Assembly (NCBI RefSeq): GCF_030823405.1
Contig: NZ_JAUSXC010000001.1
Coordinates: forward strand, 2,215,001-2,279,000
Reading direction: 5' to 3'
Length of the DNA: 64,000 bases
Origin: Chryseobacterium ginsenosidimutans
Lineage (GTDB): Bacteria > Bacteroidota > Bacteroidia > Flavobacteriales > Weeksellaceae
Part shown: positions 1 through 64,000 of the stretch, piece after piece
Numbering within the stretch: position 1 is the stretch's first letter
Layout: each line of letters opens with the position of its first letter
Position numbers and translations under genes: made by a program
The notes under the pieces: generated by a model
Told to the model about the DNA's origin: nothing
The model's database searches: none
The model's input: the letters and a program-made list of their open reading frames with translations, nothing else

Positions 1-576
1 TAAAGCATAAGAAGTAATGTGTGAAATGTGCGAAATATAAGCGGTGTGAAGATCATGATCTTCGGCATTCATGTAAATTAAATGCATATCTAAACTTTCA
101 ACGATTTTCTCGACCTGTTGTAGAGCATCTTCAGCAGATTCTTCCTTATTGCAGATAACTCCCGCTTTTCCTGAAAAACTTTCTGAAATGGCAGATTTCG
201 GACCGCTGTTTTCCGTTCCCCACATGGGATGAAAAGCAACAAATCTCGATCTTTTCGGATGGTCTTTTACGCTCTTTACAATCCCTGCTTTGGTTGATCC
301 TGCATCCATGACAGTTTGGTTTTCTGAAACTAAATCCAGAACAGCGGGCAGCAGTTTTCTCGCAGCATCCACCGGAATTGCAAGAATTATCAAATCTGAG
401 TTTTTAATTCCGTATTCCAGATCAGCTTTTGCATCGATTATGTTTAAATCTAATGCTTCATTGAGGTGTTCGTTACTGTTATCGATCCCGTAGATAAAAT
501 CTGCAATGCCTTTCTGTCTTAATTTTAAGGCAATCGAGCCTCCGATCAATCCCACGCCTATAATACTTATTTTCAT
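1..576 (-). CDS. tyrA: Prephenate dehydrogenase, N-terminal part (cut by window edge)
   Basis: This is the NAD(P)-dependent dehydrogenase that oxidises prephenate to 4-hydroxyphenylpyruvate in tyrosine synthesis. The ATG is at 574-576 and 192 codons run off the left edge, so the C-terminal dimerisation part is missing from view. The N-terminus is a Rossmann fold with GVGLIGGS at residues 7-14. The HPMWGTE segment typical of TyrA follows, and later an HDLHTAYISHISH histidine-rich stretch typical of the family. It lies directly behind a leader peptide with three Tyr codons and a terminator hairpin, which is strong contextual support for an aromatic amino acid role. More genes of the operon may lie beyond the window. 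Arogenate versus prephenate preference cannot be decided here. Confidence 0.9.
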   Translation of the reverse strand, partial: MKISIIGVGLIGGSIALKLRQKGIADFIYGIDNSNEHLNEALDLNIIDAKADLEYGIKNSDLIILAIPVDAARKLLPAVLDLVSENQTVMDAGSTKAGIVKSVKDHPKRSRFVAFHPMWGTENSGPKSAISESFSGKAGVICNKEESAEDALQQVEKIVESLDMHLIYMNAEDHDLHTAYISHISHITSYAL

Positions 577-586
577 CTTTTAAATT

Positions 587-624
587 TTAAAAATAAAAAA
601 CCCCGCCCAAGGACGAGGTTTTTG
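587..624 (-). terminator. Attenuator terminator in front of tyrA
   Basis: On the minus strand a stem AAAACCTCG / CGGGGTTTT with one mismatch is followed by a run of T residues (plus-strand A tract 587-600). It lies between a short Tyr-rich leader frame (644-700) and the tyrA ATG at 576, so it would end transcription before tyrA. AAGGA just after the leader stop can pair with TCCTT in this hairpin (609-613), a possible antiterminator contact. Confidence 0.75.
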
Positions 625-643
625 TTATGTATATAAGAAATCC

Positions 644-700
644 TTATCCCAAATCTGAGTTAAAAATCCCGTAATAATATGCTTTGTTATTTGTAATCAC
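644..700 (-). CDS. Tyr-rich leader peptide of the tyrA attenuator
   Basis: This is an 18-codon frame with GTG start at 698-700 and TAA at 644-646. It encodes VITNNKAYYYGIFNSDLG: three consecutive Tyr codons (TAT TAT TAC), then a Phe two residues later. It is followed by a terminator hairpin and then tyrA. This is the classical layout of ribosome-mediated attenuation: low charged tRNA-Tyr would stall the ribosome on the Tyr run and favour read-through. A -7-like element TACCTTCG (minus strand, 705-712) would place the transcript start almost on the GTG, so the leader may be translated from a nearly leaderless RNA. No in-frame ATG exists just upstream. The regulatory role is inferred, not shown. 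Confidence 0.7.
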   Translation of the reverse strand: MITNNKAYYYGIFNSDLG

Positions 701-704
701 CAAA

Positions 705-712
705 CGAAGGTA
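705..712 (-). promoter_or_regulatory. -7 promoter element of the tyrA leader
   Basis: The minus strand reads TACCTTCG, a one-base variant of the flavobacterial TAnnTTTG -7 box. It sits 4 bp from the leader GTG. No other convincing element is seen between 713 and 863. Confidence 0.5.
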
Positions 713-863
713 TGAAATATTTTTTAATTGAAATAAAAAAGTGAAAAGTGAGTTTTACAATCAAGTGTAATTTTTTTGAATGTGAAATTAATGTATTGTC
801 GAATAAAATTTGATGTTTCACCTGGTTGCCAAATTCACAATTCACTCTTTTCTAAAAACAAAT

Positions 864-3149
864 TTATGGGTTTGAGATAATCAATGTTGAAGGAATATCC
901 GATAACCAAAGGCTTTTCGTATCAATAAGGCTTTTCCAGCTTTTGCTGCTGATCAGCATCAGATCCTGTGAATTGAGAAACTCTTTTTCTATTTTTTTCT
1001 CGTTATATAAAGTGATATGATTGGGGGCAACCTGTTCGATACTTCTGATAAGTTCCTTCACCTCGATATTATTTCTGATCTGCCCTGCAACATCCAGAAT
1101 GATAATCTGAGAATTGTTATTATTGATGAGTCTTTTAGCATATTCAAGCAGATAAAAATCACTTAAATTAAATATCGGAACAAAAACTTTATCCGCAGAT
1201 GTAAAACCTTTCTCAACCAAAACTCCCACCGGAATGGTTGCTTTATCCAAAACCTGAAACGTAAGATCGTCGAAAGGGGAGTTGTTGAAAATATTTCCCT
1301 TTCCTTTTACGGTGTTCAGTAATTTTTCAGGATTGATGATCTTTGTAGTGAATCCCAATAATCTTCCCAGCAAGCTTCCTTCATACATTGATTTTCCAAG
1401 CATGATAAGAAGAAGATCGTAATTTCCTTTATTGGTAATATTCGTAAGGTCATTTTCAACGTCTGTAGAAGCCTTGAAAAGAGTAGTGACTTCTAATTTT
1501 AAATCATTGGATGTTTCAATAACATTTTTGAACTGTTCTTTTTCAAAATCATCAATATCAAAGGCGTGAAGTTCATCGACAGGCGAAATATTCATGGCCG
1601 TTATGCTTTTGTTGCCGTTCATCTTATGAGTAAGATTATTGGCAAGCTTCAACAGTGTACTTCCTGATTTTGCCGTTTCAAAAGATAAAAGAACTCTGTA
1701 TTTAGCATCATTATTATCTTCCTCATCTTCTATCATAGATTTTTTTCCTTTAAAAAGATAGTTGATAAGATCAAGACACGGTCCCGTCATAAAAGTGGTA
1801 AATAAAGCCATGATAACGAGCATCGCAAATAATTCGGGTCCCAAAACTCCCAAATCATACCCGATATTAAGGACAATGAGTTCGGTAAGTCCTCTTGTAT
1901 TCATTAATGCGCCGATGGTAAGACTGTCTTTCCAGCTTAGTTTTAAAAATTTTGCAGCAAGTGCACTTCCTACGAATTTCCCGGTAACGGCAGTTAAGAT
2001 GATGAATCCTCCTATTTTCCAAAGATGAGGGTCATTCAGTAGTCCGATTTGGGTTCTTAATCCCGTAAATACAAAGAAAAGCGGAAGTAATAAAACCAAT
2101 GCTACATCTTCTATTTTTTCTATGAAAAGATTCCTGAATTTTACATTATCGGGCATGATTGCACCCGCCATGAATGCTCCAAAAAGCGCATGAATTCCTA
2201 TAACTTCTGTTGCATAGGATGAAATGATCAATATTAAGAAAAATACGGCAACCAATGCTTTATTGATAAAGCCTTTTCCCTTTTGAGATTCAGCAATTTT
2301 TATAAGGAATGGTCTTACCGCTTTTATCATGATGAAAACATATAGAACTGCCATTAAGATAACGAATAACGATCCTGAAAAAGATCCTGCTTTTACGACG
2401 GCAATAACGGCGGCCAGGATACACCATGCTGTAATATCATCTGCAGCAGCGCAGGTAATAACAACTGTTCCTATTTTTGTTTTATGAAGATTTCTTTCCT
2501 GAACAATTCTTGCTAAAACAGGAAATGCTGTAATACTCATGGCAATGGCTATAAAAAGTGCAAATGAGCTGAACTGAATTCCGTCCGGAGCAAATTCTTT
2601 ATAAATAAAATACGAAAGCCCGACTCCTAAAGCAAACGGAATGATAATACTCGCATGACTGATCACCACAGCATCGTGTGCTTTTTTTCTCAACACACTC
2701 AAATCAAGCTCCATCCCTACAATATACATAAAGAGAATCAAACCGATCTGGCTCAGGAACTGTAAATTTGGAAGAGATTCTTTAGGGAAAATAAAAGCTG
2801 AAAGTTCAGGGAAATACAATCCGAAAAGTGATGGCCCGAGAACGATACCGGCAATCATTTCACCGATTACAGAAGGCTGTTTCAGTTTTACACAAACCCA
2901 GCCAAAAAGTTTTGCCACCATAATAATAGTAACGATCTGAGCAAGAAGAAGTGCTAAAGGATGATGCAGATTCGTAAGAAAAGAATCAACAAAGTTTTCC
3001 CACATTGTAGTACCTGAGGCTTTGCCGGGAGCAATGTTTTCTCCTATTTCCAACGTTTTTCCTTCAATAAAAAACCAGTACATTAAACATGAAAAAAATG
3101 CAATGGTACCGAAGTAAAAAATAATATTCTTATATTTTCCCAAGTTCAT
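864..3149 (-). CDS. CPA2-family monovalent cation:proton antiporter with C-terminal USP-like region
   Basis: This inner-membrane antiporter probably exchanges Na+ or K+ for H+. After an N-terminal membrane segment (about residues 10-28) and a periplasmic stretch, residues about 50-470 hold the roughly dozen hydrophobic segments of the Na_H_Exchanger fold. These include QPSVIGEMIAGIVLGPS and a CAAADDITAW stretch with the paired acidic residues expected at the ion site. Residues about 485-761 are soluble and resemble universal-stress-protein-like regulatory domains. At 761 aa it matches the large KefB/NapA-like antiporters of Bacteroidota. It is transcribed alone; its neighbours give no hint of ion preference. 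Confidence 0.85.
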   Translation of the reverse strand: MNLGKYKNIIFYFGTIAFFSCLMYWFFIEGKTLEIGENIAPGKASGTTMWENFVDSFLTNLHHPLALLLAQIVTIIMVAKLFGWVCVKLKQPSVIGEMIAGIVLGPSLFGLYFPELSAFIFPKESLPNLQFLSQIGLILFMYIVGMELDLSVLRKKAHDAVVISHASIIIPFALGVGLSYFIYKEFAPDGIQFSSFALFIAIAMSITAFPVLARIVQERNLHKTKIGTVVITCAAADDITAWCILAAVIAVVKAGSFSGSLFVILMAVLYVFIMIKAVRPFLIKIAESQKGKGFINKALVAVFFLILIISSYATEVIGIHALFGAFMAGAIMPDNVKFRNLFIEKIEDVALVLLLPLFFVFTGLRTQIGLLNDPHLWKIGGFIILTAVTGKFVGSALAAKFLKLSWKDSLTIGALMNTRGLTELIVLNIGYDLGVLGPELFAMLVIMALFTTFMTGPCLDLINYLFKGKKSMIEDEEDNNDAKYRVLLSFETAKSGSTLLKLANNLTHKMNGNKSITAMNISPVDELHAFDIDDFEKEQFKNVIETSNDLKLEVTTLFKASTDVENDLTNITNKGNYDLLLIMLGKSMYEGSLLGRLLGFTTKIINPEKLLNTVKGKGNIFNNSPFDDLTFQVLDKATIPVGVLVEKGFTSADKVFVPIFNLSDFYLLEYAKRLINNNNSQIIILDVAGQIRNNIEVKELIRSIEQVAPNHITLYNEKKIEKEFLNSQDLMLISSKSWKSLIDTKSLWLSDIPSTLIISNP

Positions 3150-3285
3150 AACTCCAATATTTTCCGCAAAGTTGATAAGAATATAATTACGGTAAATATT
3201 TTTTTATTCAAAATGTAATAAATGTCACAAATAATGTAATGAAATGGAAGAATTCTTTAGCAGCAAGACAAATGGCAGGAAAAAT

Positions 3286-3996
3286 CTACTTTCCAAACAT
3301 CTTGAGTAATGAATTTTTATATGATTCTCCGATCTGTAACTTTAAAAAAATCTCGTTTTCTGTAGAGATGGTAGTGATAATTTCGTTGGTCGAAAAAACC
3401 TTAATAGAAGACAAAGCAATGATTTCTTTTTTATTTACCTGAGCAAAATCTTTTGAAGGAAGCATCTCCAGAAGGTTTTTAAAGTTCAGGTTTTTAAGGA
3501 CGATATTTGTACCGTCGTTCAGGATGATCTCTTTGTCGCGGCTGTCGATTTCAGATGTTTTTATGTAGGCAATCTGTTCCGTAAAAATGATGGTTTTACC
3601 AATGTTTGTATTCCATTCGATAAAGTCTTTTTTCTGAGGATTTTGTACCAGTTTTTTAGCTTTTTCAAATGCCTGAACCAATCTTTCTTTTTTTATAGGT
3701 TTTCTTACGTAATCGACAACATTTAAGTCAAATGCTTCCGCTGCATATTCTTTGTAAGCGGTTGTGAAGATGATTTTCTTTGAGTGGGAAATCAATTCGG
3801 CGACCTGTAAACCGTTCATTCCAGGCATTTCGATGTCTAAAATACAGACATTACAATCAATATTTTCTATTTCGCTTAAAAATATTTTAGGATCGTTGAA
3901 TGCTTTTACAACTTCCACATTGTCAATTTGTTCACATAGAAGTTTTAAGTAGCTGATTGCCAGTAATTCATCATCAAGAATAACGCATTTTATCAT
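3286..3996 (-). CDS. LytTR-family response regulator
   Basis: This is the regulator half of a LytS/LytTR-type two-component pair. Residues 1-120 form a receiver domain with the acidic pocket DDE at 8-10, the phospho-acceptor D54 in CILDIEMPG, and the YVRKP lysine near residue 98. Residues about 135-236 form a LytTR DNA-binding domain. Its start overlaps the end of the histidine kinase gene by 23 bp, so the two are translationally coupled and almost certainly partners. It is the last gene of a run that begins with ald. The signal and targets are unknown. Confidence 0.9.
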   Translation of the reverse strand: MIKCVILDDELLAISYLKLLCEQIDNVEVVKAFNDPKIFLSEIENIDCNVCILDIEMPGMNGLQVAELISHSKKIIFTTAYKEYAAEAFDLNVVDYVRKPIKKERLVQAFEKAKKLVQNPQKKDFIEWNTNIGKTIIFTEQIAYIKTSEIDSRDKEIILNDGTNIVLKNLNFKNLLEMLPSKDFAQVNKKEIIALSSIKVFSTNEIITTISTENEIFLKLQIGESYKNSLLKMFGK

Positions 3997-4744
3997 AGAA
4001 TTCTCCTAAATTGATTGTTAATTCCGCCGTGAAGATACCGTTTTTTGAACTTTTTTGGAGGGAATAAAAGTTGTTGTAGATCATTTTCAGTCTTTGATCC
4101 AATGACTGGCTTCCAAAACCGCTTTTTTCTTTTTCAAGCATATTTTTTAAGGAAGCCTTATTGCTCACTTTCATCGAAAATATGCCTCCCTCAAGCTCCA
4201 GTTGAATAGAAATAAATGAATCCTGTGCTAAAAAATCTGTGTGTTTGAAAGCATTTTCAATCAAATCAACAGAAATTAAAGGAGCAAAAACTTTCTCTTC
4301 GTAAACTTCGTCAGACTTATTAATTTTAGATTTAATTCTGAAATCAAAAAGCGGATTGACCTTGATTTTATTAATTTCAATTAAGCTTAAAGCGAAATTT
4401 AATTCCTCCTTCGGACTCACAAATTTATTGTTGCTTTCATATAAAATATAATCCAGAACATTTGCCAATTTATCGAGCGACATATACGTTTGATAAGCAT
4501 GTGACTGAACAGAATTCAGAATATTTTTAAACAAATGCGGATTCAGCTTCGTACCGATATGTTCGAGCTGAACTTCATTTAATCTCTGCTGGATTATTTT
4601 GTTGGCTTCGGAAAGTCTGGCATTTTTTATCTTGAATTTCTGATTTTGGCTAAATAAATAAATGCTTACCGTTAAAAAGAAGAAAATAGCAAATACTCCA
4701 ATGAATATCAGATAATCTTGAATCATGTAGTAATTGCCTTCCAT
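3974..4744 (-). CDS. LytS-type (His_kinase family) sensor kinase
   Basis: This membrane sensor has one strong transmembrane helix near residues 8-30, followed by a coiled stretch. The His_kinase dimerisation motif is LNPHLFKNILNSVQ, with the phospho-accepting His after NP. The ATPase N box reads ENAFKH and a GFGSQSL glycine box follows. There is only a minimal extracytoplasmic part, so it may sense membrane state or another protein. Met7 (codon at 4726) is an alternative start. It sits 17 bp downstream of the DUF4258-like gene and overlaps the response regulator gene, in one probable transcript with ald. Confidence 0.88.
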   Translation of the reverse strand: MEGNYYMIQDYLIFIGVFAIFFFLTVSIYLFSQNQKFKIKNARLSEANKIIQQRLNEVQLEHIGTKLNPHLFKNILNSVQSHAYQTYMSLDKLANVLDYILYESNNKFVSPKEELNFALSLIEINKIKVNPLFDFRIKSKINKSDEVYEEKVFAPLISVDLIENAFKHTDFLAQDSFISIQLELEGGIFSMKVSNKASLKNMLEKEKSGFGSQSLDQRLKMIYNNFYSLQKSSKNGIFTAELTINLGEFYDKMRYS

Positions 4745-4761
4745 AAAATAGAATTAACTTT

Positions 4762-5133
4762 TTATTTCAATTTCTTCAAAGAATTCAACGTTACATTTTC
4801 CTCACACTTTTCATAAGTGATTTGGTAGGTCGGATTTTTTTCAGGATAAACCAAAACATAATCAGGACAAGGTTTTTTCTGAGCGTGACTTTTGTCGAAA
4901 TCTATTTTTCCTTTTGTAATAATACTGTCTTTCAAGAATTTTTCGTTGATTTTCAACGTATTCATTTCTGTTTTGAAATTTTCTGAATACTTAAAATCTT
5001 TAGAAAGTGTTTCGGCAATCACACGGCTGTTTGGAAGATAGCCGCTGCAGCTTGCACCTTTTTTATTTAAGACAAAAAATACAATGGCAAGTCCCGGAAT
5101 AAGGCCAATTGCAAAGAATTTAATTTTTTTCAT
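4762..5133 (-). CDS. Small membrane-anchored protein, DUF4258-like
   Basis: This 123-aa protein has one N-terminal membrane helix (residues about 4-22). The outward-facing part contains Cys29, Cys93 (KKPCPDY) and Cys109 (YEKCEEN). Its N-terminus (FVLNKKGASCSGYLPNSRV) resembles the DUF4258 proteins often found beside ald in flavobacteria; this is recalled, not searched. Its ATG overlaps the ald stop codon by one base, so it is co-translated with alanine dehydrogenase. Function is unknown. Confidence 0.7.
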   Translation of the reverse strand: MKKIKFFAIGLIPGLAIVFFVLNKKGASCSGYLPNSRVIAETLSKDFKYSENFKTEMNTLKINEKFLKDSIITKGKIDFDKSHAQKKPCPDYVLVYPEKNPTYQITYEKCEENVTLNSLKKLK

Positions 5134-6326
5134 TAGAAAATTAAAAGATTGATATCATGATAAGTAAGTCCGAAACGGTCGCAGATGACTTTTTTAGTAT
5201 GTCTTCCTTTGTACATGTAAAGACTCTGTTTCATTTCATTTTTGCGAACCAGCATGTTTTCGAAACCGCCTTCTTCGTCGTAATTTAAGATGTAAGAAAG
5301 AAAGAAATTGGAGATGGCTTTTGTCGTTGTTCTCGGCATTCTTGACGTAAGATTCGGAAGTCCGCAATGGATTACACCGTGTTTTATGATATAAGGATCT
5401 TCCATTGTTGTAAGCTCGGAAGTTTCAATCACTTTTCCATTGTCAATGGTGATATCGATGATGACGCTGCCTTTTTTCATTTTCATGACCATTTCTTCGG
5501 TCACAATCGGGGTCATATTTAATCTTGGAAGCGCTCCGATTACTACGTCTGCACGTCTCAAGGCTTTGCTTAATTCTTTTGGATCGATAATCGATGTAGG
5601 AACTCTGCTGTCGACCAATGTGTGAAGTCTTCTCAATTTTGAAAGTGAATTGTCGAAAACTCTTACACTTGCTCCTAAACCGATGGCTGCTTTTGTAGCG
5701 AATTCTCCAACGATTCCTGCTCCTAAAATAACAACTTCTGCAGGTCTTACTCCAGTGATTCCACCTAACATTAAGCCGTTTGATAAGGCTAATAATTCGG
5801 AAGCATATAAAACGGAAACCGTTCCTGCTATTTCCCCGATTAATCTTACTAAAGCCAGTTGTTTGTATTCATCAACAATGAATTCGAATGCGATGGCATT
5901 GACCTTTTTCTCTGCCAGTTTTAAAAAATAATCTTTATCTCTTAAGTTAATCTGAAGTGCTGAAACCAGATACGTATTGGGTTTCATATAGTCGATTTCT
6001 TCTTCTGTAGGAGGATTTACTTTTAAAATTAAATCCTGCCCGAAAGCTTCTTTAGGATCGTTTGTAATTTTCGCTCCTGATTCAGAATACTGTAAATCTG
6101 TAAAGAATGAACCCTGTCCGGCTCCTGCTTCTATGATGATTTCATGACCGTGTTCTATCAAAACCTGTACTGCATCGGGCGTGATACAAGCTCTTCTCTC
6201 ATTCAGGCAGGTTTCTTTTGGTACTCCTATGCTGAATTGCTTTCCTTTTTTGATGATCTCCAGTTTTTCTTCTTTCGGCATCAGTTCCTCTTCGGTAAAA
6301 GGAGTAAAAATATTTGTCGTACTCAT
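5133..6326 (-). CDS. ald: Alanine dehydrogenase
   Basis: This enzyme converts L-alanine, NAD+ and water to pyruvate, ammonia and NADH in the cytosol. At 397 aa it carries a ~25-residue N-terminal extension over the usual ~370. The N-terminal substrate lobe (IGVPKETCLNERRACITPD) includes the Arg/Lys region that binds pyruvate. The NAD fold has VVILGAGIVGEFATKAA near residue 200 followed by the adenosine-binding Asp in VRVFD. The C-terminus has the HCGLPNLTSRMPRT block. A TATCTTTG -7 box (minus, 6381-6388) lies about 55 bp upstream. It heads a probable operon with the DUF4258-like gene and a LytS/LytTR pair. The wider AlaDH/PNT family includes transhydrogenase alpha, but no transhydrogenase partner is present. 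Confidence 0.9.
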   Translation of the reverse strand: MSTTNIFTPFTEEELMPKEEKLEIIKKGKQFSIGVPKETCLNERRACITPDAVQVLIEHGHEIIIEAGAGQGSFFTDLQYSESGAKITNDPKEAFGQDLILKVNPPTEEEIDYMKPNTYLVSALQINLRDKDYFLKLAEKKVNAIAFEFIVDEYKQLALVRLIGEIAGTVSVLYASELLALSNGLMLGGITGVRPAEVVILGAGIVGEFATKAAIGLGASVRVFDNSLSKLRRLHTLVDSRVPTSIIDPKELSKALRRADVVIGALPRLNMTPIVTEEMVMKMKKGSVIIDITIDNGKVIETSELTTMEDPYIIKHGVIHCGLPNLTSRMPRTTTKAISNFFLSYILNYDEEGGFENMLVRKNEMKQSLYMYKGRHTKKVICDRFGLTYHDINLLIF

Positions 6327-6396
6327 CCTTTAAATTAATTAGATTCTTACAGATAGTTATTTTAAAATCGAATTTAAGAGCAAAGATACATAATAT

Positions 6397-6804
6397 TTAG
6401 TCGAAAGTGATTTCTCTATTGTCTCCGGTATTAATGATGTTCATCTCGTGGAATTTAAGTCCGTAAAGCTCTTCTTCATATACTTCCGGCCATTCGATAA
6501 TGCAAAGGAAAGCATTGTCGAGATATTCTTCGATTCCGATATCGTAAACTTCTTCAATGTTTTTTAAACGGTAAAGATCAAAATGATATATTTTTCCTTT
6601 TGGAGTATTGTATTCATTAACAATAGAGTAGGTTGGAGAGTTAACCTCGTCCTGACTTCCCAAATTTTTAAGCAAAAACTGTGTAAAAGTGGTTTTTCCC
6701 GCGCCAAGATTTCCTTTTAATAAAAGAATATTGTGCTGTAATTTTGAAATGACTGTCTCTGATATATTTTGCCAGTCTTCAATATGATGAATAGTGAACT
6801 GCAT
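6397..6804 (-). CDS. tsaE: tRNA threonylcarbamoyladenosine biosynthesis ATPase TsaE
   Basis: TsaE is the P-loop ATPase that works with TsaB and TsaD to make the t6A37 modification on ANN-decoding tRNAs. The 135-aa length is normal. The Walker A motif is GNLGAGKTTF near residues 31-40, and SPTYSIVNEY and the YHFDLYRL block follow. Its ATG lies 8 bp downstream of a TATCTTTG -7 box (minus, 6812-6819), so the mRNA leader is only a few bases long. It is monocistronic as seen here and divergent from dnaG. Confidence 0.93.
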   Translation of the reverse strand: MQFTIHHIEDWQNISETVISKLQHNILLLKGNLGAGKTTFTQFLLKNLGSQDEVNSPTYSIVNEYNTPKGKIYHFDLYRLKNIEEVYDIGIEEYLDNAFLCIIEWPEVYEEELYGLKFHEMNIINTGDNREITFD

Positions 6805-6811
6805 TTTTAAG

Positions 6812-6819
6812 CAAAGATA
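6812..6819 (-). promoter_or_regulatory. -7 box of tsaE
   Basis: The minus strand reads TATCTTTG followed by C, a perfect TAnnTTTG match, 8 bp before the tsaE ATG. The implied leader is about 3-4 nt. Confidence 0.6.
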
Positions 6820-6998
6820 ATTAATTGTATTAAATTTTCATCAACAAAGGAAGTTATCATGCAGTTACAATAGTGTGAAAAATAAATAAAGTTATACAGG
6901 AATTAATATCAGTAATAACAAAGTCATTTATAATCAAAATTTTACTAGGTTTTAAATTTGAAGTCTATTTTTCAACACCAAAATTTACATTAAATGCC

Positions 6999-7006
6999 TA
7001 TTTTTG
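6999..7006 (+). promoter_or_regulatory. -7 box of dnaG
   Basis: TATTTTTG is a perfect TAnnTTTG element ending 4 bp before the dnaG ATG (7011). It implies a transcript that starts at or next to the start codon. Confidence 0.55.
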
Positions 7007-7010
7007 TATC

Positions 7011-8996
7011 ATGATTTCTAAGCAGACCATAGATAAAATATTTTCCACAATCCGTGTAGAAGAGATTGTTGGGGAATATGTGCAGTTGAAAAGGGCAGGG
7101 TCTAATTTTAAAGGGCTCAGTCCGTTTCACGATGAAAAATCACCAAGTTTTGTAGTTTCACCGAGCAAACAGATTTGGAAAGATTTCTCGACAGGAAAAG
7201 GAGGGACTGCAATTTCTTTTTTAATGGAAATTGAGAATTTCACCTATCCTGAAGCACTTCGCCATGCTGCAAAAAAGTATGGAATTGAAATTGAAGAAGA
7301 TCAGCGCGAATTTTCTGAAGAAGCAAAAAATGCGCAGTCTGAAAGAGATTTATTATACAAGATTCATGAAATTGCCAATGATTATTTTCAAAATTTTCTT
7401 TGGGAGGTCGAAGAAGGAAAATCAATTGGATTATCTTATTTTAAAGAGCGTGAACTTCGGGATGATATTATCAGAAAATTCCAGTTGGGATATTCTCCGG
7501 AAAAGAAAAATTCTTTTACAGAATTTGCTATTGAAAAGGGATATTCAAAAGAGATATTAGAAAAGTCAGGATTATCAATTTTCCCGGACAATGCGCCGAA
7601 CGGAATTGATCGATTCCGTGAAAGAGTAATGTTCCCGATTCATAGTTTTTCGGGTAGAGTTCTTGGTTTTGGAGCAAGAATTCTTAAAAATAATGTCAAA
7701 ACGGCAAAATACCTCAATTCACCCGAAACCGAAATTTACCACAAATCCAATGTTCTTTATGGGCTAAACCAAAGTAAGCAGTCGATTTCAAGGAAAAATG
7801 TCTGTCTTTTGGTGGAAGGTTATATGGACGTTATTTCGCTTCATATGTCTGGAATTGAGAATGTGGTGGCGAGTTCAGGAACTTCTTTAACGACGGAGCA
7901 GATCAAGTTAATAAAAAGATTAACCGAAAATGTCACCATTCTGTTTGACGGTGATAATGCGGGAATTAAGGCCAGTTTCCGAAGTATTGATATGCTGCTG
8001 ACGGAAGGTATGAACATTCGTGTTCTTCTGTTTCCGGATGGCGACGATCCGGATTCTTTTGCAAGAAAACATCCGCAGGAATATGTAGAAAAGTTCATCG
8101 AAAATGAAGCGATGGATTTTATTGATTTTAAAGCTGAAATTCTTTTAAGAGAAGTCGGCAATGATCCGATAAAAAAGGCTGAAGCGATCAGGGATATTGT
8201 AAAATCGGTTGGTTTTGTTCAGAATGCTTTAAAAAGGGAAGTTTATCTTAAAGAAGTTTCTAATAAATTCGGATTGTCTGAGCAGAGTTTATTCAATGAG
8301 CTGGATGTTCAGAGACAGGTTACCCAAAATCATACGCAACACGTTCAGCAGCAAAAGGAAAGTGCGGCTCCCATAAAAATGGAGATCGTACCGTTGGATG
8401 AAGAAAAAGCCGATCCGTTTTTGTTTGAAGTTTTATTTATGGAAAATAAACTGGTCGATCATATGTTGATGTTTGGTGATATTGTTTTGAAAAGAACGGA
8501 TGAAAAGAACGGAGAATATCAAATTACTGTCATTGAGGAAATCCTTCATCATTTTGATGAGGAGCAGTATCAGTTTTTAGTAAAAGGGAACGAAATAATT
8601 ATTAATCAGGTAAAAGAAGGAATCCAGAATGATGAGCTGCGAAGCGGAAATTTCTTTGTAACCTTCATGGATGAAGAGATTACAACGAAAGTAGTGGACG
8701 CGTTGCTTCCGTTAGATGACCTTGAAAATTGGGCTTCAAGAAATATATTTCCGCCAAATTACGGAGATAAAATTGCCGATCAGGTAAAAGGCGATGTATT
8801 GCTGCATAAATACAGATATATTGATTATTTAATAAAAGAAACGGCAGGCGAACTTGATAAATACAGTGATTCTGATCAGGTAAAATATTTTGAGCTGATA
8901 CAGAAAATTACGTTATTAAAACAGGCTTCTATTCAGCTAAGCAATATCATTGAGTATTCTCCTATCAAAGGAATCTATGTAAATAGGAAAAGATAA
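7011..8996 (+). CDS. dnaG: DNA primase
   Basis: DnaG makes RNA primers at the replication fork. The 661-aa protein has an N-terminal zinc-ribbon-like domain (residues 1-100), a TOPRIM catalytic core (EGYMDV near residue 269 and DGDNAG near 315) and a C-terminal helicase-interaction region. In the CHC2 ribbon the usual Cys-x2-His and Cys-x2-Cys ligands read S37-PFH40 and D58-FST61, so three of four zinc ligands are absent. To my knowledge this is common in flavobacterial primases, so it is likely functional. The start codon follows a perfect -7 box by 4 bp. Confidence 0.95.
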   Translation: MISKQTIDKIFSTIRVEEIVGEYVQLKRAGSNFKGLSPFHDEKSPSFVVSPSKQIWKDFSTGKGGTAISFLMEIENFTYPEALRHAAKKYGIEIEEDQREFSEEAKNAQSERDLLYKIHEIANDYFQNFLWEVEEGKSIGLSYFKERELRDDIIRKFQLGYSPEKKNSFTEFAIEKGYSKEILEKSGLSIFPDNAPNGIDRFRERVMFPIHSFSGRVLGFGARILKNNVKTAKYLNSPETEIYHKSNVLYGLNQSKQSISRKNVCLLVEGYMDVISLHMSGIENVVASSGTSLTTEQIKLIKRLTENVTILFDGDNAGIKASFRSIDMLLTEGMNIRVLLFPDGDDPDSFARKHPQEYVEKFIENEAMDFIDFKAEILLREVGNDPIKKAEAIRDIVKSVGFVQNALKREVYLKEVSNKFGLSEQSLFNELDVQRQVTQNHTQHVQQQKESAAPIKMEIVPLDEEKADPFLFEVLFMENKLVDHMLMFGDIVLKRTDEKNGEYQITVIEEILHHFDEEQYQFLVKGNEIIINQVKEGIQNDELRSGNFFVTFMDEEITTKVVDALLPLDDLENWASRNIFPPNYGDKIADQVKGDVLLHKYRYIDYLIKETAGELDKYSDSDQVKYFELIQKITLLKQASIQLSNIIEYSPIKGIYVNRKR

Positions 8997-9112
8997 TTAC
9001 GGACAAACTGTTTAATTATTAACTCTTCTCTGTGACAAAAAGTCCTATAAAATTTTAGGAATAAAAGTTGTAAATTAAACTTTGTAAAAATGTAATAATA
9101 CACAATAGAAAT

Positions 9113-9799
9113 ATGGACATTAAAAAAGAATTCAGAGATTTCTCTGTAAAGCATTTAGGAAATAACGGTCTTGCTACCGATCAGTATATGGGAATGTATG
9201 GTCCAACGAATCTTACTCCGTATATTATGGAAGAAAGAAGATTAAACGTTGCTCAGATGGACGTTTTCTCTCGTTTGATGATGGACAGAATTATCTTCCT
9301 GGGAACAGGAATCGACGATCAGGTTGCCAACATCGTGACGGCTCAGCTTTTATTCTTAGAAAGTGCAGATCCTTCAAAAGACATCCAGATTTATATCAAC
9401 TCTCCTGGTGGAAGTGTTTACGCCGGTTTAGGGATCTATGACACAATGCAGATCATTAAGCCTGATGTAGCGACAATCTGTACAGGTATTGCTGCTTCAA
9501 TGGGAGCTGTTTTATTAGTCGCTGGTGAAAAAGGGAAACGTTCAGCACTTAAACATTCAAGAGTAATGATTCACCAGCCTTCAGGTGGTGCACAAGGTGT
9601 AGCTTCTGATATGGAAATCAACTTGAGAGAGATGTTAAAGCTTAAAAAAGAATTATATGACATTATTTCAGATCATTCTGGTCAGACTTATGAATGGGTT
9701 GAAAAAGCATCAGACAGAGATTATTGGATGACTTCTACTGAAGCTAAAGATTTCGGAATGGTAGATGAAGTTTTACAGAGATCAAAAGAGAAAAAATAA
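9113..9799 (+). CDS. clpP: ATP-dependent Clp protease proteolytic subunit
   Basis: ClpP is the serine protease chamber that degrades proteins fed by ClpX or ClpA/C unfoldases. The 228-aa protein contains the triad: S129 in GIAASMGAV, H154 in VMIHQPSGG and D203 in SDRDYWM. A 25-30 residue N-terminal extension precedes the conserved core and would be a propeptide or lineage extension. A Clp ATPase gene is not adjacent in this window. A TAAACTTTG -7-like box lies about 30 bp upstream and a strong terminator lies downstream, so it forms its own transcript. Confidence 0.95.
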   Translation: MDIKKEFRDFSVKHLGNNGLATDQYMGMYGPTNLTPYIMEERRLNVAQMDVFSRLMMDRIIFLGTGIDDQVANIVTAQLLFLESADPSKDIQIYINSPGGSVYAGLGIYDTMQIIKPDVATICTGIAASMGAVLLVAGEKGKRSALKHSRVMIHQPSGGAQGVASDMEINLREMLKLKKELYDIISDHSGQTYEWVEKASDRDYWMTSTEAKDFGMVDEVLQRSKEKK

Positions 9800-9821
9800 T
9801 TTTTCTTTAAAGAATAATTAT

Positions 9822-9854
9822 AAACGCATCAATTTATTTTGGTGCGTTTTTTTT
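9822..9854 (+). terminator. Terminator after clpP
   Basis: AACGCATCAA pairs with TTGGTGCGTT, with one G-T wobble, and is followed by eight or more T residues. Confidence 0.85.
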
Positions 9855-9949
9855 TGAAGTTCTGGAGAATTTTAACAAACTTTATAAAGTTAAAATCTAA
9901 AAACGGCATTATTTTTCTACTAAAAGTCATACACTTAAATTACAGAATT

Positions 9950-10498
9950 ATGTCAAAGAAAATTGCAATTTTAGCTACAAACGGCTTCGAAGAAAGTGAA
10001 TTGAAATCACCAAAAGAACACCTTGAGCAACAAGGTTGGACGGCTCATATTGTAAGTCCGGAATCAGGAACAATAAAAGCATGGGCAGAAAAAGACTGGG
10101 GACAGGAATATACTGTTGACAAGACTTTAGATGAAGTTTCGTCTTCGGATTATGATGCTTTGGTTTTACCGGGTGGAGTTATCAACCCCGACCAATTAAG
10201 GACAAATGAAGCTGCTTTATCATTTGTGAAAGATTTTTTTCAACAGAAAAAACCTGTGGCGGCAATTTGTCATGGTCCGCAAATTTTAATTAATGCTGAA
10301 GTCGTGGAAGGCAGAAATATGACTTCCGTAGGTTCTATCAGCAAAGACCTGAAAAATGCCGGAGCAAATTGGGAAGATAGTGAAGTCGTGGTTGATAATG
10401 GTTTGGTTACAAGCCGTACTCCCAAAGATCTTCCTGCATTTAATGCGAAAATGGTTGAGGAGATAAAAGAAGGAAAACATGAAGAACAGACTTTATAG
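9950..10498 (+). CDS. DJ-1/PfpI family protein (YhbO/Hsp31-like glyoxalase or protease fold)
   Basis: This 182-aa cytosolic protein belongs to the class I glutamine amidotransferase-like DJ-1/PfpI superfamily, whose members act in carbonyl stress or protein deglycation. The nucleophile elbow is AAICHGPQIL with the catalytic Cys followed by His. FEESEL near the N-terminus supplies the conserved Glu, and the segment ALVLPGGVINPDQLR is typical of the YhbO/PfpI branch. The ATG at 9950 (MSKKIAIL) was chosen because upstream codons cross the clpP terminator. It is transcribed alone and has its own terminator. The exact substrate is not predictable. Confidence 0.9.
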   Translation: MSKKIAILATNGFEESELKSPKEHLEQQGWTAHIVSPESGTIKAWAEKDWGQEYTVDKTLDEVSSSDYDALVLPGGVINPDQLRTNEAALSFVKDFFQQKKPVAAICHGPQILINAEVVEGRNMTSVGSISKDLKNAGANWEDSEVVVDNGLVTSRTPKDLPAFNAKMVEEIKEGKHEEQTL

Positions 10499-10522
10499 TT
10501 TTTAAAATTAAATAATAATAGG

Positions 10523-10552
10523 AGACCTGAGCAAAATTCAGGTCTTTTTTTG
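10523..10552 (+). terminator. Terminator after the PfpI-family gene
   Basis: AGACCTGA and TCAGGTCT form a perfect 8-bp stem around a 7-nt loop, followed by seven T residues. Confidence 0.88.
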
Positions 10553-10633
10553 TTGAAAAATTAAAACATATTTATTGTTCTATTCAAGATCAGTTTACAA
10601 TCAATATTTACTTTCGCATTCATAAAAGTATTT

Positions 10634-11896
10634 ATGAAAAAAATCCTACTGCCTATAATTGCTTTCATTTCTTTGACAGCATGTAATAATGATGAAAGTA
10701 CAGACAATCAGAATATCAATTATTCTAAACTTCCACAGGAATTTCCTTTTTCAACATTAATGAATTTAAATGGAGTGAATATTATTAATGGTGGTTTTGG
10801 TTCAGGAGCAACGGCGCATCCGACTCGGAAAGGAGAGTTTTATGTAATTACAGACCGGGGTCCAAATGTAGCTTATTCAAATGGAATCAAAATACTTGTT
10901 CCGAATTTCACACCGACAATTATGCATTTTAAGATCAATGCTGATGGAAATATTGAAGTTATTAAATATATCAAGCTTAAAAATCCTTCAGGACAGCCAA
11001 TTACAGGTCTTCCAAATCCGGTTGGAATGGGAAGCACAGGTGAAACAGCATATGCTGCAGATGGAAGTGTTTTAGGAACCGATAATTATGGATTAGACAG
11101 TGAAAGTATTGTTGCAGCAACAGATGGAACATTTTGGGTTTCTGATGAATACGGCCCTCATATCGTTCATTATAATGCGGATGGAGTAGAGTTGGAAAGA
11201 ATAAGCCCGATTGGTGTAAATACAGGAACAAGAAAGCTTCCTGCCGTTTTCGCCAAAAGAAGACCAAACCGAGGAATGGAAGGGATGTGTATGACGCCGG
11301 ACGGAAAAATGTTGGTTGGTACAATGCAGTCGACAATGTATGTTCCGTCGAAAGCTTTAGCAACAAATACAACTTTAACAAGAATTGTAACTTTTGATCT
11401 GGCGACAGGACAAACGAAGCAATATTTATACAAGCAAGACGGAGGAGCTTCGGATTCTGTTTGTGACATCACGCCAATAAGCAATAGTGAGTTTTTAGTA
11501 ATTGAAAGAGATGGAAACTTCGGTTCTGTTGGCGGACTTAAAAAAGTGTACAGAATCAATCTTTCAGGAGCTTCTGACGTTTCAGGAACTGATCTGACTG
11601 CTGTTGACGGAATGAAAGTGAACGGAAAAACTCTTGAACAGTCGACTTGGGCTGAGCTAAATGCAGCAGGATTAATGCCTGTTTCAAAAACTTTGGCGGT
11701 TGATCTGGTAGCAAAATTGGGCTACGAACACGATAAATTTGAAGGAATTGTATATTTAGGAAATAACAAACTTGCGATTTTTAATGATGATGACTTTGGT
11801 GTTTCAGATGACGGAAATGGAAATCCAAAAACGAAAATTCTTCCTAAAACAGGGAAGCAGGACAAAGGAACTATGTATATAGTCGATATTCAATAA
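10634..11896 (+). CDS. Esterase-like phytase-family lipoprotein
   Basis: This 420-aa envelope protein belongs to the 'esterase-like activity of phytase' family. The N-terminus is a lipoprotein signal ending in the lipobox SLTAC, with an acidic Asn/Asp run after the Cys, so it is probably on the outer membrane. Family landmarks include TDRGPN near residue 75, WVSDEYGPHIVHY near 175 and RPNRGMEGMC near 210, consistent with a beta-propeller-like fold. Substrate is unknown; phosphate esters are the family suggestion. A TACTTTCG -7-like box at 10609-10616 lies 17 bp upstream of the ATG, and a GC-rich terminator follows. Confidence 0.82.
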   Translation: MKKILLPIIAFISLTACNNDESTDNQNINYSKLPQEFPFSTLMNLNGVNIINGGFGSGATAHPTRKGEFYVITDRGPNVAYSNGIKILVPNFTPTIMHFKINADGNIEVIKYIKLKNPSGQPITGLPNPVGMGSTGETAYAADGSVLGTDNYGLDSESIVAATDGTFWVSDEYGPHIVHYNADGVELERISPIGVNTGTRKLPAVFAKRRPNRGMEGMCMTPDGKMLVGTMQSTMYVPSKALATNTTLTRIVTFDLATGQTKQYLYKQDGGASDSVCDITPISNSEFLVIERDGNFGSVGGLKKVYRINLSGASDVSGTDLTAVDGMKVNGKTLEQSTWAELNAAGLMPVSKTLAVDLVAKLGYEHDKFEGIVYLGNNKLAIFNDDDFGVSDDGNGNPKTKILPKTGKQDKGTMYIVDIQ

Positions 11897-11908
11897 TTAG
11901 ATTTTGTA

Positions 11909-11942
11909 AAAAGCGGCGGCATCGAAGATGCCGCCGCTTTTA
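11909..11942. terminator. GC-rich bidirectional terminator hairpin
   Basis: AAAAGCGGCGGCATC and GATGCCGCCGCTTTT form a perfect stem with a GAA loop. It sits between the converging esterase gene and the small membrane-protein gene, and serves both strands. Its GGCGGC...GCCGCC core recurs in two other intergenic hairpins of the window (16107-16143 and 28762-28815). Confidence 0.85.
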
Positions 11943-12233
11943 TTATATACTTTTATTAAGCTTTTTCTTGTTAAAGAAAATTGTGTAGATCAAAAAAGTC
12001 TGTAATAAGACATTTCCAATTAGTACTAATATTGATTGATAAACTGGAATTGGCGCATAAAACGGTAATAATCGGTTAAAGAAAATTGCCGGTGAACTTG
12101 CCAGATACTTTATTACAATAAAAGGATATTTCAGATAATCAGGTTCTATATCAATTAAAAACTGATCATATAGAAGAACATAAACTATATCAAATAAAAG
12201 AATTGCGAAGAATAGAAAAATAATTCTTTTCAT
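11943..12233 (-). CDS. Small hydrophobic membrane protein of unknown function
   Basis: This 96-aa protein has two or three hydrophobic segments (about residues 3-20, 42-55 and 65-88) and a basic C-terminus (NKKKLNKS). It is not recognised. It follows tpiA by 27 bp on the same strand and ends at a strong terminator, so it is probably the last gene of the tpiA transcript. The hydrophobic pattern and tight packing argue for a real gene. Confidence 0.6.
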   Translation of the reverse strand: MKRIIFLFFAILLFDIVYVLLYDQFLIDIEPDYLKYPFIVIKYLASSPAIFFNRLLPFYAPIPVYQSILVLIGNVLLQTFLIYTIFFNKKKLNKSI

Positions 12234-12260
12234 AATTTTTACTTAATACAATTTTTTATT

Positions 12261-13019
12261 TTAATTAAAGCCTTCAATAATTTTAGAGAAATCCTCCAGT
12301 TTCAAAGCTGCTCCACCTATCAAACCACCGTCGATATCTGGTTGAGAGAAAATTTCTTTTGCGTTATCCGGTTTTACAGAACCTCCATAAAGAATAGAAA
12401 CCTCATCAGCAACTTCCTGTCCGTATTTTGCAGCGATGGTGCTTCTGATGTGAGCGTGGATTTCCTGAGCTTGTTCAGGAGTGGCAGTTTCACCTGTTCC
12501 GATAGCCCAAACCGGTTCGTAAGCAATCACAACTTTCTTAATTTCTTCCGCAGAAAGCGTGAAAAGGGCAACTTCAGTCTGGTTTTTTACCACTTCAAAA
12601 TGTTGACCTGCTTTTCTTTGCTCCAAAGTTTCACCATTGCAGTAAACAGGAATTAAACCTTTATCTAAAGCCAATTTTATTTTTCTATTACAGTGAGAAT
12701 CTGTTTCACCGTGATATTGTCTTCTTTCAGAGTGTCCGATTAATGAACCTGTTGCATCGATTGATTCTAGCATATCAGCAGAAATTTCTCCTGTATAAGC
12801 TCCGCTTTCGTGCTCACTCATATCCTGTGCGAAAACTCCGATTTCGTCTTTTTCGAAGATATCTTTTGCCATCATTAAATATAAAGATGGAGGGGCGATC
12901 CAAACTTCACAGTTTGTAGCATTGTTGTTTTTATAGCTAAGTAATTGAACCATTAATTGTTGCGCGTCAATTACATTTTTGTTCATTTTCCAGTTTCCTG
13001 CAACTATTTTTCTTCTCAT
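12261..13019 (-). CDS. tpiA: Triosephosphate isomerase
   Basis: TpiA interconverts dihydroxyacetone phosphate and glyceraldehyde 3-phosphate in glycolysis. The 252-aa length is normal. Catalytic residues are visible: K11 in GNWKMN, H96 in IGHSERR and E168 in AYEPVWAIGTG. The phosphate-binding YGGSVKPDN and GGLIGGA loops are intact. The gene is 25 bp downstream of a TerB-like gene and part of a minus-strand run that starts at the DUF1599 gene (15148). Confidence 0.97.
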   Translation of the reverse strand: MRRKIVAGNWKMNKNVIDAQQLMVQLLSYKNNNATNCEVWIAPPSLYLMMAKDIFEKDEIGVFAQDMSEHESGAYTGEISADMLESIDATGSLIGHSERRQYHGETDSHCNRKIKLALDKGLIPVYCNGETLEQRKAGQHFEVVKNQTEVALFTLSAEEIKKVVIAYEPVWAIGTGETATPEQAQEIHAHIRSTIAAKYGQEVADEVSILYGGSVKPDNAKEIFSQPDIDGGLIGGAALKLEDFSKIIEGFN

Positions 13020-13044
13020 AGTTTATATTTTAATTTTCAAATAA

Positions 13045-13392
13045 TTAAATATTCCAAAGTTTTTTCAAAAGCGTATAAAAAGTATGCTCTTCGTCAGTTA
13101 CTTTATTATCAGCTTTAATCAATGTTTTTGCAAATTGAATGAAACTTTTACGCTCTTCTTCCGTAGAATCGTCGAAAAAACAACGGGCATGGAATTCAAA
13201 ATGACCTTTCCATTCTTCGGGTTGAAGCAAAGCAATCACTTCAAGTTCATTATCCAAATCCACTTTAAAAGGAAATTCATCTGCTAAATATTGCTGAACA
13301 AGCATGCCTTCTTCGGGAGCAAATTCTCCGTCTACAGAGGAAAGAATCATCAATAAATGGTAACCGGCGATCGATTTATTTGATTTTTGCAT
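13045..13392 (-). CDS. TerB-like small acidic protein
   Basis: This 115-aa all-helical protein resembles the TerB fold: an acidic SSVDGEFAPEEGMLVQQYL motif and the later ADNKVTDEEHTFY pair, each shaped like a TerB metal-binding turn (D-G-x-x-x-x-E-E). TerB proteins are linked to metal or stress responses, but no other ter gene is present. It lies 25 bp upstream of tpiA and 74 bp downstream of the DoxX/MauE-type gene, so it is probably co-transcribed. Function is unknown. Confidence 0.6.
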   Translation of the reverse strand: MQKSNKSIAGYHLLMILSSVDGEFAPEEGMLVQQYLADEFPFKVDLDNELEVIALLQPEEWKGHFEFHARCFFDDSTEEERKSFIQFAKTLIKADNKVTDEEHTFYTLLKKLWNI

Positions 13393-13466
13393 TAAAGTAT
13401 GTTTAAGTTTAGTGTTTGTCTTTTATAATTAAATATTCAGGTTTGCAAGTCTCTAATCTCTGAAAT

Positions 13467-14579
13467 CTATTTCACATAGTCTTTTGCAGGCTGTTTGTCT
13501 ACAATTTTTCCGTTTTGCAGGATTAAAACAAAAGGATTGCTTCTGGCAATGGTTTTAATGGCAGTTCCGTCCATCATTGTATTTTTGATAGTTTTGAAAG
13601 TGTTCGGAAGCGTTGAAACACCGTACACAACATTTGCACCCTGAGTTTTGACTTTAGCTTCAACCTGTTTCAATAATTCAGGGGAAACTTCCTGCGGATG
13701 ATAAGAGAAAACTAAAATGGCTTTTGGAGCATTGATGACTTCTTCAGTCAATTCTAATCCTGTCGGATCTTCAATTTTAAACTTAGCGATTTCAGATTTG
13801 TAACCCTCTTTTACCAAAACAGATTCGTTTTTTCCTTCCTCAATTTTCCAGGGCGAACCTTCCGCCCAATATTTTGTTTCTTTAATATAATCGTCCTGAT
13901 TTACCTTTAAAACTTCTCCCGTTTTCGAGTTTTTAAGAGAATAAAAAGTTTTATATTCTGATGGATTCTTATTGATTTTTGCTTTTTCTGCCTTTAAATC
14001 GGTTCCGATTTTATAATCACGAAAATCGATAATCGGTTCGTAAACAATGCCATGAGCTCCAACTAAAATCATCCCAATTGAAAATATTGCCAAAAGAATA
14101 TATTTAAACTTATTTCCTGATTCTTTTTTAGAACTGTAGCTATACGCATCTTTTTTCTTAAATTCTTTTCTGTAAAGGATAAATACGACAATTAATCCTG
14201 CCAAAAGCACAATATCTTTAATGAAGCTCTGCCAAGGCGTAAATTTAATGGCATCTCCAAAACATCCGCAGTCCGTTACTACATTGAAATATGCTGAGTA
14301 AAATGTTAGGAAACCAAAGAAAATACAAAGCCCGATTAATGCTGAAAGGGTAAATTTAAGTTTTAATTTTAGTAAAAGCATAAACCCTAGAAGTAGCTCC
14401 AAAACCACAACAATTACAGAAAGTGGAAGGGCAAACTTTTCAAAAAACGGCATGTTAAAAACGTTTGGAGCAAAGTATTCTTCCATTTTAAACGAAAAAC
14501 CAACCAGATCCACCGCTTTTACAAAGCCGGAAAGGATAAAAATAACAGCAATTAGCAAACGTAATAAACCTTTTATCAT
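13467..14579 (-). CDS. DoxX/MauE-type membrane protein with C-terminal thioredoxin-like region (BT_3928 family)
   Basis: This 370-aa inner-membrane protein starts with four membrane helices (about residues 5-135) of the DoxX/MauE type. A CxC pair, TDCGCFGDAI, near residue 105 is typical of MauE-like redox proteins. A fifth helix near residue 160 leads to a periplasmic region of about 190 residues with an alpha/beta C-terminal domain (ILVFSYHPQEVSPE...FVLILQNGKIV) resembling thioredoxin-like folds but lacking a CxxC. It follows the DUF1599 gene by 2 bp, a pairing I recall from other Bacteroidota. A role in disulfide or quinone chemistry is inferred from the fold only. Confidence 0.75.
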   Translation of the reverse strand: MIKGLLRLLIAVIFILSGFVKAVDLVGFSFKMEEYFAPNVFNMPFFEKFALPLSVIVVVLELLLGFMLLLKLKLKFTLSALIGLCIFFGFLTFYSAYFNVVTDCGCFGDAIKFTPWQSFIKDIVLLAGLIVVFILYRKEFKKKDAYSYSSKKESGNKFKYILLAIFSIGMILVGAHGIVYEPIIDFRDYKIGTDLKAEKAKINKNPSEYKTFYSLKNSKTGEVLKVNQDDYIKETKYWAEGSPWKIEEGKNESVLVKEGYKSEIAKFKIEDPTGLELTEEVINAPKAILVFSYHPQEVSPELLKQVEAKVKTQGANVVYGVSTLPNTFKTIKNTMMDGTAIKTIARSNPFVLILQNGKIVDKQPAKDYVK

Positions 14580-14581
14580 AG

Positions 14582-15148
14582 TTAAATAGTTTTGGATTCG
14601 ACGTTGTTTTCTTTTTCGGAGAATTTTATTAAACAGAAAACTGCATAATTCAGCATATCGAAATAATTGGCATCTAAACCTTCAGAAACGATGGTAATGC
14701 CTTGATTATCTTCGATTTGCTTTGTTCTTAAAACTTTTTGATAAATTAAATCCGTGATCGAAGAAATTCTCATATCTCTCCAAGCTTCACCATAATCATG
14801 GTTTTTTCTTTCCATTAAAGCTTTCGTTTCGTGGGAATATTTATCGTAAAGACTTAAAATCTCTTCTTTATTTTCATTAAAATCATTGGAAAAACCTTTT
14901 TCAAGCTGAATAAGCCCGATGATAGAGTAGTTTACAATAGCAATGAATTCGTCTTCTTCACTTTCATCCACCATTTTTTTGTCGGTCATCTGTAATGTGC
15001 GGATTCTGTTGACTTTAATGTAAATCTGGTCCGTAATTGAACTCGGTCTCAAAACCCTCCATGCCGCACCGTAATCCTGTAATTTTTTACTGAAAAGTTC
15101 ACGGCACTGACCAATAATTTCCTCGAACTGTACTGATGTTTCTGACAT
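14582..15148 (-). CDS. DUF1599 domain protein
   Basis: This 188-aa soluble protein consists of two similar halves. Each contains a DYGxAWRxxRxSSITDxIYxKVxR block: LQDYGAAWRVLRPSSITDQI near residue 23 and HDYGEAWRDMRISSITDLI near residue 118. This repeat is diagnostic of DUF1599, an all-alpha family distantly related to nucleotide pyrophosphohydrolase-like folds. The gene starts a minus-strand cluster with the DoxX/MauE gene 2 bp downstream. A TATATTTG -7 box (minus, 15166-15173) lies 18 bp upstream. Function is unknown. Confidence 0.85.
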   Translation of the reverse strand: MSETSVQFEEIIGQCRELFSKKLQDYGAAWRVLRPSSITDQIYIKVNRIRTLQMTDKKMVDESEEDEFIAIVNYSIIGLIQLEKGFSNDFNENKEEILSLYDKYSHETKALMERKNHDYGEAWRDMRISSITDLIYQKVLRTKQIEDNQGITIVSEGLDANYFDMLNYAVFCLIKFSEKENNVESKTI

Positions 15149-15228
15149 AAATTCTCTTAATCTTTCAAATATACGAAATACGTTTTAGGTAGTAGGAATC
15201 AGGGCTTAGTTTTTTGCCGGGAAGTTAG

Positions 15229-15236
15229 TATTTTTG
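15229..15236 (+). promoter_or_regulatory. -7 box of folP
   Basis: TATTTTTG followed by C ends 4 bp before the folP ATG (15241), so the transcript should start at or beside the start codon. Confidence 0.55.
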
Positions 15237-15240
15237 CTAT

Positions 15241-16113
15241 ATGCAAAAACATTCATCATCTATCAATTATTACTCCGTAAACTGCAACGGAAAATTGGTT
15301 GATTTGTCTATTCCGAAAATCATGGGAATTCTGAATCTTACTCCCGATTCATTTTCTGACGGTGGAAAATTTAATAATGAAAGATCTGCGTTGGAACATA
15401 CGGAAAAGTTATTGAAAGAAGGGGCGGAAATCATCGATATCGGACCACAATCAACACGTCCGAATGCAGAATTTTTAAGTGCTGAAGAAGAAATTAAAAG
15501 AATTGGAAATATAATTTCTTTAATTAAAAAAGAACTTCCGGAAGCCTTGATTTCTTTAGATACGTTTTATGCTGAAACGGTAAAGTTTGGTTTTAACGAA
15601 GGAATTGATATTATTAATGATATTTCGGGTGGTCATTTTGACGATAAAATGTTTGATACAGTCGCAGAAACGAAACTTCCTTATATTTTGATGCACGTAA
15701 ATCCTTCGTATGAAACGATGCATAATAAAATAAAGTTTGCGGATATTACCCTTTCCCTGAATCAGTATTTTTCTGAAAAAACAACTGAGTTATTAAAAAA
15801 AGGAGTCAATGATATTATTCTTGATCCCGGTTTCGGTTTCGGAAAAACGGTGGAAGACCAGATGAAAATGATCGATGAGGTGGAATATTTAGGATTTGAA
15901 AAATTTCCTTTATTAATTGGAATTTCGAGAAAATCCTTTATTTACAAACCGCTTGGGAAATCTGCTTTGGACATCAATAAAGAAACTCAGAAATTGCATT
16001 TTAAAGTTTTGCAGCAGGGAGCAAAAATTTTGAGGGTTCACGATGTTGCAGAAGCTAAGAAAATAGTTGATGAATTTTTGAATCAAAAATTCTTATTGGA
16101 AATACAGGTTTAG
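15241..16113 (+). CDS. folP: Dihydropteroate synthase
   Basis: FolP condenses 6-hydroxymethyl-7,8-dihydropterin pyrophosphate with p-aminobenzoate in folate synthesis and is the sulfonamide target. The 290-aa TIM barrel shows the signature blocks GILNLTPDSFSDGGKF near residue 29, IDIGPQSTRPNA near 60, ISLDTF, NDISGG, and DPGFGFGKT near 195 with GISRKSF after it. It has a perfect -7 box 4 bp upstream of the ATG and is divergent from the DUF1599 gene. Its stop codon lies inside a long GC-rich palindrome (16107-16143). Confidence 0.95.
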   Translation: MQKHSSSINYYSVNCNGKLVDLSIPKIMGILNLTPDSFSDGGKFNNERSALEHTEKLLKEGAEIIDIGPQSTRPNAEFLSAEEEIKRIGNIISLIKKELPEALISLDTFYAETVKFGFNEGIDIINDISGGHFDDKMFDTVAETKLPYILMHVNPSYETMHNKIKFADITLSLNQYFSEKTTELLKKGVNDIILDPGFGFGKTVEDQMKMIDEVEYLGFEKFPLLIGISRKSFIYKPLGKSALDINKETQKLHFKVLQQGAKILRVHDVAEAKKIVDEFLNQKFLLEIQV

Positions 16114-16143
16114 GCTCGGCGGCAAAGCCGCCGAGCCTAAACC
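16107..16143. repeat. Long perfect GC-rich hairpin at the folP stop codon
   Basis: A perfect 17-bp inverted repeat (GGTTTAGGCTCGGCGGC with its complement) surrounds an AAA loop and overlaps the folP stop codon. There is no strong T tract on either strand, so it may be a 3'-end stabiliser or weak bidirectional terminator for folP and the converging small gene. Its core matches two other hairpins in the window. Confidence 0.8.
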
Positions 16144-16146
16144 ACT

Positions 16147-16383
16147 TTAATTCAGAGTCGATAATTTATCAGCAAATTCTTTTGAAAACTCTTTTCTGTC
16201 TTCTTCCATTTTTTCTTTTTCTGACGGAAGAATATAATTGAAAAGAATCTTATCTTCATTATCTAAAAAGACGATTTCTTTTTCATTTCCGTCAATCATT
16301 TGGGCGAAAATATCCCACATGGACGTATCTTTTAACTTTAATAATTCAAAAAACTGATCTGCTTTTATTTCGATTTTCTGCAT
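16147..16383 (-). CDS. Small acidic/basic hypothetical protein
   Basis: This 78-aa protein is not recognised. It is charged and predicted soluble, with a C-terminal helical stretch (SEKEKMEEDRKEFSKEFADKL) and no membrane segment. It lies 24 bp downstream of a DUF5686 gene on the same strand and ends at the folP hairpin, which suggests co-transcription with that gene. Codon usage looks ordinary. Confidence 0.6.
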   Translation of the reverse strand: MQKIEIKADQFFELLKLKDTSMWDIFAQMIDGNEKEIVFLDNEDKILFNYILPSEKEKMEEDRKEFSKEFADKLSTLN

Positions 16384-16407
16384 TGTATTATTGATTTTGA
16401 TTATTGA

Positions 16408-18612
16408 TTAAAATTCCAGCAATTTTAATTTAAACTGAACTGCAAAGTTCTGCATAAAATTCGGAGTTGTATAATATCCGACCCTGTAAAACAATCCTAA
16501 ATTAAAGTAAGAAGACAGGAAATTGTTCCATTCTAAGCCAACTTCCTGATACAGGTGATTCAGCGGCCGGAATCTGAACTGGTGGTATTCCTGATTTTTC
16601 ATATCTCCAATGGTTCCTCTTAAAACAAAGTCGAAGCTTGAAATATTCTGCCCAACACTTTTGAAATAAAAAGGAACTTTATGGGTAAAATAATACGCAA
16701 TAAACTTGTCACTGTAATATTTTCCACCTTCCAGTGTCGCAAATCCGAGGAATGAAGTAAGGTTAAAATTAAAATCTCTTTTTGGAGAAGCCAATCCGTT
16801 CATCGTGAAATTTTTCCAGATCGGGGCATCTCCGAAAACCATTCCGCCATACAATCTGAATCCTGTAGTTCCGAATCTTGTTTTGAAATTGTGAACGAAA
16901 AGCGCATCAAATCGGGTATAATTGAAATCACCACCCAACGTTTTGTAGCTCTGTTCATAGTTAAAATACAACTCAGGATATTTCTGATCAATCAGAGATT
17001 TTCCTTGCGGAGTCATGATATTTGTCGAATTTGGAGAATATTTTAATGTAAACAATGTATTGAAATTATCAAATGCAGAACCTCTGTCCCTGAATGAATA
17101 ATCAAACATCGCTTCCTCAACATTTCTTCTTGCTGCAAAAACCAATGTCAAACCATTCGTCACATCATTTAAATAAGACATAGAAACACTTTTGAAATGA
17201 TAATATCTGTCGTTGTTTAGGTTGTTTCCAAAATTTGCCATTCTCATTTTAAAGTTCCAGAGCCTTCGGTAAAACTCTCCGGAAGCCGTCACATCATCAA
17301 TATAATCAAGTCTGAAAAATGAATTTTTATCAAGGGTAGTTTTGATATCCAACCCGATTCCATACTTCAGCTTATCGTCTTTAAAACCGTAAGCAAAATA
17401 ATAATCAGGTGAAAAATAGGGGTTGAAAGTTTCATTAAGCTTAGCTTTTAAACCAAGTCTAAAACCTTCATAGGAGTTAAAATTCGCAATTTCATCTACT
17501 GCAAAATCAATAGCTCCGACCCTGATCTGTCCGTTTAGTAAGCCTGTTAGAACTCTTGCTTTGGTATCAATATTATAGATTTTGCCAAGGCTGTCAATGG
17601 TGGTGTACGTGTTTCTTTCTCTTTCAGATAAAGGATCGGTTCTGTATTGATCTAAAGTTTTTCCGTCCGTATTTTTTACCGAAAAAGTATAGCCTTTGAA
17701 ATCCTTCTGATCATTTTCAATTGGCGATTTGTAGTCAAAGTATTTTGAGGTCAGGAAAGCATATGTTCCGAAACTTTGTTTATTTTTTTTCTCATGCTTT
17801 TGTTCGGGATGTTCTTTGTCATCTTCTTGCATCGCCATATTGCTCATTTTCAGTTTTACCGTTTCATGGGCTAAGAACCATTTGTTGTTGAAGAAAATCC
17901 AGGTGCTGGTGATGATTCCGTCGTTTTTATTTTTACTGAAATTTTCGATCTTTTTAATTCCGTAGGTTTCGGTATCAACGTAAATTGCACCGTTGTACTT
18001 TCTTTTTTTGTCTGGATTTTTATAATTAACTTCCCTGAAACGAATGACGAAATTCTTTCTTCCATCCATTGTAACGGTATCGGTTAAAAAGAATCTGTAA
18101 AGTCCTCTGTTTTCCTGTTTCAGCTGAGCCGGAAGCTTGTCTCTGTTGCTCTGCTGAAGGGCAATCATTTCGTAGATCGGCTGTTTAAGTCCGGAAATTC
18201 TGTTGTCAAGAATATTGATCTTTTCGCCGTATTTTTTTGAATATAAAAATTCCTGAGCTCTTTCCCAAAGGAATAATTTACTTTTGGAAAAGATTTGTCT
18301 CGCAGATATATTGTTTAATGAATCTTTTTCTCTTTTTTTCTTGATAAAATCAGAATTCTGGAAGAATTGATTAAACTGAGAAAGACTGTCTTCATCAATA
18401 TCCAAAGAGATTTTTTCATAAGATTTGTAAGCGTAAGAATCCAGTGTTTTTGGAGAATTTTCCCGGAATAGTTGGTTGACTTTTTTTAATATTTCCAAGG
18501 CCCTCGGATCGCTTTTATCCTCTATCACAACGCCTTCAATAGAAGAAACTTTCGATTGCGAATAACCAAAAATATGTACCCAGAAAAATATAAATAGTAA
18601 AACCCTTTTCAT
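16408..18612 (-). CDS. DUF5686 family outer-membrane protein
   Basis: This 734-aa exported protein starts with a signal peptide (MKRVLLFIFFWVHIFGYSQ). The N-terminal half carries the DUF5686 landmarks: EDKSDPRALEILKKVN, SPKTLDSYAYKSYEKI and ILDNRISGLKQPIYE. Residues about 370-734 alternate polar and aromatic residues in strands ending in a terminal LKLLEF, consistent with an outer-membrane beta-barrel. It is a paralogue of the next upstream gene (18766-21246) but lacks that protein's N-terminal carboxypeptidase-like domain. Function of the family is unknown; a TonB-independent cell-surface role is possible. Confidence 0.85.
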   Translation of the reverse strand: MKRVLLFIFFWVHIFGYSQSKVSSIEGVVIEDKSDPRALEILKKVNQLFRENSPKTLDSYAYKSYEKISLDIDEDSLSQFNQFFQNSDFIKKKREKDSLNNISARQIFSKSKLFLWERAQEFLYSKKYGEKINILDNRISGLKQPIYEMIALQQSNRDKLPAQLKQENRGLYRFFLTDTVTMDGRKNFVIRFREVNYKNPDKKRKYNGAIYVDTETYGIKKIENFSKNKNDGIITSTWIFFNNKWFLAHETVKLKMSNMAMQEDDKEHPEQKHEKKNKQSFGTYAFLTSKYFDYKSPIENDQKDFKGYTFSVKNTDGKTLDQYRTDPLSERERNTYTTIDSLGKIYNIDTKARVLTGLLNGQIRVGAIDFAVDEIANFNSYEGFRLGLKAKLNETFNPYFSPDYYFAYGFKDDKLKYGIGLDIKTTLDKNSFFRLDYIDDVTASGEFYRRLWNFKMRMANFGNNLNNDRYYHFKSVSMSYLNDVTNGLTLVFAARRNVEEAMFDYSFRDRGSAFDNFNTLFTLKYSPNSTNIMTPQGKSLIDQKYPELYFNYEQSYKTLGGDFNYTRFDALFVHNFKTRFGTTGFRLYGGMVFGDAPIWKNFTMNGLASPKRDFNFNLTSFLGFATLEGGKYYSDKFIAYYFTHKVPFYFKSVGQNISSFDFVLRGTIGDMKNQEYHQFRFRPLNHLYQEVGLEWNNFLSSYFNLGLFYRVGYYTTPNFMQNFAVQFKLKLLEF

Positions 18613-18708
18613 ATGAAAAACTTGGTAAAACTAATCATATTTATTGTCTTGGGAAAGTTTTGTTAATTGATATTAATATGATTGTTAATTGGGTTTATCT
18701 TTCATTAT

Positions 18709-18738
18709 AAAAGAAAAACTCCCAAATTGTAGGGAGTT
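18709..18738 (-). terminator. Terminator after the larger DUF5686 gene
   Basis: On the minus strand AACTCCC pairs with GGGAGTT across an 8-nt loop, followed by TTTCTTTT. Confidence 0.8.
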
Positions 18739-18765
18739 CTATACATTTATTTAGTAATAAACTTT

Positions 18766-21246
18766 TTAAAGTACATTTAATCTGAACTTTATACCAAAAT
18801 TATCTTTAAACTGAGATGTCTGATAATATCCTAAACGGTAAGAGAAGCCAACGCCAAAATTCCTTCCTAAAAATCGGTTCCAGATCAAACCGACTTCCTG
18901 ATAATAATGATCGAGCACCTGAAATTCAAACTGATGGTCTATTCTGTTTTTAAAATCACCGATTGCCGATTGATATTCCAGTTCAATGTTAGAATATTTA
19001 TCACCAAAAGTTTTAAATCTGAACGGTAGATTTTGTGAAATTTTAAATCCAACAAATTTATCCGTAAAGAAAGTTCCAGAAGGCATCGTTGTAAATCCTA
19101 AATTAGTCGGAGTGCTGATATTTGAATACCATTTTTCGGAATTTTGATCTTTTTGTCCTGCAATTTCAAAGTTTTTCCAGATCGGAGCCGTTCCTGATGA
19201 GATTCCTCCAAAAAGTTTCAGATTCGTAACTCCTAATTTTGATCTGAACTGATGAATAATTAATGCATCCAAGCGGTGATAATCCAAATCTCCACCTAAT
19301 GTTTCAACCCCTTTTTCGTAATTCATATATACTTGTGGAAACCCTTTTTCGTACGTGTATTTTCCGCTTGGCGTCATGATATTTTTATCATTCGGAGCAA
19401 ACTTTAAGGATAATGTTGCGCTTGTATTGTCGAAACTATTTCCTAAATTTTTATACTGATAATCGAAAAGGGCCTCTTGTTTTTCTTTATTCACAGCGAT
19501 TTTCATGCTTAATGAATTGGAAATATCATACAGGAATGAAGCTCCCCATTTCTGGTTTTTGTAGAAAGTGGCATTGTGAAGATCCAGATTAATATCCGAA
19601 ACTTTCATCATCATATCCCACATCGTATTGTTGAATCTTCCCGCTGCAAAAACATCGTCTACATAATCTATTCTGAAAACTGAAGTTCTTTTGGAAGATA
19701 ATTTCATGTCTAAACCTAAACCATATTTCCAGGTGTGATCTTTAAATCCATATCCGAAATAACCGTCAGGCGAAAATGTTTTGCTAAATTTCTCATTCAG
19801 TTTCACACCAGCTCCCAAACGGAGACCCTGATATTTATCGTAGCTGAAAAATTTAGTCAGATCAAAATCGATCATTTTGTAACGCAGATTTCCGCGCATC
19901 AATTGGGTTAACGTAGTTAATTTCTTTTCAAAATCATGCTTTTCTACAAAGCTGTCAATTTTAGTGTAAGTGGCACTTTCTCTTGTGGTAAGACTGTCGG
20001 TTCTGTACTTTTCCAACAGACTTCCATCTGAGTTTTTCATCTCAAGGGAATACCCTTTAAAGTCGGACGCTTTTTGTTCTTTATTGATTTCAAAATCGAA
20101 GAAACGGTTTTTCACATAGAGATAATTTCCAAAAGTTTTACGATTGTACTTCTGTCGGTCGCTCAGTTTTTGGCCTTTCTTTAAAGTATCGGTTTTTACG
20201 CTGTCTTTTTTTGAAGTATTAAAAGTCTGGTCGCCCATTTTCAGTTTGATGTCTTCATAATCCAAAAACCATTTTCCGTCAATCGGTTTCCAGACCGAGA
20301 CAATGTCGGCTTCGCTTTTCTTTTTACTGGCACTTTCAAACTTTTTCAGAGCATAGGTTTCAGAATCCACATAGATTTTTCCGTTAAACTTTCTCGGATT
20401 TTGCTTTTTCTTGTCAGTAATTTCCTTGAATTTAATGACGTAGGTTTTTCTGCCATCCAACTGCAAAGTATCTGATAAATAATAATTGAAAAGTTTTCTG
20501 TTTTCCGGTCTTAACTGACGTGGAGTTCGGTCTAAATGAGAAAGATTAATCGCCACCGCTTCATAAATCGGATTTTTAAAACCCGACATTCTGTTGTCGA
20601 TAATATTGGTTTTCTCCCCGAACTTCTGAGAATATTTGTACTCCGTTGCTTTTTCCCAAAGAAACATCTGACTTTCCTGAGAAGCGTCGAGCAGATCTTC
20701 ACCAATCAGAGAATCCTTCTTTTCGCTTTCTTTTTGCTTAAATTCTAATTTATCAACTTTCGAAAGAGAATCTTTTCTTGTTGAGAGAAAATTTTTAAAG
20801 GTATCAATCGAATCTTTATCGACATCAATTGAAAATTTAGAGTACGATTTAAAATTGTAAGTATCCAAAGATTTGGGTGAGTTTTCCTTTTCTCTTTTAT
20901 TCAGTTCGTCCAGAATTCTCAATGCTCTCGGGTCACTTTTATCGGTGATAATTACTTTATCGATATTGCTCTGTTTTTCAGACAGCGGCTGCATCGCCAC
21001 TTCCATAGATTTTTTAACATCAACGGTGACATCTTCAAAATTGCTTGCCAGAATTTCAACTTTTTTACACTTTGTTTTAAAAGATAAAAGGCCGTCAAAG
21101 TTGGTTTTCCCCAAAAGATTGTCGTCACAGTAAACGGCTGCATCACGAATCGGTTTTTTATCGGTTTTGCTGAAAACTTTCAGGGAAGTCTGCCCGAAAC
21201 AGAACACCACAAAAAATAAAAAGAATGGAGATAGAAGTTTGGTCAT
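18766..21246 (-). CDS. DUF5686 outer-membrane protein with N-terminal carboxypeptidase-like domain
   Basis: This 826-aa exported protein has a signal peptide (residues 1-18, cleaving near FGQTS). A carboxypeptidase-regulatory-like or Ig-like plug domain follows (about residues 20-95, LKVFSKTDKKPIRDAAVYCD). The DUF5686 region has DKSDPRALRILDELN, SPKSLDTYNFKSYSKF and IIDNRMSGFKNPIYE. The C-terminal 400 residues look like barrel strands ending in IKFRLNVL. It repeats motif-for-motif the 734-aa neighbour downstream, so the two arose by duplication. They are separated by a terminator, so they need not be co-expressed. Confidence 0.87.
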   Translation of the reverse strand: MTKLLSPFFLFFVVFCFGQTSLKVFSKTDKKPIRDAAVYCDDNLLGKTNFDGLLSFKTKCKKVEILASNFEDVTVDVKKSMEVAMQPLSEKQSNIDKVIITDKSDPRALRILDELNKREKENSPKSLDTYNFKSYSKFSIDVDKDSIDTFKNFLSTRKDSLSKVDKLEFKQKESEKKDSLIGEDLLDASQESQMFLWEKATEYKYSQKFGEKTNIIDNRMSGFKNPIYEAVAINLSHLDRTPRQLRPENRKLFNYYLSDTLQLDGRKTYVIKFKEITDKKKQNPRKFNGKIYVDSETYALKKFESASKKKSEADIVSVWKPIDGKWFLDYEDIKLKMGDQTFNTSKKDSVKTDTLKKGQKLSDRQKYNRKTFGNYLYVKNRFFDFEINKEQKASDFKGYSLEMKNSDGSLLEKYRTDSLTTRESATYTKIDSFVEKHDFEKKLTTLTQLMRGNLRYKMIDFDLTKFFSYDKYQGLRLGAGVKLNEKFSKTFSPDGYFGYGFKDHTWKYGLGLDMKLSSKRTSVFRIDYVDDVFAAGRFNNTMWDMMMKVSDINLDLHNATFYKNQKWGASFLYDISNSLSMKIAVNKEKQEALFDYQYKNLGNSFDNTSATLSLKFAPNDKNIMTPSGKYTYEKGFPQVYMNYEKGVETLGGDLDYHRLDALIIHQFRSKLGVTNLKLFGGISSGTAPIWKNFEIAGQKDQNSEKWYSNISTPTNLGFTTMPSGTFFTDKFVGFKISQNLPFRFKTFGDKYSNIELEYQSAIGDFKNRIDHQFEFQVLDHYYQEVGLIWNRFLGRNFGVGFSYRLGYYQTSQFKDNFGIKFRLNVL

Positions 21247-21549
21247 CGAGTTTTTTATTAATAAGACAAAACTATTGATAAGAAGGTTACAAAACCACTA
21301 CAGAAAATATAATCTTTTGTTAAAAATAAAACCATCTTTATCCCAATGTAGAACCTCCGTCCGTTCGAGTAAAATTATTTGAAGAATAATTTTGTATTGA
21401 GAATATGGGAATATTGGCTTTTTTCATTTAGGGTTGAAATAAAATTGTTTTCAATTGAATATTTATATATTTTTAACAAAATATTATTTGGATTTATATG
21501 TATAACACTATAAATGTTTCCAAATATTACAATGTTAAAAATATATTTA
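21247..21549. other. 303-bp gap: degenerate repeat element and AT-rich upstream region of the DUF262 gene
   Basis: The stretch between the DUF5686 and DUF262 genes holds a degenerate copy of the 24.6-25.8 kb repeat (21357-21404). After it comes about 140 bp of very AT-rich sequence leading to the DUF262 start. I see no convincing TAnnTTTG box close to that start. Confidence 0.6.
21357..21404. repeat. Half-copy of the CGTCAGTTCGAGT...TATCGAGAA repeat
   Basis: CCGTCCGTTCGAGT is followed by a perfect hairpin (AAAATTATT-TGAAG-AATAATTTT) and then TGTATTGAGAAT. This matches the left half of the array units at 24608-25846: the same edges, with a different hairpin between them. It marks the left side of the accessory island. 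Confidence 0.65.
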
Positions 21550-22617
21550 ATGAAAAACTTCGATACCAGAACTTACAGTATTTCTGATTTTATAGAATGG
21601 AATAATAGTAATTTATTGGAATTATCGCCTGACTTTCAAAGAAGGTCAGTTTGGACTGAGAAGGCGAAATCTTATTTAATAGATACCATTATCCGTAGCA
21701 AGCCAATACCTAAGATTTTAATTACACAAAAACTACAAGGTGCAAAAAATGTTAGAGTTGTTGTAGACGGACAACAACGATTAAGAACTATGTTATCATT
21801 TTACAATGGTGATTTTAAAATAAGTCGCGTTCATAATAAAGAATATGGGGGTAAAACATATGATGAATTACCTACTGAATTGCAGAATGAGTTTCTTAAA
21901 TATGAACTTGGAGTTGATTTACTTTTTGATTTAGCGTATGAAGATATTCTTGATATTTTTGCGAGAATTAATTCATATACAGTAAAGTTGCAACCTCAAG
22001 AAATTTTAAATGCGCGTTATGTTGGTTATTTTAAACAAGCTATTTTTCAATATGGATTGAGATATGTAAACTATTTTATTGATAGTGATATTCTAACAAA
22101 AGCTAAAGTTACAAGAATGGCTGAAGCAGAGTTATCAAGTGATCTTTTTGTAGCTTTATTAGATACTGTTAAAACCAATAAAGGTATAGAAACGTATTAT
22201 AAAAAATATGAAGAAGATGAAGGAGAAATACCAAAGGCTTGCATTAAATTTGACAAAACAATGTCTATAATTGGAGCTACTTATCCAGCATATGAGCTTG
22301 CTAATACGAATTGGAAAAGACCACAATTATTTTACACGTTGTTTGTTAGTATTGCGCATCTTCTTTATAAAGTAAAGGGACTAGAGGATATAAAAAATGA
22401 GGTTGTTATAAATGATAAAAATATTGGGAAATTACGAAGCATTTTGGATGAAATTTCATCCAAATATGATTATTTTACGGAAGAAAAAGATGTAGAAATA
22501 CCCAGTGATTATAAAGATTTTATTAATTATTCAAGAAGAGGTACAACAGATACAATAGCAAGAATTTCAAGAGCAAACTTTTTGTCAAAAAAAATTGTTG
22601 ATGGAATAAAGGATTAA
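21550..22617 (+). CDS. DUF262 (ParB/GmrS-like) protein, probable defence component
   Basis: This 355-aa protein belongs to the DUF262 superfamily, a ParB/Srx-like fold that binds or cleaves nucleotides and is common in GmrSD-type restriction and other anti-phage systems. The N-terminal region has SPDFQRRSVWTEKAKSYLID (residues 26-45) and the catalytic-type DGQQR motif at 73-77. IFARINSYTVKLQPQE near residue 140 matches the second family block. There is no C-terminal DUF1524 HNH nuclease; the remainder is helical. The ATG at 21550 is preferred over one 36 bp upstream because family homology begins at MKNFDTRTYS. A HEPN-like gene follows 5 bp later. Base composition is more AT-rich than the neighbouring backbone genes, suggesting transfer. 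Confidence 0.85.
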   Translation: MKNFDTRTYSISDFIEWNNSNLLELSPDFQRRSVWTEKAKSYLIDTIIRSKPIPKILITQKLQGAKNVRVVVDGQQRLRTMLSFYNGDFKISRVHNKEYGGKTYDELPTELQNEFLKYELGVDLLFDLAYEDILDIFARINSYTVKLQPQEILNARYVGYFKQAIFQYGLRYVNYFIDSDILTKAKVTRMAEAELSSDLFVALLDTVKTNKGIETYYKKYEEDEGEIPKACIKFDKTMSIIGATYPAYELANTNWKRPQLFYTLFVSIAHLLYKVKGLEDIKNEVVINDKNIGKLRSILDEISSKYDYFTEEKDVEIPSDYKDFINYSRRGTTDTIARISRANFLSKKIVDGIKD

Positions 22618-22622
22618 TAATT

Positions 22623-23249
22623 ATGAACAAAAAGAGGATTAAAATTTCAGCGGTTTATAATGATTTTATTCAGGAAATTAATAGTCATAAAAAATTAGAT
22701 GAATTAAATCAGGATAACTTTCAAACAAAGAAAATAACTAAGAAGCAATTACATGTTCTAACTGAGTTTGTTTTCTTTAACTCTTTTATTGCTTATGAAA
22801 ATTTTATAAGAGATATTTTCTTGCTGTATGTTTTGGGTAAAAAGAATAATAATAATGACAATGTTATCTCTTATTTAAAGCCAAAAGATTTTTTTCATGC
22901 AGAGAAGCTTATCCAATCGTCAATGAATATTGTAGATTGGAATAGCCCTGATATAATCATAGAACGAGCAGAATTATTCCTGAAGGATGGTTTTCCTATT
23001 AAAATTCAGTACACCACAAACAAAACCAAATTGAATTCATACAAAAGTTTAAGAAATCATATAGCTCACAAATCCTCAAAATCTTTAGAAAGCTACAAAA
23101 AAGTTGTACGCGCTTACTATGGTGTGAATCCTTTAAATACTCCCTCAGTTGGTGAATATCTATTATTGACTTCGAAAGTTGACACTACAAAATATCATCT
23201 GTTAGAAACGTTTGATTTATTTACTACGCTATCCAATAATTTAAAATAA
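22623..23249 (+). CDS. HEPN-like protein paired with DUF262 (probable RNase effector)
   Basis: This 208-aa all-helical protein carries RNHIAH at residues 144-149, the R-x4-H motif of HEPN ribonucleases, just after a helix. It resembles the MAE_28990 / RiboL-PSP class of HEPN proteins; that assignment is by motif and context only. It sits 5 bp downstream of the DUF262 gene and both share one terminator, so they form a two-gene unit. By analogy with other HEPN systems it could cut RNA when triggered, with DUF262 as sensor or controller. The AT-rich codon usage (many AAT and ATA codons) matches its partner and not the surrounding backbone. Confidence 0.7.
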   Translation: MNKKRIKISAVYNDFIQEINSHKKLDELNQDNFQTKKITKKQLHVLTEFVFFNSFIAYENFIRDIFLLYVLGKKNNNNDNVISYLKPKDFFHAEKLIQSSMNIVDWNSPDIIIERAELFLKDGFPIKIQYTTNKTKLNSYKSLRNHIAHKSSKSLESYKKVVRAYYGVNPLNTPSVGEYLLLTSKVDTTKYHLLETFDLFTTLSNNLK

Positions 23250-23358
23250 TTAGAAATAGTTTACTGATTTATAATAATTAGAAATTAAGTATTGAATTAA
23301 ATTACTTTATATTTATCTACAAAAGTTTTTATATTTCTCAGCCACATAATTAATATAT

Positions 23359-23384
23359 AAACCTCGCCCTCCGCGAGGTTTTCC
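23359..23384 (+). terminator. Terminator of the DUF262-HEPN unit
   Basis: AAACCTCGC and GCGAGGTTT form a perfect 9-bp stem around CCTCC, followed by a short T run. It lies 110 bp after the HEPN stop codon. Confidence 0.8.
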
Positions 23385-23463
23385 TATTTCAAAAAAACAA
23401 ACTCCCATCCCATACTATTAAAAAATATTTTTATATTTGTTTTTAAGAATAACAAAAAACAAA

Positions 23464-23804
23464 ATGATGATCTATAAAAATAATCCCGCAGTTCATGCGC
23501 AGGCTTCCAGCACTACCGGTTTCCATAAAAATCTCAATTGTAACCCACAACTTACAGAACTCAAGAATCGGTAAAGTAGTATGGTAGATCGTTCAAGGAG
23601 TTCGAAGACCGCTTCAACCATTTCGAAATGGTGTTTAAGCATTCAGTAGAGATCAACAACAACTTTGTTAGGGCGTTCAAGTGTTTTGTAATGGCAATCA
23701 ACCGTTCCCTTGAGTCCGTCAAGCATTTCGAAGAAGCCATCAACCACTCCGAAGAGGTAATCAAATACAATTTTTTGTTTTACAATACTTTACAGTCTTT
23801 TTAA
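23464..23804 (+). pseudogene. Decayed small gene with coiled, Phe/His/Glu-rich repeats
   Basis: A -7 box TATATTTG (23432-23439) is followed by ATG-ATG at 23464 and a 36-codon frame ending at 23574. In another frame, 23580-23804 is open and encodes a regular amphipathic helix (KEFEDRFNHFEMVF..., VKHFEEAINHSEEVI); its first ATG is at 23628, giving 58 aa. The frames 0, 1 and 2 all have stops between 23572 and 23587, so one indel cannot join the two parts. I read it as a broken gene, though two independent small proteins are possible. No family is recognised. The opposite-strand frame here is an antisense shadow. Confidence 0.4.
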
Positions 23805-23879
23805 GGAAATGTATTTATTCAACAATCAATATATAGTAGACTTCAATTATATTTTTAAACACAAAAAATTAATACCATT

Positions 23880-24570
23880 ATGAAAAAAGATCAGGTAATA
23901 CGTGACTTCAATCTGGCAGATTCTGTTCTGAAACAAAAAGCAGATGAATTGATCGCTCTAATCGACAGAGACATCGCCGAATTTACAGACCGTGGCTACA
24001 ACGCCGCAAAAAAGGCTGAACTGACGACCGCACGAAATACGGTAGACAATTTCCCAAACGATGAACAGCTGGAAGCCATCAAAATGAATCTCACCGAACA
24101 AAAAGATGCCGCCAGAAAAGCACTGGAAAAAACGATGCGCAGTATTTTTAATGGGGCAGAAAATGTTTTCGGACAGGGTAGTGCCAAATACAAGGAGTTC
24201 GGCAATGCCATGATCAGTCAGCAAAGCGATGCAGAGATTGTGCGTGTTGCCAAGATTATGAGCCTTACGGCAGAAAAATATCTTACAGAACTTTCGGACG
24301 AAGGTCTTACTGCAGAGAAAATTGCAACGCTTATTGCCCAACGTAATGCACTGGATGTCGCTATAGATGCACAGGCGCAAGGTATTTCTAATCGGGATGT
24401 CGCCGCAGAAAGTAGAGTAGGCACTCAACAAACTTTATCAGCTGCTCACAAAATACGCAGGCATCGGCCAGGATATTTTCTATGAAACCAACGAAGCGAA
24501 ATACAACGACTATATCATCTATGACACGCCAAGCGGACTGCCGGAAACTGCGCCTACAAATCCTGTGTAA
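23880..24570 (+). pseudogene. Frameshifted gene for a helical protein of unknown family
   Basis: The frame starting at 23880 encodes an Ala/Lys/Glu-rich helical protein (MKKDQVIRDFNLADSVLKQK...) that turns into non-native sequence after about residue 180 and stops at 24485. In the +1 frame from about 24424, codons continue sensibly as LNKLYQLLTKYAGIGQDIFY...NEAKYNDYIIYD and stop at 24570. One extra base near 24421-24424 explains this; the repaired protein would be about 229 aa. It could be a true pseudogene or a base-calling error. Composition is less AT-rich than the DUF262-HEPN pair just upstream. The family is not recognised, and no membrane segment or signal is present. Confidence 0.65.
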
Positions 24571-24607
24571 ATTACGCCCTATCAAATTCGCTCCGTCAGT
24601 CACTCTC

Positions 24608-25846
24608 CGTCAGTTCGAGTGTTTTCGCAGCGAAGCGTAGAAAATGTATCGAGAACCAATGAGCTACAGACAGCATATGGATCAAAAATTTCTCGATACG
24701 GTTTTTTCAAAACCTACTCGAAGTGACGACGTCCTTCTACTATATCAAAGTTGCTCCGTCAGTCGCATCGTCAGTTCGAGTGTTTTTCGCAGCGTAGCGG
24801 AGAAAAATGTATCGAGAACGAGTGAATTGTAAACTGCCCATAAATCAAAAACTTCTCGATACGATTTTCAAAACCTACTCGAAGTGACGACGTACTTATA
24901 ACAAAGTTGCTGTGTCAGTCGCATCGTCAGTTCGAGTGTTTTCGCAGCGCAGCGGAGAAAAATGTATCGAGAACAAGTGAATTGTAGACTGCCCATAAAT
25001 CAAAAACTTCTCGATACGATTTTTCAAATCTACTCGAAGTGACGTCTCCGTTTACATTATAGCTAAGTCAGTCGTATCGTCAGTTCGAGTGTTTTTCGCA
25101 GCGCAGCGGAGAAAAATGTATCGAGAACCAGTGAGCCACAGACAGCATATGGATCAAAAACTTCTCGATACGGTTTTTTCAAAACCTACTCGAAGTGACG
25201 TTCGTTCAATCAAAACTTATATACAATTAATCATGCAAACTTCATTTGTCTACATCTTACTTTGTGCCGACAACACCTATTACACCGGTGTAACAGAAAA
25301 TGTATACAAACGTTTTGACGAACATCAGGACGGTAAACATTTTGGTTCTTACACCTTCACAAGACGTCCGTTACAATTAGTATATTTCTGCCAATTTATG
25401 GATATTGAACAAGCGATTGTTTTTGAGAAAAAGATTAAGAAATGGTCGCAGGCAAAAAAATTAGCATTAATTGAAGGAAGGTATGAAGACCTGCCTAATC
25501 TTGCGAAAAAGAATTTTAATAAGTAAATTATTTCTCTTATGAATTATATCCGTCAGTCGAACTCCATCAGTTCGAGTGTTTTTCGCAGCGTAGCGGAGAA
25601 AAATGTATCGAGAACAAATGAACCATAGACATACTATGAATGAAAAACTTCTCGATACGATTTTTTCAAATCTACTCGAAGTGACGTCTCCGTTTACATT
25701 ATAGCTAAGTCAGTCTTATCGTCAGTTCGAGTGTTTTTCGCAACATAGCGCAGAAAAATGTATCGAGAATCGGTGAATGACAAACTCCGGTCGTTGGATC
25801 ACCAACTTCTCGATACGATTTTTTCAAAAATCTACTCGAAGTGACG
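24608..25846. repeat. Six-copy array of ~120-bp inverted-repeat elements
   Basis: Copies lie at 24608-24728, 24769-24889, 24925-25044, 25078-25200, 25565-25686 and 25720-25846. Each begins CGTCAGTTCGAGTG, has an internal hairpin (TTTTTCGCAGCG...GGAGAAAAA), then TGTATCGAGAAC, a variable ~35-bp centre, then TTCTCGATACG and CTACTCGAAGTGACG. The outer and inner edges are inverted repeats of each other, so each unit can fold into a long stem. The 33-40-bp gaps between neighbours are also similar (for example AGCTAAGTCAGTC before copies 4 and 6). Copies 4 and 5 are separated by a GIY-YIG gene. No transposase is present, and unit length rules out CRISPR. The 24571-25232 gap contains nothing else. 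Confidence 0.9.
25233..25526 (+). CDS. Small GIY-YIG nuclease-domain protein inside the repeat array
   Basis: This 97-aa protein is a stand-alone GIY-YIG domain: VYILLCADNTYYTGVT (GIY/YIG strands), the conserved Arg in VYKRFDEH, YTFTRRPLQLVYF, and the IEQAIVFEKKIKKWSQAKK block with the catalytic-type Glu. Such proteins are predicted DNA endonucleases related to UvrC and homing-type nucleases. The ATG at 25233 was chosen because upstream codons read into repeat copy 4. The gene lies exactly where the inter-repeat gap would be, with copies 1-4 upstream and 5-6 downstream on both sides within 40 bp. A link between the nuclease and the repeats is inference. Confidence 0.85.
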   Translation: MQTSFVYILLCADNTYYTGVTENVYKRFDEHQDGKHFGSYTFTRRPLQLVYFCQFMDIEQAIVFEKKIKKWSQAKKLALIEGRYEDLPNLAKKNFNK

Positions 25847-25934
25847 AAAAGATAGACTTTATCAAATAATAACGATCCCTTTCAGTTTCTGAAAGGGATC
25901 GTTATTTAATTAATTTCTGATTAGTAAACTGGAA
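25527..25934. other. 408-bp gap: repeat copies 5-6 and alaS terminator
   Basis: This gap between the GIY-YIG gene and alaS holds repeat copies 5 and 6 (25565-25846) and a long terminator hairpin. No further open frame of interest is seen. Confidence 0.8.
25868..25906. terminator. Long perfect terminator hairpin after alaS
   Basis: An 18-bp perfect stem (AATAACGATCCCTTTCAG with its complement) closes on TTT. It lies 28 bp beyond the alaS stop on the minus strand. Confidence 0.85.
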
Positions 25935-28538
25935 TTAAATATTCAAAGCCTTTTGATACGCATTTTCCAGACCATCAAGATTTTTACCGCCAGCTGTAGC
26001 GAAACCTGGGTTTCCGCCGCCGCCGCCCTGGATTTCTCTTGCTAAATCTTTAATAAGTGCTCCAGCCTGATAAATTCCTGCTAAATCATCGGAAACACCA
26101 ACGGTAATCATTGGTTTTCCGTCTGCATCAGAAAGAATAATCGTTATTGAAGTCGGAATTTCTCTCTTCAACTGGAAGACGATATCTTTTACCGAACCGG
26201 CATCCAAAGAAGTTTTTTTTACCAAAAGTAATTTATCGCCTTTCTGCTCGTAAGCTCCTTTCCAGTCGCTGATTTCGCCTTTTGCTTTTTCTTTTTTCAA
26301 AGATTCAACTTCTGATTTCAATGAAGTGTTTTCTTCGATTAATTTCTCGATAGATCGTACAATATCTTTAGATTTTAATAATTGAGAAAGTTCGGAAACC
26401 TGTTTTTCTAAATTCTTAAAATATTCTTCAGATTTATCTCCTGAAATCGCTTCAATTCTTCTGATTCCCGCAGCAGCAGAACTTTCAGAAGTGATCTTGA
26501 AATGACCTATTTCGCTTGTGTTTTTAACGTGAGTTCCACCGCAAAGTTCCTTCGAACTTCCAAACTGAATCATTCTCACACTATCCCCATATTTTTCCCC
26601 AAACAAAGCCATTGCCCCTTTGTCAATCGCTTCTTTGATAGGGATATTTCTGAATTCCTGTAAGGCAATACTTTCTTTAATCTTGTGGTTAACTTTTTCT
26701 TCAACCAAAGCCAATTCTTCCTCCGTCATTTTATTGAAATGGGAGAAGTCAAAACGCAGATAATCAGGGCCAACGTAAGAACCTTTTTGTTCAACGTGAG
26801 TTCCCAACACTTCTCTCAACGCTTCATGCAATAAGTGAGTTACCGAGTGGTTTGCCTGAGAATTTTTTCTGTCGGTTGCCTCTACTTTAGCATAAAAAAC
26901 GGCACCTGCATCTTTCGGAAGTCCGTTAATTAGTGAAATAATTAATCCGTTTTCCTTTTTTGTTTCTAATACTTCAAAACTTTCAACAGCATTTTCAAGA
27001 ACGCCTTTATCACCAACCTGTCCACCACCTTCCGGGTAGAAAGGGGAGTTGCTCAAGACCACCTGATAAAATTCGCCGTCTTTATTTTCTACTTTTCTGT
27101 ATCTTGTAATATAGGTTTCAGCTTCAATTTGATCGTAACCGACAAACTTTTCTTCTTTTTCTTCCAAGGTTACCCAGTCGTATACTTTTTGAGCAGAATC
27201 AGCCTTTGAACGAATTTTTTGCTTTTTCATTTCGGCTTCAAAACCTTCTTCATCGATTGTCAAGCCTTTTTCTTCTGCAATAATTCTCGTTAAATCATCC
27301 GGGAAACCGTAAGTGTCATATAATTCGAAAACTTCTTCGCTTGGTAAAACTTTAGAATTATTGGAAATTGTTTGCTGAATTAGTTTTTCAACCCTGATTA
27401 AACCGTTTTCAATGGTTCGTAAGAAAGATTCTTCTTCACTTTTAATCACTTCAGTTACCAACGTTCCCTGTTTCTCAAGCTCTGGGAAGAATGTACCCAT
27501 TTGCTCCTGAAGAACGGCAACCAGTTGGAAAAGGAAAGGCTCTTTCATATCCAGGAATCGGTAAGAATAAGAAATTCCTCTTCTTAAAATCCTTCTGATC
27601 ACGTAACCTGCGCCTCCGTTTGAAGGCAACTGTCCGTCTGCAATCGCAAATGAAACCGCTCTGATGTGATCTACCACAACACGGATCGCAATATCTTTTT
27701 CGTTTTCTAAAATCCCTGTGTATTTCTTGCCTGAAAGCTCTTCAACTTTAGCAATTAACGGTGTGAAAACGTCTGTATCATAATTGGAAGATTTTCCTTG
27801 AAGTGCCATACAAAGACGTTCAAAGCCCATTCCTGTATCAACGTGTTGCTGAGGAAGTTTTTCTAGAGATTTGTCCGCTTTTCTATTGAATTCCATGAAA
27901 ACCAAATTCCAGACTTCTACAACCTGAGGATGGTCGTTATTCACCAATTCCAATCCTGAAACTTTAGTTTTTTCTTCCGGAGTTCTCAAGTCAACGTGGA
28001 TTTCTGAACACGGTCCGCACGGTCCGCTTTCACCCATTTCCCAGAAATTATCTTTTTTGTTTCCATTGATAATTCTGTCTTCAGAAATGTGAGATTTCCA
28101 GAAATCATAGGCATCCTGATCTCTCTCAAGGTTTTCCGAAGCGTCTCCTTCAAAAATCGTTACGTACAGGTTTTCTTTCGGAATTCCGAAAACTTCCGTC
28201 AATAGTTCCCAGGCAAAAGCAATAGCATCTTTTTTGAAATAATCACCAAAAGACCAGTTTCCCAACATTTCAAACATGGTGTGGTGATAAGTATCTCTAC
28301 CCACATCATCCAAGTCATTATGCTTCCCTGAAACTCTCAGACATTTCTGTGTATCGGCAATTCTTGGGGCGGTAGGCGTTTTGTATCCTAAGAAAAAATC
28401 TTTGAACTGCGTCATCCCAGAGTTGGAAAACATAAGTGTAGGGTCGTCTTTCAGCACAATTGGCGCCGAAGGAACGATAAGGTGGTCTTTACTTTTAAAA
28501 TAATCTAAAAATTTTTGACGAATCTCTTGTGATGTCAT
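25935..28538 (-). CDS. alaS: Alanyl-tRNA synthetase
   Basis: AlaS charges tRNA-Ala. The 867-aa protein has the class II catalytic core at the N-terminus (SAPIVLKDDPTLMFSNSGMTQF), with the GRDTYHHTMFEMLGNWSFGDYF motif 2 region near residue 80. The editing domain has HSVTHLLHEALR and CGGTHVKNTSEIGHF, the zinc-coordinating His/His/Cys/His set. The C-terminal region (residues about 720-867) has a coiled segment and the GGGGGNPGFATAGG C-Ala motif. A TAAATTTG -7 box (minus, 28578-28585) lies 40 bp upstream. It bounds the right side of the accessory island. Confidence 0.97.
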   Translation of the reverse strand: MTSQEIRQKFLDYFKSKDHLIVPSAPIVLKDDPTLMFSNSGMTQFKDFFLGYKTPTAPRIADTQKCLRVSGKHNDLDDVGRDTYHHTMFEMLGNWSFGDYFKKDAIAFAWELLTEVFGIPKENLYVTIFEGDASENLERDQDAYDFWKSHISEDRIINGNKKDNFWEMGESGPCGPCSEIHVDLRTPEEKTKVSGLELVNNDHPQVVEVWNLVFMEFNRKADKSLEKLPQQHVDTGMGFERLCMALQGKSSNYDTDVFTPLIAKVEELSGKKYTGILENEKDIAIRVVVDHIRAVSFAIADGQLPSNGGAGYVIRRILRRGISYSYRFLDMKEPFLFQLVAVLQEQMGTFFPELEKQGTLVTEVIKSEEESFLRTIENGLIRVEKLIQQTISNNSKVLPSEEVFELYDTYGFPDDLTRIIAEEKGLTIDEEGFEAEMKKQKIRSKADSAQKVYDWVTLEEKEEKFVGYDQIEAETYITRYRKVENKDGEFYQVVLSNSPFYPEGGGQVGDKGVLENAVESFEVLETKKENGLIISLINGLPKDAGAVFYAKVEATDRKNSQANHSVTHLLHEALREVLGTHVEQKGSYVGPDYLRFDFSHFNKMTEEELALVEEKVNHKIKESIALQEFRNIPIKEAIDKGAMALFGEKYGDSVRMIQFGSSKELCGGTHVKNTSEIGHFKITSESSAAAGIRRIEAISGDKSEEYFKNLEKQVSELSQLLKSKDIVRSIEKLIEENTSLKSEVESLKKEKAKGEISDWKGAYEQKGDKLLLVKKTSLDAGSVKDIVFQLKREIPTSITIILSDADGKPMITVGVSDDLAGIYQAGALIKDLAREIQGGGGGNPGFATAGGKNLDGLENAYQKALNI

Positions 28539-28995
28539 ATTATGTATTGCTTTGCTTTAATCAATTTCGATAAGATGCAAATTTAAGATTTTTAAAGTAA
28601 TGTAAAAACATAGTTTTACGTTTTAAGCTATTTGTAGACTCATAGTTTGAATATTGTCATTTCGACAAAGGAGAAATGGATTATTCTCAATCATGTAAAC
28701 TTTCATCACCCAGCTTTCGACCTCCTTTTTTTTGAGTAGCTATTTCCCGCTTTCCGCACTCGCTCATTTATAGTTTTGGCGGGGGCAGAGCCGCCGCCAA
28801 AATTATAAAATGAGCTCAAACAAATGCTACAATCGTGGCTAGGAGAAAAATGCTGTTGAAAACCACCCCGTCAAAAATTCTTAAAGAATTTTCGCCACCC
28901 CTCCAGAGGAAGGGAATTTTCATACTGCAAATTTTCTTGCACTTTCCCGTTTAACTTATTATCTTCGCTACTATCTGAAAAGATAAAGTTTTAAT
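28539..28995. other. 457-bp gap: cluster of dispersed intergenic repeats
   Basis: Between alaS and the sigma factor lie three repeat-like pieces: GTCATTTCGAC...GAGAAAT (28656-28678, a degenerate relative of the TTCGAGT/GAGAA repeats), the long-palindrome element at 28734-28843, and a piece reading AACCACCCCGTC...TTCGCCACCCCTCC (28861-28920) around the palindrome AAAATTCTTAAAGAATTTT. A -7-like box TATCTTCG (28960-28967) for the sigma gene ends the gap. No coding frame is apparent. Confidence 0.6.
28734..28843. repeat. Long-palindrome intergenic element with GC-rich hairpin tip
   Basis: GAGTAGCTATTTCCCGCTTTCCGCACTC leads into an imperfect ~25-bp inverted repeat (GCTCATTT...GGCGGGGGC / GCCGCCGCC...AAATGAGC, 28762-28815) and then GCTACAATCGTGGCTAGG. 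The tip shares the GGCGG-N-GCCGCC core with hairpins at 11909 and 16107. I recall similar elements in other Chryseobacterium genomes but cannot confirm this here. Confidence 0.6.
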
Positions 28996-29558
28996 ATGAC
29001 GAAAAATGAAACTCTGAAAAGCTGGGTACAACAATACTCCGAACCTCTTTTGAGAAGGGCTGTTTATCTGCTTTCGGACAAGGTTGAAGCGGAAGATATT
29101 GTTCAGGAGGCTTTTATTGCTGCTTTTTCGTCTTATGACTCTTTTGAAGAAAAAAGTAAACCTTTAACTTGGCTTTACACGATTCTTAATCATAAGGTTT
29201 CTGATTTTTACCGTAAAAAATATAAATCTGAACCCGAAATCCGACTTGATCATTTTTTGATGAAAGCGGATCATGGAAAGATAAAGATATATTGAATGAT
29301 TGGGATGCCTCCAACAAAGAAACGGAGCTTTTGGATGATGAAAATTTCAATGAAACGTTGGAAGATTGTATCGAAGATTTGCCGTCAAGATGGAAAATTC
29401 CCATAAAAATGTATTATCTTCAAGAAAAAAAAGCACAGGAAGTAAGTCAGGAATTGAATATTTCTACGACTAATCTATGGAAGATTCTTCAAAGGAGTCG
29501 AATGCAGCTTAGAGAATGCCTGGAATTTAACTGGTTTGCAAATACTAATGAATTTTAA
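28996..29558 (+). pseudogene. ECF-type RNA polymerase sigma factor, split by a -1 frameshift at a slippery site
   Basis: The first frame (28996-29295) encodes sigma region 2 (DKVEAEDIVQEAFIAAFSSY) and stops early with HGKIKIY. The -1 frame continues from the T run at 29253 as FDESGSWKDKDILNDWDASN and then region 4 (ISTTNLWKILQRSRMQL), ending at 29558. Joined, the protein is 187 aa, a normal ECF length. The junction is T-TTT-TTG (29253-29259), a canonical X-XXY-YYZ heptamer in the correct phase, so programmed frameshifting, pseudogenisation or a homopolymer sequencing error are all possible. The putative anti-sigma gene starts immediately after the stop codon. Confidence 0.75.
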
Positions 29559-29831
29559 ATGTTAGCTAAAATTATACATATGGTCTTTTTACCATGCAGT
29601 GAAGCGACTTTACTCATGGAAAAACGCAATGCAGAAAACATTTCCTCAAAAGAGGACTGGAAACTTTCTCTGCATTTAAAGATATGTAAATGGTGCAGAG
29701 CTTATAAAGAGAAGCTTGAAATTTTAGATGATATTTTGAAAAGAAAACTTTCTCAGGAAAAAAACATTGAAATTAATGATGCTGAAATTCAATCGTTTAA
29801 AGAAAAAGTAATTAAAAATTTAGATATTTAG
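29559..29831 (+). CDS. Small zinc-finger-like (anti-sigma type) protein
   Basis: This 90-aa protein has HLKICKWCRAY near residue 45, an H-x3-C-x2-C pattern like the zinc-binding anti-sigma (ZAS) motif, plus FLPCSEATLLMEKR near the start. There is no membrane helix. It begins on the base after the sigma-factor stop codon (TAA then ATG), so the two are co-translated. By analogy with ECF/ZAS pairs it probably restrains the sigma factor, perhaps in response to redox stress. The adjacent msrAB gene is a plausible target. Confidence 0.75.
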   Translation: MLAKIIHMVFLPCSEATLLMEKRNAENISSKEDWKLSLHLKICKWCRAYKEKLEILDDILKRKLSQEKNIEINDAEIQSFKEKVIKNLDI

Positions 29832-30201
29832 AAAAGATTCTGTCAGGATTTTGAAATTGTTCCGACTATACTTTTGAAAATAATAAAGTATCAATTCAAA
29901 ATCACTAAAAATGAACGGAACTATCCTAAAAATCAATCCACACAACCGAAGCGACAACTTCTACTGTTACATTTCGTTAGATGGAATTAAAGCTATAATC
30001 ATTTGGCTTGAAACTTTAAATTCCCGATATCAAAATCTAATAAAATTAAAACCATTTTCTAATATTCTTCGTATATATTCATGTAGATAAATTAGGGAAC
30101 GCCCGATGATTCCGATAGAAAGTATCATTGATCAGGCGTGGTATTTAGTCCTAAATTTGCAATAAGAGTTTGCAGATTTTTAATCGAAGAAAGAATTAAA
30201 A
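29832..30201. other. 370-bp gap with one doubtful small frame
   Basis: The gap contains the 59-codon frame at 29911-30090 and the msrAB promoter region (TAAATTTG, 30152-30159). No repeat or RNA structure that I could support is visible. Confidence 0.5.
29911..30090 (+). CDS. Possible small protein, cold-shock-like N-terminus
   Basis: A 59-codon frame starts MNGTILKINPHNRSDNFYCY. The first residues loosely resemble the beta-1 strand of cold-shock-type OB folds (xGTIxxxNP...YxxI), but the rest does not match and the end is hydrophobic and basic. No clear promoter is seen. It may be a decayed remnant or chance. Confidence 0.25.
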   Translation: MNGTILKINPHNRSDNFYCYISLDGIKAIIIWLETLNSRYQNLIKLKPFSNILRIYSCR

Positions 30202-31323
30202 ATGAATAAAAAAATAAAAATGAAAAATATATTAATATTACTCGGAATGATTCTGGGGATAGCAGTTTTTGCTGCAAGTTGTGGAGATTCTAAAAAGAAA
30301 TCAATACAGAATAACAAAGAAAATGAGACCATTATGGACAATAAAAATGTAAAAGAAGTTTATTTTGCAGGAGGATGTTTCTGGGGAACAGAACATTTTT
30401 TTCAACAGGTTCGCGGAGTTGTAGGTACGGAAGTCGGTTATGCTAACGGAAACAAAACAAATCCTACTTATGAGGAAGTTGTAAGTCATACAACCGGTTT
30501 TGCGGAAACAGTAAAAGTGAAATATGATCCTGAACAAGTAGATTTGAAACTTTTAATCGATTTATATTTTAAAACAATTGATCCTACAAGTTTAAACAAA
30601 CAGGGAAATGACAGAGGAGATCAGTACAGAACAGGAATTTATTCTACGGATAAAGCTACGGAAGCTATTATAAAAGAAGAAGTTGCGAAATTGGCTAAAA
30701 ACTATGACAAACCTGTCGTGGTAGAAGCAATTCCTTTGAAAAATTTCTACAAAGCGGAAGATTATCATCAGGATTATCTGGATAAAAATCCGGGAGGATA
30801 TTGTCACATTGAGCCGGGACTTTTTGAAATGGCAAGAAATGCGAACCCACTTCCTAAGAAAGATACAAAAGAAATGAAGTACCAAAAACAGGATAAAGCA
30901 GCTTTGAAAGGGAAATTAACTGCAGAGCAATACAAAGTAACGCAGGAAAATGCAACGGAAATGCCTTACACTAATAAATATGACAAAGAATTTCGTGAAG
31001 GAATTTATGTGGATATTACAACAGGTGAACCGTTATTTATCTCAACTGATAAATTCGAATCTGGTTGTGGATGGCCAAGTTTTTCAAAACCGATTTCTAA
31101 AAAATTGGTTGACGAAAAAGTAGACAAATCAGCAGGAATGACAAGAGTAGAGGTAAGAAGTAAAACGGGAGATGCGCATTTGGGACATGTTTTCAATGAC
31201 GGACCGGCAGATAAAGGAGGTTTACGTTATTGTATCAACAGCGCTTCGCTGAAGTTTGTGCCGAAAGCTGAAATGCAAAAAGAAGGTTACGGAGAATATA
31301 TTTCTCTGTTAGATAAAAGATAA
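30202..31323 (+). CDS. msrAB: Bifunctional methionine sulfoxide reductase MsrA-MsrB lipoprotein
   Basis: This 373-aa envelope protein repairs both S- and R-methionine sulfoxide. A lipoprotein signal ends in AASC27. The MsrA domain (about residues 50-215) has [11 protein letters not shown] with catalytic C59. The MsrB domain (about 225-365) has [24 protein letters not shown] and the catalytic Cys in [11 protein letters not shown]. The zinc-binding CxxC pairs of many MsrBs are not seen. ATG codons at 30202 and 30220 are both possible; either gives a signal peptide. A -7 box (TAAATTTG, 30152-30159) lies upstream. Position beside an ECF/anti-sigma pair suggests oxidative stress control, which is inference. 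Confidence 0.93.
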
Positions 31324-31350
31324 GTGTATTATTAAGTGAGGTGATTGAAG

Positions 31351-31374
31351 GACTGTCGAAAGGCAGTCTTTTTT
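31351..31374 (+). terminator. Terminator after msrAB
   Basis: GACTGTC pairs with GGCAGTC across a GAAA loop, followed by six T residues. Confidence 0.85.
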
Positions 31375-31376
31375 GT

Positions 31377-32003
31377 TTAATTTAATTGAAATCTTTCTTT
31401 AATACTCAACATTGATATGTTTAAAAATAATAGAAATCCGAAAATGATGTAATAAGTTTGTTTAGGAACATGACTAATAAATGTTTCAGGCTTAATTAAA
31501 TTTAAAGTATTTTTTTCCACATAATATTCACCTCCGACAACGCCTCCGCAAATAGGAGTGTATTCTTCTTCAATTTTATTCGGATCTTTATATTCATGAA
31601 TGGCAAAAAAGTGATTTGTTTTTTCAACGTCAACTCCGTAAGATTCGTGCTTTGCTAATTTCATGGCATCTATTAATGCAACAAAATCCTGATAATTGTT
31701 TTTATCACCAATTACAAACTCAATTCCGGTTTCTTTTTCATTTCTTGCCTGAATTTTCTTCAATTCAGAAACATAATATTGTTGATTTTGAAGTGCTGTG
31801 TTGGGATTTACTATAATTTTTTTATAATTCCAGTTTCGGTAGGGTTCAAAAGAATATTTATAAGTATCTTTTGTTAACTTGGCAGGAAGTCCCAAATCTA
31901 TGACCGTGTATTGCGGATGAACTCTCTGATTTCCATAATACCAAAACAAAATCGGAATCAGCAAAGCACTTATCAGTCCTGGGACATAGTAAATTTTCTT
32001 CAT
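31377..32003 (-). CDS. Two-helix membrane protein of unknown function
   Basis: This 208-aa protein has an N-terminal helix (MKKIYYVPGLISALLIPILF) and a C-terminal helix (YYIIFGFLLFLNISML) with a ~150-residue outward-facing domain between. The start at 32003 was chosen because the longer frame to 32081 would run through the ABC-permease terminator hairpin. It is not recognised. It follows the ABC transporter genes on the same strand but behind a terminator. Confidence 0.65.
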   Translation of the reverse strand: MKKIYYVPGLISALLIPILFWYYGNQRVHPQYTVIDLGLPAKLTKDTYKYSFEPYRNWNYKKIIVNPNTALQNQQYYVSELKKIQARNEKETGIEFVIGDKNNYQDFVALIDAMKLAKHESYGVDVEKTNHFFAIHEYKDPNKIEEEYTPICGGVVGGEYYVEKNTLNLIKPETFISHVPKQTYYIIFGFLLFLNISMLSIKERFQLN

Positions 32004-32046
32004 GGTAATTATTTTATAAGAACCGAATGAAAATTTTAAGCCAAAA

Positions 32047-32078
32047 AATAAAAAAAGTGATCCGAAACCGAACCACTT
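32047..32078 (-). terminator. Terminator after the ABC permease gene
   Basis: On the minus strand AAGTGGTTCG pairs with CGGATCACTT (two G-T wobbles) around GTTT and is followed by a run of seven T residues. Confidence 0.8.
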
Positions 32079-32135
32079 CAAAAAATAATCTGAATATTTT
32101 AGTGTTTGTAATGTTTAATTTTAATTAAGAAATGA

Positions 32136-32981
32136 TTACCAATCTCTTTTTCTTAAGATCCAATATGATCCGAGAATGAAAATAGCACACCAAACCAGAC
32201 AGGCAATCATACTTTCGGTAGGGTAGTGGAATTCATATTTTAAGCCCATCATTTTTGCCATGTTCAGTCTCATCATTGGGTTTGGAATAAGGCTGGACAT
32301 ACTTTCCAACGGTAAAAGGTGTGAGATGAAAAAGTCATTTTGCAGTACTTGATTTCTTTGTTCACCCTGCATTCCGCTTACTTTTGTGAAGACTTCCACA
32401 GCCGATAAAATGCTTTCACCAATCCAGAAAACAAAAAGAGCAAGAAATACAAAAACAGATTTTCTTAATAAAATGGAAAGGAACATCAGGAAACAGAAGA
32501 ATGTAAAAAGTTTTACAAAGTAATTTCCGATGAAGAAAATTTCTTCAAAAACCTTTGCAGAATCTGTTACTTTAGAATATTGATATCCTAAAAACATCGT
32601 GATCGCAAATACAACGATTGTCGAAACAATAGTGAAAATACTTATCGTTAATAATTTTGAAGTGATAAATTCTTTTCTGCTCAATCCATCAATCGTGTTT
32701 TGCTTAAACATTCGGTTGCTGAATTCCTCTGAAATCGAGAATACAATGATTAATCCTAAGAAAATCTTTAGTAAAGCAACAATCCATGTTGTGAAATTCC
32801 AGATTTCCGGAAAATTGTAAATACCTTCTTCTTTAAGATTGATCTTTCCTCCGAAAAGATCAAAATCAATTAATCCAATGAAAAGCAATGCAATAAGAAT
32901 CGCAAAATAAAGTATTGTGAAAACCTTGAATGGTCTGTAATTCAGGTTTTTGTAATATTCTAGTTTTAATAATTTTATCAT
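32136..32981 (-). CDS. ABC transporter permease (ABC-2 type)
   Basis: This 281-aa inner-membrane protein has six hydrophobic segments (for example FTILYFAILIALLFIGLI, IFTIVSTIVVFAITMFLGY and a last one near residues 255-275) in the ABC-2 layout. It starts 2 bp after the ATP-binding protein gene, so the pair forms one transporter. Such pairs export antibiotics, peptides or lipids, or act in signalling. The substrate is unknown. Confidence 0.85.
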   Translation of the reverse strand: MIKLLKLEYYKNLNYRPFKVFTILYFAILIALLFIGLIDFDLFGGKINLKEEGIYNFPEIWNFTTWIVALLKIFLGLIIVFSISEEFSNRMFKQNTIDGLSRKEFITSKLLTISIFTIVSTIVVFAITMFLGYQYSKVTDSAKVFEEIFFIGNYFVKLFTFFCFLMFLSILLRKSVFVFLALFVFWIGESILSAVEVFTKVSGMQGEQRNQVLQNDFFISHLLPLESMSSLIPNPMMRLNMAKMMGLKYEFHYPTESMIACLVWCAIFILGSYWILRKRDW

Positions 32982-32983
32982 GA

Positions 32984-33886
32984 TTATTTCGTGTTTTTTA
33001 CAAGTTCAAGGAATTGAGATTCTAGAGACAGTTTTTTCTTCGTTAAATGGGATAAGAAAATGCCTTTCTCAGCCAGTTTTTGATTCAAAGCTGAAGCTGA
33101 AATTGATGCATCATCACGAATCTGAGCTTTCAGAATATCACCATCCTGTTTTATTGCAGTAAACCATTGAAGTTCTTCCAAAGCGTTTAAAAGTAATGGA
33201 TTATTGTCCGCTTTTAACTCGAAATAGCCATTATTTGCAGTTATTTCGTCCACTCTTCCGCAGTACAACGAGCTTCCTTCTTTTAAAACGATTACGTGGC
33301 TGCATATTTTCTCGATCTCATCCAAAAGGTGACTTGCAATAATGATCGTAATACCTTGCTTTGCGATATTATTAATGATTTCACGGATCTGGATAATTCC
33401 TTCAGGATCAAGCCCGTTTGTCGGTTCATCAAGAATTAAAACTTCAGGATTATTCAACATGGCAGAAGCAATCGCAAGACGTTGTTTCATTCCCAGAGAG
33501 TATGTTCGGAATGGATCTTTTTTTCTTTCCAGGAGATTAACGGTTTTCAGCACCTCATCAATTCTCGAATAAGGAGTTCCTTTAATTTCTGCAACAATCT
33601 TCAGATTCGTTTCTGCATTTAAATAAGGATAGAAATTTGGTTGTTCGATAATTGCCCCTATTTTTTTCAATGTATCAGGATCGGTTCCTTTTTTTCCAAA
33701 CCAATACCATTCGCCGCTTGTAGGATTAATTGTTGAAAGCAACATCCCGAAAGTGGTGGATTTTCCGCTTCCGTTGGGTCCCAAAAGCCCGTAAACATTA
33801 CCTTTTTCTACATCAAAGGAGATATTATCTACTACGGTTCTCTTGAATTTTTTAGTCAAATTCTTTACTGACAAAACTTTTTCCAT
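32984..33886 (-). CDS. ABC transporter ATP-binding protein
   Basis: This 300-aa ATPase powers the adjacent permease. Walker A is GPNGSGKST near residue 37, the signature is SLGMKQR near residue 134, and Walker B is VLILDEPTNGLDPEG near residue 155 with a switch His in ASHLLDE. The ~80-residue C-terminal extension is typical of the CcmA/BcrA-like exporters. It is the first gene of a two-gene operon with the permease. Confidence 0.92.
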   Translation of the reverse strand: MEKVLSVKNLTKKFKRTVVDNISFDVEKGNVYGLLGPNGSGKSTTFGMLLSTINPTSGEWYWFGKKGTDPDTLKKIGAIIEQPNFYPYLNAETNLKIVAEIKGTPYSRIDEVLKTVNLLERKKDPFRTYSLGMKQRLAIASAMLNNPEVLILDEPTNGLDPEGIIQIREIINNIAKQGITIIIASHLLDEIEKICSHVIVLKEGSSLYCGRVDEITANNGYFELKADNNPLLLNALEELQWFTAIKQDGDILKAQIRDDASISASALNQKLAEKGIFLSHLTKKKLSLESQFLELVKNTK

Positions 33887-34003
33887 GTAATTTGTTTTAC
33901 ATAGTAGTAGTGTATATAATTTACAAAATGTTACAAATTATATCATAAATCAATAAATTTTAATATTTAAAAATGTTAAATTTGGTAGAATTAATCGGTA
34001 ATT

Positions 34004-35359
34004 ATGAAGTTAATTGATCTGGCAAAAGAACTTAATGTTTCTGCCGAAGCTATAAAACAATTTATTCAGGATTTTGATCTGGAATTAGTTGAATGCGTAA
34101 GTACAAATTTTGAAATTAAAGAAGATTTTGAAAAGTTTGCCCGCGAAAATATTGATTTTTTGAAACTCTACGAGAAAGATCTCGATAAAACCAAAACAGT
34201 AGAACAAATCGCGGAAACCATTAATCAGCCGAAGGAAAAGGTAGAGAAAGCAATTAAAGAAAATAACCCGAATATTTTTGATAACGGATTTTTCAAATCT
34301 TCCATTTCAAGCTTCGGAATTGATAATAAGCTAGGTGGAAATTATCAATTTGTCTACGATTACTTTGGGAATAAAACCACTCTTCAGAAAAGAGATTTTA
34401 TAGGTTATAGAGACTTATTTTTTTATATCTCAGCTATTTTAGAGCCTTTTTTAAATCCGCAGCAAATTAAAGACTGGGGAATCAATAAACCGGCAGGTAT
34501 TATTTTGTACGGACCTCCCGGAAGTGGGAAGATTTTCTGGGCAAATAAAATTGCAGAGATTATCGGCTATCAATTTAAAGAAGTTAAAAAATATTACCTG
34601 GGAACATCTTTTGTGGACGGAAATCAAACCAATCTCAACGATTTCCTGGTATCAATGATGAAGAAAGACAAAGTTTTGATGTTTTTGGATGATTTTGACG
34701 AAATTATGATGGCAAGAAAAGCAGAAAATAATGTGGCTTCATGCAATCTTGAAACACAGGAAATTATTCTTCATCATATTTCAAAATTTGAACAGGAAGA
34801 CTTATTGATGATAGGTTCAGCGAATTCTGTTGCAGAAATTGATGAAGAAATTCTGGCACCGGGAAGATTTGATGTTATGATTCCTGTTTTTCCGCCAAAC
34901 GCTTCAGAAAGGTCGGAAATTATTTTGTATGCGATGACAAAAGGTCTTGAACAGGATTCTTTACTGTACAAAATTTTGAAAAATAATAAGGCAGATAAAA
35001 TTCCTTTCTGGCACGGGATTTCTTCGGAGATGAAAGTTTTCAGCAACACAATGCTGATCGATTTTACCCAAAGTCTGAAAAAACGCATCAAAGGTATTTA
35101 TCAAAGAACGAAAAATGAGAAACTGAAAATCGATCAAGATCTTCTGATGAGAGCTTTGAGAGATGCCAAAGGAAAACTTACGGAAGAATATCTCGATCAG
35201 ATTGCAGGATTTCTGCGTGATGCCATTGTGAATAATTTTGATGAATTTCAATACAGAATTCAAGGTTTGAAAAAAGAATTGGACAGCTACAGAATTGTAG
35301 AAGAACCGCCAAGAGAAATCGGTTTTCATCATAATGAGGACGGAAAAAGTCAAGGGTAA
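34004..35359 (+). CDS. AAA-family ATPase with an IF2-like N-terminal helix bundle
   Basis: This 451-aa cytosolic protein begins with a short winged or helical segment (MKLIDLAKELNVSAEAIKQF) like the IF2_N module, then a second helical region. The AAA domain (about 125-310) has GPPGSGKIFW at 170-179, Walker B FLDDFDE near 228-233 and an Arg-finger APGRFD at 285-290. The residue after the Walker A Lys is Ile177 instead of Thr/Ser, so Mg coordination may be altered. The rest is helical. It has its own -7 box (TAAATTTG, 33977-33984) and precedes prfB without overlap. It belongs with the CDC48/FtsH-like 'ATP-dependent zinc metalloprotease-like' ATPases but lacks a protease domain. Confidence 0.8.
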   Translation: MKLIDLAKELNVSAEAIKQFIQDFDLELVECVSTNFEIKEDFEKFARENIDFLKLYEKDLDKTKTVEQIAETINQPKEKVEKAIKENNPNIFDNGFFKSSISSFGIDNKLGGNYQFVYDYFGNKTTLQKRDFIGYRDLFFYISAILEPFLNPQQIKDWGINKPAGIILYGPPGSGKIFWANKIAEIIGYQFKEVKKYYLGTSFVDGNQTNLNDFLVSMMKKDKVLMFLDDFDEIMMARKAENNVASCNLETQEIILHHISKFEQEDLLMIGSANSVAEIDEEILAPGRFDVMIPVFPPNASERSEIILYAMTKGLEQDSLLYKILKNNKADKIPFWHGISSEMKVFSNTMLIDFTQSLKKRIKGIYQRTKNEKLKIDQDLLMRALRDAKGKLTEEYLDQIAGFLRDAIVNNFDEFQYRIQGLKKELDSYRIVEEPPREIGFHHNEDGKSQG

Positions 35360-35417
35360 AAAATGTTAAGCTCTAAATTAGGAAAAATTGCATTCTAAAA
35401 TTTTAAACAAATATGCG

Positions 35418-35425
35418 TATTTTTG
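35418..35425 (+). promoter_or_regulatory. -7 box of prfB
   Basis: TATTTTTG followed by C is a perfect match. It overlaps a TTG codon (35423) in the prfB frame, which argues against that codon as start and for GTG at 35441. Confidence 0.6.
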
Positions 35426-35440
35426 CAAAAAGAACCATTC

Positions 35441-36553
35441 GTGATCAACAACGACCATATAAAAGATATCCAATCCAGGATTGAAGACCTTCATAAATAT
35501 CTTCAGATCGATAAAAAGAAGATAGAAATTGCTAATGATGATGAGAAAACTGCTGCTCCAGAATTTTGGGATAACCCGAAAACAGCAGAAGTGTTTTTAA
35601 AGCAGCTTCGTTCCAAAAAAAAATGGGTGGAAGCTTATGATGAAATCAATACTCAGTTTGAAGACTTACAGGTTTTGATGGAATTTGCAAAAGAAGATCC
35701 TGATTCTGAAAAAGAATTAGATGAAGCTTTCCCCCGATTAGTAGAAAAAATAGAAGACCTGGAGTTTAAAAATATGCTTTCCAACGAAGGTGACGAGCTT
35801 TCTGCGGTTCTACAGATTACAGCAGGAGCGGGAGGTACAGAAAGTTGTGACTGGGCTGCAATGTTGATGAGAATGTACACGATGTGGTCTGAAAAGCAAG
35901 GCTATAAAATCCGTGAACTGAACTTCCAGGAAGGTGAAGTTGCCGGGGTAAAAACCGTGACTTTGGAAATCGAAGGAGAATTTGCTTTCGGTTATTTAAG
36001 AGGAGAAAATGGCGTTCACAGACTGGTAAGAATTTCACCTTTTGATTCTAATGCAAAACGCCATACGAGTTTCGTTTCGGTGTATGTTTACCCTTTGGTT
36101 GATGATACTATTGAAATTAATATCAATCCTGCCGATATTTCATTTGAAACGATGAGGTCTTCCGGAGCGGGAGGTCAGAACGTAAACAAGGTGGAAACAG
36201 CGGTTCGTCTTCGCCACGCACCGACAGGGATTATCATTGAAAACTCAGAATCCCGTTCTCAGCTTCAGAATAAAGAAAAAGCGATGCAGCTGCTTCGTTC
36301 GAGACTCTACGAAATGGAGTTGGAAGAACGTCTGAAAGCACGTACCGAGATTGAAGCCAACAAGATGAAAATCGAATGGGGAAGTCAGATAAGAAATTAC
36401 GTGATGCATCCTTATAAATTGGTGAAAGATGTACGTTCAGGACACGAAACTTCCGATGTGGATGCAGTAATGAACGGAAACCTTACTCCTTTCCTGAAAG
36501 CATTTCTAATGGCGGACGGAACGGCAGTTTCGGATGATGATATGGACTTATAA
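35441..36553 (+). CDS. prfB: Peptide chain release factor 2
   Basis: RF2 terminates translation at UGA and UAA. The SPF tripeptide anticodon is in VRISPFDS and the GGQ motif in [13 protein letters not shown], so RF2 rather than RF1. The GTG at 35441 is the best start (370 aa): homology begins with the [10 protein letters not shown] helix, and the next upstream in-frame TTG lies inside the -7 box. The position of the programmed +1 frameshift of most prfB genes (CTT TGA C) reads CTT CAG here, so the reading frame is uninterrupted and autoregulation by frameshifting is absent. Confidence 0.93.
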
Positions 36554-36637
36554 GTCAACTTTTAAATTTCGTTAAAATACCATAATAAATTTCGGTTTGA
36601 CGTTTATTAATCTTATTTTTGTTACTTATCAAAATGT

Positions 36638-37345
36638 ATGGAAGATTTCAATAGTTGGAAAGATTTATTAAATCCGGAATTTTATATAGATAATGGAGGA
36701 TTCTGGTTAATTTTATTCATTATTTTTGCAGAAACAGGTTTGTTTATAGGGTTTTTCCTTCCCGGAGACTCTTTGCTGTTTGTGTCGGGAATTTATGCTG
36801 TAAAAATTATTTCAGAAACTTTTGGGTCTACAGGAAGCGATTTCTTAGATACAACCATTTTAGCATCTTGTGTAGCGATAGCTGCAATTATTGGGAATGA
36901 AGTAGGATATTATTTCGGACGCAAAACCGGTCCAGCTTTATATAAAAAGAAAGATACCATGCTTTTTAAGAAGAAATATCTTTATCAGGCTCATAATTTC
37001 TTTGAAAAAAACGGTGCTTTGGCAATTATTATGGCAAGATTTTTACCGGTTGTAAGAACTTTTACACCCATTGTTGCCGGAATTGTGAGAATGGATAAAA
37101 AAGAATTTTTAAGAGATAACGTGATCGGAGCCGTTCTATGGTCATTTATACTGATATTTGCGGGGCATTATCTAGATAAGTTATTTATGGATCAGTTTGG
37201 TATTGATCTTAAAAAGAAGCTTGAATTAATCATTATCGTAATTGTTTTGATAACAACAGTACCGGTAATCCTTAAGTTTTTATTTGGGAAAAAAGAAGAT
37301 TTTTCTAAGTATGAAAACCATGATTTCGACGAAGAAAATAAATAA
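36638..37345 (+). CDS. DedA family membrane protein
   Basis: This 235-aa inner-membrane protein belongs to the DedA/SNARE-associated family, now linked to undecaprenyl-phosphate or lipid flipping. It has four to five hydrophobic segments and the two landmarks FFLPGDSLL (residues about 43-51) and ARFLPVVRTFTPIVAG near residue 130 with its conserved Arg pair. It has its own -7 box (TATTTTTG, 36614-36621) and a downstream terminator. Nothing in the context names a specific lipid substrate. Confidence 0.9.
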   Translation: MEDFNSWKDLLNPEFYIDNGGFWLILFIIFAETGLFIGFFLPGDSLLFVSGIYAVKIISETFGSTGSDFLDTTILASCVAIAAIIGNEVGYYFGRKTGPALYKKKDTMLFKKKYLYQAHNFFEKNGALAIIMARFLPVVRTFTPIVAGIVRMDKKEFLRDNVIGAVLWSFILIFAGHYLDKLFMDQFGIDLKKKLELIIIVIVLITTVPVILKFLFGKKEDFSKYENHDFDEENK

Positions 37346-37371
37346 AATAATTCAATAAATTATAAATGATG

Positions 37372-37399
37372 ACCTGCTTTTCGAAGCGGGTTATTTTTT
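37372..37399 (+). terminator. Terminator after the DedA gene
   Basis: ACCTGCTT pairs with AAGCGGGT, with one wobble, followed by a T-rich tail. Confidence 0.8.
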
Positions 37400-37438
37400 T
37401 GTTGTTCATTTTGACGGAGCATCTTAAGTAAGCGTTCT

Positions 37439-38308
37439 CTATTCTTTAATCCATTCCAGAATATTTGGATAAATAATACTGTCTCTCTTCTTTTTATTAA
37501 AAAATCGTGGTGCATGACCTGTTTTTTCCATAAAAATTAGTTTATGAGGAATATTTTGAGAACTTAAAGCCGAGTCTAAAGCCAAACCCTGTTTTGGGTT
37601 AACCAAAAAATCCTGATTTCCCTGAAATAGTAAAGTCGGAACATTAGACACATTAGCAATAGGGCTTGCTTTTTTAAATTCCTCAGATAAATTCAGGCGG
37701 TTGAATTTTTCTCCTACAACCTTCTGAATTGTTGGTGAAGAATATTTTGAATAAAATGAATGTAAATATTCAGGTGAATAAAAATCTGTAGGACCACTCA
37801 AAGAAATAATTTTCTTAATATGACCAGGATTCTGATAACCGTACAGTAAAGCTAAATGTCCGCCTGCACTTTCGCCCAAAAGAATATAATTGTTGGGGTG
37901 GAGTTCAGCTTTTTCAGCCAATTCATTGAATTTTATTATGACAGAATTTATGTCTTCCAGCTGTTCTCTGTAAGTGATTTTTTTTGATCTTGATACCAAT
38001 CTGTAATTCATATTAATGCTCGGAATGTTATTCTTAAAAAGCATTTTCTGTATTTGGATCATGTGTTCTTTTTTTCCTAAAGTCCATGCGCCACCGTGAA
38101 CAATTAAAACTACCGGAGAGTTTTGAGGATAATCGGACGGAAGAAAAACGTCCATCTTTTGTCTTTTGTGCTCACCGTATTTTAAGTTGTAAATTTTCTG
38201 CTCGTTATTCGTTCCCACCCAAACCCGGAATTTTGTGTTACATGAATTTAAAACAAAGCCAATTAACCCCAAAACAAAGAAATGGTATTTAAGAATCAGC
38301 TTTTTCAT
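37439..38308 (-). CDS. Alpha/beta hydrolase lipoprotein (BD-FAE/esterase type)
   Basis: This 289-aa envelope protein has a lipoprotein signal ending LNSC (MKKLILKYHFF...). The hydrolase core shows the oxyanion HGGAWTLG, the nucleophile elbow GESAGGHL and a C-terminal GHAPRF His. The family includes carboxylesterases and acetyl-hydrolases. The ATG at 38308 is used; a longer frame to 38416 would start in an unlikely non-signal sequence and remove the export signal from the N-terminus. It is divergent from the DUF808 gene. Confidence 0.85.
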   Translation of the reverse strand: MKKLILKYHFFVLGLIGFVLNSCNTKFRVWVGTNNEQKIYNLKYGEHKRQKMDVFLPSDYPQNSPVVLIVHGGAWTLGKKEHMIQIQKMLFKNNIPSINMNYRLVSRSKKITYREQLEDINSVIIKFNELAEKAELHPNNYILLGESAGGHLALLYGYQNPGHIKKIISLSGPTDFYSPEYLHSFYSKYSSPTIQKVVGEKFNRLNLSEEFKKASPIANVSNVPTLLFQGNQDFLVNPKQGLALDSALSSQNIPHKLIFMEKTGHAPRFFNKKKRDSIIYPNILEWIKE

Positions 38309-38476
38309 AGGATAAATGTACAGAAAATTAGGCTTAATTGTAATTCTTTTGATTAAATTATCAGTCTTGTTAATTTGTAATTTAAATTTCTTGTAAAACC
38401 TTTTACAATCCTGCAATAAGTCGAATTAAATAATTATTTTTGCTTTTAACAATTATTAAAAAAATATTAAAATCTT

Positions 38477-39376
38477 ATGGCATCTGGTTTTTTTGCGATC
38501 TTGGATGATATTGCTGCTTTGATGGATGATGTGGCGGTTACAAGTAAAATAGCAACTCAGAAAACAGCAGGGATTTTGGGTGACGATTTAGCTGTAAATG
38601 CTGAAAAGGCAACAGGTTTTCTTTCATCAAGAGAAATACCGGTATTGTGGGCGATTACCAAAGGTTCATTCGTTAACAAATTAATCATTCTGCCTATTGT
38701 ATTTTTACTCAACTGGCTGTATGCACCTGCAATTAATTATGTATTGATTCTGGGAGGATTATACCTAGCTTTTGAAGGGGTTGAGAAGATTATAGAATTT
38801 CTTTTTCACCGTGAAAAAGAAGGTCATGAAGTGGTAGAAGAAATTGTAGAAGACGAAAAAAGTGCTGAAGAAATAGAAAAAGCAAAGGTAAAATCGGCAA
38901 TTACTACAGATTTTATTTTATCGATTGAGATTGTAATTATTGCTTTGGGAACAGTATTAGAAGAAAATCATCCTTTTATTACTCAGATTTTGGTGACGAG
39001 TTTGGTCGCATTTATTGCTACTGTAGGAGTTTACGGGATTGTTGCCCTGATTGTAAGAATGGACGATGCAGGTTTCAAATTAATCAAAAAAAGCAATGAC
39101 AAAGGATTCTTTGGAAAACTTGGGCATTTATTGGTGAAGGCTTTACCAATTGTCATTAAGGCGTTGGGAGTTATTGGTACAATCGCTTTAATTATGGTTG
39201 CAGGCGGTATTTTTGCCCATAGAATAGACTATTTTCATCATATTTTGCCATCTTGGTCTTCCAATGAAGTTCTTACTATTTTAAAAGAAATTATTCTTGG
39301 ACTTGCCGGAGGATTGCTGGCAGTTGCTCTTTTCACTATGGGAAAAGGAGCGGTTTCTTTAGTGAAACGTAAATAA
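38477..39376 (+). CDS. DUF808 (YedI-type) membrane protein
   Basis: This 299-aa inner-membrane protein starts MASGFFAILDDIAALMDDVA, the signature of DUF808/YedI, and has about seven hydrophobic segments with a highly charged acidic loop near residues 115-140. The second conserved block, with KSAITTDFILSIEIVIIALG, is present. Function is unknown. A -7 box (TATTTTTG, 38435-38442) lies 34 bp upstream and a terminator follows. Confidence 0.88.
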   Translation: MASGFFAILDDIAALMDDVAVTSKIATQKTAGILGDDLAVNAEKATGFLSSREIPVLWAITKGSFVNKLIILPIVFLLNWLYAPAINYVLILGGLYLAFEGVEKIIEFLFHREKEGHEVVEEIVEDEKSAEEIEKAKVKSAITTDFILSIEIVIIALGTVLEENHPFITQILVTSLVAFIATVGVYGIVALIVRMDDAGFKLIKKSNDKGFFGKLGHLLVKALPIVIKALGVIGTIALIMVAGGIFAHRIDYFHHILPSWSSNEVLTILKEIILGLAGGLLAVALFTMGKGAVSLVKRK

Positions 39377-39400
39377 TTTAGTTTAAATTTGAAAATATAT

Positions 39401-39432
39401 AAAGCTTATGAATTCGATCATAAGCTTTTTTA
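39401..39432 (+). terminator. Terminator after the DUF808 gene
   Basis: AAAGCTTATGA and TCATAAGCTTT form a perfect 11-bp stem around a 6-nt loop, followed by T residues. The acyltransferase ATG is only 8 bp beyond. Confidence 0.88.
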
Positions 39433-39439
39433 ATGCTTT

Positions 39440-40363
39440 ATGAGAAGTTTATCCATTGATCTGCTAAAAATTGTACTGGCATTTTTTGTCGTTTGCTTGC
39501 ACATGCACGTGTTGCGGGATTCTAATCCGTCGCTGAGCTATGTTTTGGTCAACGGATTGTTCAGGATTGGAGTTCCTGTTTTCTTGATTATTTCGGGTTA
39601 CTTTTTTTATTTTGTGGATAATATTCAAAGATTAAAAAAATGGTCTTTCAGAATACTTTTACTGTACATCATTTGGTCACTTGTTTATTTTCCGCTGTGG
39701 AAAGAAGACGACAGTTATTTCTTGAATATTCTGTTCGGATATCATCATTTGTGGTATTTGATCGGGACTTTTTTTTCAGGTTTGCTGTTATTTAGCTTAA
39801 GAAATATTTCTCCTAAAATATTGATTTCAATTATTTTATTTTTTTTCTGTTGCGGATACACTATCCAATTCTTAGGGAATTCTCATTATTTCAATGGCGA
39901 AATTGATGCTACATTAAATTTGTTCCCGACGTACAGAAACTTTTTGTTTGTATGTTTTCCCTTTTTGGGAATCGGTTTTTTAATTAAAAAATTAGAAATC
40001 GATGTCAAACGGAAACCTTCTCTTTTACTCGTTCTTACTTCTGTTTTTCTTGTAATTTTTGAAGCTTTTCTGAATTATAAAATTTTAAAATTAAGCCAGA
40101 AAGAAAGCATTGATTTATTATTTTCATTATTAATTGCCTGTCCGTTGTTGTTTTTGTACTGTAAAAATATTAGTATAAAGACAGATTCAAAAATTCTGGC
40201 AAGCTTCTCAACCGCAATCTATCTCATTCATCCATTAGTAATGGAGTTCGTTTACAAATCAACATATATTACCTCTTTTCAGGATGTAATTTTTACATTG
40301 ATTTTATTGATAATAAGTTTAATTTTGGTTTTGTTGAATAGAAAAGTGAAATATTTACTATGA
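39440..40363 (+). CDS. Acyltransferase 3 family membrane protein
   Basis: This 307-aa integral membrane protein belongs to acyltransferase family 3, which O-acylates surface sugars or other exported molecules. It has about ten hydrophobic segments. The N-terminal RSLSIDLLKIVLAFFVVCLHMH contains the catalytic-type His, and RIGVPVFLIISGYFF is the second conserved block. The substrate is unknown. The ATG at 39440 lies 8 bp after the DUF808 terminator, so expression may depend on read-through or an internal promoter. Confidence 0.85.
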   Translation: MRSLSIDLLKIVLAFFVVCLHMHVLRDSNPSLSYVLVNGLFRIGVPVFLIISGYFFYFVDNIQRLKKWSFRILLLYIIWSLVYFPLWKEDDSYFLNILFGYHHLWYLIGTFFSGLLLFSLRNISPKILISIILFFFCCGYTIQFLGNSHYFNGEIDATLNLFPTYRNFLFVCFPFLGIGFLIKKLEIDVKRKPSLLLVLTSVFLVIFEAFLNYKILKLSQKESIDLLFSLLIACPLLFLYCKNISIKTDSKILASFSTAIYLIHPLVMEFVYKSTYITSFQDVIFTLILLIISLILVLLNRKVKYLL

Positions 40364-40365
40364 TT

Positions 40366-41052
40366 TTAATGATTGTCGATTGAAAGATTATTCATAAATG
40401 CCAATTTTAGGTGTCTTGCATCAACGAACTCCGAATAGTTGAGATCAATCTCTTGTTCTGTTTTTAACTTTTCATAAAAGCTAACAATTTTCTTATTATG
40501 ACCGGAATTTTTAATGAAATTATTAAAAAATATTTCAGAAGTTTCTTTATCTGAACAGCACAATAAAAAATCGATCGGACCTAAAGAATCTTCAGCGTAT
40601 TTATTGAATTTTGTCCCGTTATTTTTAAGAACTTCAATGGCATTTTCTTTCGAATTAAACAGCTCAAAGATCGGCAGCACATATTTTTGGATGTTACCTG
40701 CAATTTCATTTACCGATCTTTCAAAACTCAATCCAGCGACGTTCCATTTTTTCCATGTATTATGAGGTGTAGTATAGCCGAGGTGACTTCCGTAAATTAA
40801 TCCGTTGCTAAACTCATTTTTTGTATGCTCAATTTGCCATTTTTTTAAGTCTTTGGAATAAATAGCAATATTTGGAGTAATCATAATATGAGATGGGGCA
40901 TTCATGTAACTGCTCTCAAAAGTTATCTCAAAGAACATATCTTTATCTGGCGAGTTTTTTTTAAGTCTTTGTCCTTTTTTATAAATTTCAAAACCGTCAA
41001 GTTGAGCCGCTATTACATTACAGGCGTCTAAAAATATCGTTTTTGTATCCAT
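40366..41052 (-). CDS. Uncharacterised protein, possibly DUF4304-like
   Basis: This 228-aa soluble protein is not clearly recognised. Its layout (an N-terminal FEIYKKGQRLKK stretch, then FFEITFESSYMN, and a central WKKWNVAGLSF) faintly recalls DUF4304 proteins that read a single 'F...R...F' surface; this is weak. Its 3' end converges on the acyltransferase gene with 2 bp between. It is not part of an obvious operon. Confidence 0.55.
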   Translation of the reverse strand: MDTKTIFLDACNVIAAQLDGFEIYKKGQRLKKNSPDKDMFFEITFESSYMNAPSHIMITPNIAIYSKDLKKWQIEHTKNEFSNGLIYGSHLGYTTPHNTWKKWNVAGLSFERSVNEIAGNIQKYVLPIFELFNSKENAIEVLKNNGTKFNKYAEDSLGPIDFLLCCSDKETSEIFFNNFIKNSGHNKKIVSFYEKLKTEQEIDLNYSEFVDARHLKLAFMNNLSIDNH

Positions 41053-41104
41053 TAAATTGTAATTTTTAGGAGTGGAAGCAAATATAAATTAAAATTAATG
41101 GATA

Positions 41105-41135
41105 CAAAAAAAGAGACTTTGAAAAAAGCCTCTTT
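41105..41135 (-). terminator. Terminator after dnaJ
   Basis: On the minus strand AAAGAGGCTTT pairs with AAAGTCTCTTT (one wobble) around TTTC, followed by a T run. Confidence 0.85.
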
Positions 41136-41142
41136 TAATATT

Positions 41143-42264
41143 TTAGTTGAATAAATCTTTTACTTTATCAAAGAAAGTTTTTTCTTTTCCGGAAGGTTCT
41201 GCAACCATTTCTCCACTTGCCATTTGCTTTTCGAAGAAATCTTTTTGATCCTTGGTAAGTTTTTGCGGTGTCCAGACATTAATATGAATAAACATGTCAC
41301 CTTTACCGTAGCTGTCAATACTTGGAAGACCTTTTCCTGCCAATCTTAATATTTTTCCTGATTGAGTTCCTGCATCAACAGTTATTTTCACTTTTCCACC
41401 AACGGTCGGAACTTCTTTTTTCGTTCCTAAAGCCGCTTCTGCATATGAAATATATAATTCCTGATGAAGATTATCACCTTCTCTCTTGATTACCTGATCT
41501 ACCTCTTCCTCTACAATCACCAACAGATCACCAGGAATTCCGCCAAAAGGAGCATCGTTACCTTTTCCTCTTACATTCAATTGAATTCCGTCTCTTGCAC
41601 CTGCAGGAATGTTGATCGTGATTTCTTCTTCATCTTTTACCAAACCTTGTGCATTTGCTCCGGCAGGAATTTTATCAGCAACTTTCCCGATTCCCTGACA
41701 AGTTCCACAAGTTGTCTGAGTCTGCATCTGACCGAACATCGTGTTCATGACTTTCATCTGAACACCGGAACCGCCACACGTAGGACATGTTTTTGAAGTG
41801 GCACCTTCCGCCATCTTCATTTTCTTTACTTTGATGGTTTTCTGAGTACCGTTCACCATTTCTTCAAGGTTCAGCTTGATTCTGATTCTTAAATTAGAAC
41901 CTTTTATCTGCTGGCGACCTCCGCCACCACCGCCAAATCCTCCGAAGCCACCACCTCCGAAAATATCTCCGAACTGGCTGAAAATATCCTCCATATTCAT
42001 TCCGCCACCAAAACCGCCGCCACCAAAGCCACCGTTTCCGCCAACTCCTGCATGACCAAACTGGTCGTATCTTGCACGTTTCTGTTCGTCACTCAATACT
42101 TCGTATGCTTCTGCGGCTTCTTTAAAACTTTCCTCAGCTTCTTTGTCACCCGGATTTTTATCAGGGTGAAATTTGATAGCCATTTTACGGTATGCTTTCT
42201 TTATTTCGTCGGCTGAGGCAGATTTGCTGATCTCAAGAACCTCGTAATAATCTCTTTTTGACAT
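41143..42264 (-). CDS. dnaJ: Chaperone DnaJ
   Basis: DnaJ is the Hsp40 co-chaperone that delivers substrates to DnaK. The 373-aa protein has an N-terminal J domain with HPDKNPGD (residues about 33-40), a Gly-rich region (about 70-110), a zinc domain of two C-x2-C-x-G pairs ([16 protein letters not shown]) near residues 155-200, and C-terminal substrate domains. The usual four CxxCxGxG repeats seem reduced to two visible pairs, consistent with many Bacteroidota. It is 79 bp downstream of grpE in the same transcript. No dnaK is in the window. Confidence 0.93.
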
Positions 42265-42342
42265 GTCTTATTATAATTGATTATTGATAAATGAAGCTTA
42301 TTGCCTAAAGCTATTGCTCACAGCATTTATCATTTATTAATA

Positions 42343-42879
42343 TTAATTACCGGTAACTACTTTTGCAAATCGGATTACTTTATCGCCTAAAGTATATCCT
42401 GTTTCGATTACATCTACTATTTTTCCTTTTAAATCTTCTGATGGAGCAGGGATTTGAGTAATAGCTTCGTGGAAGTCAACATTGAAGGTATCTCCGGCTC
42501 TTACTTCCATTGGCTTTAATCCTTTTTCAGTCAATTTATTTTTGAATTTGTTATAGATCAATTCAACACCTTGAAGATCGGCAGCATTTCCGTTTTTAGC
42601 AATTTCTTTAATCGCTCTTTCAAAGTCATCTAAAACACCAAGCATAGAAACCATCATATCCTGATTTGCATACTGGAAGAATTCCGTTTTCTCTTTTGAA
42701 GTTCTTTTTTTATAGTTTTCGAACTCAGCATATAATCTGATGTAACGGTCTTTCTCTTCTGCCAAAAGTTCCTCTGCAGTTGGTTGAGCTGTCACATTTT
42801 CTTCAGTCGTTGCTTTGTTCTGGATATTTGTATCTTGTTGATTATTGATGCTTTCTTCGTTAATATCCTGATTTTCCAT
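42343..42879 (-). CDS. grpE: Nucleotide exchange factor GrpE
   Basis: GrpE releases ADP from DnaK. The 178-aa protein has an acidic disordered N-terminus (about residues 1-30), a long coiled-coil (about 35-110) and the C-terminal beta domain containing FNVDFHEAITQIP and VIETGYTLGDKVIRFAKVVV-like ending. It is the first gene of the grpE-dnaJ operon. A candidate -24/-12 (sigma-54-like) promoter, TTGGCAGAATCTTTGT, lies 29 bp upstream on the minus strand (42908-42925). Confidence 0.93.
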   Translation of the reverse strand: MENQDINEESINNQQDTNIQNKATTEENVTAQPTAEELLAEEKDRYIRLYAEFENYKKRTSKEKTEFFQYANQDMMVSMLGVLDDFERAIKEIAKNGNAADLQGVELIYNKFKNKLTEKGLKPMEVRAGDTFNVDFHEAITQIPAPSEDLKGKIVDVIETGYTLGDKVIRFAKVVTGN

Positions 42880-43162
42880 AATTCAATATTTATTTTGATT
42901 ATTGTTTCACAAAGATTCTGCCAAAGAAAAAAGTGAGACATTTAGGCAGTAAATATTAGGAAAAAATGTGAATGTAAGGCGTTGAACTTATTTTGAGCAG
43001 TAGAATTGTTGGCTTGTATAATCTTGTTCAAGTTCATATTGATATGGTTGGCTTAGTTATTCTTATAATAATTACAAGATTACAAGAATTCTAAAACCCA
43101 AAAGTCCACCGAAATTATTTAAAAAGATGTTTTTATTGTTTTATCATTTATATTCTTACAGT
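42880..43162. other. Intergenic region with grpE promoter
   Basis: Besides the -24/-12-like promoter at 42908-42925, no coding frame or hairpin that I can support is visible in this 283-bp stretch between grpE and mntH. Confidence 0.5.
42908..42925 (-). promoter_or_regulatory. -24/-12-like (sigma-54 type) promoter of grpE-dnaJ
   Basis: On the minus strand TTTGGCAGAATCTTTGTG has GG and TTTG spaced as the GG and TTGC of the sigma-54 consensus TGGCAC-N5-TTGC, with mismatches at CAC->CAG and the final C->T. It lies 29 bp from the grpE ATG. No perfect TAnnTTTG is seen here, so it is a plausible stress-specific promoter. Confidence 0.45.
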
Positions 43163-44497
43163 TTACTCTCCAAAAAATGTCTGGTACAACAAATAAAGGT
43201 TTAAAATAATAATGACAAATGAGATAATCCAGACTGATATTTTCATGATCGGCTTGTTCACAAATTCTCCCATTTTGGCTTTATCATTCGTAAACATAAC
43301 CAATGGAACTACCGCAAAACTCAATTGCATTGATAAAATTACCTGACTTAAAACCAACAATTGGGTTGTTCCTTCTTCACCATAAAGAATAGCAACAATT
43401 AGAGCAGGAATTACGGCGATTAATCTTGTAATTAAACGTCTTAGCCATGGTTTTAGCCTGATGTTTAAGAAGCCTTCCATTACGATTTGTCCGGCAAGAG
43501 TTCCTGTTAGCGTAGAGTTTTGTCCTGATGCCAGTAAAGCAATTGCAAAAATAATACTTGCCATAGAAGCTCCCAAAATGGGTGTCAGCATTTTATAGGC
43601 ATCATGAATATCTGCAACGTTTTTATTTCCTGTTACGTGAAAGGTTGCGGCAGCAAGAATTAAGATTGCCGCATTAATAAAGAAAGCTAGCATTAAAGAA
43701 ACTGTACTATCTAATGTTGCAAATTTTATAGCTTCTTTTTTGCCTTCCCTGTCACGCGTATAATCTCTTGTTTGTACAATACTGCTGTGTAAATATAAGT
43801 TGTGAGGCATCACCGTTGCACCTAAAATACCAATCGCAATGTAGAGCATTGCAGGATTCTGAATTATTTCTTTTTGTGGAACCAATCCGCCCAAAAGTTC
43901 ATTAATGGCAGGTTTTGAAATAATTAATTCATAAATAAAGCAGGCGAGAATAATAAAAATTAAACCGCCGACAATACTTTCAATCCAGCGGAAACCTTTT
44001 GCCTGTAATAAAAGAATAAATAAAACATCAATTGTGGTAATCACAATTCCCCAAGTCAAAGGAATATGAAAAAGTAAATTTAATGCAATTGCAGAACCGA
44101 TCACTTCGGCAAGATCACATGCAGCAATGGCAATTTCACAGAAAACCCAAAGCATAAAATTGGTTTTAGGACCAAAATGATCTCTACAAGCCTGAGCCAA
44201 ATCTCTCTCTGCTACAACTCCAAGTTTTACAGATAAATGCTGTAAAACCATCGCAAAAATATTCGAAATTAATATTACAGAAAGAAGTGTATACCCAAAT
44301 TGTGCACCGCCTGCAATATCCGTAGCCCAGTTGCCGGGATCCATATATCCTACAGCAACCATTAATCCTGGGCCTGCAAAAGCTAGATATTTTCTCCAAA
44401 AACTGGCGTTTTTAGGAACTTTAACTGAAGAATAAACTTCTGATAGAGAGTGTGATGTTTTATCTTTTCGCCAAGCGGGTTTTAAATTCAGATTCAT
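43163..44497 (-). CDS. mntH: NRAMP-family divalent metal (Mn2+/Fe2+) transporter MntH
   Basis: MntH is a proton-coupled Mn2+ or Fe2+ importer of the NRAMP family. The 444-aa protein has about 11 membrane helices. Helix 1 has the metal-binding DPGNW (53-57) and helix 6 has the MPHNLYLHS motif near residue 230. An 18-bp palindrome TGTTAGAAATGACTAACA starts 3 bp upstream of the ATG and overlaps the expected transcript start, suggesting metal-dependent repression by an MntR/DtxR-type protein. It is transcribed alone. Confidence 0.92.
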   Translation of the reverse strand: MNLNLKPAWRKDKTSHSLSEVYSSVKVPKNASFWRKYLAFAGPGLMVAVGYMDPGNWATDIAGGAQFGYTLLSVILISNIFAMVLQHLSVKLGVVAERDLAQACRDHFGPKTNFMLWVFCEIAIAACDLAEVIGSAIALNLLFHIPLTWGIVITTIDVLFILLLQAKGFRWIESIVGGLIFIILACFIYELIISKPAINELLGGLVPQKEIIQNPAMLYIAIGILGATVMPHNLYLHSSIVQTRDYTRDREGKKEAIKFATLDSTVSLMLAFFINAAILILAAATFHVTGNKNVADIHDAYKMLTPILGASMASIIFAIALLASGQNSTLTGTLAGQIVMEGFLNIRLKPWLRRLITRLIAVIPALIVAILYGEEGTTQLLVLSQVILSMQLSFAVVPLVMFTNDKAKMGEFVNKPIMKISVWIISFVIIILNLYLLYQTFFGE

Positions 44498-44500
44498 AAA

Positions 44501-44524
44501 TGTTAGAAATGACTAACAAATGTA
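44501..44524 (-). promoter_or_regulatory. mntH -7 box with overlapping palindromic operator
   Basis: The minus strand reads TACATTTG (44517-44524), a TAnnTTTG match. It runs into TGTTAG-AAATGA-CTAACA (44501-44518, perfect 6-bp arms), which covers the presumed transcript start 3 bp before the ATG. A repressor at this site would block initiation; MntR/DtxR-type control is inferred from the gene. Confidence 0.6.
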
Positions 44525-44559
44525 ATTAAATAAATGAAAACTACAAAATGATAAAAAAT

Positions 44560-44590
44560 AAACCCCCGAAAATTTTCGAGGGTTTTATTT
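44560..44590 (-). terminator. Terminator after the DUF937-OmpA gene
   Basis: On the minus strand AAACCCTCGAAAA pairs with TTTTCGGGGGTTT (one mismatch), followed by a T-rich tail. Confidence 0.78.
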
Positions 44591-44605
44591 TTGATGTTTT
44601 TAAGA

Positions 44606-45904
44606 TTATTTTGCGAATCTTACTGCCATTTTTCTGTCAGCCGCTCTCTCAGCATCGGATGCTTTAGCATCAACCGTTGCAAACTCACTTCCATATCCAT
44701 CAGCTCCCGTAACCTGAGATCCTACACCTTGTTTGTTTAGCCAAGATTTAATGTAGTTTGCTCTTTCAGCAGATAATTTTAAGTTTTTAGCTTCATCTCC
44801 TGTTTTGTCAGTATATCCTCCGATTTTTACTTTTGCTTCGGGGTACGCTTTTAAAATAGCAACTAGATTCTGTAATTGACCTTCAGAACCTGCTTCTAAT
44901 TGATCAGCGCTACCCATTTTGAAGTTTACATGATCAAAGTTGTACCATGTGGTTTTCAAAGCAGCATCATCTTTAGCATTTTTATAACCTCCGGATTTTA
45001 GAAAAACGATCATATTGTCTTCCATTCCGCCTTTGTAGCCTTTTAGGCTTACACCGTTTAAGTCGATATTTTCATCAACTTTAGCAGTTGTTACAGTTGT
45101 AGAACCGGTATCAGCAAGAGTAGTTGCCGTGTCTTTAACAACCGCAGAAGAATCACCGGCAACCATTGTCGTCGTTGTTTGTTTCTTTTCACATTGCTTC
45201 CAGATAAAATATCCTGCGGCAAGTAAAAGCAAAAGCGGAAGCAACCATTTCCAGATTGAGCTTCCGCTATCATTGTTATTTCTTTCAGGAAAAGTTCCTG
45301 TAGGTGTAGTACTTCTTGTAACCTCAATTTTAGGTCCTTCTGAAGCTGTTGTTTTTATTGTATCGTTATCATTGTCAAACTTGTATCCTTTAGCCCAATC
45401 TCCAATATTTAAAGATGCTAAAGAAAGTCCGGCAGGTAATAATGTAGAAATAATTCCTTTCTGGTCATTTAATAAACCTGAAATTCCAGATTTATCTAAA
45501 TTATTATCGGCAGCATATTTCCCGATTGTTCCTACCGTAGCTCCTGTAACCATATTCAGTAAAGAACTTGAGGAGTTGGTGCTGATCCCTGCAAAAGTGG
45601 CTATAGAACTAACCAAACCGCTCAATTTGCCTCCAAAAATAGCAGACAATAAAGAGGAAATAATCGAGTTATTAGAAGAGCCTCCCAGTAGATTTCCTAA
45701 AATTCCACTCGATGATGCATTTGTAATGGCATCCACAACACTGGGATTATTAGAATTATTTGCCAAACCACCCAAAATGGCAGGTAATAAACCTCCAATT
45801 GCTTTTGAAATTCCTGATTCACTTTCTCCAAGCTGTGATGCAGCCTGAGATACTAGAGCGGGACCTAATTGTCCTTTAATTAAATCAATAAGGTTTAAAG
45901 ACAT
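44606..45904 (-). CDS. DUF937-OmpA fusion protein
   Basis: This 432-aa envelope protein has an N-terminal DUF937 domain (about residues 1-170) with Gly/Asn/Ser-rich hydrophobic repeats (IGGLLPAILGGLANN). A short membrane segment (WKWLLPLLLLLAAGYFIW near residue 220) precedes a Lys/Gln/Thr-rich linker. The C-terminal OmpA domain has NLKLSAERANYIKSWL and GYTDKTGDEAKN, which bind peptidoglycan. It probably links the inner membrane to the wall. It is flanked by its own terminator and is not in an obvious operon. Confidence 0.85.
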   Translation of the reverse strand: MSLNLIDLIKGQLGPALVSQAASQLGESESGISKAIGGLLPAILGGLANNSNNPSVVDAITNASSSGILGNLLGGSSNNSIISSLLSAIFGGKLSGLVSSIATFAGISTNSSSSLLNMVTGATVGTIGKYAADNNLDKSGISGLLNDQKGIISTLLPAGLSLASLNIGDWAKGYKFDNDNDTIKTTASEGPKIEVTRSTTPTGTFPERNNNDSGSSIWKWLLPLLLLLAAGYFIWKQCEKKQTTTTMVAGDSSAVVKDTATTLADTGSTTVTTAKVDENIDLNGVSLKGYKGGMEDNMIVFLKSGGYKNAKDDAALKTTWYNFDHVNFKMGSADQLEAGSEGQLQNLVAILKAYPEAKVKIGGYTDKTGDEAKNLKLSAERANYIKSWLNKQGVGSQVTGADGYGSEFATVDAKASDAERAADRKMAVRFAK

Positions 45905-45971
45905 AATAAATTTATTTTAAGATTAATGTTAACGTAAATTTAAACAAAAAACAGTTCAAACATCAGTTTTC

Positions 45972-46007
45972 AAAAAAAATCTACAAAAATTCATTGAATT
46001 TTTGCAG
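45972..46007 (-). terminator. Terminator after proS
   Basis: On the minus strand CTGCAAAAATTCA pairs with TGAATTTTTGTAG, with one wobble, followed by a T run of eight. Confidence 0.8.
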
Positions 46008-46032
46008 ATTTAATAATTATTATGTTAAGTTC

Positions 46033-47508
46033 TTAATATGCTTTTGCAAATAAAACTCGTCTTTTAGATGGTTTTCCGGAGATTAAAGAAATACCTTCTT
46101 CAATATCATCATCCAAAGGAATACATCTTATTGTTGCCTTGGTTTCGTCTTTAATCTGCTCTTCTTCTTCGGCAGTTCCGTCCCAATGTGCATAGATGAA
46201 GCCTCCTTTTTCTTCTAAAACTTTTTTAAACTCTTCATAAGTATCAGCTTTTGTGATATTGTCTTTTCTGAAATTTACCGCTTTAGTGTAAAGGTCTTTT
46301 TGAATTGTTTTTAATAATTCGTCGATGTAAGAATCTAATCCTTCAATAGAATGAGTCTCTTTTGTTAAATTATCTCTTCTTGCGATTTCAACAGACTTGT
46401 TTTCAAGATCTCTTGGTCCCATTGCAATTCTTACAGGAACACCTTTTAATTCGTATTCAGCAAATTTCCAGCCCGGTTTGTTGTGGGTATCATTGTCGAA
46501 TTTCACAGAAATACCTTTCGCTCTCAGTTTAGCCTGAATATCTAAAGCTACTTCACTGATCTGCTCCAATTGTTCTTCTCCTTTAAAGATAGGAACGATT
46601 ACTACCTGAATCGGAGCCAAAGTCGGAGGTAATACCAATCCGAAATCATCTGAATGCGTCATAATTAAAGCGCCCATCAAACGTGTTGAAGTTCCCCAAG
46701 ATGTCGCCCATGCATGTTCTATTTTTCCTTCTTTGTTCGTGAATTTTACATCAAATGCTTTGGCAAAATTCTGTCCTAAAAAGTGAGATGTTCCTGCCTG
46801 AAGCGCTTTACCATCCTGCATTAAGGCTTCGATACAATACGTTTCATCAGCTCCTGCAAATCTTTCAGAAGGAGTTTTTATCCCCTGAATTACCGGCATT
46901 GCCATAAAGTTTTCTGCAAAATCTGCATATACTTTATTCATTTTTTCAGCTTCTTCAACAGCTTCATCTTTTGTAGCGTGAGCGGTGTGACCTTCCTGCC
47001 ATAAGAATTCTGCCGTTCTTAAGAATAGACGGGTTCTCATTTCCCAACGTACAACATTTGCCCATTGGTTAATTAATATTGGTAAATCTCTGTAAGATTG
47101 AATCCAGTTTTTATATGTGCTCCAGATGATTGCTTCCGATGTTGGACGAACGATTAATTCTTCTTCCAGCTTAGCATCCGGATCTACGATAAGTTTCGCA
47201 GGGTTATCCGGATCTGTTTTTAATCTATAATGGGTAACAACAGCACATTCTTTTGCAAAACCTGCAGCATTCTTTTCTTCAGCCTCAAATAAGCTCTTGG
47301 GCACAAAAAGCGGGAAATAAGCATTCACGTGACCTGTTTCTTTGAACTTTTTGTCCATTTCGTCACGCATTTTCTCCCAGATTGCATAGCCATAAGGTTT
47401 TATTACCATGCATCCTCTTACTCCTGAGTTTTCAGCTAAATCGGCTTTTACCACCAATTCATTATACCATTTGCTGTAATCTTCGCTTCTTGAGGTTAAT
47501 TTTGCCAT
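46033..47508 (-). CDS. proS: Prolyl-tRNA synthetase (archaeal/eukaryal-like short form)
   Basis: ProRS charges tRNA-Pro. The 491-aa protein is of the short type without an INS editing domain, with class II motif 2 [12 protein letters not shown] near residue 165 and RPTSEAIIW before it. The C-terminal anticodon and zinc-like extension ends in ...RRVLFAKAY. The ATG at 47508 ([15 protein letters not shown]) is chosen because homology starts there; a 54-residue upstream extension is basic and hydrophobic and would run across its own promoter region. A TATATTTG -7 box (minus, 47618-47625) supports this start and gives a ~105-nt leader. Confidence 0.95.
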
Positions 47509-47652
47509 TATTTTTTTTAATTTTTTTAACTTTTCGCTATTATTGTTATCTAAAAATAAAAATCTATTTTTGATAGATTTTTGTACCCGTGTTTTGGTAC
47601 ATTTTTGGTACAGATTGCAAATATAATTTAAATTAAAAATTTTTACGTTATC

Positions 47653-48732
47653 ATGAAAAGAAATATACATAAAAATTTGCTCGGTATGCTAAAATCTAAA
47701 GGGATTCTGGCAATATCAGGCGGATTATTACTTGTGTCTTGCGGCGCTCAGATGGGTGGATACAGCGAGACAGATGGCGTTTACTACGACCCTAATAAAG
47801 ATACACTTCCTGAAGGGGTAATTATTAATGACAGAGGAAACAGAGTAGGAGAAGAGTACGATTACTATCAGGATGATTCAAATGTTATCCAAAATGCTGA
47901 AGCCAATTCCAGAGAAGGTAGATATGACTCTTGGAATGACTATAGCGGAAACGCAACTGCTACAGATTCAGATTGGGGTAACTTCGCAGGATCTCAAACC
48001 AATTATTATGACAATTCCTGGAGTTCTCCATGGGGTTGGGGCGGTTATTACGGCTATAACCCATATTGGGGATATGGTGGAGGTTACGGTTGGGGTCTTG
48101 GACTTTCATGGGGCAGCTCATGGGGTTGGGGCGGCGGCTGGAATATGGGATGGGGTTACTCACCATATTGGGGCGGTTACTATAACCCATACTGGGGTGG
48201 CTATTACGCAGGTTACGGATATCCTTATTGGGGTTACGGATACGGTGGTGGATATTGGGGCGGTAATTATTACAGACCTAACTACAGAAGAAGCGGTGCA
48301 AACGGAAGAGGATTTAATTCTTACAATGGAGGATTTGCCAACAAGTATGGTGTAACTTCTGGTGGCTTCAGAAGAAATAATAATAATGCAGGAGGCTTCA
48401 GAAACGGAAATACTACAAATGGAGGTTTCAGAGGAGGCTTTAGAAACGGAAATACCAATGGAGGCTTTAGAGGTCAAAATAATCAAAATGGAGTGAGACC
48501 TCAAGGTGGATTCCGTAATCCAAATCAAAGCCAGCCAAGGCCAAGCTATAATTATCCACAACAATCTCAGCCAAGAAATGACGGAGGTTTCAGAAACAAC
48601 GGTGGAAACTACAACAACTCCAATAGTGGAGGTGGTTTCAGATCTGGAGGCGGTGGCTTCGGTGGAGGAAACAGTGGCGGCGGCGGATTTAGATCCAGCG
48701 GCGGAGGCGGTGGCTTCAGAGGTGGTAGATAA
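47653..48732 (+). CDS. Gly/Tyr/Trp-rich lipoprotein with GGFR repeats
   Basis: This 359-aa exported lipoprotein has a signal ending LVSCG. An Asp/Asn-rich stalk (about 35-115) leads to a block of [18 protein letters not shown] repeats (about 120-205) and then a C-terminal tail of about a dozen GGFR(N/S)G units, reminiscent of RGG low-complexity tails. It is probably surface-exposed and could bind polysaccharide or nucleic acid. It is divergent from proS and followed 30 bp later by an outer-membrane-protein gene. Databases sometimes label such neighbours 'prolyl-tRNA synthetase' by proximity; there is no synthetase domain here. Confidence 0.8.
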
Positions 48733-48762
48733 TTTTCAAATTAATAACTATTCAAAAAAATA

Positions 48763-50166
48763 ATGTTAAAAAAATCTTTAGCAATAATGAGTATTTCTGC
48801 AGCATTTTTTGCGCAGGCTCAAGATGTTTCTGTGATAAGAAATACTGTAGATGTTTATTCTAATGCTCCCAATGTAGGTTCTGCCAAGTTTAATGCAATG
48901 GGAGGTTCCAACGGAGCTTTGGGAGGAGATGCCAATTCTTTATTGACTAACCCTGCAGGTTTAGGGGTTGCAATTTCAGGAGAGGTTTCAGGAACATTGT
49001 TGATTTCAAATAATAAGAATACATCTTCGTATGCAGGATCGTCTACAGGATATACGATTAACAAAGGAGATCTTGGAAATCTTAGTGGAGTAATGACTTT
49101 CCAGCTGATGACTGAAAGTGCTTGGAAATTTGTTAATATTGGGATAAATTACTCAAACCAGTCTATTGAAAATTACGTTGAAACTCCGGGAAACAGTAAT
49201 CTTATCTACGATTTTGATGCAACTAACAGTTCTTCTTTCGGAAAACATGCATATGACAGATATGGTTATTTATCAAAAACAAGTGTAGGTGTAGGTGCGA
49301 ATTATAATAACAATTTGTATTTAGGAGCTGGTTTGAATTTCCTTAATTCATCCATTGATCAGTCTGATACGGCTATCTTCAATTCTTTGTCTGGTGGAGG
49401 TTCAGAGACTTTTAGCAAGCAAAATACACCTTTTTATGAAAGAGGAAATGGTTTCTCAGCTTCGTTAGGGGTTATTAGTAAATTAAGTCCGAACTTTAGA
49501 GTTGGTGCGGCTTTAGAAACTCCGACTTTCTGGAACATCGACAGAAGCTACAACTTCTACAATGATCCTATTTATGGAGATGATTATGCAACTGAAAACA
49601 GAAAACTGACTTCTCCGCTTAAAGCGACTGTGAGTGCGGCTTTCATTGCCAGCAAAAGCTTCTCTTTAAATGTTGACTATACACTTGGATTAACAAAACC
49701 TAAGTATAAAGTCTACGGAGATGCAGAAACTGAATTAAATGATTTCTTTAAAGACAATGCTAAAAATTTATCAGAAGTAAAAGTCGGAGCAGAGTACAGA
49801 ATTAAGCAATTCAGATTGAGAGGTGGTTATTCTTATGCTTCAAGTCCTTTTGATGCTTTATCGATTAGCAGATATGCGGATAACGGAGATATAGTGGATA
49901 ACCAATCTTACAACAACTTAATTTTAAGTGACAGAAATGCGTTATCATTCGGGGTTGGATATGATTTCAAGTCGTTCTATATAGATGCATCTTATCAAAA
50001 TATAACTTCAAAATACAGCAACCCATTATTATATGGTGTGATTGACGGTAATTATGAAGCAGGATATTATTCACCAACACGTCTGATCTCAAGCGATGCT
50101 TATGTCGTTTCAGATGTGAAGAATATAAGAAACAACTTCTTTTTTACAGTGGGCTGGAAATTCTAA
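48763..50166 (+). CDS. Outer-membrane transport protein (OmpP1/FadL-like)
   Basis: This 467-aa protein has a signal peptide (MLKKSLAIMSISAAFFAQAQ) and the GGSNGALGGDANSLLTNPAGLGV motif of the OmpP1/FadL/TodX family near residues 44-66. Amphipathic strands follow, ending in the aromatic terminal FFFTVGWKF that the BAM complex recognises. FadL homologues import hydrophobic compounds; the cargo is unknown. It follows the Gly-rich lipoprotein gene by 30 bp and is closed by a perfect terminator, so the two are probably co-transcribed. Confidence 0.85.
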   Translation: MLKKSLAIMSISAAFFAQAQDVSVIRNTVDVYSNAPNVGSAKFNAMGGSNGALGGDANSLLTNPAGLGVAISGEVSGTLLISNNKNTSSYAGSSTGYTINKGDLGNLSGVMTFQLMTESAWKFVNIGINYSNQSIENYVETPGNSNLIYDFDATNSSSFGKHAYDRYGYLSKTSVGVGANYNNNLYLGAGLNFLNSSIDQSDTAIFNSLSGGGSETFSKQNTPFYERGNGFSASLGVISKLSPNFRVGAALETPTFWNIDRSYNFYNDPIYGDDYATENRKLTSPLKATVSAAFIASKSFSLNVDYTLGLTKPKYKVYGDAETELNDFFKDNAKNLSEVKVGAEYRIKQFRLRGGYSYASSPFDALSISRYADNGDIVDNQSYNNLILSDRNALSFGVGYDFKSFYIDASYQNITSKYSNPLLYGVIDGNYEAGYYSPTRLISSDAYVVSDVKNIRNNFFFTVGWKF

Positions 50167-50200
50167 TTTCCCCCAATGTGAAATGAGTGATTAAATGAAG

Positions 50201-50234
50201 GCTCCGAATTAATTTTAATTCGGAGCTTTTATTT
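50201..50234 (+). terminator. Terminator after the OmpP1-like gene
   Basis: GCTCCGAATTAA and TTAATTCGGAGC form a near-perfect stem closed by TT, followed by TTTTATTTTTT. Confidence 0.88.
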
Positions 50235-50253
50235 TTTATGATTTTAAATTAAT

Positions 50254-50982
50254 TTAATGATGATGTCCCATAGGAGAATGGCTGTGGAAAAGATGCATTA
50301 TTAATGCTAAAGAAACTCCCACAATTACCAATCCGATTTTGATCCAGTCGATATTATGATTTTTGTTACTTTCAAAAATAATCACAGAAGAAATGTGTAA
50401 GAAAATTCCTCCGACAATCGCCAAGAAATAAGGCTGTAAGTCAGGATTGAAATAATTTCCCAACAACATCCCCATCGGTGAAGCTAATGCAAACAGAGCC
50501 ACAATTAATAAAGAAGGGTAAGAATTTGATTTCGAACCTTCTTTTCTGTTAAATAAAAACGCTCCCAAAATAAACGAAATCGGAAGATTATGGAATACAA
50601 TTCCCAAAAGATAGGGTGAAAACTCATGCTCTTCATTAGCCAAAGGAATTCCTTCAATAAATGCATGAATGAAAAGGCCCACCATTAAAGCAACAGGAAG
50701 AATATTATGTTCACTGTGATGATGAAAATGGCCGTGTTCAAAACCTTTGGTAAGAGCTTCTAAAATCATTTGAAGCAGAACTCCGCCAATGACGAAAATT
50801 CCCAGATTACTGCCGGTTTCAGAAGTATAAACCTCTGGAAAAACTTCATTTAAACAAATGGTAATCAGAAATCCGGCACTTAGAATCAATAAATTTTTTG
50901 CCAGTTTTTCTTTTTTACCGAAATGTTTTCCAAGAAATGCCCCTGCAATGACACTCAAGATCAGTAAAAGTACTGTAATCAT
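50254..50982 (-). CDS. ZIP-family metal transporter
   Basis: This 242-aa inner-membrane protein belongs to the ZIP family (Zn2+ or other divalent import). It has seven to eight helices. The metal-site residues are in LFIHAFIEGIPL and GIVFHNLPISF, and a His-rich cytosolic loop (HGHFHHHSEH) and C-terminus (HSHSPMGHHH) lie on either side. Its ATG shares one base with the stop codon of the upstream methyltransferase gene (TAATG). That tight coupling suggests a single transcript. Confidence 0.88.
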   Translation of the reverse strand: MITVLLLILSVIAGAFLGKHFGKKEKLAKNLLILSAGFLITICLNEVFPEVYTSETGSNLGIFVIGGVLLQMILEALTKGFEHGHFHHHSEHNILPVALMVGLFIHAFIEGIPLANEEHEFSPYLLGIVFHNLPISFILGAFLFNRKEGSKSNSYPSLLIVALFALASPMGMLLGNYFNPDLQPYFLAIVGGIFLHISSVIIFESNKNHNIDWIKIGLVIVGVSLALIMHLFHSHSPMGHHH

Positions 50983-51707
50983 TATTTTTTCTTAAATAAA
51001 TTAATGCAACGAAGAGAAGTTTCTCTGTTAAACTCATTCAATTGATAATCTCCCCATATTTTTATCCTTTCAAAACCACAATCTGTTGCATAAGAATTAA
51101 TGGCTTCCAAAGTGTGGAGCTTCACTTTTTCAAAGAAATGGTAAGGTTTCCCATCACTTTCAAACTTAATATCCTTTACAATATGTCTGCCTTCAATTTT
51201 CTTACAAATCTTAAATTCAATATCACCTCTTTTAGCAAGAGATTCAGGAACTATATTTTTCCTTACATATTCTTCGTTAAGATAATCCAATACAAAAAAG
51301 CCTCCAGATTTCAAAGCGTTATAAACAGACTGAAAAACTTTTTTATCATCGTTTTCATTGTCGAAATAGCCAAAACTTGTGAAAAGATTAAAAACAGCAT
51401 CCACAGGATCTGCATCAATCGGGTTCCTCATATCATGTACATCGAACAGTAGTGTTTGATTTTCAAACTGTTTGTCGAATTCTATACTCTGTCTCGAAAG
51501 GTCAAGTCCTAAAACATCATAGCCCAATTTATTTAGAAAAACAGAGTGTCTTCCTTTTCCGCAAGCCAAGTCGATAATTTTAGAATTTGGTGCAAGCTGA
51601 AGGTCTGCAGTCAGTTTTGTAATGAAGTTTTCCGCTTCCGTATAGTCTCTGTTATTATAAAGTAAATGATAATAAGGGGTATCAAACCAAGATTCAAACC
51701 ATTCCAT
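50982..51707 (-). CDS. Class I SAM-dependent methyltransferase
   Basis: This 241-aa cytosolic enzyme has the SAM-binding motif I IIDLACGKGRHSVFLNKLG near residue 40 followed by the acidic LGLDLS. Family assignments beyond Methyltransf_25-like are not possible; the substrate is unknown. It overlaps the ZIP gene by one base and is expressed first. Nothing links it to metal handling except this coupling. Confidence 0.85.
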   Translation of the reverse strand: MEWFESWFDTPYYHLLYNNRDYTEAENFITKLTADLQLAPNSKIIDLACGKGRHSVFLNKLGYDVLGLDLSRQSIEFDKQFENQTLLFDVHDMRNPIDADPVDAVFNLFTSFGYFDNENDDKKVFQSVYNALKSGGFFVLDYLNEEYVRKNIVPESLAKRGDIEFKICKKIEGRHIVKDIKFESDGKPYHFFEKVKLHTLEAINSYATDCGFERIKIWGDYQLNEFNRETSLRCINLFKKK

Positions 51708-51842
51708 AATGCAAAAATAACTAAATTTGTGCGGTAAAAGGAAAAGTATTTTAAGATTAAGAGATTGAAAAATTCAATTAATTTAAAAAATGAATACCTA
51801 ATCTTTTAATTATTAAATATTTAAAACCTTTAATTATTACTT

Positions 51843-53006
51843 ATGGACATAGAAAATATAAAAATTCAGATAAAAACATTCTTCGGATTAGAGCAGGTTT
51901 TGGCTGAAGAAATCAAAAAATTAGGTGGAAAAAACGTTGAAGTTAAAAACAGGGCAGTAAATTGCGAAGGCGATTTGGGCTTTTTGTATAAAATTAATTA
52001 TTCTGCGAGAACGGCTTTAAAAATTTTAGTTCCGGTTCATGAATTTAAGGCTTTCAATCAACATCAGTTTTATGACAGGCTTTTTAAAATGGAATGGGAG
52101 CAGTTTATGGATGTAGACCAGTCTTTTGCAATTGATGCAACGGTAAATTCTGAAACATTCAAACATTCACAATTCGTGACTCTGAAAATGAAAGATGCAA
52201 TCGTTGATTATTTTCAGGATAAATTTAAAAGGCGTCCGAATGTGGAAACTAAACATCCGGATATTAAATTTCACCTTCATATCGACAGAGAATTGGTGAC
52301 CATTTCTTTAGATTCTTCGGGTGATGCTTTGTTTAAAAGAGGATACAGAAAAGAGCAGGGTGAAGCACCTATTAACGAGGTTTTAGCTAGTGGAATGCTT
52401 CAACTGGCAGGTTGGGACGGAAAAGGAAACTTCCTTGACCCAATGTGTGGTTCGGGAACACTTTTGATAGAAGCTGCAATGATCGCATTAGATCTTCCAG
52501 CACAGATTTTCAGAAGAGGATTTGCTTTCCAAAACTGGAACAATTATGATGCTGATTTATTTGCTAAAATTAAAGAATTCAGAATCAATCGTGTAAGAGA
52601 ATTTACCGGGAAAATTGTTGGGTACGACATCGACGGAAAAATGCTGAATGCTGCAAGAGCGAATATTGAAGCTGCAGAAATGGAAGATGTAATCGAAGTA
52701 ACAAGGCAAGATTTCTTTGATTCTAAAAAAGAACTTTTCCCATTATTAATGGTTTTCAACCCGCCTTACGACGAGAGAATCTCTATTAATGATGATGATT
52801 TTTACAAGAAAATAGGAGATACTTTCAAAACTCATTATCCGAATACTTTAGCTTGGCTAATTTCATCTGACTTGGAAGCGGTGAAGAAAATTGGTCTTCG
52901 TCCGTCAAGAAAAATCAAGCTTTTCAACGGAAAACTGGAAACGAGATTTTTACAGTATGAAATGTATGAAGGAACTAAGAAAATTCATAAATTAGAAGAA
53001 AAATAA
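51843..53006 (+). CDS. THUMP-domain rRNA methyltransferase (RlmL/RlmK-like)
   Basis: This 387-aa protein has an N-terminal THUMP/RNA-binding region (IKIQIKTFFGLEQVLAEEIK... CEGDLGFLYKINYSARTALKI) and a Rossmann methyltransferase domain with DPMCGSGTLLIEAAMIA near residue 200 and the catalytic NPPY motif in MVFNPPYDER near residue 306. This layout matches the 23S rRNA m2G2445-type RlmL N-terminal half, shorter than the fused E. coli RlmKL. Target base not proven. A bidirectional terminator separates it from the convergent XRE gene. Confidence 0.88.
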   Translation: MDIENIKIQIKTFFGLEQVLAEEIKKLGGKNVEVKNRAVNCEGDLGFLYKINYSARTALKILVPVHEFKAFNQHQFYDRLFKMEWEQFMDVDQSFAIDATVNSETFKHSQFVTLKMKDAIVDYFQDKFKRRPNVETKHPDIKFHLHIDRELVTISLDSSGDALFKRGYRKEQGEAPINEVLASGMLQLAGWDGKGNFLDPMCGSGTLLIEAAMIALDLPAQIFRRGFAFQNWNNYDADLFAKIKEFRINRVREFTGKIVGYDIDGKMLNAARANIEAAEMEDVIEVTRQDFFDSKKELFPLLMVFNPPYDERISINDDDFYKKIGDTFKTHYPNTLAWLISSDLEAVKKIGLRPSRKIKLFNGKLETRFLQYEMYEGTKKIHKLEEK

Positions 53007-53010
53007 TATT

Positions 53011-53048
53011 AAAAACCTTCCGTAAACAGGAAGGTTTTTATTTTTTTT
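53011..53048. terminator. Bidirectional terminator between rRNA methyltransferase and XRE genes
   Basis: AAAAACCTTCC and GGAAGGTTTTT form a perfect 11-bp stem with a 7-nt loop, flanked by T runs on the plus strand and A runs giving T on the minus. It overlaps the last codon of the XRE gene. Confidence 0.85.
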
Positions 53049-53415
53049 CCAATTCTGAAATTCTTCTCTTCAATTCCTGAATTTCCTTTTTCAATAAACT
53101 GATGTATTCTTGTTGATTTTCAAGTAAATACTCAGGAATATTACAATAGATATTGTGACTTCCAACATAACTATTTGTTATGTCTGTAACATTTTCAAAA
53201 CTTTGATGTATAGAATTTTCACTGTCTAACTCCTTTATATCATCCACATCTACATCAAGTAATTTTGCCAAACGTTCCCATTCTTCATCACGTATCTCAA
53301 CCTCGCCTTTTTCTTTACGTAAATAGTGAGTTTGACTTATATTTAAATGTTTTGCCATATCCTGTTGGGAAAATTGTTTTTCTTTTCTAGCATTTAATAA
53401 TTTCTCTTTTAACAT
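53038..53415 (-). CDS. XRE-family transcriptional regulator with C-terminal coiled coil
   Basis: This 125-aa protein has an N-terminal HTH_3 domain (LNARKEKQFSQQDMAKHLNI, residues about 7-26, then KGEVEIRDEEWERLAKLL) and a C-terminal coiled-coil (YISLLKKEIQELKRRISEL). Such proteins often regulate small exported peptides or stress genes. The small peptide and GLPGLI genes lie divergently across 169 bp of AT-rich DNA, so regulation of that pair is plausible but unproven. Confidence 0.85.
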   Translation of the reverse strand: MLKEKLLNARKEKQFSQQDMAKHLNISQTHYLRKEKGEVEIRDEEWERLAKLLDVDVDDIKELDSENSIHQSFENVTDITNSYVGSHNIYCNIPEYLLENQQEYISLLKKEIQELKRRISELEKK

Positions 53416-53584
53416 TTCATGATTTTTTACAAATATAAAACAAAATAGAAATTATTCGAATTTATGCGAATAATTTTGAATAATTTTTATTTGTTTATGT
53501 TTTGGTAGGGATATAGATTTGCAATAAAGTTATCCGGAAATACTTTTAAACGAATCAAGTATAACCTTTAAAAATTTAAAACAA

Positions 53585-53791
53585 ATGAAAAAGAAAATTT
53601 TATTTTGTGCTATGATGGGAATTTCTGTTATGGCATTTGCGAGAACTCAAGCGGTGTGGATGTCTACTTGTGGTGTGAAACATTATACTACATTTTCAGA
53701 TAGTGCAACTTATCAACAAATGGCAGATGCTATTGCAGCAATCAACCTTCTTGAATGTGGTACAAACCCACATGTTACAATCAATCCTTAA
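53585..53791 (+). CDS. Small secreted peptide upstream of a GLPGLI protein
   Basis: This 68-aa protein has a signal peptide (MKKKILFCAMMGISVMAFA) and a ~49-residue mature part with two cysteines (TCGVKHY and LECGTN) that could form one disulfide. It resembles no family I know. It has an AT-rich upstream region, and a stable hairpin (53803-53824) follows it, with the GLPGLI gene 50 bp downstream. The arrangement suggests a peptide and partner, function unknown. Confidence 0.65.
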   Translation: MKKKILFCAMMGISVMAFARTQAVWMSTCGVKHYTTFSDSATYQQMADAIAAINLLECGTNPHVTINP

Positions 53792-53802
53792 TATCATGGT
53801 TT

Positions 53803-53826
53803 GGGCGGAATTTTTCCGCCCTTTAT
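53803..53826 (+). terminator. Hairpin between the small peptide and GLPGLI genes
   Basis: GGGCGGAA and TTCCGCCC form a perfect 8-bp stem with a TTT loop, followed by TTTATT. It may terminate or attenuate the transcript between a highly expressed small gene and the GLPGLI gene. Confidence 0.7.
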
Positions 53827-53841
53827 TCAAACATAAGAAGT

Positions 53842-54609
53842 ATGAAAAAAGAAATTATTTTATTTTTAACGATTTGTTCTTTACACATTTTCGGGCAAAA
53901 AATAAATTTCAACCCTAGTATAAGGGTAAATTATGACTCATCATTAAAATTCGGTGAAAAATTTCACCAATTTCAAAAATTTATATTAGTTGGAAATTCT
54001 CAGGATTATTATTTTGCTGCAGGTCAAAATTATCTTAATGATACAGGTCAGTATAAAGCAAAAGCAGGAATAGACCTACAAACAGTAAGTGATTATTTTC
54101 AGGAAAGATTAATAAAAACCGAAGGAAATACAAATATTTTTTTTAGATATGGAGAAGATAAAATTCGTTATGAAGAAAAAGTAAATCTGAAGTGGGTTCT
54201 ATATGCGGAAACTAAAATGATAAATGGTGTAAAGTGTCAAATGGCAGCGACTAATAAATATGGTAGAAGATGGATTGCCTATTTTTCTAAAGAGTACCCT
54301 CAATCTTTGGGACCATATAAATTTACAGGTTTACCGGGATTGATATTTGAACTGTATGATACTAGAGATGATTATCATTTCACATTGACAAAGATCGAAA
54401 GGTTTACAGATGATTTTACCTTCAGCCTTTCCGTATTCAAAGATTATTCAAAAGACAAATATTTAAAAGCTAAATATAATTTAGAAAATACATTTTTAGC
54501 TTTTCCTGGGCTAGAGATAAATGCAGAGGAAAGAAAATATTACCAATCTCTTTTAGATAAAAGGAAAAAAATGTTTAATAATCCATTAGAACTAAAACCT
54601 TTTGATTAA
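53842..54609 (+). CDS. GLPGLI family exported protein
   Basis: This 255-aa protein has a signal peptide (MKKEIILFLTICSLHIFGQ) and the family signature GLPGLI at residues 163-168, in the context YKFTGLPGLIFELYD. GLPGLI proteins occur only in Bacteroidota and often accompany TonB-dependent or secreted peptide genes; their role is unknown. The ATG at 53842 gives the signal peptide; a frame beginning at 53755 would overlap the small peptide gene and is rejected. Confidence 0.9.
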   Translation: MKKEIILFLTICSLHIFGQKINFNPSIRVNYDSSLKFGEKFHQFQKFILVGNSQDYYFAAGQNYLNDTGQYKAKAGIDLQTVSDYFQERLIKTEGNTNIFFRYGEDKIRYEEKVNLKWVLYAETKMINGVKCQMAATNKYGRRWIAYFSKEYPQSLGPYKFTGLPGLIFELYDTRDDYHFTLTKIERFTDDFTFSLSVFKDYSKDKYLKAKYNLENTFLAFPGLEINAEERKYYQSLLDKRKKMFNNPLELKPFD

Positions 54610-54627
54610 TGGAGTTTGAACTTTATT

Positions 54628-55434
54628 TTATCTCACCAACGATGGCGCAAAACCATACTGCTTCTTAAAAGCAAAAGAAAAATGTGAAAGATCTTCAAAA
54701 CCGACTTCCATGAAAACATCCGAAGGCTTTTTATTCTTTTCAATTAAATGGTAATAAGCCAATTCCAAGCGTTTTTGAGTGAGCCAGCGTTGAGGGGTCG
54801 TTTGAAAGATTTTCCTGAAATCTCTGTTAAAAGTGGATAAACTTCTTCCCGTTAAGTATCCGAATTTTTCCAGAGACATATTAAACATATAGTTTTTCTC
54901 CATAAAATCGATGAGGTCGATTTTTCCGGGCTCATCAAAATCCGCAAGAACGGAATCTATATTTTTATCAATTTCCCTTAAAATACTAATGGCTTCGGTG
55001 ATTTTTAATGAAGCAATGGTTTCAGGAAAAGTATCTTTCATATCAAAATAAGGAATCAATGATGCGAGACAACTTTCCAATAACGGATGTTTTTCAAAAC
55101 GGTGAATCTTAACTTCTTTACGAATATTTTCCTTTTTGACTTCAATATTAGAATAAAAATCTTTCAGGCGTTCTTTTGTAAGATGCATTACAACAGCTTT
55201 GTGTGGAAGCCCGTCTTTCGGATAATTGATGATTGTTGCCAAATGATTTCTCGGAATCAGAAAAATATCACCTGTTTTAAACAGATAAGATTGGTCAGCC
55301 TGAATAATTTTTGTTTCTCCCGAAATAAACCAAACCAACATATGAAATTCGAAAACCGTTTCTGTTTTAAAAAGTTTATCGTCGTACGTTGAAAGCTTAA
55401 TATCGGGAGTAATATATTTAATATGAAAATCCAT
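54628..55434 (-). CDS. AraC-family transcriptional regulator
   Basis: This 268-aa regulator has an N-terminal cupin-like sensor domain (VWFISGETKIIQADQSYLFKTGDIF, about residues 40-65) and a C-terminal pair of helix-turn-helices (MSLEKFGYLTGRSLSTFNRD and PSDVFMEVGFEDLSHFSFAFKKQYG). The ATG at 55434 is used. The gene follows the SDR gene by 41 bp on the same strand, so it probably controls that oxidoreductase in one unit. Confidence 0.9.
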   Translation of the reverse strand: MDFHIKYITPDIKLSTYDDKLFKTETVFEFHMLVWFISGETKIIQADQSYLFKTGDIFLIPRNHLATIINYPKDGLPHKAVVMHLTKERLKDFYSNIEVKKENIRKEVKIHRFEKHPLLESCLASLIPYFDMKDTFPETIASLKITEAISILREIDKNIDSVLADFDEPGKIDLIDFMEKNYMFNMSLEKFGYLTGRSLSTFNRDFRKIFQTTPQRWLTQKRLELAYYHLIEKNKKPSDVFMEVGFEDLSHFSFAFKKQYGFAPSLVR

Positions 55435-55474
55435 TTTTAATTTAATTTTCAGGAATAAATGTAATGAAAACAAT

Positions 55475-56482
55475 TTACTCTACGTTGAATTTTATGCCAA
55501 TCATTTCTTCGCTCAATTTCCAAAGCCTTTCTGCATTCTCGTGATCGATAGAATAGGGTTGAACTCCTCTTATGGTCGAAGGATCATCATATCTGTGCTC
55601 AATTTGTCCGTTATCTATTTCTGCAATATCACAGTTTTCACAATAAATGCCTCCAATATTCTCAAGAAGCGGACTTGTAGCGCACCAGACCGTCGTTGCA
55701 GCACCTTGCGGAATGGTTTTTAGTTTAGCTTCCACTTCAGGTTTTATCTTTCCGTTTTCATTATGAGTACCCATTTGAATGAACAGATCAATCGGTTCTT
55801 CTCGCCCTAAATCAGTTCCAAACACTGAACCTGGATGTAAAGAGTAGGCTCTTACGTTGAATGCTTTTGCCTTTTCATCCAAAGCAACGGCAAATAAATT
55901 GCTGGCAGTTTTTGATTGTCCGTAACCTAATAAAGTCTGATATTCTCTGTTTTCGAAATTAGGATCTTCAAAATCGAAAGGTGACATCTGATGTCCGTAA
56001 GAAGATACATTAATGATTCTCGCTCCATCAGCTCTTTTCAAAGATTCCCATAATTTTGCGGTAAGATGAAACTGCCCTAAATAATTGGTCGCCAATTGTG
56101 ATTCGATTCCGCGGCTGTCTCTTCGTAAGGGAACCCACATAATTCCTGCGTTGTTTATCAATAAATCTAATTTTCTGCCGGAAGAAATGAACTTTTCAGC
56201 AAATGCATCAATAGATTTAGGATCAATTAAATCCAGTTTTTCAATTTCAATATTTTCAATTCCTTCAAGGTTTTTCTTTGCTTTTTCAAGATCTCTTGCC
56301 GGAACGATAACGGTTGCACCTGCTTTTGCAAGAGTTTTTGTCGTTTCTAAACCAATTCCTGCATAACCGCCTGTAACGATTGCAATTTTCCCCGAAAGAT
56401 CAATTTCTTTAATGACATCTTGAGCTGTTGACTGTGCATTAAATCCAGAATTGATTGACTGTTGTAAATTATTAAGTCTCAT
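55475..56482 (-). CDS. Short-chain dehydrogenase/reductase
   Basis: This 335-aa protein is an SDR with the NAD(P)-binding GGYAGIGLET near residue 38, NNAGIMWVP near 110, and the active-site YxxxK in GYGQSK near residue 193. It is longer than classical SDRs at the C-terminus and resembles the retinol dehydrogenase/WW-domain oxidoreductase group. Substrate unknown. It is the first gene of a pair with an AraC-type regulator. Confidence 0.88.
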   Translation of the reverse strand: MRLNNLQQSINSGFNAQSTAQDVIKEIDLSGKIAIVTGGYAGIGLETTKTLAKAGATVIVPARDLEKAKKNLEGIENIEIEKLDLIDPKSIDAFAEKFISSGRKLDLLINNAGIMWVPLRRDSRGIESQLATNYLGQFHLTAKLWESLKRADGARIINVSSYGHQMSPFDFEDPNFENREYQTLLGYGQSKTASNLFAVALDEKAKAFNVRAYSLHPGSVFGTDLGREEPIDLFIQMGTHNENGKIKPEVEAKLKTIPQGAATTVWCATSPLLENIGGIYCENCDIAEIDNGQIEHRYDDPSTIRGVQPYSIDHENAERLWKLSEEMIGIKFNVE

Positions 56483-56671
56483 TTTAAATTGTTTTAAATT
56501 TCTTGAGACAAAGTTAAAGTGGGAATAGATTTTTCATTTTGTTTACAATGTCAATTTGCTTTGTTTAAAATTTCATTTATGGATATAGAAGAATATCCAT
56601 ATTTAATAAAGCTGAATAAATTGCGTATTATAAATTATCATAAATGCTTTGCGCATTCTGTCATGAATAAG

Positions 56672-56679
56672 TAATTTTG
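56672..56679 (+). promoter_or_regulatory. -7 box of the glycosyltransferase gene
   Basis: TAATTTTG is a perfect TAnnTTTG match, 14 bp upstream of the TTG start codon. It supports the choice of TTG. Confidence 0.55.
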
Positions 56680-56693
56680 AAAAAAAATCAGAC

Positions 56694-57698
56694 TTGAAGC
56701 CTACAATTTCCATCATCGTTGCCATTTTTAACCGTAAAGACGAACTTTTTGAACTTTTAACTTCTTTGACAGCTCAAACTAACAAAGAATTTGAAATTAT
56801 TATTGTAGATGATGGATCTCTTATTGATTTAAAACCGACCATTGCTAAATTTGAAGAATTTTTAAATATAAAATATTTTAAAAAAGATAATTCAGGTCCG
56901 GGTTTATCAAGAAATTACGGTGCAAAAAGAGCCTTAAACGAATGGCTTGTCTTTGTAGACAGCGATGTGATTGTAGAAAAAGATTATATTGAAAATATTA
57001 AAAAAAGTATCGTTGAAATTCCATGTGATGCCTTTGGTGGAGCAGATAAAGCGCACAAAGGCTTTAATCTGATGCAGAAAGCAATTTCTTATTCTATGAC
57101 ATCAGTTTTCACAACAGGTGGAATCCGTGGAAATAAGAAATCGGTTTCAAAATTTCAGCCCAGAAGCTTCAATATGGGAGTAAAAAAAGAAGTGTTTCAG
57201 CAGGTCGGTGGATTCTCACAGATGAGAATAGGGGAGGATCCGGATTTATCAATGACGCTTTGGGAAAATGGTTTTACGACGGCTTTTTTTGATACTATTG
57301 CAGTTTATCACAAACGAAGAGTAGATTTTGGGAAATTCTCAAAACAAGTGTATCAATTTGGCTGTGCAAGACCGATTCTTAATCAGAGACATCCGAATTA
57401 CGTGAAAATTTCTTTTGCTTTTCCGACCTTGTTTATGTTGGGCTACATGATGGGTTTTTTGGAGTATTTTATTTTAGGAAGAGGAATTATTCTCGCATTC
57501 TACGGATTGTACACTTTTATGGTTTTGTTTCATGCATTAATAGTTACTAAAAATATCAGTATTGCCGGAATGGCTGTTATTTCTACTTATATTCAAATGT
57601 TTTCTTACGGATATGGTTTCCTGAAATCATGGATTTTGCTTAATATTTTCAGAATGAAACCTGAAGATGCATTTCCAAAACATTTTCATAAACTTTAA
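56694..57698 (+). CDS. Family 2 glycosyltransferase with C-terminal membrane helices
   Basis: This 334-aa protein has a GT-A fold: SIIVAIFNRKDELFELL, IIVDDGS (DD near residue 40), FVDSDV (the DxD-like motif near 90), and GEDPDLSMTLWENGF near 180 with the ED catalytic pair. Two or three membrane helices follow at about residues 235-300. TTG at 56694 is the likely start because family homology begins there and a -7 box lies just upstream. It probably transfers a sugar to a lipid or polysaccharide precursor. The acceptor is unknown. Confidence 0.87.
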   Translation: MKPTISIIVAIFNRKDELFELLTSLTAQTNKEFEIIIVDDGSLIDLKPTIAKFEEFLNIKYFKKDNSGPGLSRNYGAKRALNEWLVFVDSDVIVEKDYIENIKKSIVEIPCDAFGGADKAHKGFNLMQKAISYSMTSVFTTGGIRGNKKSVSKFQPRSFNMGVKKEVFQQVGGFSQMRIGEDPDLSMTLWENGFTTAFFDTIAVYHKRRVDFGKFSKQVYQFGCARPILNQRHPNYVKISFAFPTLFMLGYMMGFLEYFILGRGIILAFYGLYTFMVLFHALIVTKNISIAGMAVISTYIQMFSYGYGFLKSWILLNIFRMKPEDAFPKHFHKL

Positions 57699-57717
57699 TT
57701 TTTAATGTTAAATTTAA

Positions 57718-57745
57718 AAAAAGCTGTCGAATTCACAACAGCTTT
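57718..57745 (-). terminator. Terminator after the lyase gene
   Basis: On the minus strand AAAGCTGT pairs with ACAGCTTT across a 10-nt loop, followed by a T run of seven. Confidence 0.8.
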
Positions 57746-57756
57746 CATAACAATGA

Positions 57757-58983
57757 TTAAAATATAGAGATGGTTTCATGGTTGAGAATACCTGTTTTTA
57801 GCATGCATTCCTTCATCTTTTCGTAAGTTCGTTCGATATCGTGATCCAAGCCGATTGAAAATCTGATCAATCCATCGGAAATACCCATTGCAGCACGTTC
57901 TTCTTCCGGTATTTCAGATGAAGTTGAGCTTCCTGAGCATGAAAATAAAGTTTTATAGAAGCCTAAACTTACAGCCAAATAGCCTAAGTTTTCCTGCTGC
58001 ATCATTTCCATCAATTCATTGGCTTTATCGGTAGTTCCTGCGTCTAATGTTAATAATCCCCCGAATCCGTATTCTTCGTGCATCATGCTTTTCATTAATT
58101 CGTGGTTTTTGTGGGATTTTAATCCGGGATAAGAAACTCTTAGTCCGTCTTTTTCAAATCTTTCCGCAAGATACATTGCATTGTGGCTGTGCTGTTTCAT
58201 TCTTATGTGAAGCGTTCTCAGATTTTTTAAGATACTTGCAGAACGGAGGCTATCCATTGTCGGTCCTAGCAACATACAGGCTCCTGAGTTCACATTTTTA
58301 GTATCATTAATAAATTCCTGAGTTCCACAATATACTCCACCAACAGTGTCACTGCTTCCGTTGATAAATTTCGTTAAAGAATGAATGACAACATCTGCTC
58401 CTAATAATGTTGGTGAAATAGAAAGTGGTGAGAAAGTATTATCAACAATCAGTTTTAAGTTGTGTTTTTTACAGATTTCCGACAACTTTCTCAGATCAGC
58501 AACTTCCAGAAGAGGGTTGCTCACACTTTCACAATATATAATTTTAGTGTTTTCGGTTATAGCGTTTTCGATAGATTCAAAATTATTGATATCTACAAAA
58601 GTCGTTTCAATATTGAAAGGCGGAAGAAAATTTTTCATGAAAGCGTACGTTCCGCCGTAAATTGTTCTGCTGGAAATAATATGGTCTCCGCTTTTACAGA
58701 TCTGCATTAACACAGAAGTAATAGCGCCCATTCCTGAAGCAGTAACATTCGCTGTTTCTGTGTTTTCTAATTTTGCCAATGCCTGAGATAGATACAGATT
58801 CATCGGTGAAGAATGTCTTGAATATAAATAACAACCGTCTGCATTCCCTTCAAAGGTATCAAACATTGTTTTTGCGGAAAGAAAAGTGTAAGTAGAACTA
58901 TCTGATATTGATGGATTTACTCCGCCAAATTCGCCAAAATATTGTAAATCCTGGATTTCGTTTGCAGCATTAAAGTCTTTCAT
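57757..58983 (-). CDS. PLP-dependent Cys/Met metabolism enzyme (methionine gamma-lyase-like)
   Basis: This 408-aa enzyme belongs to the Cys_Met_Meta_PP family (cystathionine gamma-synthase / gamma-lyase, methionine gamma-lyase). The PLP lysine is K205 in HSLTKFING. The dimer-active-site Tyr and Arg are in YSRHSSP near residue 53, and SGMGAI near 84 is the phosphate-binding loop. The reaction (elimination or replacement) is not determined. It is divergent from an Lrp/AsnC-type gene with repeated sites between them, so it is a probable catabolic target of that regulator. Confidence 0.88.
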   Translation of the reverse strand: MKDFNAANEIQDLQYFGEFGGVNPSISDSSTYTFLSAKTMFDTFEGNADGCYLYSRHSSPMNLYLSQALAKLENTETANVTASGMGAITSVLMQICKSGDHIISSRTIYGGTYAFMKNFLPPFNIETTFVDINNFESIENAITENTKIIYCESVSNPLLEVADLRKLSEICKKHNLKLIVDNTFSPLSISPTLLGADVVIHSLTKFINGSSDTVGGVYCGTQEFINDTKNVNSGACMLLGPTMDSLRSASILKNLRTLHIRMKQHSHNAMYLAERFEKDGLRVSYPGLKSHKNHELMKSMMHEEYGFGGLLTLDAGTTDKANELMEMMQQENLGYLAVSLGFYKTLFSCSGSSTSSEIPEEERAAMGISDGLIRFSIGLDHDIERTYEKMKECMLKTGILNHETISIF

Positions 58984-59024
58984 ATGTACTTATATTTTAT
59001 CCGCTAAATTTGAATTAATTCCAC

Positions 59025-59062
59025 AATTATTACAATATAAAATTGAATTATTAGAATATAAA
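59025..59062. promoter_or_regulatory. Phased direct repeat, probable Lrp/AsnC operator
   Basis: AATTATTACAATATAAA (59025-59041) and AATTATTAGAATATAAA (59046-59062) differ by one base and are 21 bp apart start to start, two helical turns. They lie between the divergent lyase and Lrp-type genes. Lrp family proteins often bind such phased AT-rich sites. Confidence 0.55.
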
Positions 59063-59137
59063 TCTATATAATTATATTTTAATAGAAATAAAGTTTATTA
59101 TATTTGGAAATCATAAACTTTTAACAAAAAATAATCT

Positions 59138-59596
59138 ATGACCTTTGACGAAATTGATAAAAAACTGCTTTTATTTTTACAGGAAGATTCCAAACAAACC
59201 ACCAAAGAATTATCGTACAAGCTTGGTTTGTCGATTACAGCCGTTTATGAGCGTATCAGAAAAATGGAAAATGCAGGAATAATTTCAAAATATGTTGCGC
59301 TTCTCGATCGGAATAAGATCAACAAAAATTTTATTGTGCTCTGTCATGTGAAATTGACGCAGCATAAAAAAGAATATGTTCTCCAGTTTGAAAGAGAAGT
59401 AATGAATTTACATGAAGTTACAGAATGTTTTCACGTAAGCGGTGATTACGATTATATTCTGAAAATCGGAGTAAAAGACATGGAAGATTACCGAAATTTT
59501 ATGTTGTCAAAGCTTACAACGTTACAGCATATTGCCAGTACCCACAGTTCTTTTATGATCTCTGAGGTGAAAAATACCACGGCAATTGTTCTGTAA
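59138..59596 (+). CDS. Lrp/AsnC-family transcriptional regulator
   Basis: This 152-aa regulator has an N-terminal HTH (ELSYKLGLSITAVYERIRKM) and the C-terminal RAM ligand-binding/oligomerisation domain (about residues 65-150) with the EVTECFHVSGDYDYILKI block. It responds to an amino acid, probably one related to methionine or cysteine. A TATATTTG -7 box (59099-59106) lies 32 bp upstream, next to the phased repeats. It likely controls the divergent lyase and perhaps itself. Confidence 0.92.
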   Translation: MTFDEIDKKLLLFLQEDSKQTTKELSYKLGLSITAVYERIRKMENAGIISKYVALLDRNKINKNFIVLCHVKLTQHKKEYVLQFEREVMNLHEVTECFHVSGDYDYILKIGVKDMEDYRNFMLSKLTTLQHIASTHSSFMISEVKNTTAIVL

Positions 59597-59599
59597 ATT

Positions 59600-60631
59600 T
59601 TAAACCAAAACTCCGTTTTTAGAGGAAATTGGTTCCGGAAGATCGGTTTCTCCTGTCATTTGTAAAAGATCAATCTCAATAGTTCGGCAAATCGAAAGCA
59701 TAGGAACATCAAACATGAGCCCGGCAAAAGGATTTTCGGAATAATCTCCCACCAATTCCATAATAATGTAGATCCATCCGACAACGATACAAAAAGGAAT
59801 ACTTACCCAAACTCCCCAGTCTCCCAATTTGGCAAATTCACTTACCAACCCAAGCGGTAGAAGCATGATAAATAATATATTGAATACAAAAGCCGTACTG
59901 GCGAACTGTCTTGGGGACGGAAATTTTTTAATTCTTTCTGCCTGCCCCTGAAATCCGTAAAATTCATTCAAACATGTCTGCAACTGCATCTGATTAAACT
60001 CCGAAATTACTTTCTTATTTTTCAGTTCATTGATGTCTTTAGCCTGCTGCGAAATTAAATACGTTGCAAAATTTTTGTAAGTAGACTGAAGTTCTGCTTC
60101 TTCTTCCGACAGATATTTATTAAGAAAAATAGGCGTTCTGCCGTAATCAGGAAATCCCGCTCTGATTAGTCTGTTACGCTTGTGATCGATACTTTTGAAT
60201 TGATCTTCTTCTGCTTTAATATGCTCCCATTCTGTCGGCACCAAAAGCTGTTCGCGAAACGCATACAGCCATGCAATATGACGGCAGACAATCTTTCTTC
60301 TTCGTTCTTCAAAATCAAACAGACCGACTTCTTCATTTTCAGTATCAAAAGCATAGATCATTGACGCAAAAGATCGGCTGGAATTCACAATTCCGCCCCA
60401 TATTTTTCTGGCTTCCCAAAGCCTGTCATACGCCTGATTATTTTTAAAACCAACAAGGAAAGCTTCCGCAGTACCAATTAATGCCACCGGAACCCACGGA
60501 ATAATCATCCATTGCCACTCAAGGAAATAGAAAACCAAAGCAATAAGCGTACACCAAATGGATATGATGATGAGATGAATGCCTGATAAATTCAGTATTT
60601 GTCTGTAGTTGATGTATCTTGTTGTAATCAT
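59600..60631 (-). CDS. Bestrophin-family channel protein
   Basis: This 343-aa membrane protein belongs to the bestrophin/UPF0187 (YneE) family of anion or cation channels. It has the conserved YDRLWEARKIWGGIVNSSR (residues about 68-86) with the Arg/Trp motif, four hydrophobic segments (about 20-60 and 220-275) and a C-terminal cytoplasmic helix region. Bacterial members conduct ions as pentamers; selectivity is not predictable. It converges with the Lrp gene, 3 bp apart. Confidence 0.87.
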   Translation of the reverse strand: MITTRYINYRQILNLSGIHLIIISIWCTLIALVFYFLEWQWMIIPWVPVALIGTAEAFLVGFKNNQAYDRLWEARKIWGGIVNSSRSFASMIYAFDTENEEVGLFDFEERRRKIVCRHIAWLYAFREQLLVPTEWEHIKAEEDQFKSIDHKRNRLIRAGFPDYGRTPIFLNKYLSEEEAELQSTYKNFATYLISQQAKDINELKNKKVISEFNQMQLQTCLNEFYGFQGQAERIKKFPSPRQFASTAFVFNILFIMLLPLGLVSEFAKLGDWGVWVSIPFCIVVGWIYIIMELVGDYSENPFAGLMFDVPMLSICRTIEIDLLQMTGETDLPEPISSKNGVLV

Positions 60632-60737
60632 GAATTGTATAAACTATTAAGTCAGCGAAAGAGTAAGCAAAACAAATACCACAAAAAATTAATTAATCTT
60701 ATTGCGATAAACAATTAAATATAGTGAAATATGTGCA

Positions 60738-60768
60738 CAAAAAAACCTCTAAAATTTAGAGGTTATTA
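60738..60768 (-). terminator. Terminator after the E1 gene
   Basis: AACCTCTAAA and TTTAGAGGTT form a perfect 10-bp stem, with A runs upstream giving a T tract on the minus strand. Confidence 0.85.
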
Positions 60769-60780
60769 TTTTTATCTGAA

Positions 60781-62853
60781 TTAATATTTCAGCATTTCTT
60801 CAATTTTCGCACTTAACTTTTCTGCGTTTGGCAGCATTTCTTTTTCCAGCACTAAGTTGATCGGAACAGCCGGAGTATCCAGAGATCCCATTGTTTCAAC
60901 AGGAGCATCAAGATATTTAAAGCAATTCTTAGAAATTCTGTGTGCAAAGGCTTCTGCAAAAGAGTTATTCAATTGCTCTTCTGTTAAAACAATACATTTT
61001 CCGTGCGTTTTTACTCTTTCGAAAACCAATTCTTCATCAAGGGGAATTAATGTTCGTAAGTCGATTACTTCAACTCTTCCGGTAAAGTTTTTCGCCGCTT
61101 CTTTTGCCCAGTAAATGCCCATTCCGTAAGTTACGACCAATAAAGTTCTGCCTTTTTCGGTTTCTTCTTTATTCGCTTCGATAATTACTTTTCCTTTTCC
61201 AAATGGTAAAATGTAATCTTCTGCAGGTTCGATCGTTTTTGCGTCTTCCGTTCCCGGAACTTTGCTCCAGTATAAACCTTTATGCTCTAACATCACCACT
61301 GGATTCGGGTCGTAATACGCTGCTTTTAATAATCCTTTAAAATCGGCTGCATTACTTGGATAAGCGATTTTTATCCCTTTAATATTGGCTAAAATACTTT
61401 CAACACTTCCGCTGTGGTAAGGTCCGCCGCCGCCGTAAGCTCCGATCGGAACTCTGATAATATTACTTACAGGGAATTTACCCTGGGTTAAATAACTTGA
61501 TTTTGAAATTTCCGTAATCAACTGATTGATTCCCGGATAGATATAGTCTGCAAACTGAACCTCAACAATCGGTTTTAAACCAACGGCACTCATACCTGTT
61601 GTGGAACCGATAATATACGCTTCCTGAATGGCTGTATTAAACACTCTTTTGCTTCCGAATTTCTTTCCTAACGTTACTGTTTCACGGAAAACGCCACCAA
61701 TTCTTTCACCAACGTCTTGCCCGTACAATAAAGCTTCAGGGTGTTTCCACATAATCTCCTGAATGGCGTGAATGGCTGCATCAACCATTACTATTTTTTC
61801 ACCGCCTTCAGGTTCACGGGTTCCAACTTCTTCCGTAATCGGAGTTGGAGCAAAAATATGTTGCATTACCGTTTCAGGCTTCGGATCTTCGGCCTTTTGA
61901 GCTCTTTCGAAAGCTTCTTCAGCTTCCAGACGGGCTTTTTTAGTGATCTGTTTTAATAATTCTTCATCAACACCAGCATCAATTAATTGATTTCTAAGGA
62001 TTTCTCCCGGATCTTTAGATCTGTGTTTTGTTAAATCTTCTTCATCTCTGTAAAATTCTCTTCTTACTCCAGAAGTATGGTGACCAATCAACACTGTTTT
62101 TGCACAAACAACTAAAGGTTTTCTTTCGGTTCGCACAAAATCAACTGCTTTTTTCATGACTTCGAAACTTTCAATGAAATCTGTTCCGTCTACTCTCATT
62201 CTGCTTAATCCTACAAATCCTGCTACAAAATCGTAGGCATCGCATGTTCTTGCTTCATCTTTCGTCACAGAAATTCCCCATTCATTATCCTGAACCAGGA
62301 AAATGATCGGAAGCTGATGCAACGCTGAAAATTGTAGTGCTTCACTCACTTCTCCTTCCGTTACAGAATTGTCTCCAAGGCTACAAATTACAACCGGATT
62401 GTTTTCAAATTCCTGTAAATTAAAATCCTGAATATATTTAATTCCTTGTGCAACTCCAGCCGTCGGAATAGTCTGCATTCCTGTTGCTGAACTTTGATGA
62501 ATGATTTTCGGTTTGTCTTCATCTCTGCTCGAAGGGTGAGAATAATAAGATCTGCCTCCTGAAAAAGGATCATCTGCTTTTGCCAATAACTGCAGCATCA
62601 ATTGGTAAGGTTCGAAACCGATTCCCAACAGGATACTTTCGTCTCTGTAATAAGGAGAAACCCAGTCTTCTTTTTTTAACTGATAAGCGGTTGCCAACTG
62701 AATCGCTTCATGACCTCTTGATGTACTATGAACGTATTTACAAACATTCCTGTTTTCTTCGTAAATGTCTGCCATCGCTTTTGCAAGCATCATGTGGTTA
62801 TAAGCCTTAAGCAAAATATCTTGAGAAACTTTTTCGTGAAGTGTATTTTCCAT
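60781..62853 (-). CDS. 2-oxoacid dehydrogenase E1 component, fused alpha and beta
   Basis: This 690-aa protein joins E1 alpha (about residues 1-340) and E1 beta (about 350-690) in one chain, as in branched-chain or acetoin-type complexes of Bacteroidota. The alpha part has the thiamine diphosphate motif GDNSVTEGEVSEALQF at 160-175 ending N190; the beta part has EAYIIGSTTGMSAVGLKPIVEVQFADY and the GPYHSGSVE loop. It decarboxylates a 2-oxoacid, possibly branched-chain. ATG at 62853 is used: a longer frame to 62925 would add a membrane-like leader that is also the promoter region. A perfect -7 box lies 7 bp upstream. E2/E3 genes are not in view. Confidence 0.92.
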   Translation of the reverse strand: MENTLHEKVSQDILLKAYNHMMLAKAMADIYEENRNVCKYVHSTSRGHEAIQLATAYQLKKEDWVSPYYRDESILLGIGFEPYQLMLQLLAKADDPFSGGRSYYSHPSSRDEDKPKIIHQSSATGMQTIPTAGVAQGIKYIQDFNLQEFENNPVVICSLGDNSVTEGEVSEALQFSALHQLPIIFLVQDNEWGISVTKDEARTCDAYDFVAGFVGLSRMRVDGTDFIESFEVMKKAVDFVRTERKPLVVCAKTVLIGHHTSGVRREFYRDEEDLTKHRSKDPGEILRNQLIDAGVDEELLKQITKKARLEAEEAFERAQKAEDPKPETVMQHIFAPTPITEEVGTREPEGGEKIVMVDAAIHAIQEIMWKHPEALLYGQDVGERIGGVFRETVTLGKKFGSKRVFNTAIQEAYIIGSTTGMSAVGLKPIVEVQFADYIYPGINQLITEISKSSYLTQGKFPVSNIIRVPIGAYGGGGPYHSGSVESILANIKGIKIAYPSNAADFKGLLKAAYYDPNPVVMLEHKGLYWSKVPGTEDAKTIEPAEDYILPFGKGKVIIEANKEETEKGRTLLVVTYGMGIYWAKEAAKNFTGRVEVIDLRTLIPLDEELVFERVKTHGKCIVLTEEQLNNSFAEAFAHRISKNCFKYLDAPVETMGSLDTPAVPINLVLEKEMLPNAEKLSAKIEEMLKY

Positions 62854-62859
62854 AGAAAG

Positions 62860-62899
62860 CAAAGATAAACAAAAAATCAAAATACTAACAATTGTTAGT
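62860..62899 (-). promoter_or_regulatory. E1 promoter with a palindromic operator over the -33 region
   Basis: The minus strand has TATCTTTG (62860-62867), 6 bp before the ATG, and TTG 21 bp further upstream, inside the perfect 16-bp palindrome ACTAACAATTGTTAGT (62884-62899). The palindrome covers the -33 element, the usual place for repressor binding. The leader would be about 3 nt. Confidence 0.6.
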
Positions 62900-63075
62900 G
62901 TTTTAGGGTAGTTTGTTGATTTCATTAAGTTTGAATGAAGAACTTCCTGTAATTGTAATTTGTATCTGTTCTAAAATATATATCGTGATTCGCAGAGATT
63001 TATAAAACTAATTTTAAAAGACAAAAAATTGAAGTAACTTTACATTCTCTTTTAATTAAAAGCTGAAAAAGTTAC

Positions 63076-64000
63076 ATGTATTTAGTTTTTGACACAGAAA
63101 CCACAGGTTTACCAAAGAATTTCAACGCTCCGCTTTCAGACTCAGACAACTGGCCAAGAATGGTACAGATTGCGTGGCAGTTGCACGATGACGACGGAAC
63201 TTTAATAGAAAATCAGGATTATATTATAAAGCCGGAAGGGTATGATATTCCCTTTAATGCTGCGAGAATTCACGGAATTACAACAAAAATTGCGAATGAT
63301 GAAGGTCGTGATTTGGAGGAAATTTTAAATGAATTTGCTAAAGTCTTAGATAGGGTACGAGTTGTTTCCGGGCACAATGTTGAATTTGATTATAACATTG
63401 TCGGGGCAGAATTTTACCGAAAAAACATAAAAGACAATCTTCAGGAAAAGCCAAAAGCCGATACCATGATTCTGGGTACGGATTATTGTCAGCTTGGAGG
63501 CGGACGAGGCGGAAGATACAAATCTCCGAAACTAGAAGAATTATACGAAAAATTATACGGTCACAAGTTTGATGAAGCGCATAATGCCGCCGCCGACGTA
63601 AATGCAACGGCTCAGGTTTTCTTCGAAATGATGAGAATCGGGATTATTCCTGCTGAGCTATTGAAAACATCGGAAGATCAGCTTGCGTATTTTAAAACGC
63701 TACATCCGGATCCGATAAAACCTTTCAATATTGTTATCAGAAGGCAGGTTGCTGACTTTAACAATAAGAAAAAGCAAGCCGATGTCGGAAGTATTGATGA
63801 TATTGATCTTGGAAGATATTTCAATTTCGATAATCACAGTGTTTTTTCAACGTTGAGCGCGACTTCAAGCATCAACGATCTGATTAAAAAAGCGACAGAT
63901 GATAATTTCCCGGCCGTCGGAATGGTGGATTTGGGAAATATGATGGGTGCTTTTAAGTTTGTTTCTGCGGTTGAAGGTGCAAATGGGGACCGAGCGAAAA
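63076..64000 (+). CDS. dnaE: DNA polymerase III alpha subunit with N-terminal exonuclease (cut by window edge)
   Basis: This gene starts the replicative polymerase of the Bacteroidota type, in which a DnaQ-like 3'-5' exonuclease is fused upstream of the PHP and polymerase domains. The exonuclease (about residues 1-195) has FDTETTG (D6, E8), SGHNVEFD (D105) and AHNAAAD (H169, D174), the complete DEDDh set. A linker leads to a PHP-like start (FDNHSVFSTLSATSSINDLIKKA near 251-273) where the HSD-type motif reads HSV, so PHP metal binding may be degraded. 308 codons are visible. It is divergent from the E1 gene. Confidence 0.9.
   Translation, partial: MYLVFDTETTGLPKNFNAPLSDSDNWPRMVQIAWQLHDDDGTLIENQDYIIKPEGYDIPFNAARIHGITTKIANDEGRDLEEILNEFAKVLDRVRVVSGHNVEFDYNIVGAEFYRKNIKDNLQEKPKADTMILGTDYCQLGGGRGGRYKSPKLEELYEKLYGHKFDEAHNAAADVNATAQVFFEMMRIGIIPAELLKTSEDQLAYFKTLHPDPIKPFNIVIRRQVADFNNKKKQADVGSIDDIDLGRYFNFDNHSVFSTLSATSSINDLIKKATDDNFPAVGMVDLGNMMGAFKFVSAVEGANGDRAK

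Follow-up and report, generated by a model that had tools for sequence, protein, structure and literature searches.

A small GIY-YIG nuclease gene within an array of CGTCA-tagged hairpins: a candidate nuclease-REP system

The hairpin array and its nuclease gene

In the 64-kb window, which is the whole stretch of DNA that was analyzed, six inverted units of 120-127 nt each are found at 24608-25846, and a gene for a small GIY-YIG nuclease (P0001) is located between the fourth and the fifth of them (Table 1). The sequence-only reading of this DNA had described six similar foldable units of about 120 bp with conserved gaps of 33-40 bp, one of them replaced exactly by the gene. Units and gaps were borne out. 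The spacings between successive units are 40, 35, 33, 364, and 33 nt, of which only the fourth holds the gene, and all 12 half-units were detected, 11 with the tag CGTCA and one, the left half of unit 5, with CATCA. The gene does sit between units 4 and 5, but the 364 nt comprise the gene plus 32 nt on its 5′ side and 38 nt on its 3′ side, which makes "exactly" slightly too strong.

Outside the array, the generic hairpin pattern described below has a single match in the window (8528-8596). A genome-wide count, which had been proposed as a check, returned the array and few more copies in the 4.30-Mb genome, a single contig (Table 1).

The array is followed by a perfect inverted repeat, and inverted repeats resembling it were seen by eye in several relatives. 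Beyond it lies a gene on the minus strand (25935-28538), which we take to be alaS. On the other side, the array adjoins a conserved hypothetical gene (23880-24485) whose product has 201 aa here, whereas several relatives have about 25-33 aa more. A frameshift seems to have occurred in the genome of the window, since the end of the gene reads in a different frame from about 24420 (by eye). In addition, two adjacent genes at 21514-23249 resemble a small two-gene defence system. One encodes a GmrSD_N-type protein (81.7 bits; 113.5 bits with PADLOC NsnA), and the product of the other, 208 aa long, matches HEC-01B weakly (17.9 bits).

Table 1. Features of the array in the window (window positions) and further hairpin copies in the genome (genome positions)
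Feature	Position	Strand	Description
Unit 1	24608..24728	+	head-to-head hairpin dimer; halves 24608-24656 (+), 24689-24728 (-)
Unit 2	24769..24889	+	dimer; halves 24769-24819 (+), 24852-24889 (-)
Unit 3	24925..25044	+	dimer; halves 24925-24974 (+), 25007-25044 (-)
Unit 4	25078..25200	+	dimer; halves 25078-25128 (+), 25161-25200 (-)
GIY-YIG nuclease gene, 97 aa (P0001)	25233..25526	+	stop codon included; PF01541, 60.1 bits
Unit 5	25565..25686	+	dimer; halves 25565-25615 (+, tag CATCA), 25648-25686 (-)
Unit 6	25720..25846	+	dimer; halves 25720-25770 (+), 25806-25846 (-)
Perfect 18-nt inverted repeat 3′ of array	25868..25906	no strand	probable terminator, end of putative alaS
Two further dimers	genome 1584124-1584346		extra copies
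One further dimer	genome 3279323-3279442		extra copy
Single half	genome 3282180		extra copy

P0001 matches the profile PF01541 with 60.1 bits (cut-off 22.6). The catalytic residues of GIY-YIG nucleases are two tyrosines, an arginine, and a glutamate. Among 29 sequences, residues Y7, H31, and E65 of P0001 are invariant, and Y17, G19, and R27 are kept in at least 90%. The structure model (pLDDT 89) has its best fold match in 1zg2 (E 1.1e-5, rmsd 10.9, TM 0.55), the sole match below 1e-3, followed by 1ywl and then Slx1. The nearest solved folds are thus Slx1 and the UPF0213 proteins 1zg2 and 1ywl, which are like P0001 in fold and size. Searches with the nuclease gave no match in NCBIfam and at most weak matches in PADLOC (best 15.3 bits). 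Elsewhere in the genome, PF01541 has one further match in a 600-aa frame, which we take by its size to be UvrC. A homing endonuclease of an intron or intein was ruled out, as the gene is intergenic and its flanks are the repeats. In a phage collection, 23 records match the nuclease, all with less than 60% identity.

Hairpin design and its association with the nuclease

Each unit consists of one plus half and one minus half, i.e., it is a head-to-head pair of REP-like hairpins. A half is a tagged hairpin of 38-51 nt that reads CGTCA, clamp base S, TTCGAGT, a variable and often self-foldable arm, TATCGAGAA, and clamp base S′. Its shorter core comprises the CGTCA tag, the clamp, TTCGAG, the arm, CGAGAA, and the complementary clamp, and in the halves of the window 16-29 nt separate the two core motifs. 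With S and S′ unconstrained in the search, the two bases of a half are complementary in 194 of 208 cases, compared with 96.1 expected if they were independent. These halves originate from 47 of 81 loci, the 81 being the window plus 80 relatives, which were the best of 217 found in genome contigs; among unique halves the clamp pairs in 161 of 173. Across the unit, the clamp bases are unpairable in 51 of the 54 unique head-to-head dimers counted, and in 47 of these 54 the clamp is G in the left half and C in the right one. Because the clamps pair within the halves and rarely across the unit, the half, a tagged hairpin, is the selected unit rather than the 120-bp palindrome, and pairing of the whole unit as the selected structure was ruled out. 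The 120-bp inverted repeats that had been proposed as the element are real, but selection acts on their halves.

The CGAG and CGAG stretches beside the clamp are predicted to form two G.A pairs between C-G pairs, a tandem G.A step. Other subfamilies have T-A in place of the outer C-G pair (TGAG..CGAA), the plan being unchanged. Folded as single-stranded DNA with standard energies, which handle G.A pairs poorly, units 2, 3, and 4 (with ends that deviate by 1-4 nt) reach z values of -4.3, -5.8, and -7.0, each better than 200 of 200 shuffles, and four single halves give -2.2, +1.8, +0.05, and -0.2 (the last a partial half), none of which stands out. The unremarkable values of the single halves are a point against a very stable hairpin.

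Since the hairpins flank the gene and come after alaS, and three folded units are stable (as DNA), they might act as RNA, either as terminators or as autoregulatory mRNA structures for the nuclease gene. This seems improbable, as a six-unit array is far beyond the needs of a terminator and both hairpin orientations occur on both sides of the gene. Furthermore, an Rfam search of 23000-27000 gave zero matches, and the covariation maintains the half and not the whole unit.

Generic tagged hairpins lie within 600 nt of the nuclease gene at 80 of the 81 loci, which are here and below treated singly, with kinship ignored. The generic pattern (tag, at least two clamp pairs, G.A core) was written after the hairpins of both clades had been inspected; it is counted 375 times in 93,938 nt near the gene, 79 times in 576 kb far from it, and once in 939,330 nt of shuffled flanks. 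The sole locus without it (L074) has near-copies with a mismatched clamp. A stricter motif is present within 800 nt at 78 of 81 loci and was counted 401 times in 124.5 kb near the gene and 62 times in 545 kb at a distance. Among the best 80 of 217 relatives, the 122.9 kb that lie within 800 nt of the gene contain 251 exact cores of the window's clade, compared with 30 in the 460.6 kb farther out. In a second clade among the 80 this core is absent, with hairpins such as TCGAG-CGCAG-TCGAGA instead.

As judged from these sequences, the link between nuclease and hairpins is real and old. The sequence-only reading had compared the layout to that of REP elements and their RAYT transposases, with a GIY-YIG nuclease as the enzyme, which is supported, and had allowed that the repeats were merely an insertion target. 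The latter is very unlikely because the conserved TTCGAGT/TATCGAGAA edges follow the nuclease over many genera. A gene that landed in a repeat array as a passenger would agree with the gene-less orphan arrays presented below, but it is contradicted by the 80 of 81 loci across many neighbourhoods and by the type-specific pairing, and we consider it extremely improbable.

At the 63 two-sided loci (stricter motif), the nearest halves within 400 nt have their tags outward from the gene in 36 cases, and the remaining arrangements account for 14, 9, and 4; 18 loci are one-sided or empty. The window shows one of the minority arrangements, with the gene between dimers and not within a dimer. Very similar GIY-YIG genes, each with dimers, also occur in tandem, four in L160 (G160:C1:1618540-1623250) and two in L158 (G114:C1:2381190-2384730).

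The neighbourhoods were compared by the two nearest frames per side of the 81 loci. The nuclease gene is located beside alaS at ten of them, nine of Chryseobacterium and the window, and is without a shared neighbour at 30; other lineages share other neighbours. For the dispersed dimers, a comparison of the flanks of the pair at 1584124-1584346 with three relatives revealed no clean empty site. One dimer stands at this site in G281 and in G212 and none in G214, but the intergenic DNA has diverged, so that the insertion boundary is unreadable. Movement of the putative nuclease-hairpin element is plausible. In another genome (G241, C10:185996-187505, L256), the matches to the region of the dimer at 3279323 show a period of about 200 nt, i.e., the dimer with its flank in tandem, which is present in one copy in the genome of the window.

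Distribution across genomes and subfamilies

In a survey of 296 genomes of the family, 33 encode a close homologue (E at most 1e-35). The exact dimer core is present in 30 of these 33 genomes and in 41 of the 263 others (Fisher p 2.8e-18, kinship ignored), the medians being 6 and 0, respectively. The maximum is 23 cores per genome, and a reversed control pattern occurs once in each of 6 genomes. The proposed check for enrichment of the repeat together with this GIY-YIG subfamily was thus positive. The close homologue occurs without an exact dimer core in G037, G062, and G258, the latter two having generic hairpins at the gene. Abundant repeats without such a nuclease had been named as evidence against the link, and this evidence exists in part. 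For G083 (15 dimers) and G135 (7 dimers), the PF01541 search yields UvrC-sized GIY-YIG frames only, and G145 (23 dimers) has only two distant small GIY-YIG copies with none of these hairpins nearby. These three genomes count against a strict dependence of the repeats on the nuclease, as does G194 (9 dimers), which has one broken and one distant small GIY-YIG copy.

The alaS locus was analyzed in 31 loci, consisting of the 30 best alaS matches given as loci (own genome included) and G194, which was chosen for its array. Seven have the nuclease gene, each with 6-11 intact halves. Of the 24 loci without the gene, two are truncated by a contig end, after 315 and 462 nt. Intact halves are absent from 20 of the 24, number one or two at three, and number 15 in G194. 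Decayed dimers persist at several of the 20 (by eye). The array of G194 (L236, G194:C12:309400-312400) is a homogeneous array of dimers at the alaS locus, where a nuclease homologue was not found. In our reading, the nuclease was lost first and the repeats then decayed, G194 being a recent loss; the reverse order is also possible.

A further sample comprised 42 gene copies from 38 of 39 additional loci (L243 gave no match), in which at least five genes duplicate genes of the 81 loci. Hairpins accompany 31 of the 32 copies that are at least 47% identical to P0001, and generic hairpins accompany one of the ten copies below 46%. Clade homologues without repeats, also named in advance as evidence against the link, were therefore not encountered in the window's clade, apart from one of the 81 loci, but do occur among the distant paralogues. 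Several of the copies below 46% are flanked by other short repeats, as seen from shared 10-mers.

Nine genomes have at least two sampled subfamilies, and in seven of them (G116, G263, G138, G271, G154, G232, and G062) the paralogues carry different hairpins, e.g., CGTCA..TTCGAG, TGTCA..GGCTGAG, and TGTCA..CCCTGAG. In G114 and G258 the second nuclease gene is without hairpins. When 120 nucleases are placed on a tree (of 123, three were dropped for stop codons), the hairpin type, given as four labels, changes 12 times compared with a mean of 52.7 after shuffling, with none of 200 shuffles as low; this tree has few columns, 63 of its 112 inner branches are open, and near-copies inflate the contrast. 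The pattern suggests that every subfamily of the nuclease is paired with a hairpin of its own and that both evolve together, so that nuclease and hairpins would form one evolving system.

Homologues in other phyla, known repeats, and proposed action

A tblastn search of a plasmid collection with P0001 gave 51 records, of which 14 were examined. Recurring, near-perfect hairpins with a CGTC or CCTC tag were found within 500 nt of the gene at four of these loci, in Azospirillum lipoferum, Sinorhizobium meliloti, Novosphingobium aromaticivorans, and Rhizobium CIAT894. L139, with three dissimilar hairpins that a stricter scan dropped, was left uncounted. With two of the flanked proteins as queries, 42 and 33 records were obtained, and 12 were examined, chosen for variety. 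Tagged hairpins lie within 400 nt at ten of these 12, which is not a random sample because the batch was picked by likeness to flanked genes. In both batches together, the gene is flanked by such hairpins at 14 of 26 loci, all 14 Proteobacterial, and by none at 12. Three records of this collection with 2.2 to 4.9 Mb (NZ_CP119140.1, NZ_AP026896.1, and NZ_CP069303.1) look like chromosomes filed as plasmids.

At the 26 loci, 54 hairpins are found in 20.8 kb near the gene and 49 in 162 kb far from it. When the tag is narrowed to [CT]GTC, 37 near and 32 far remain, at 11 of the 26 loci. With three other tags, the near and far counts are 9 and 15, 4 and 7, and 1 and 5, so the density of palindromes as such is somewhat raised near the gene. 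Tags bracket the gene outward at 8 of 12 two-sided Proteobacterial loci (by eye), and two genes on one S. meliloti plasmid (L142 and L285) have different hairpins. Around one YazA gene of B. subtilis (L149), tagged hairpins are absent.

The outward bracketing in both sets of two-sided loci invites the explanation that the nuclease mobilizes the hairpins in the way proposed for RAYT transposases and GTAG REPs. Hairpin-gene-hairpin would then be the autonomous element (a REPtron) and the 120-bp dimers its gene-less derivatives. Dimers are indeed dispersed in some genomes, and the neighbourhoods vary by lineage, with no shared neighbour at 30 of 81 loci. We nevertheless regard this as unlikely, given that no clean empty site was found in the comparison above, that the gene keeps its place beside alaS at ten of the 81 loci (nine of Chryseobacterium and the window), and that copy numbers are low, no genome among the 296 having more than 23 exact dimer cores. 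In addition, a GIY-YIG nuclease alone is not known to join strands.

A homologue in N. gonorrhoeae is 55.9% identical to the Rhizobium protein and 39% identical to P0001 over 79 residues, and nine CGTC-1-like hairpins lie within 400 nt of it. We presume this homologue to be Ssn (site-specific single-stranded nuclease), a GIY-YIG nuclease of Neisseria which is reported to cut its cognate repeated sequence, and only as single strands. Ssn reportedly has many homologues, each with its own sequences. If so, the principle of pairing a GIY-YIG nuclease with cognate repeats is already known, and the 2025 paper on Ssn may already state part of the present findings. P0001 is likewise a small GIY-YIG protein, homologous to the presumed Ssn and with candidate cognate repeats by its gene. 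The window's clade differs from Ssn in that its Bacteroidota hairpins have a predicted tandem G.A step and long arms, form dimer arrays, and have few genome copies.

By analogy, and as reported for Ssn, P0001 might control transformation or recombination by cutting incoming single strands with cognate hairpins. The kinship of P0001 with the gonococcal homologue and the position of the latter within CGTC-1/dRS3-type repeats are in favour of this role, but the genome of the window has few copies, so that little transforming DNA would be affected; we regard this role as a real possibility, at slightly less than even weight.

CGTC REPs were defined by Di Nocera et al. (2013; PMC3733652), apparently without a dedicated transposase. 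In that survey, they occur in five phyla, the enzyme handling them is left open, and the CGTC-1 elements of Neisseriae are equated with dRS3 repeats. A CGTC REP is described there by a CGTC, TGTC, or CCTC tag, an 8-9-bp stem starting with A-T pairs, a 4-5-nt loop, and a CCA tail (PMC3733652), a stem, loop, and tail description which many of the Proteobacterial hairpins match. With these REPs, whose hosts include Bacteroidetes, the window hairpins share the terminal unpaired tag, the hairpin, and the head-to-head dimers. In contrast, the Bacteroidota stems are longer and imperfect, with clamp and predicted G.A step, and lack the CCA tail. The 2013 survey finds no dedicated transposase; here, GIY-YIG genes are flanked by such repeats.

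GTAG REPs and their RAYT genes provide the second comparison, since their enzyme gene is flanked by tagged palindromes that are also found elsewhere (PMC2817692, PMC3116915), as is the nuclease gene of the window. However, the enzyme here is a GIY-YIG protein rather than a Y1 transposase and the tag is CGTC rather than GTAG. A Y1_Tnp search of the genome gave none above the cut-off of 23, with a single 22-bit match 1.9 Mb from the array. Among the matches listed in the open-licence literature, no title links GIY-YIG genes to these repeats, and in the passages considered of a 2025 REP survey (PMC12306157) GIY-YIG is not named and CGTC appears only within the reference list. Among these open-licence matches we found neither the link to the CGTC-REP class nor the outward bracketing, the Bacteroidota G.A-core hairpin, or the subfamily-by-subfamily matching.

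The association, the orientation, the subfamily specificity, and the covariation within the hairpin are established at the level of sequence. The locus is therefore best described, and with good likelihood, as a nuclease-REP system in which a small GIY-YIG protein would cut a tagged hairpin in single-stranded DNA, with subfamily-specific hairpins coevolving. P0001 is probably a hairpin-specific and single-strand-specific nuclease with cognate REPs, akin to Ssn. The single-stranded substrate is suggested by the hairpin covariation, the predicted tandem G.A step, and the kinship with the presumed Ssn of Neisseria. The protein would recognize the CGTCA-clamp-TTCGAG-arm-CGAGAA-clamp′ hairpin once the DNA is single-stranded and would cut in or beside it, near the tag. 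With hairpin dimers surrounding its own gene and few copies elsewhere, such cuts may modulate entry, recombination, or replication of repeat-carrying DNA and may keep the hairpin arrays homogeneous. The repeats may also transpose actively, though this is less certain. Mobilization of the hairpins and control of transformation are special cases of this nuclease-REP reading, and the probabilities expressed here consequently do not sum to one.

More tentatively, and with somewhat more doubt than confidence, CGTC-type REPs could, across phyla, have small GIY-YIG nucleases as their dedicated enzymes. These would form a second, transposase-free class of REP-enzyme systems, with clamp and core matched to the lineage, as a tandem G.A step in Bacteroidota and as a plain stem in Proteobacteria, and cuts at the tag would maintain the repeats and drive their spread. 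A large class of bacterial repeats may have its missing partners in such enzymes. The question of the CGTC-REP enzyme is directly testable, given the flanked small GIY-YIG genes in several Proteobacteria and the related hairpins in Bacteroidota. Furthermore, the nuclease-hairpin pairs are a large natural set with predictable targets, useful for a specificity code and perhaps for DNA tools.

Finally, the palindromes CCTGAGCTTGTCGAAGG and GTCATTGCGAGGAGCGA, the latter assembled from 10-mers, adjoin other small GIY-YIG genes (L152, L162, L164, and L238). Both are widespread repeats, and as they adjoin such genes, these common repeats may have nuclease partners too.
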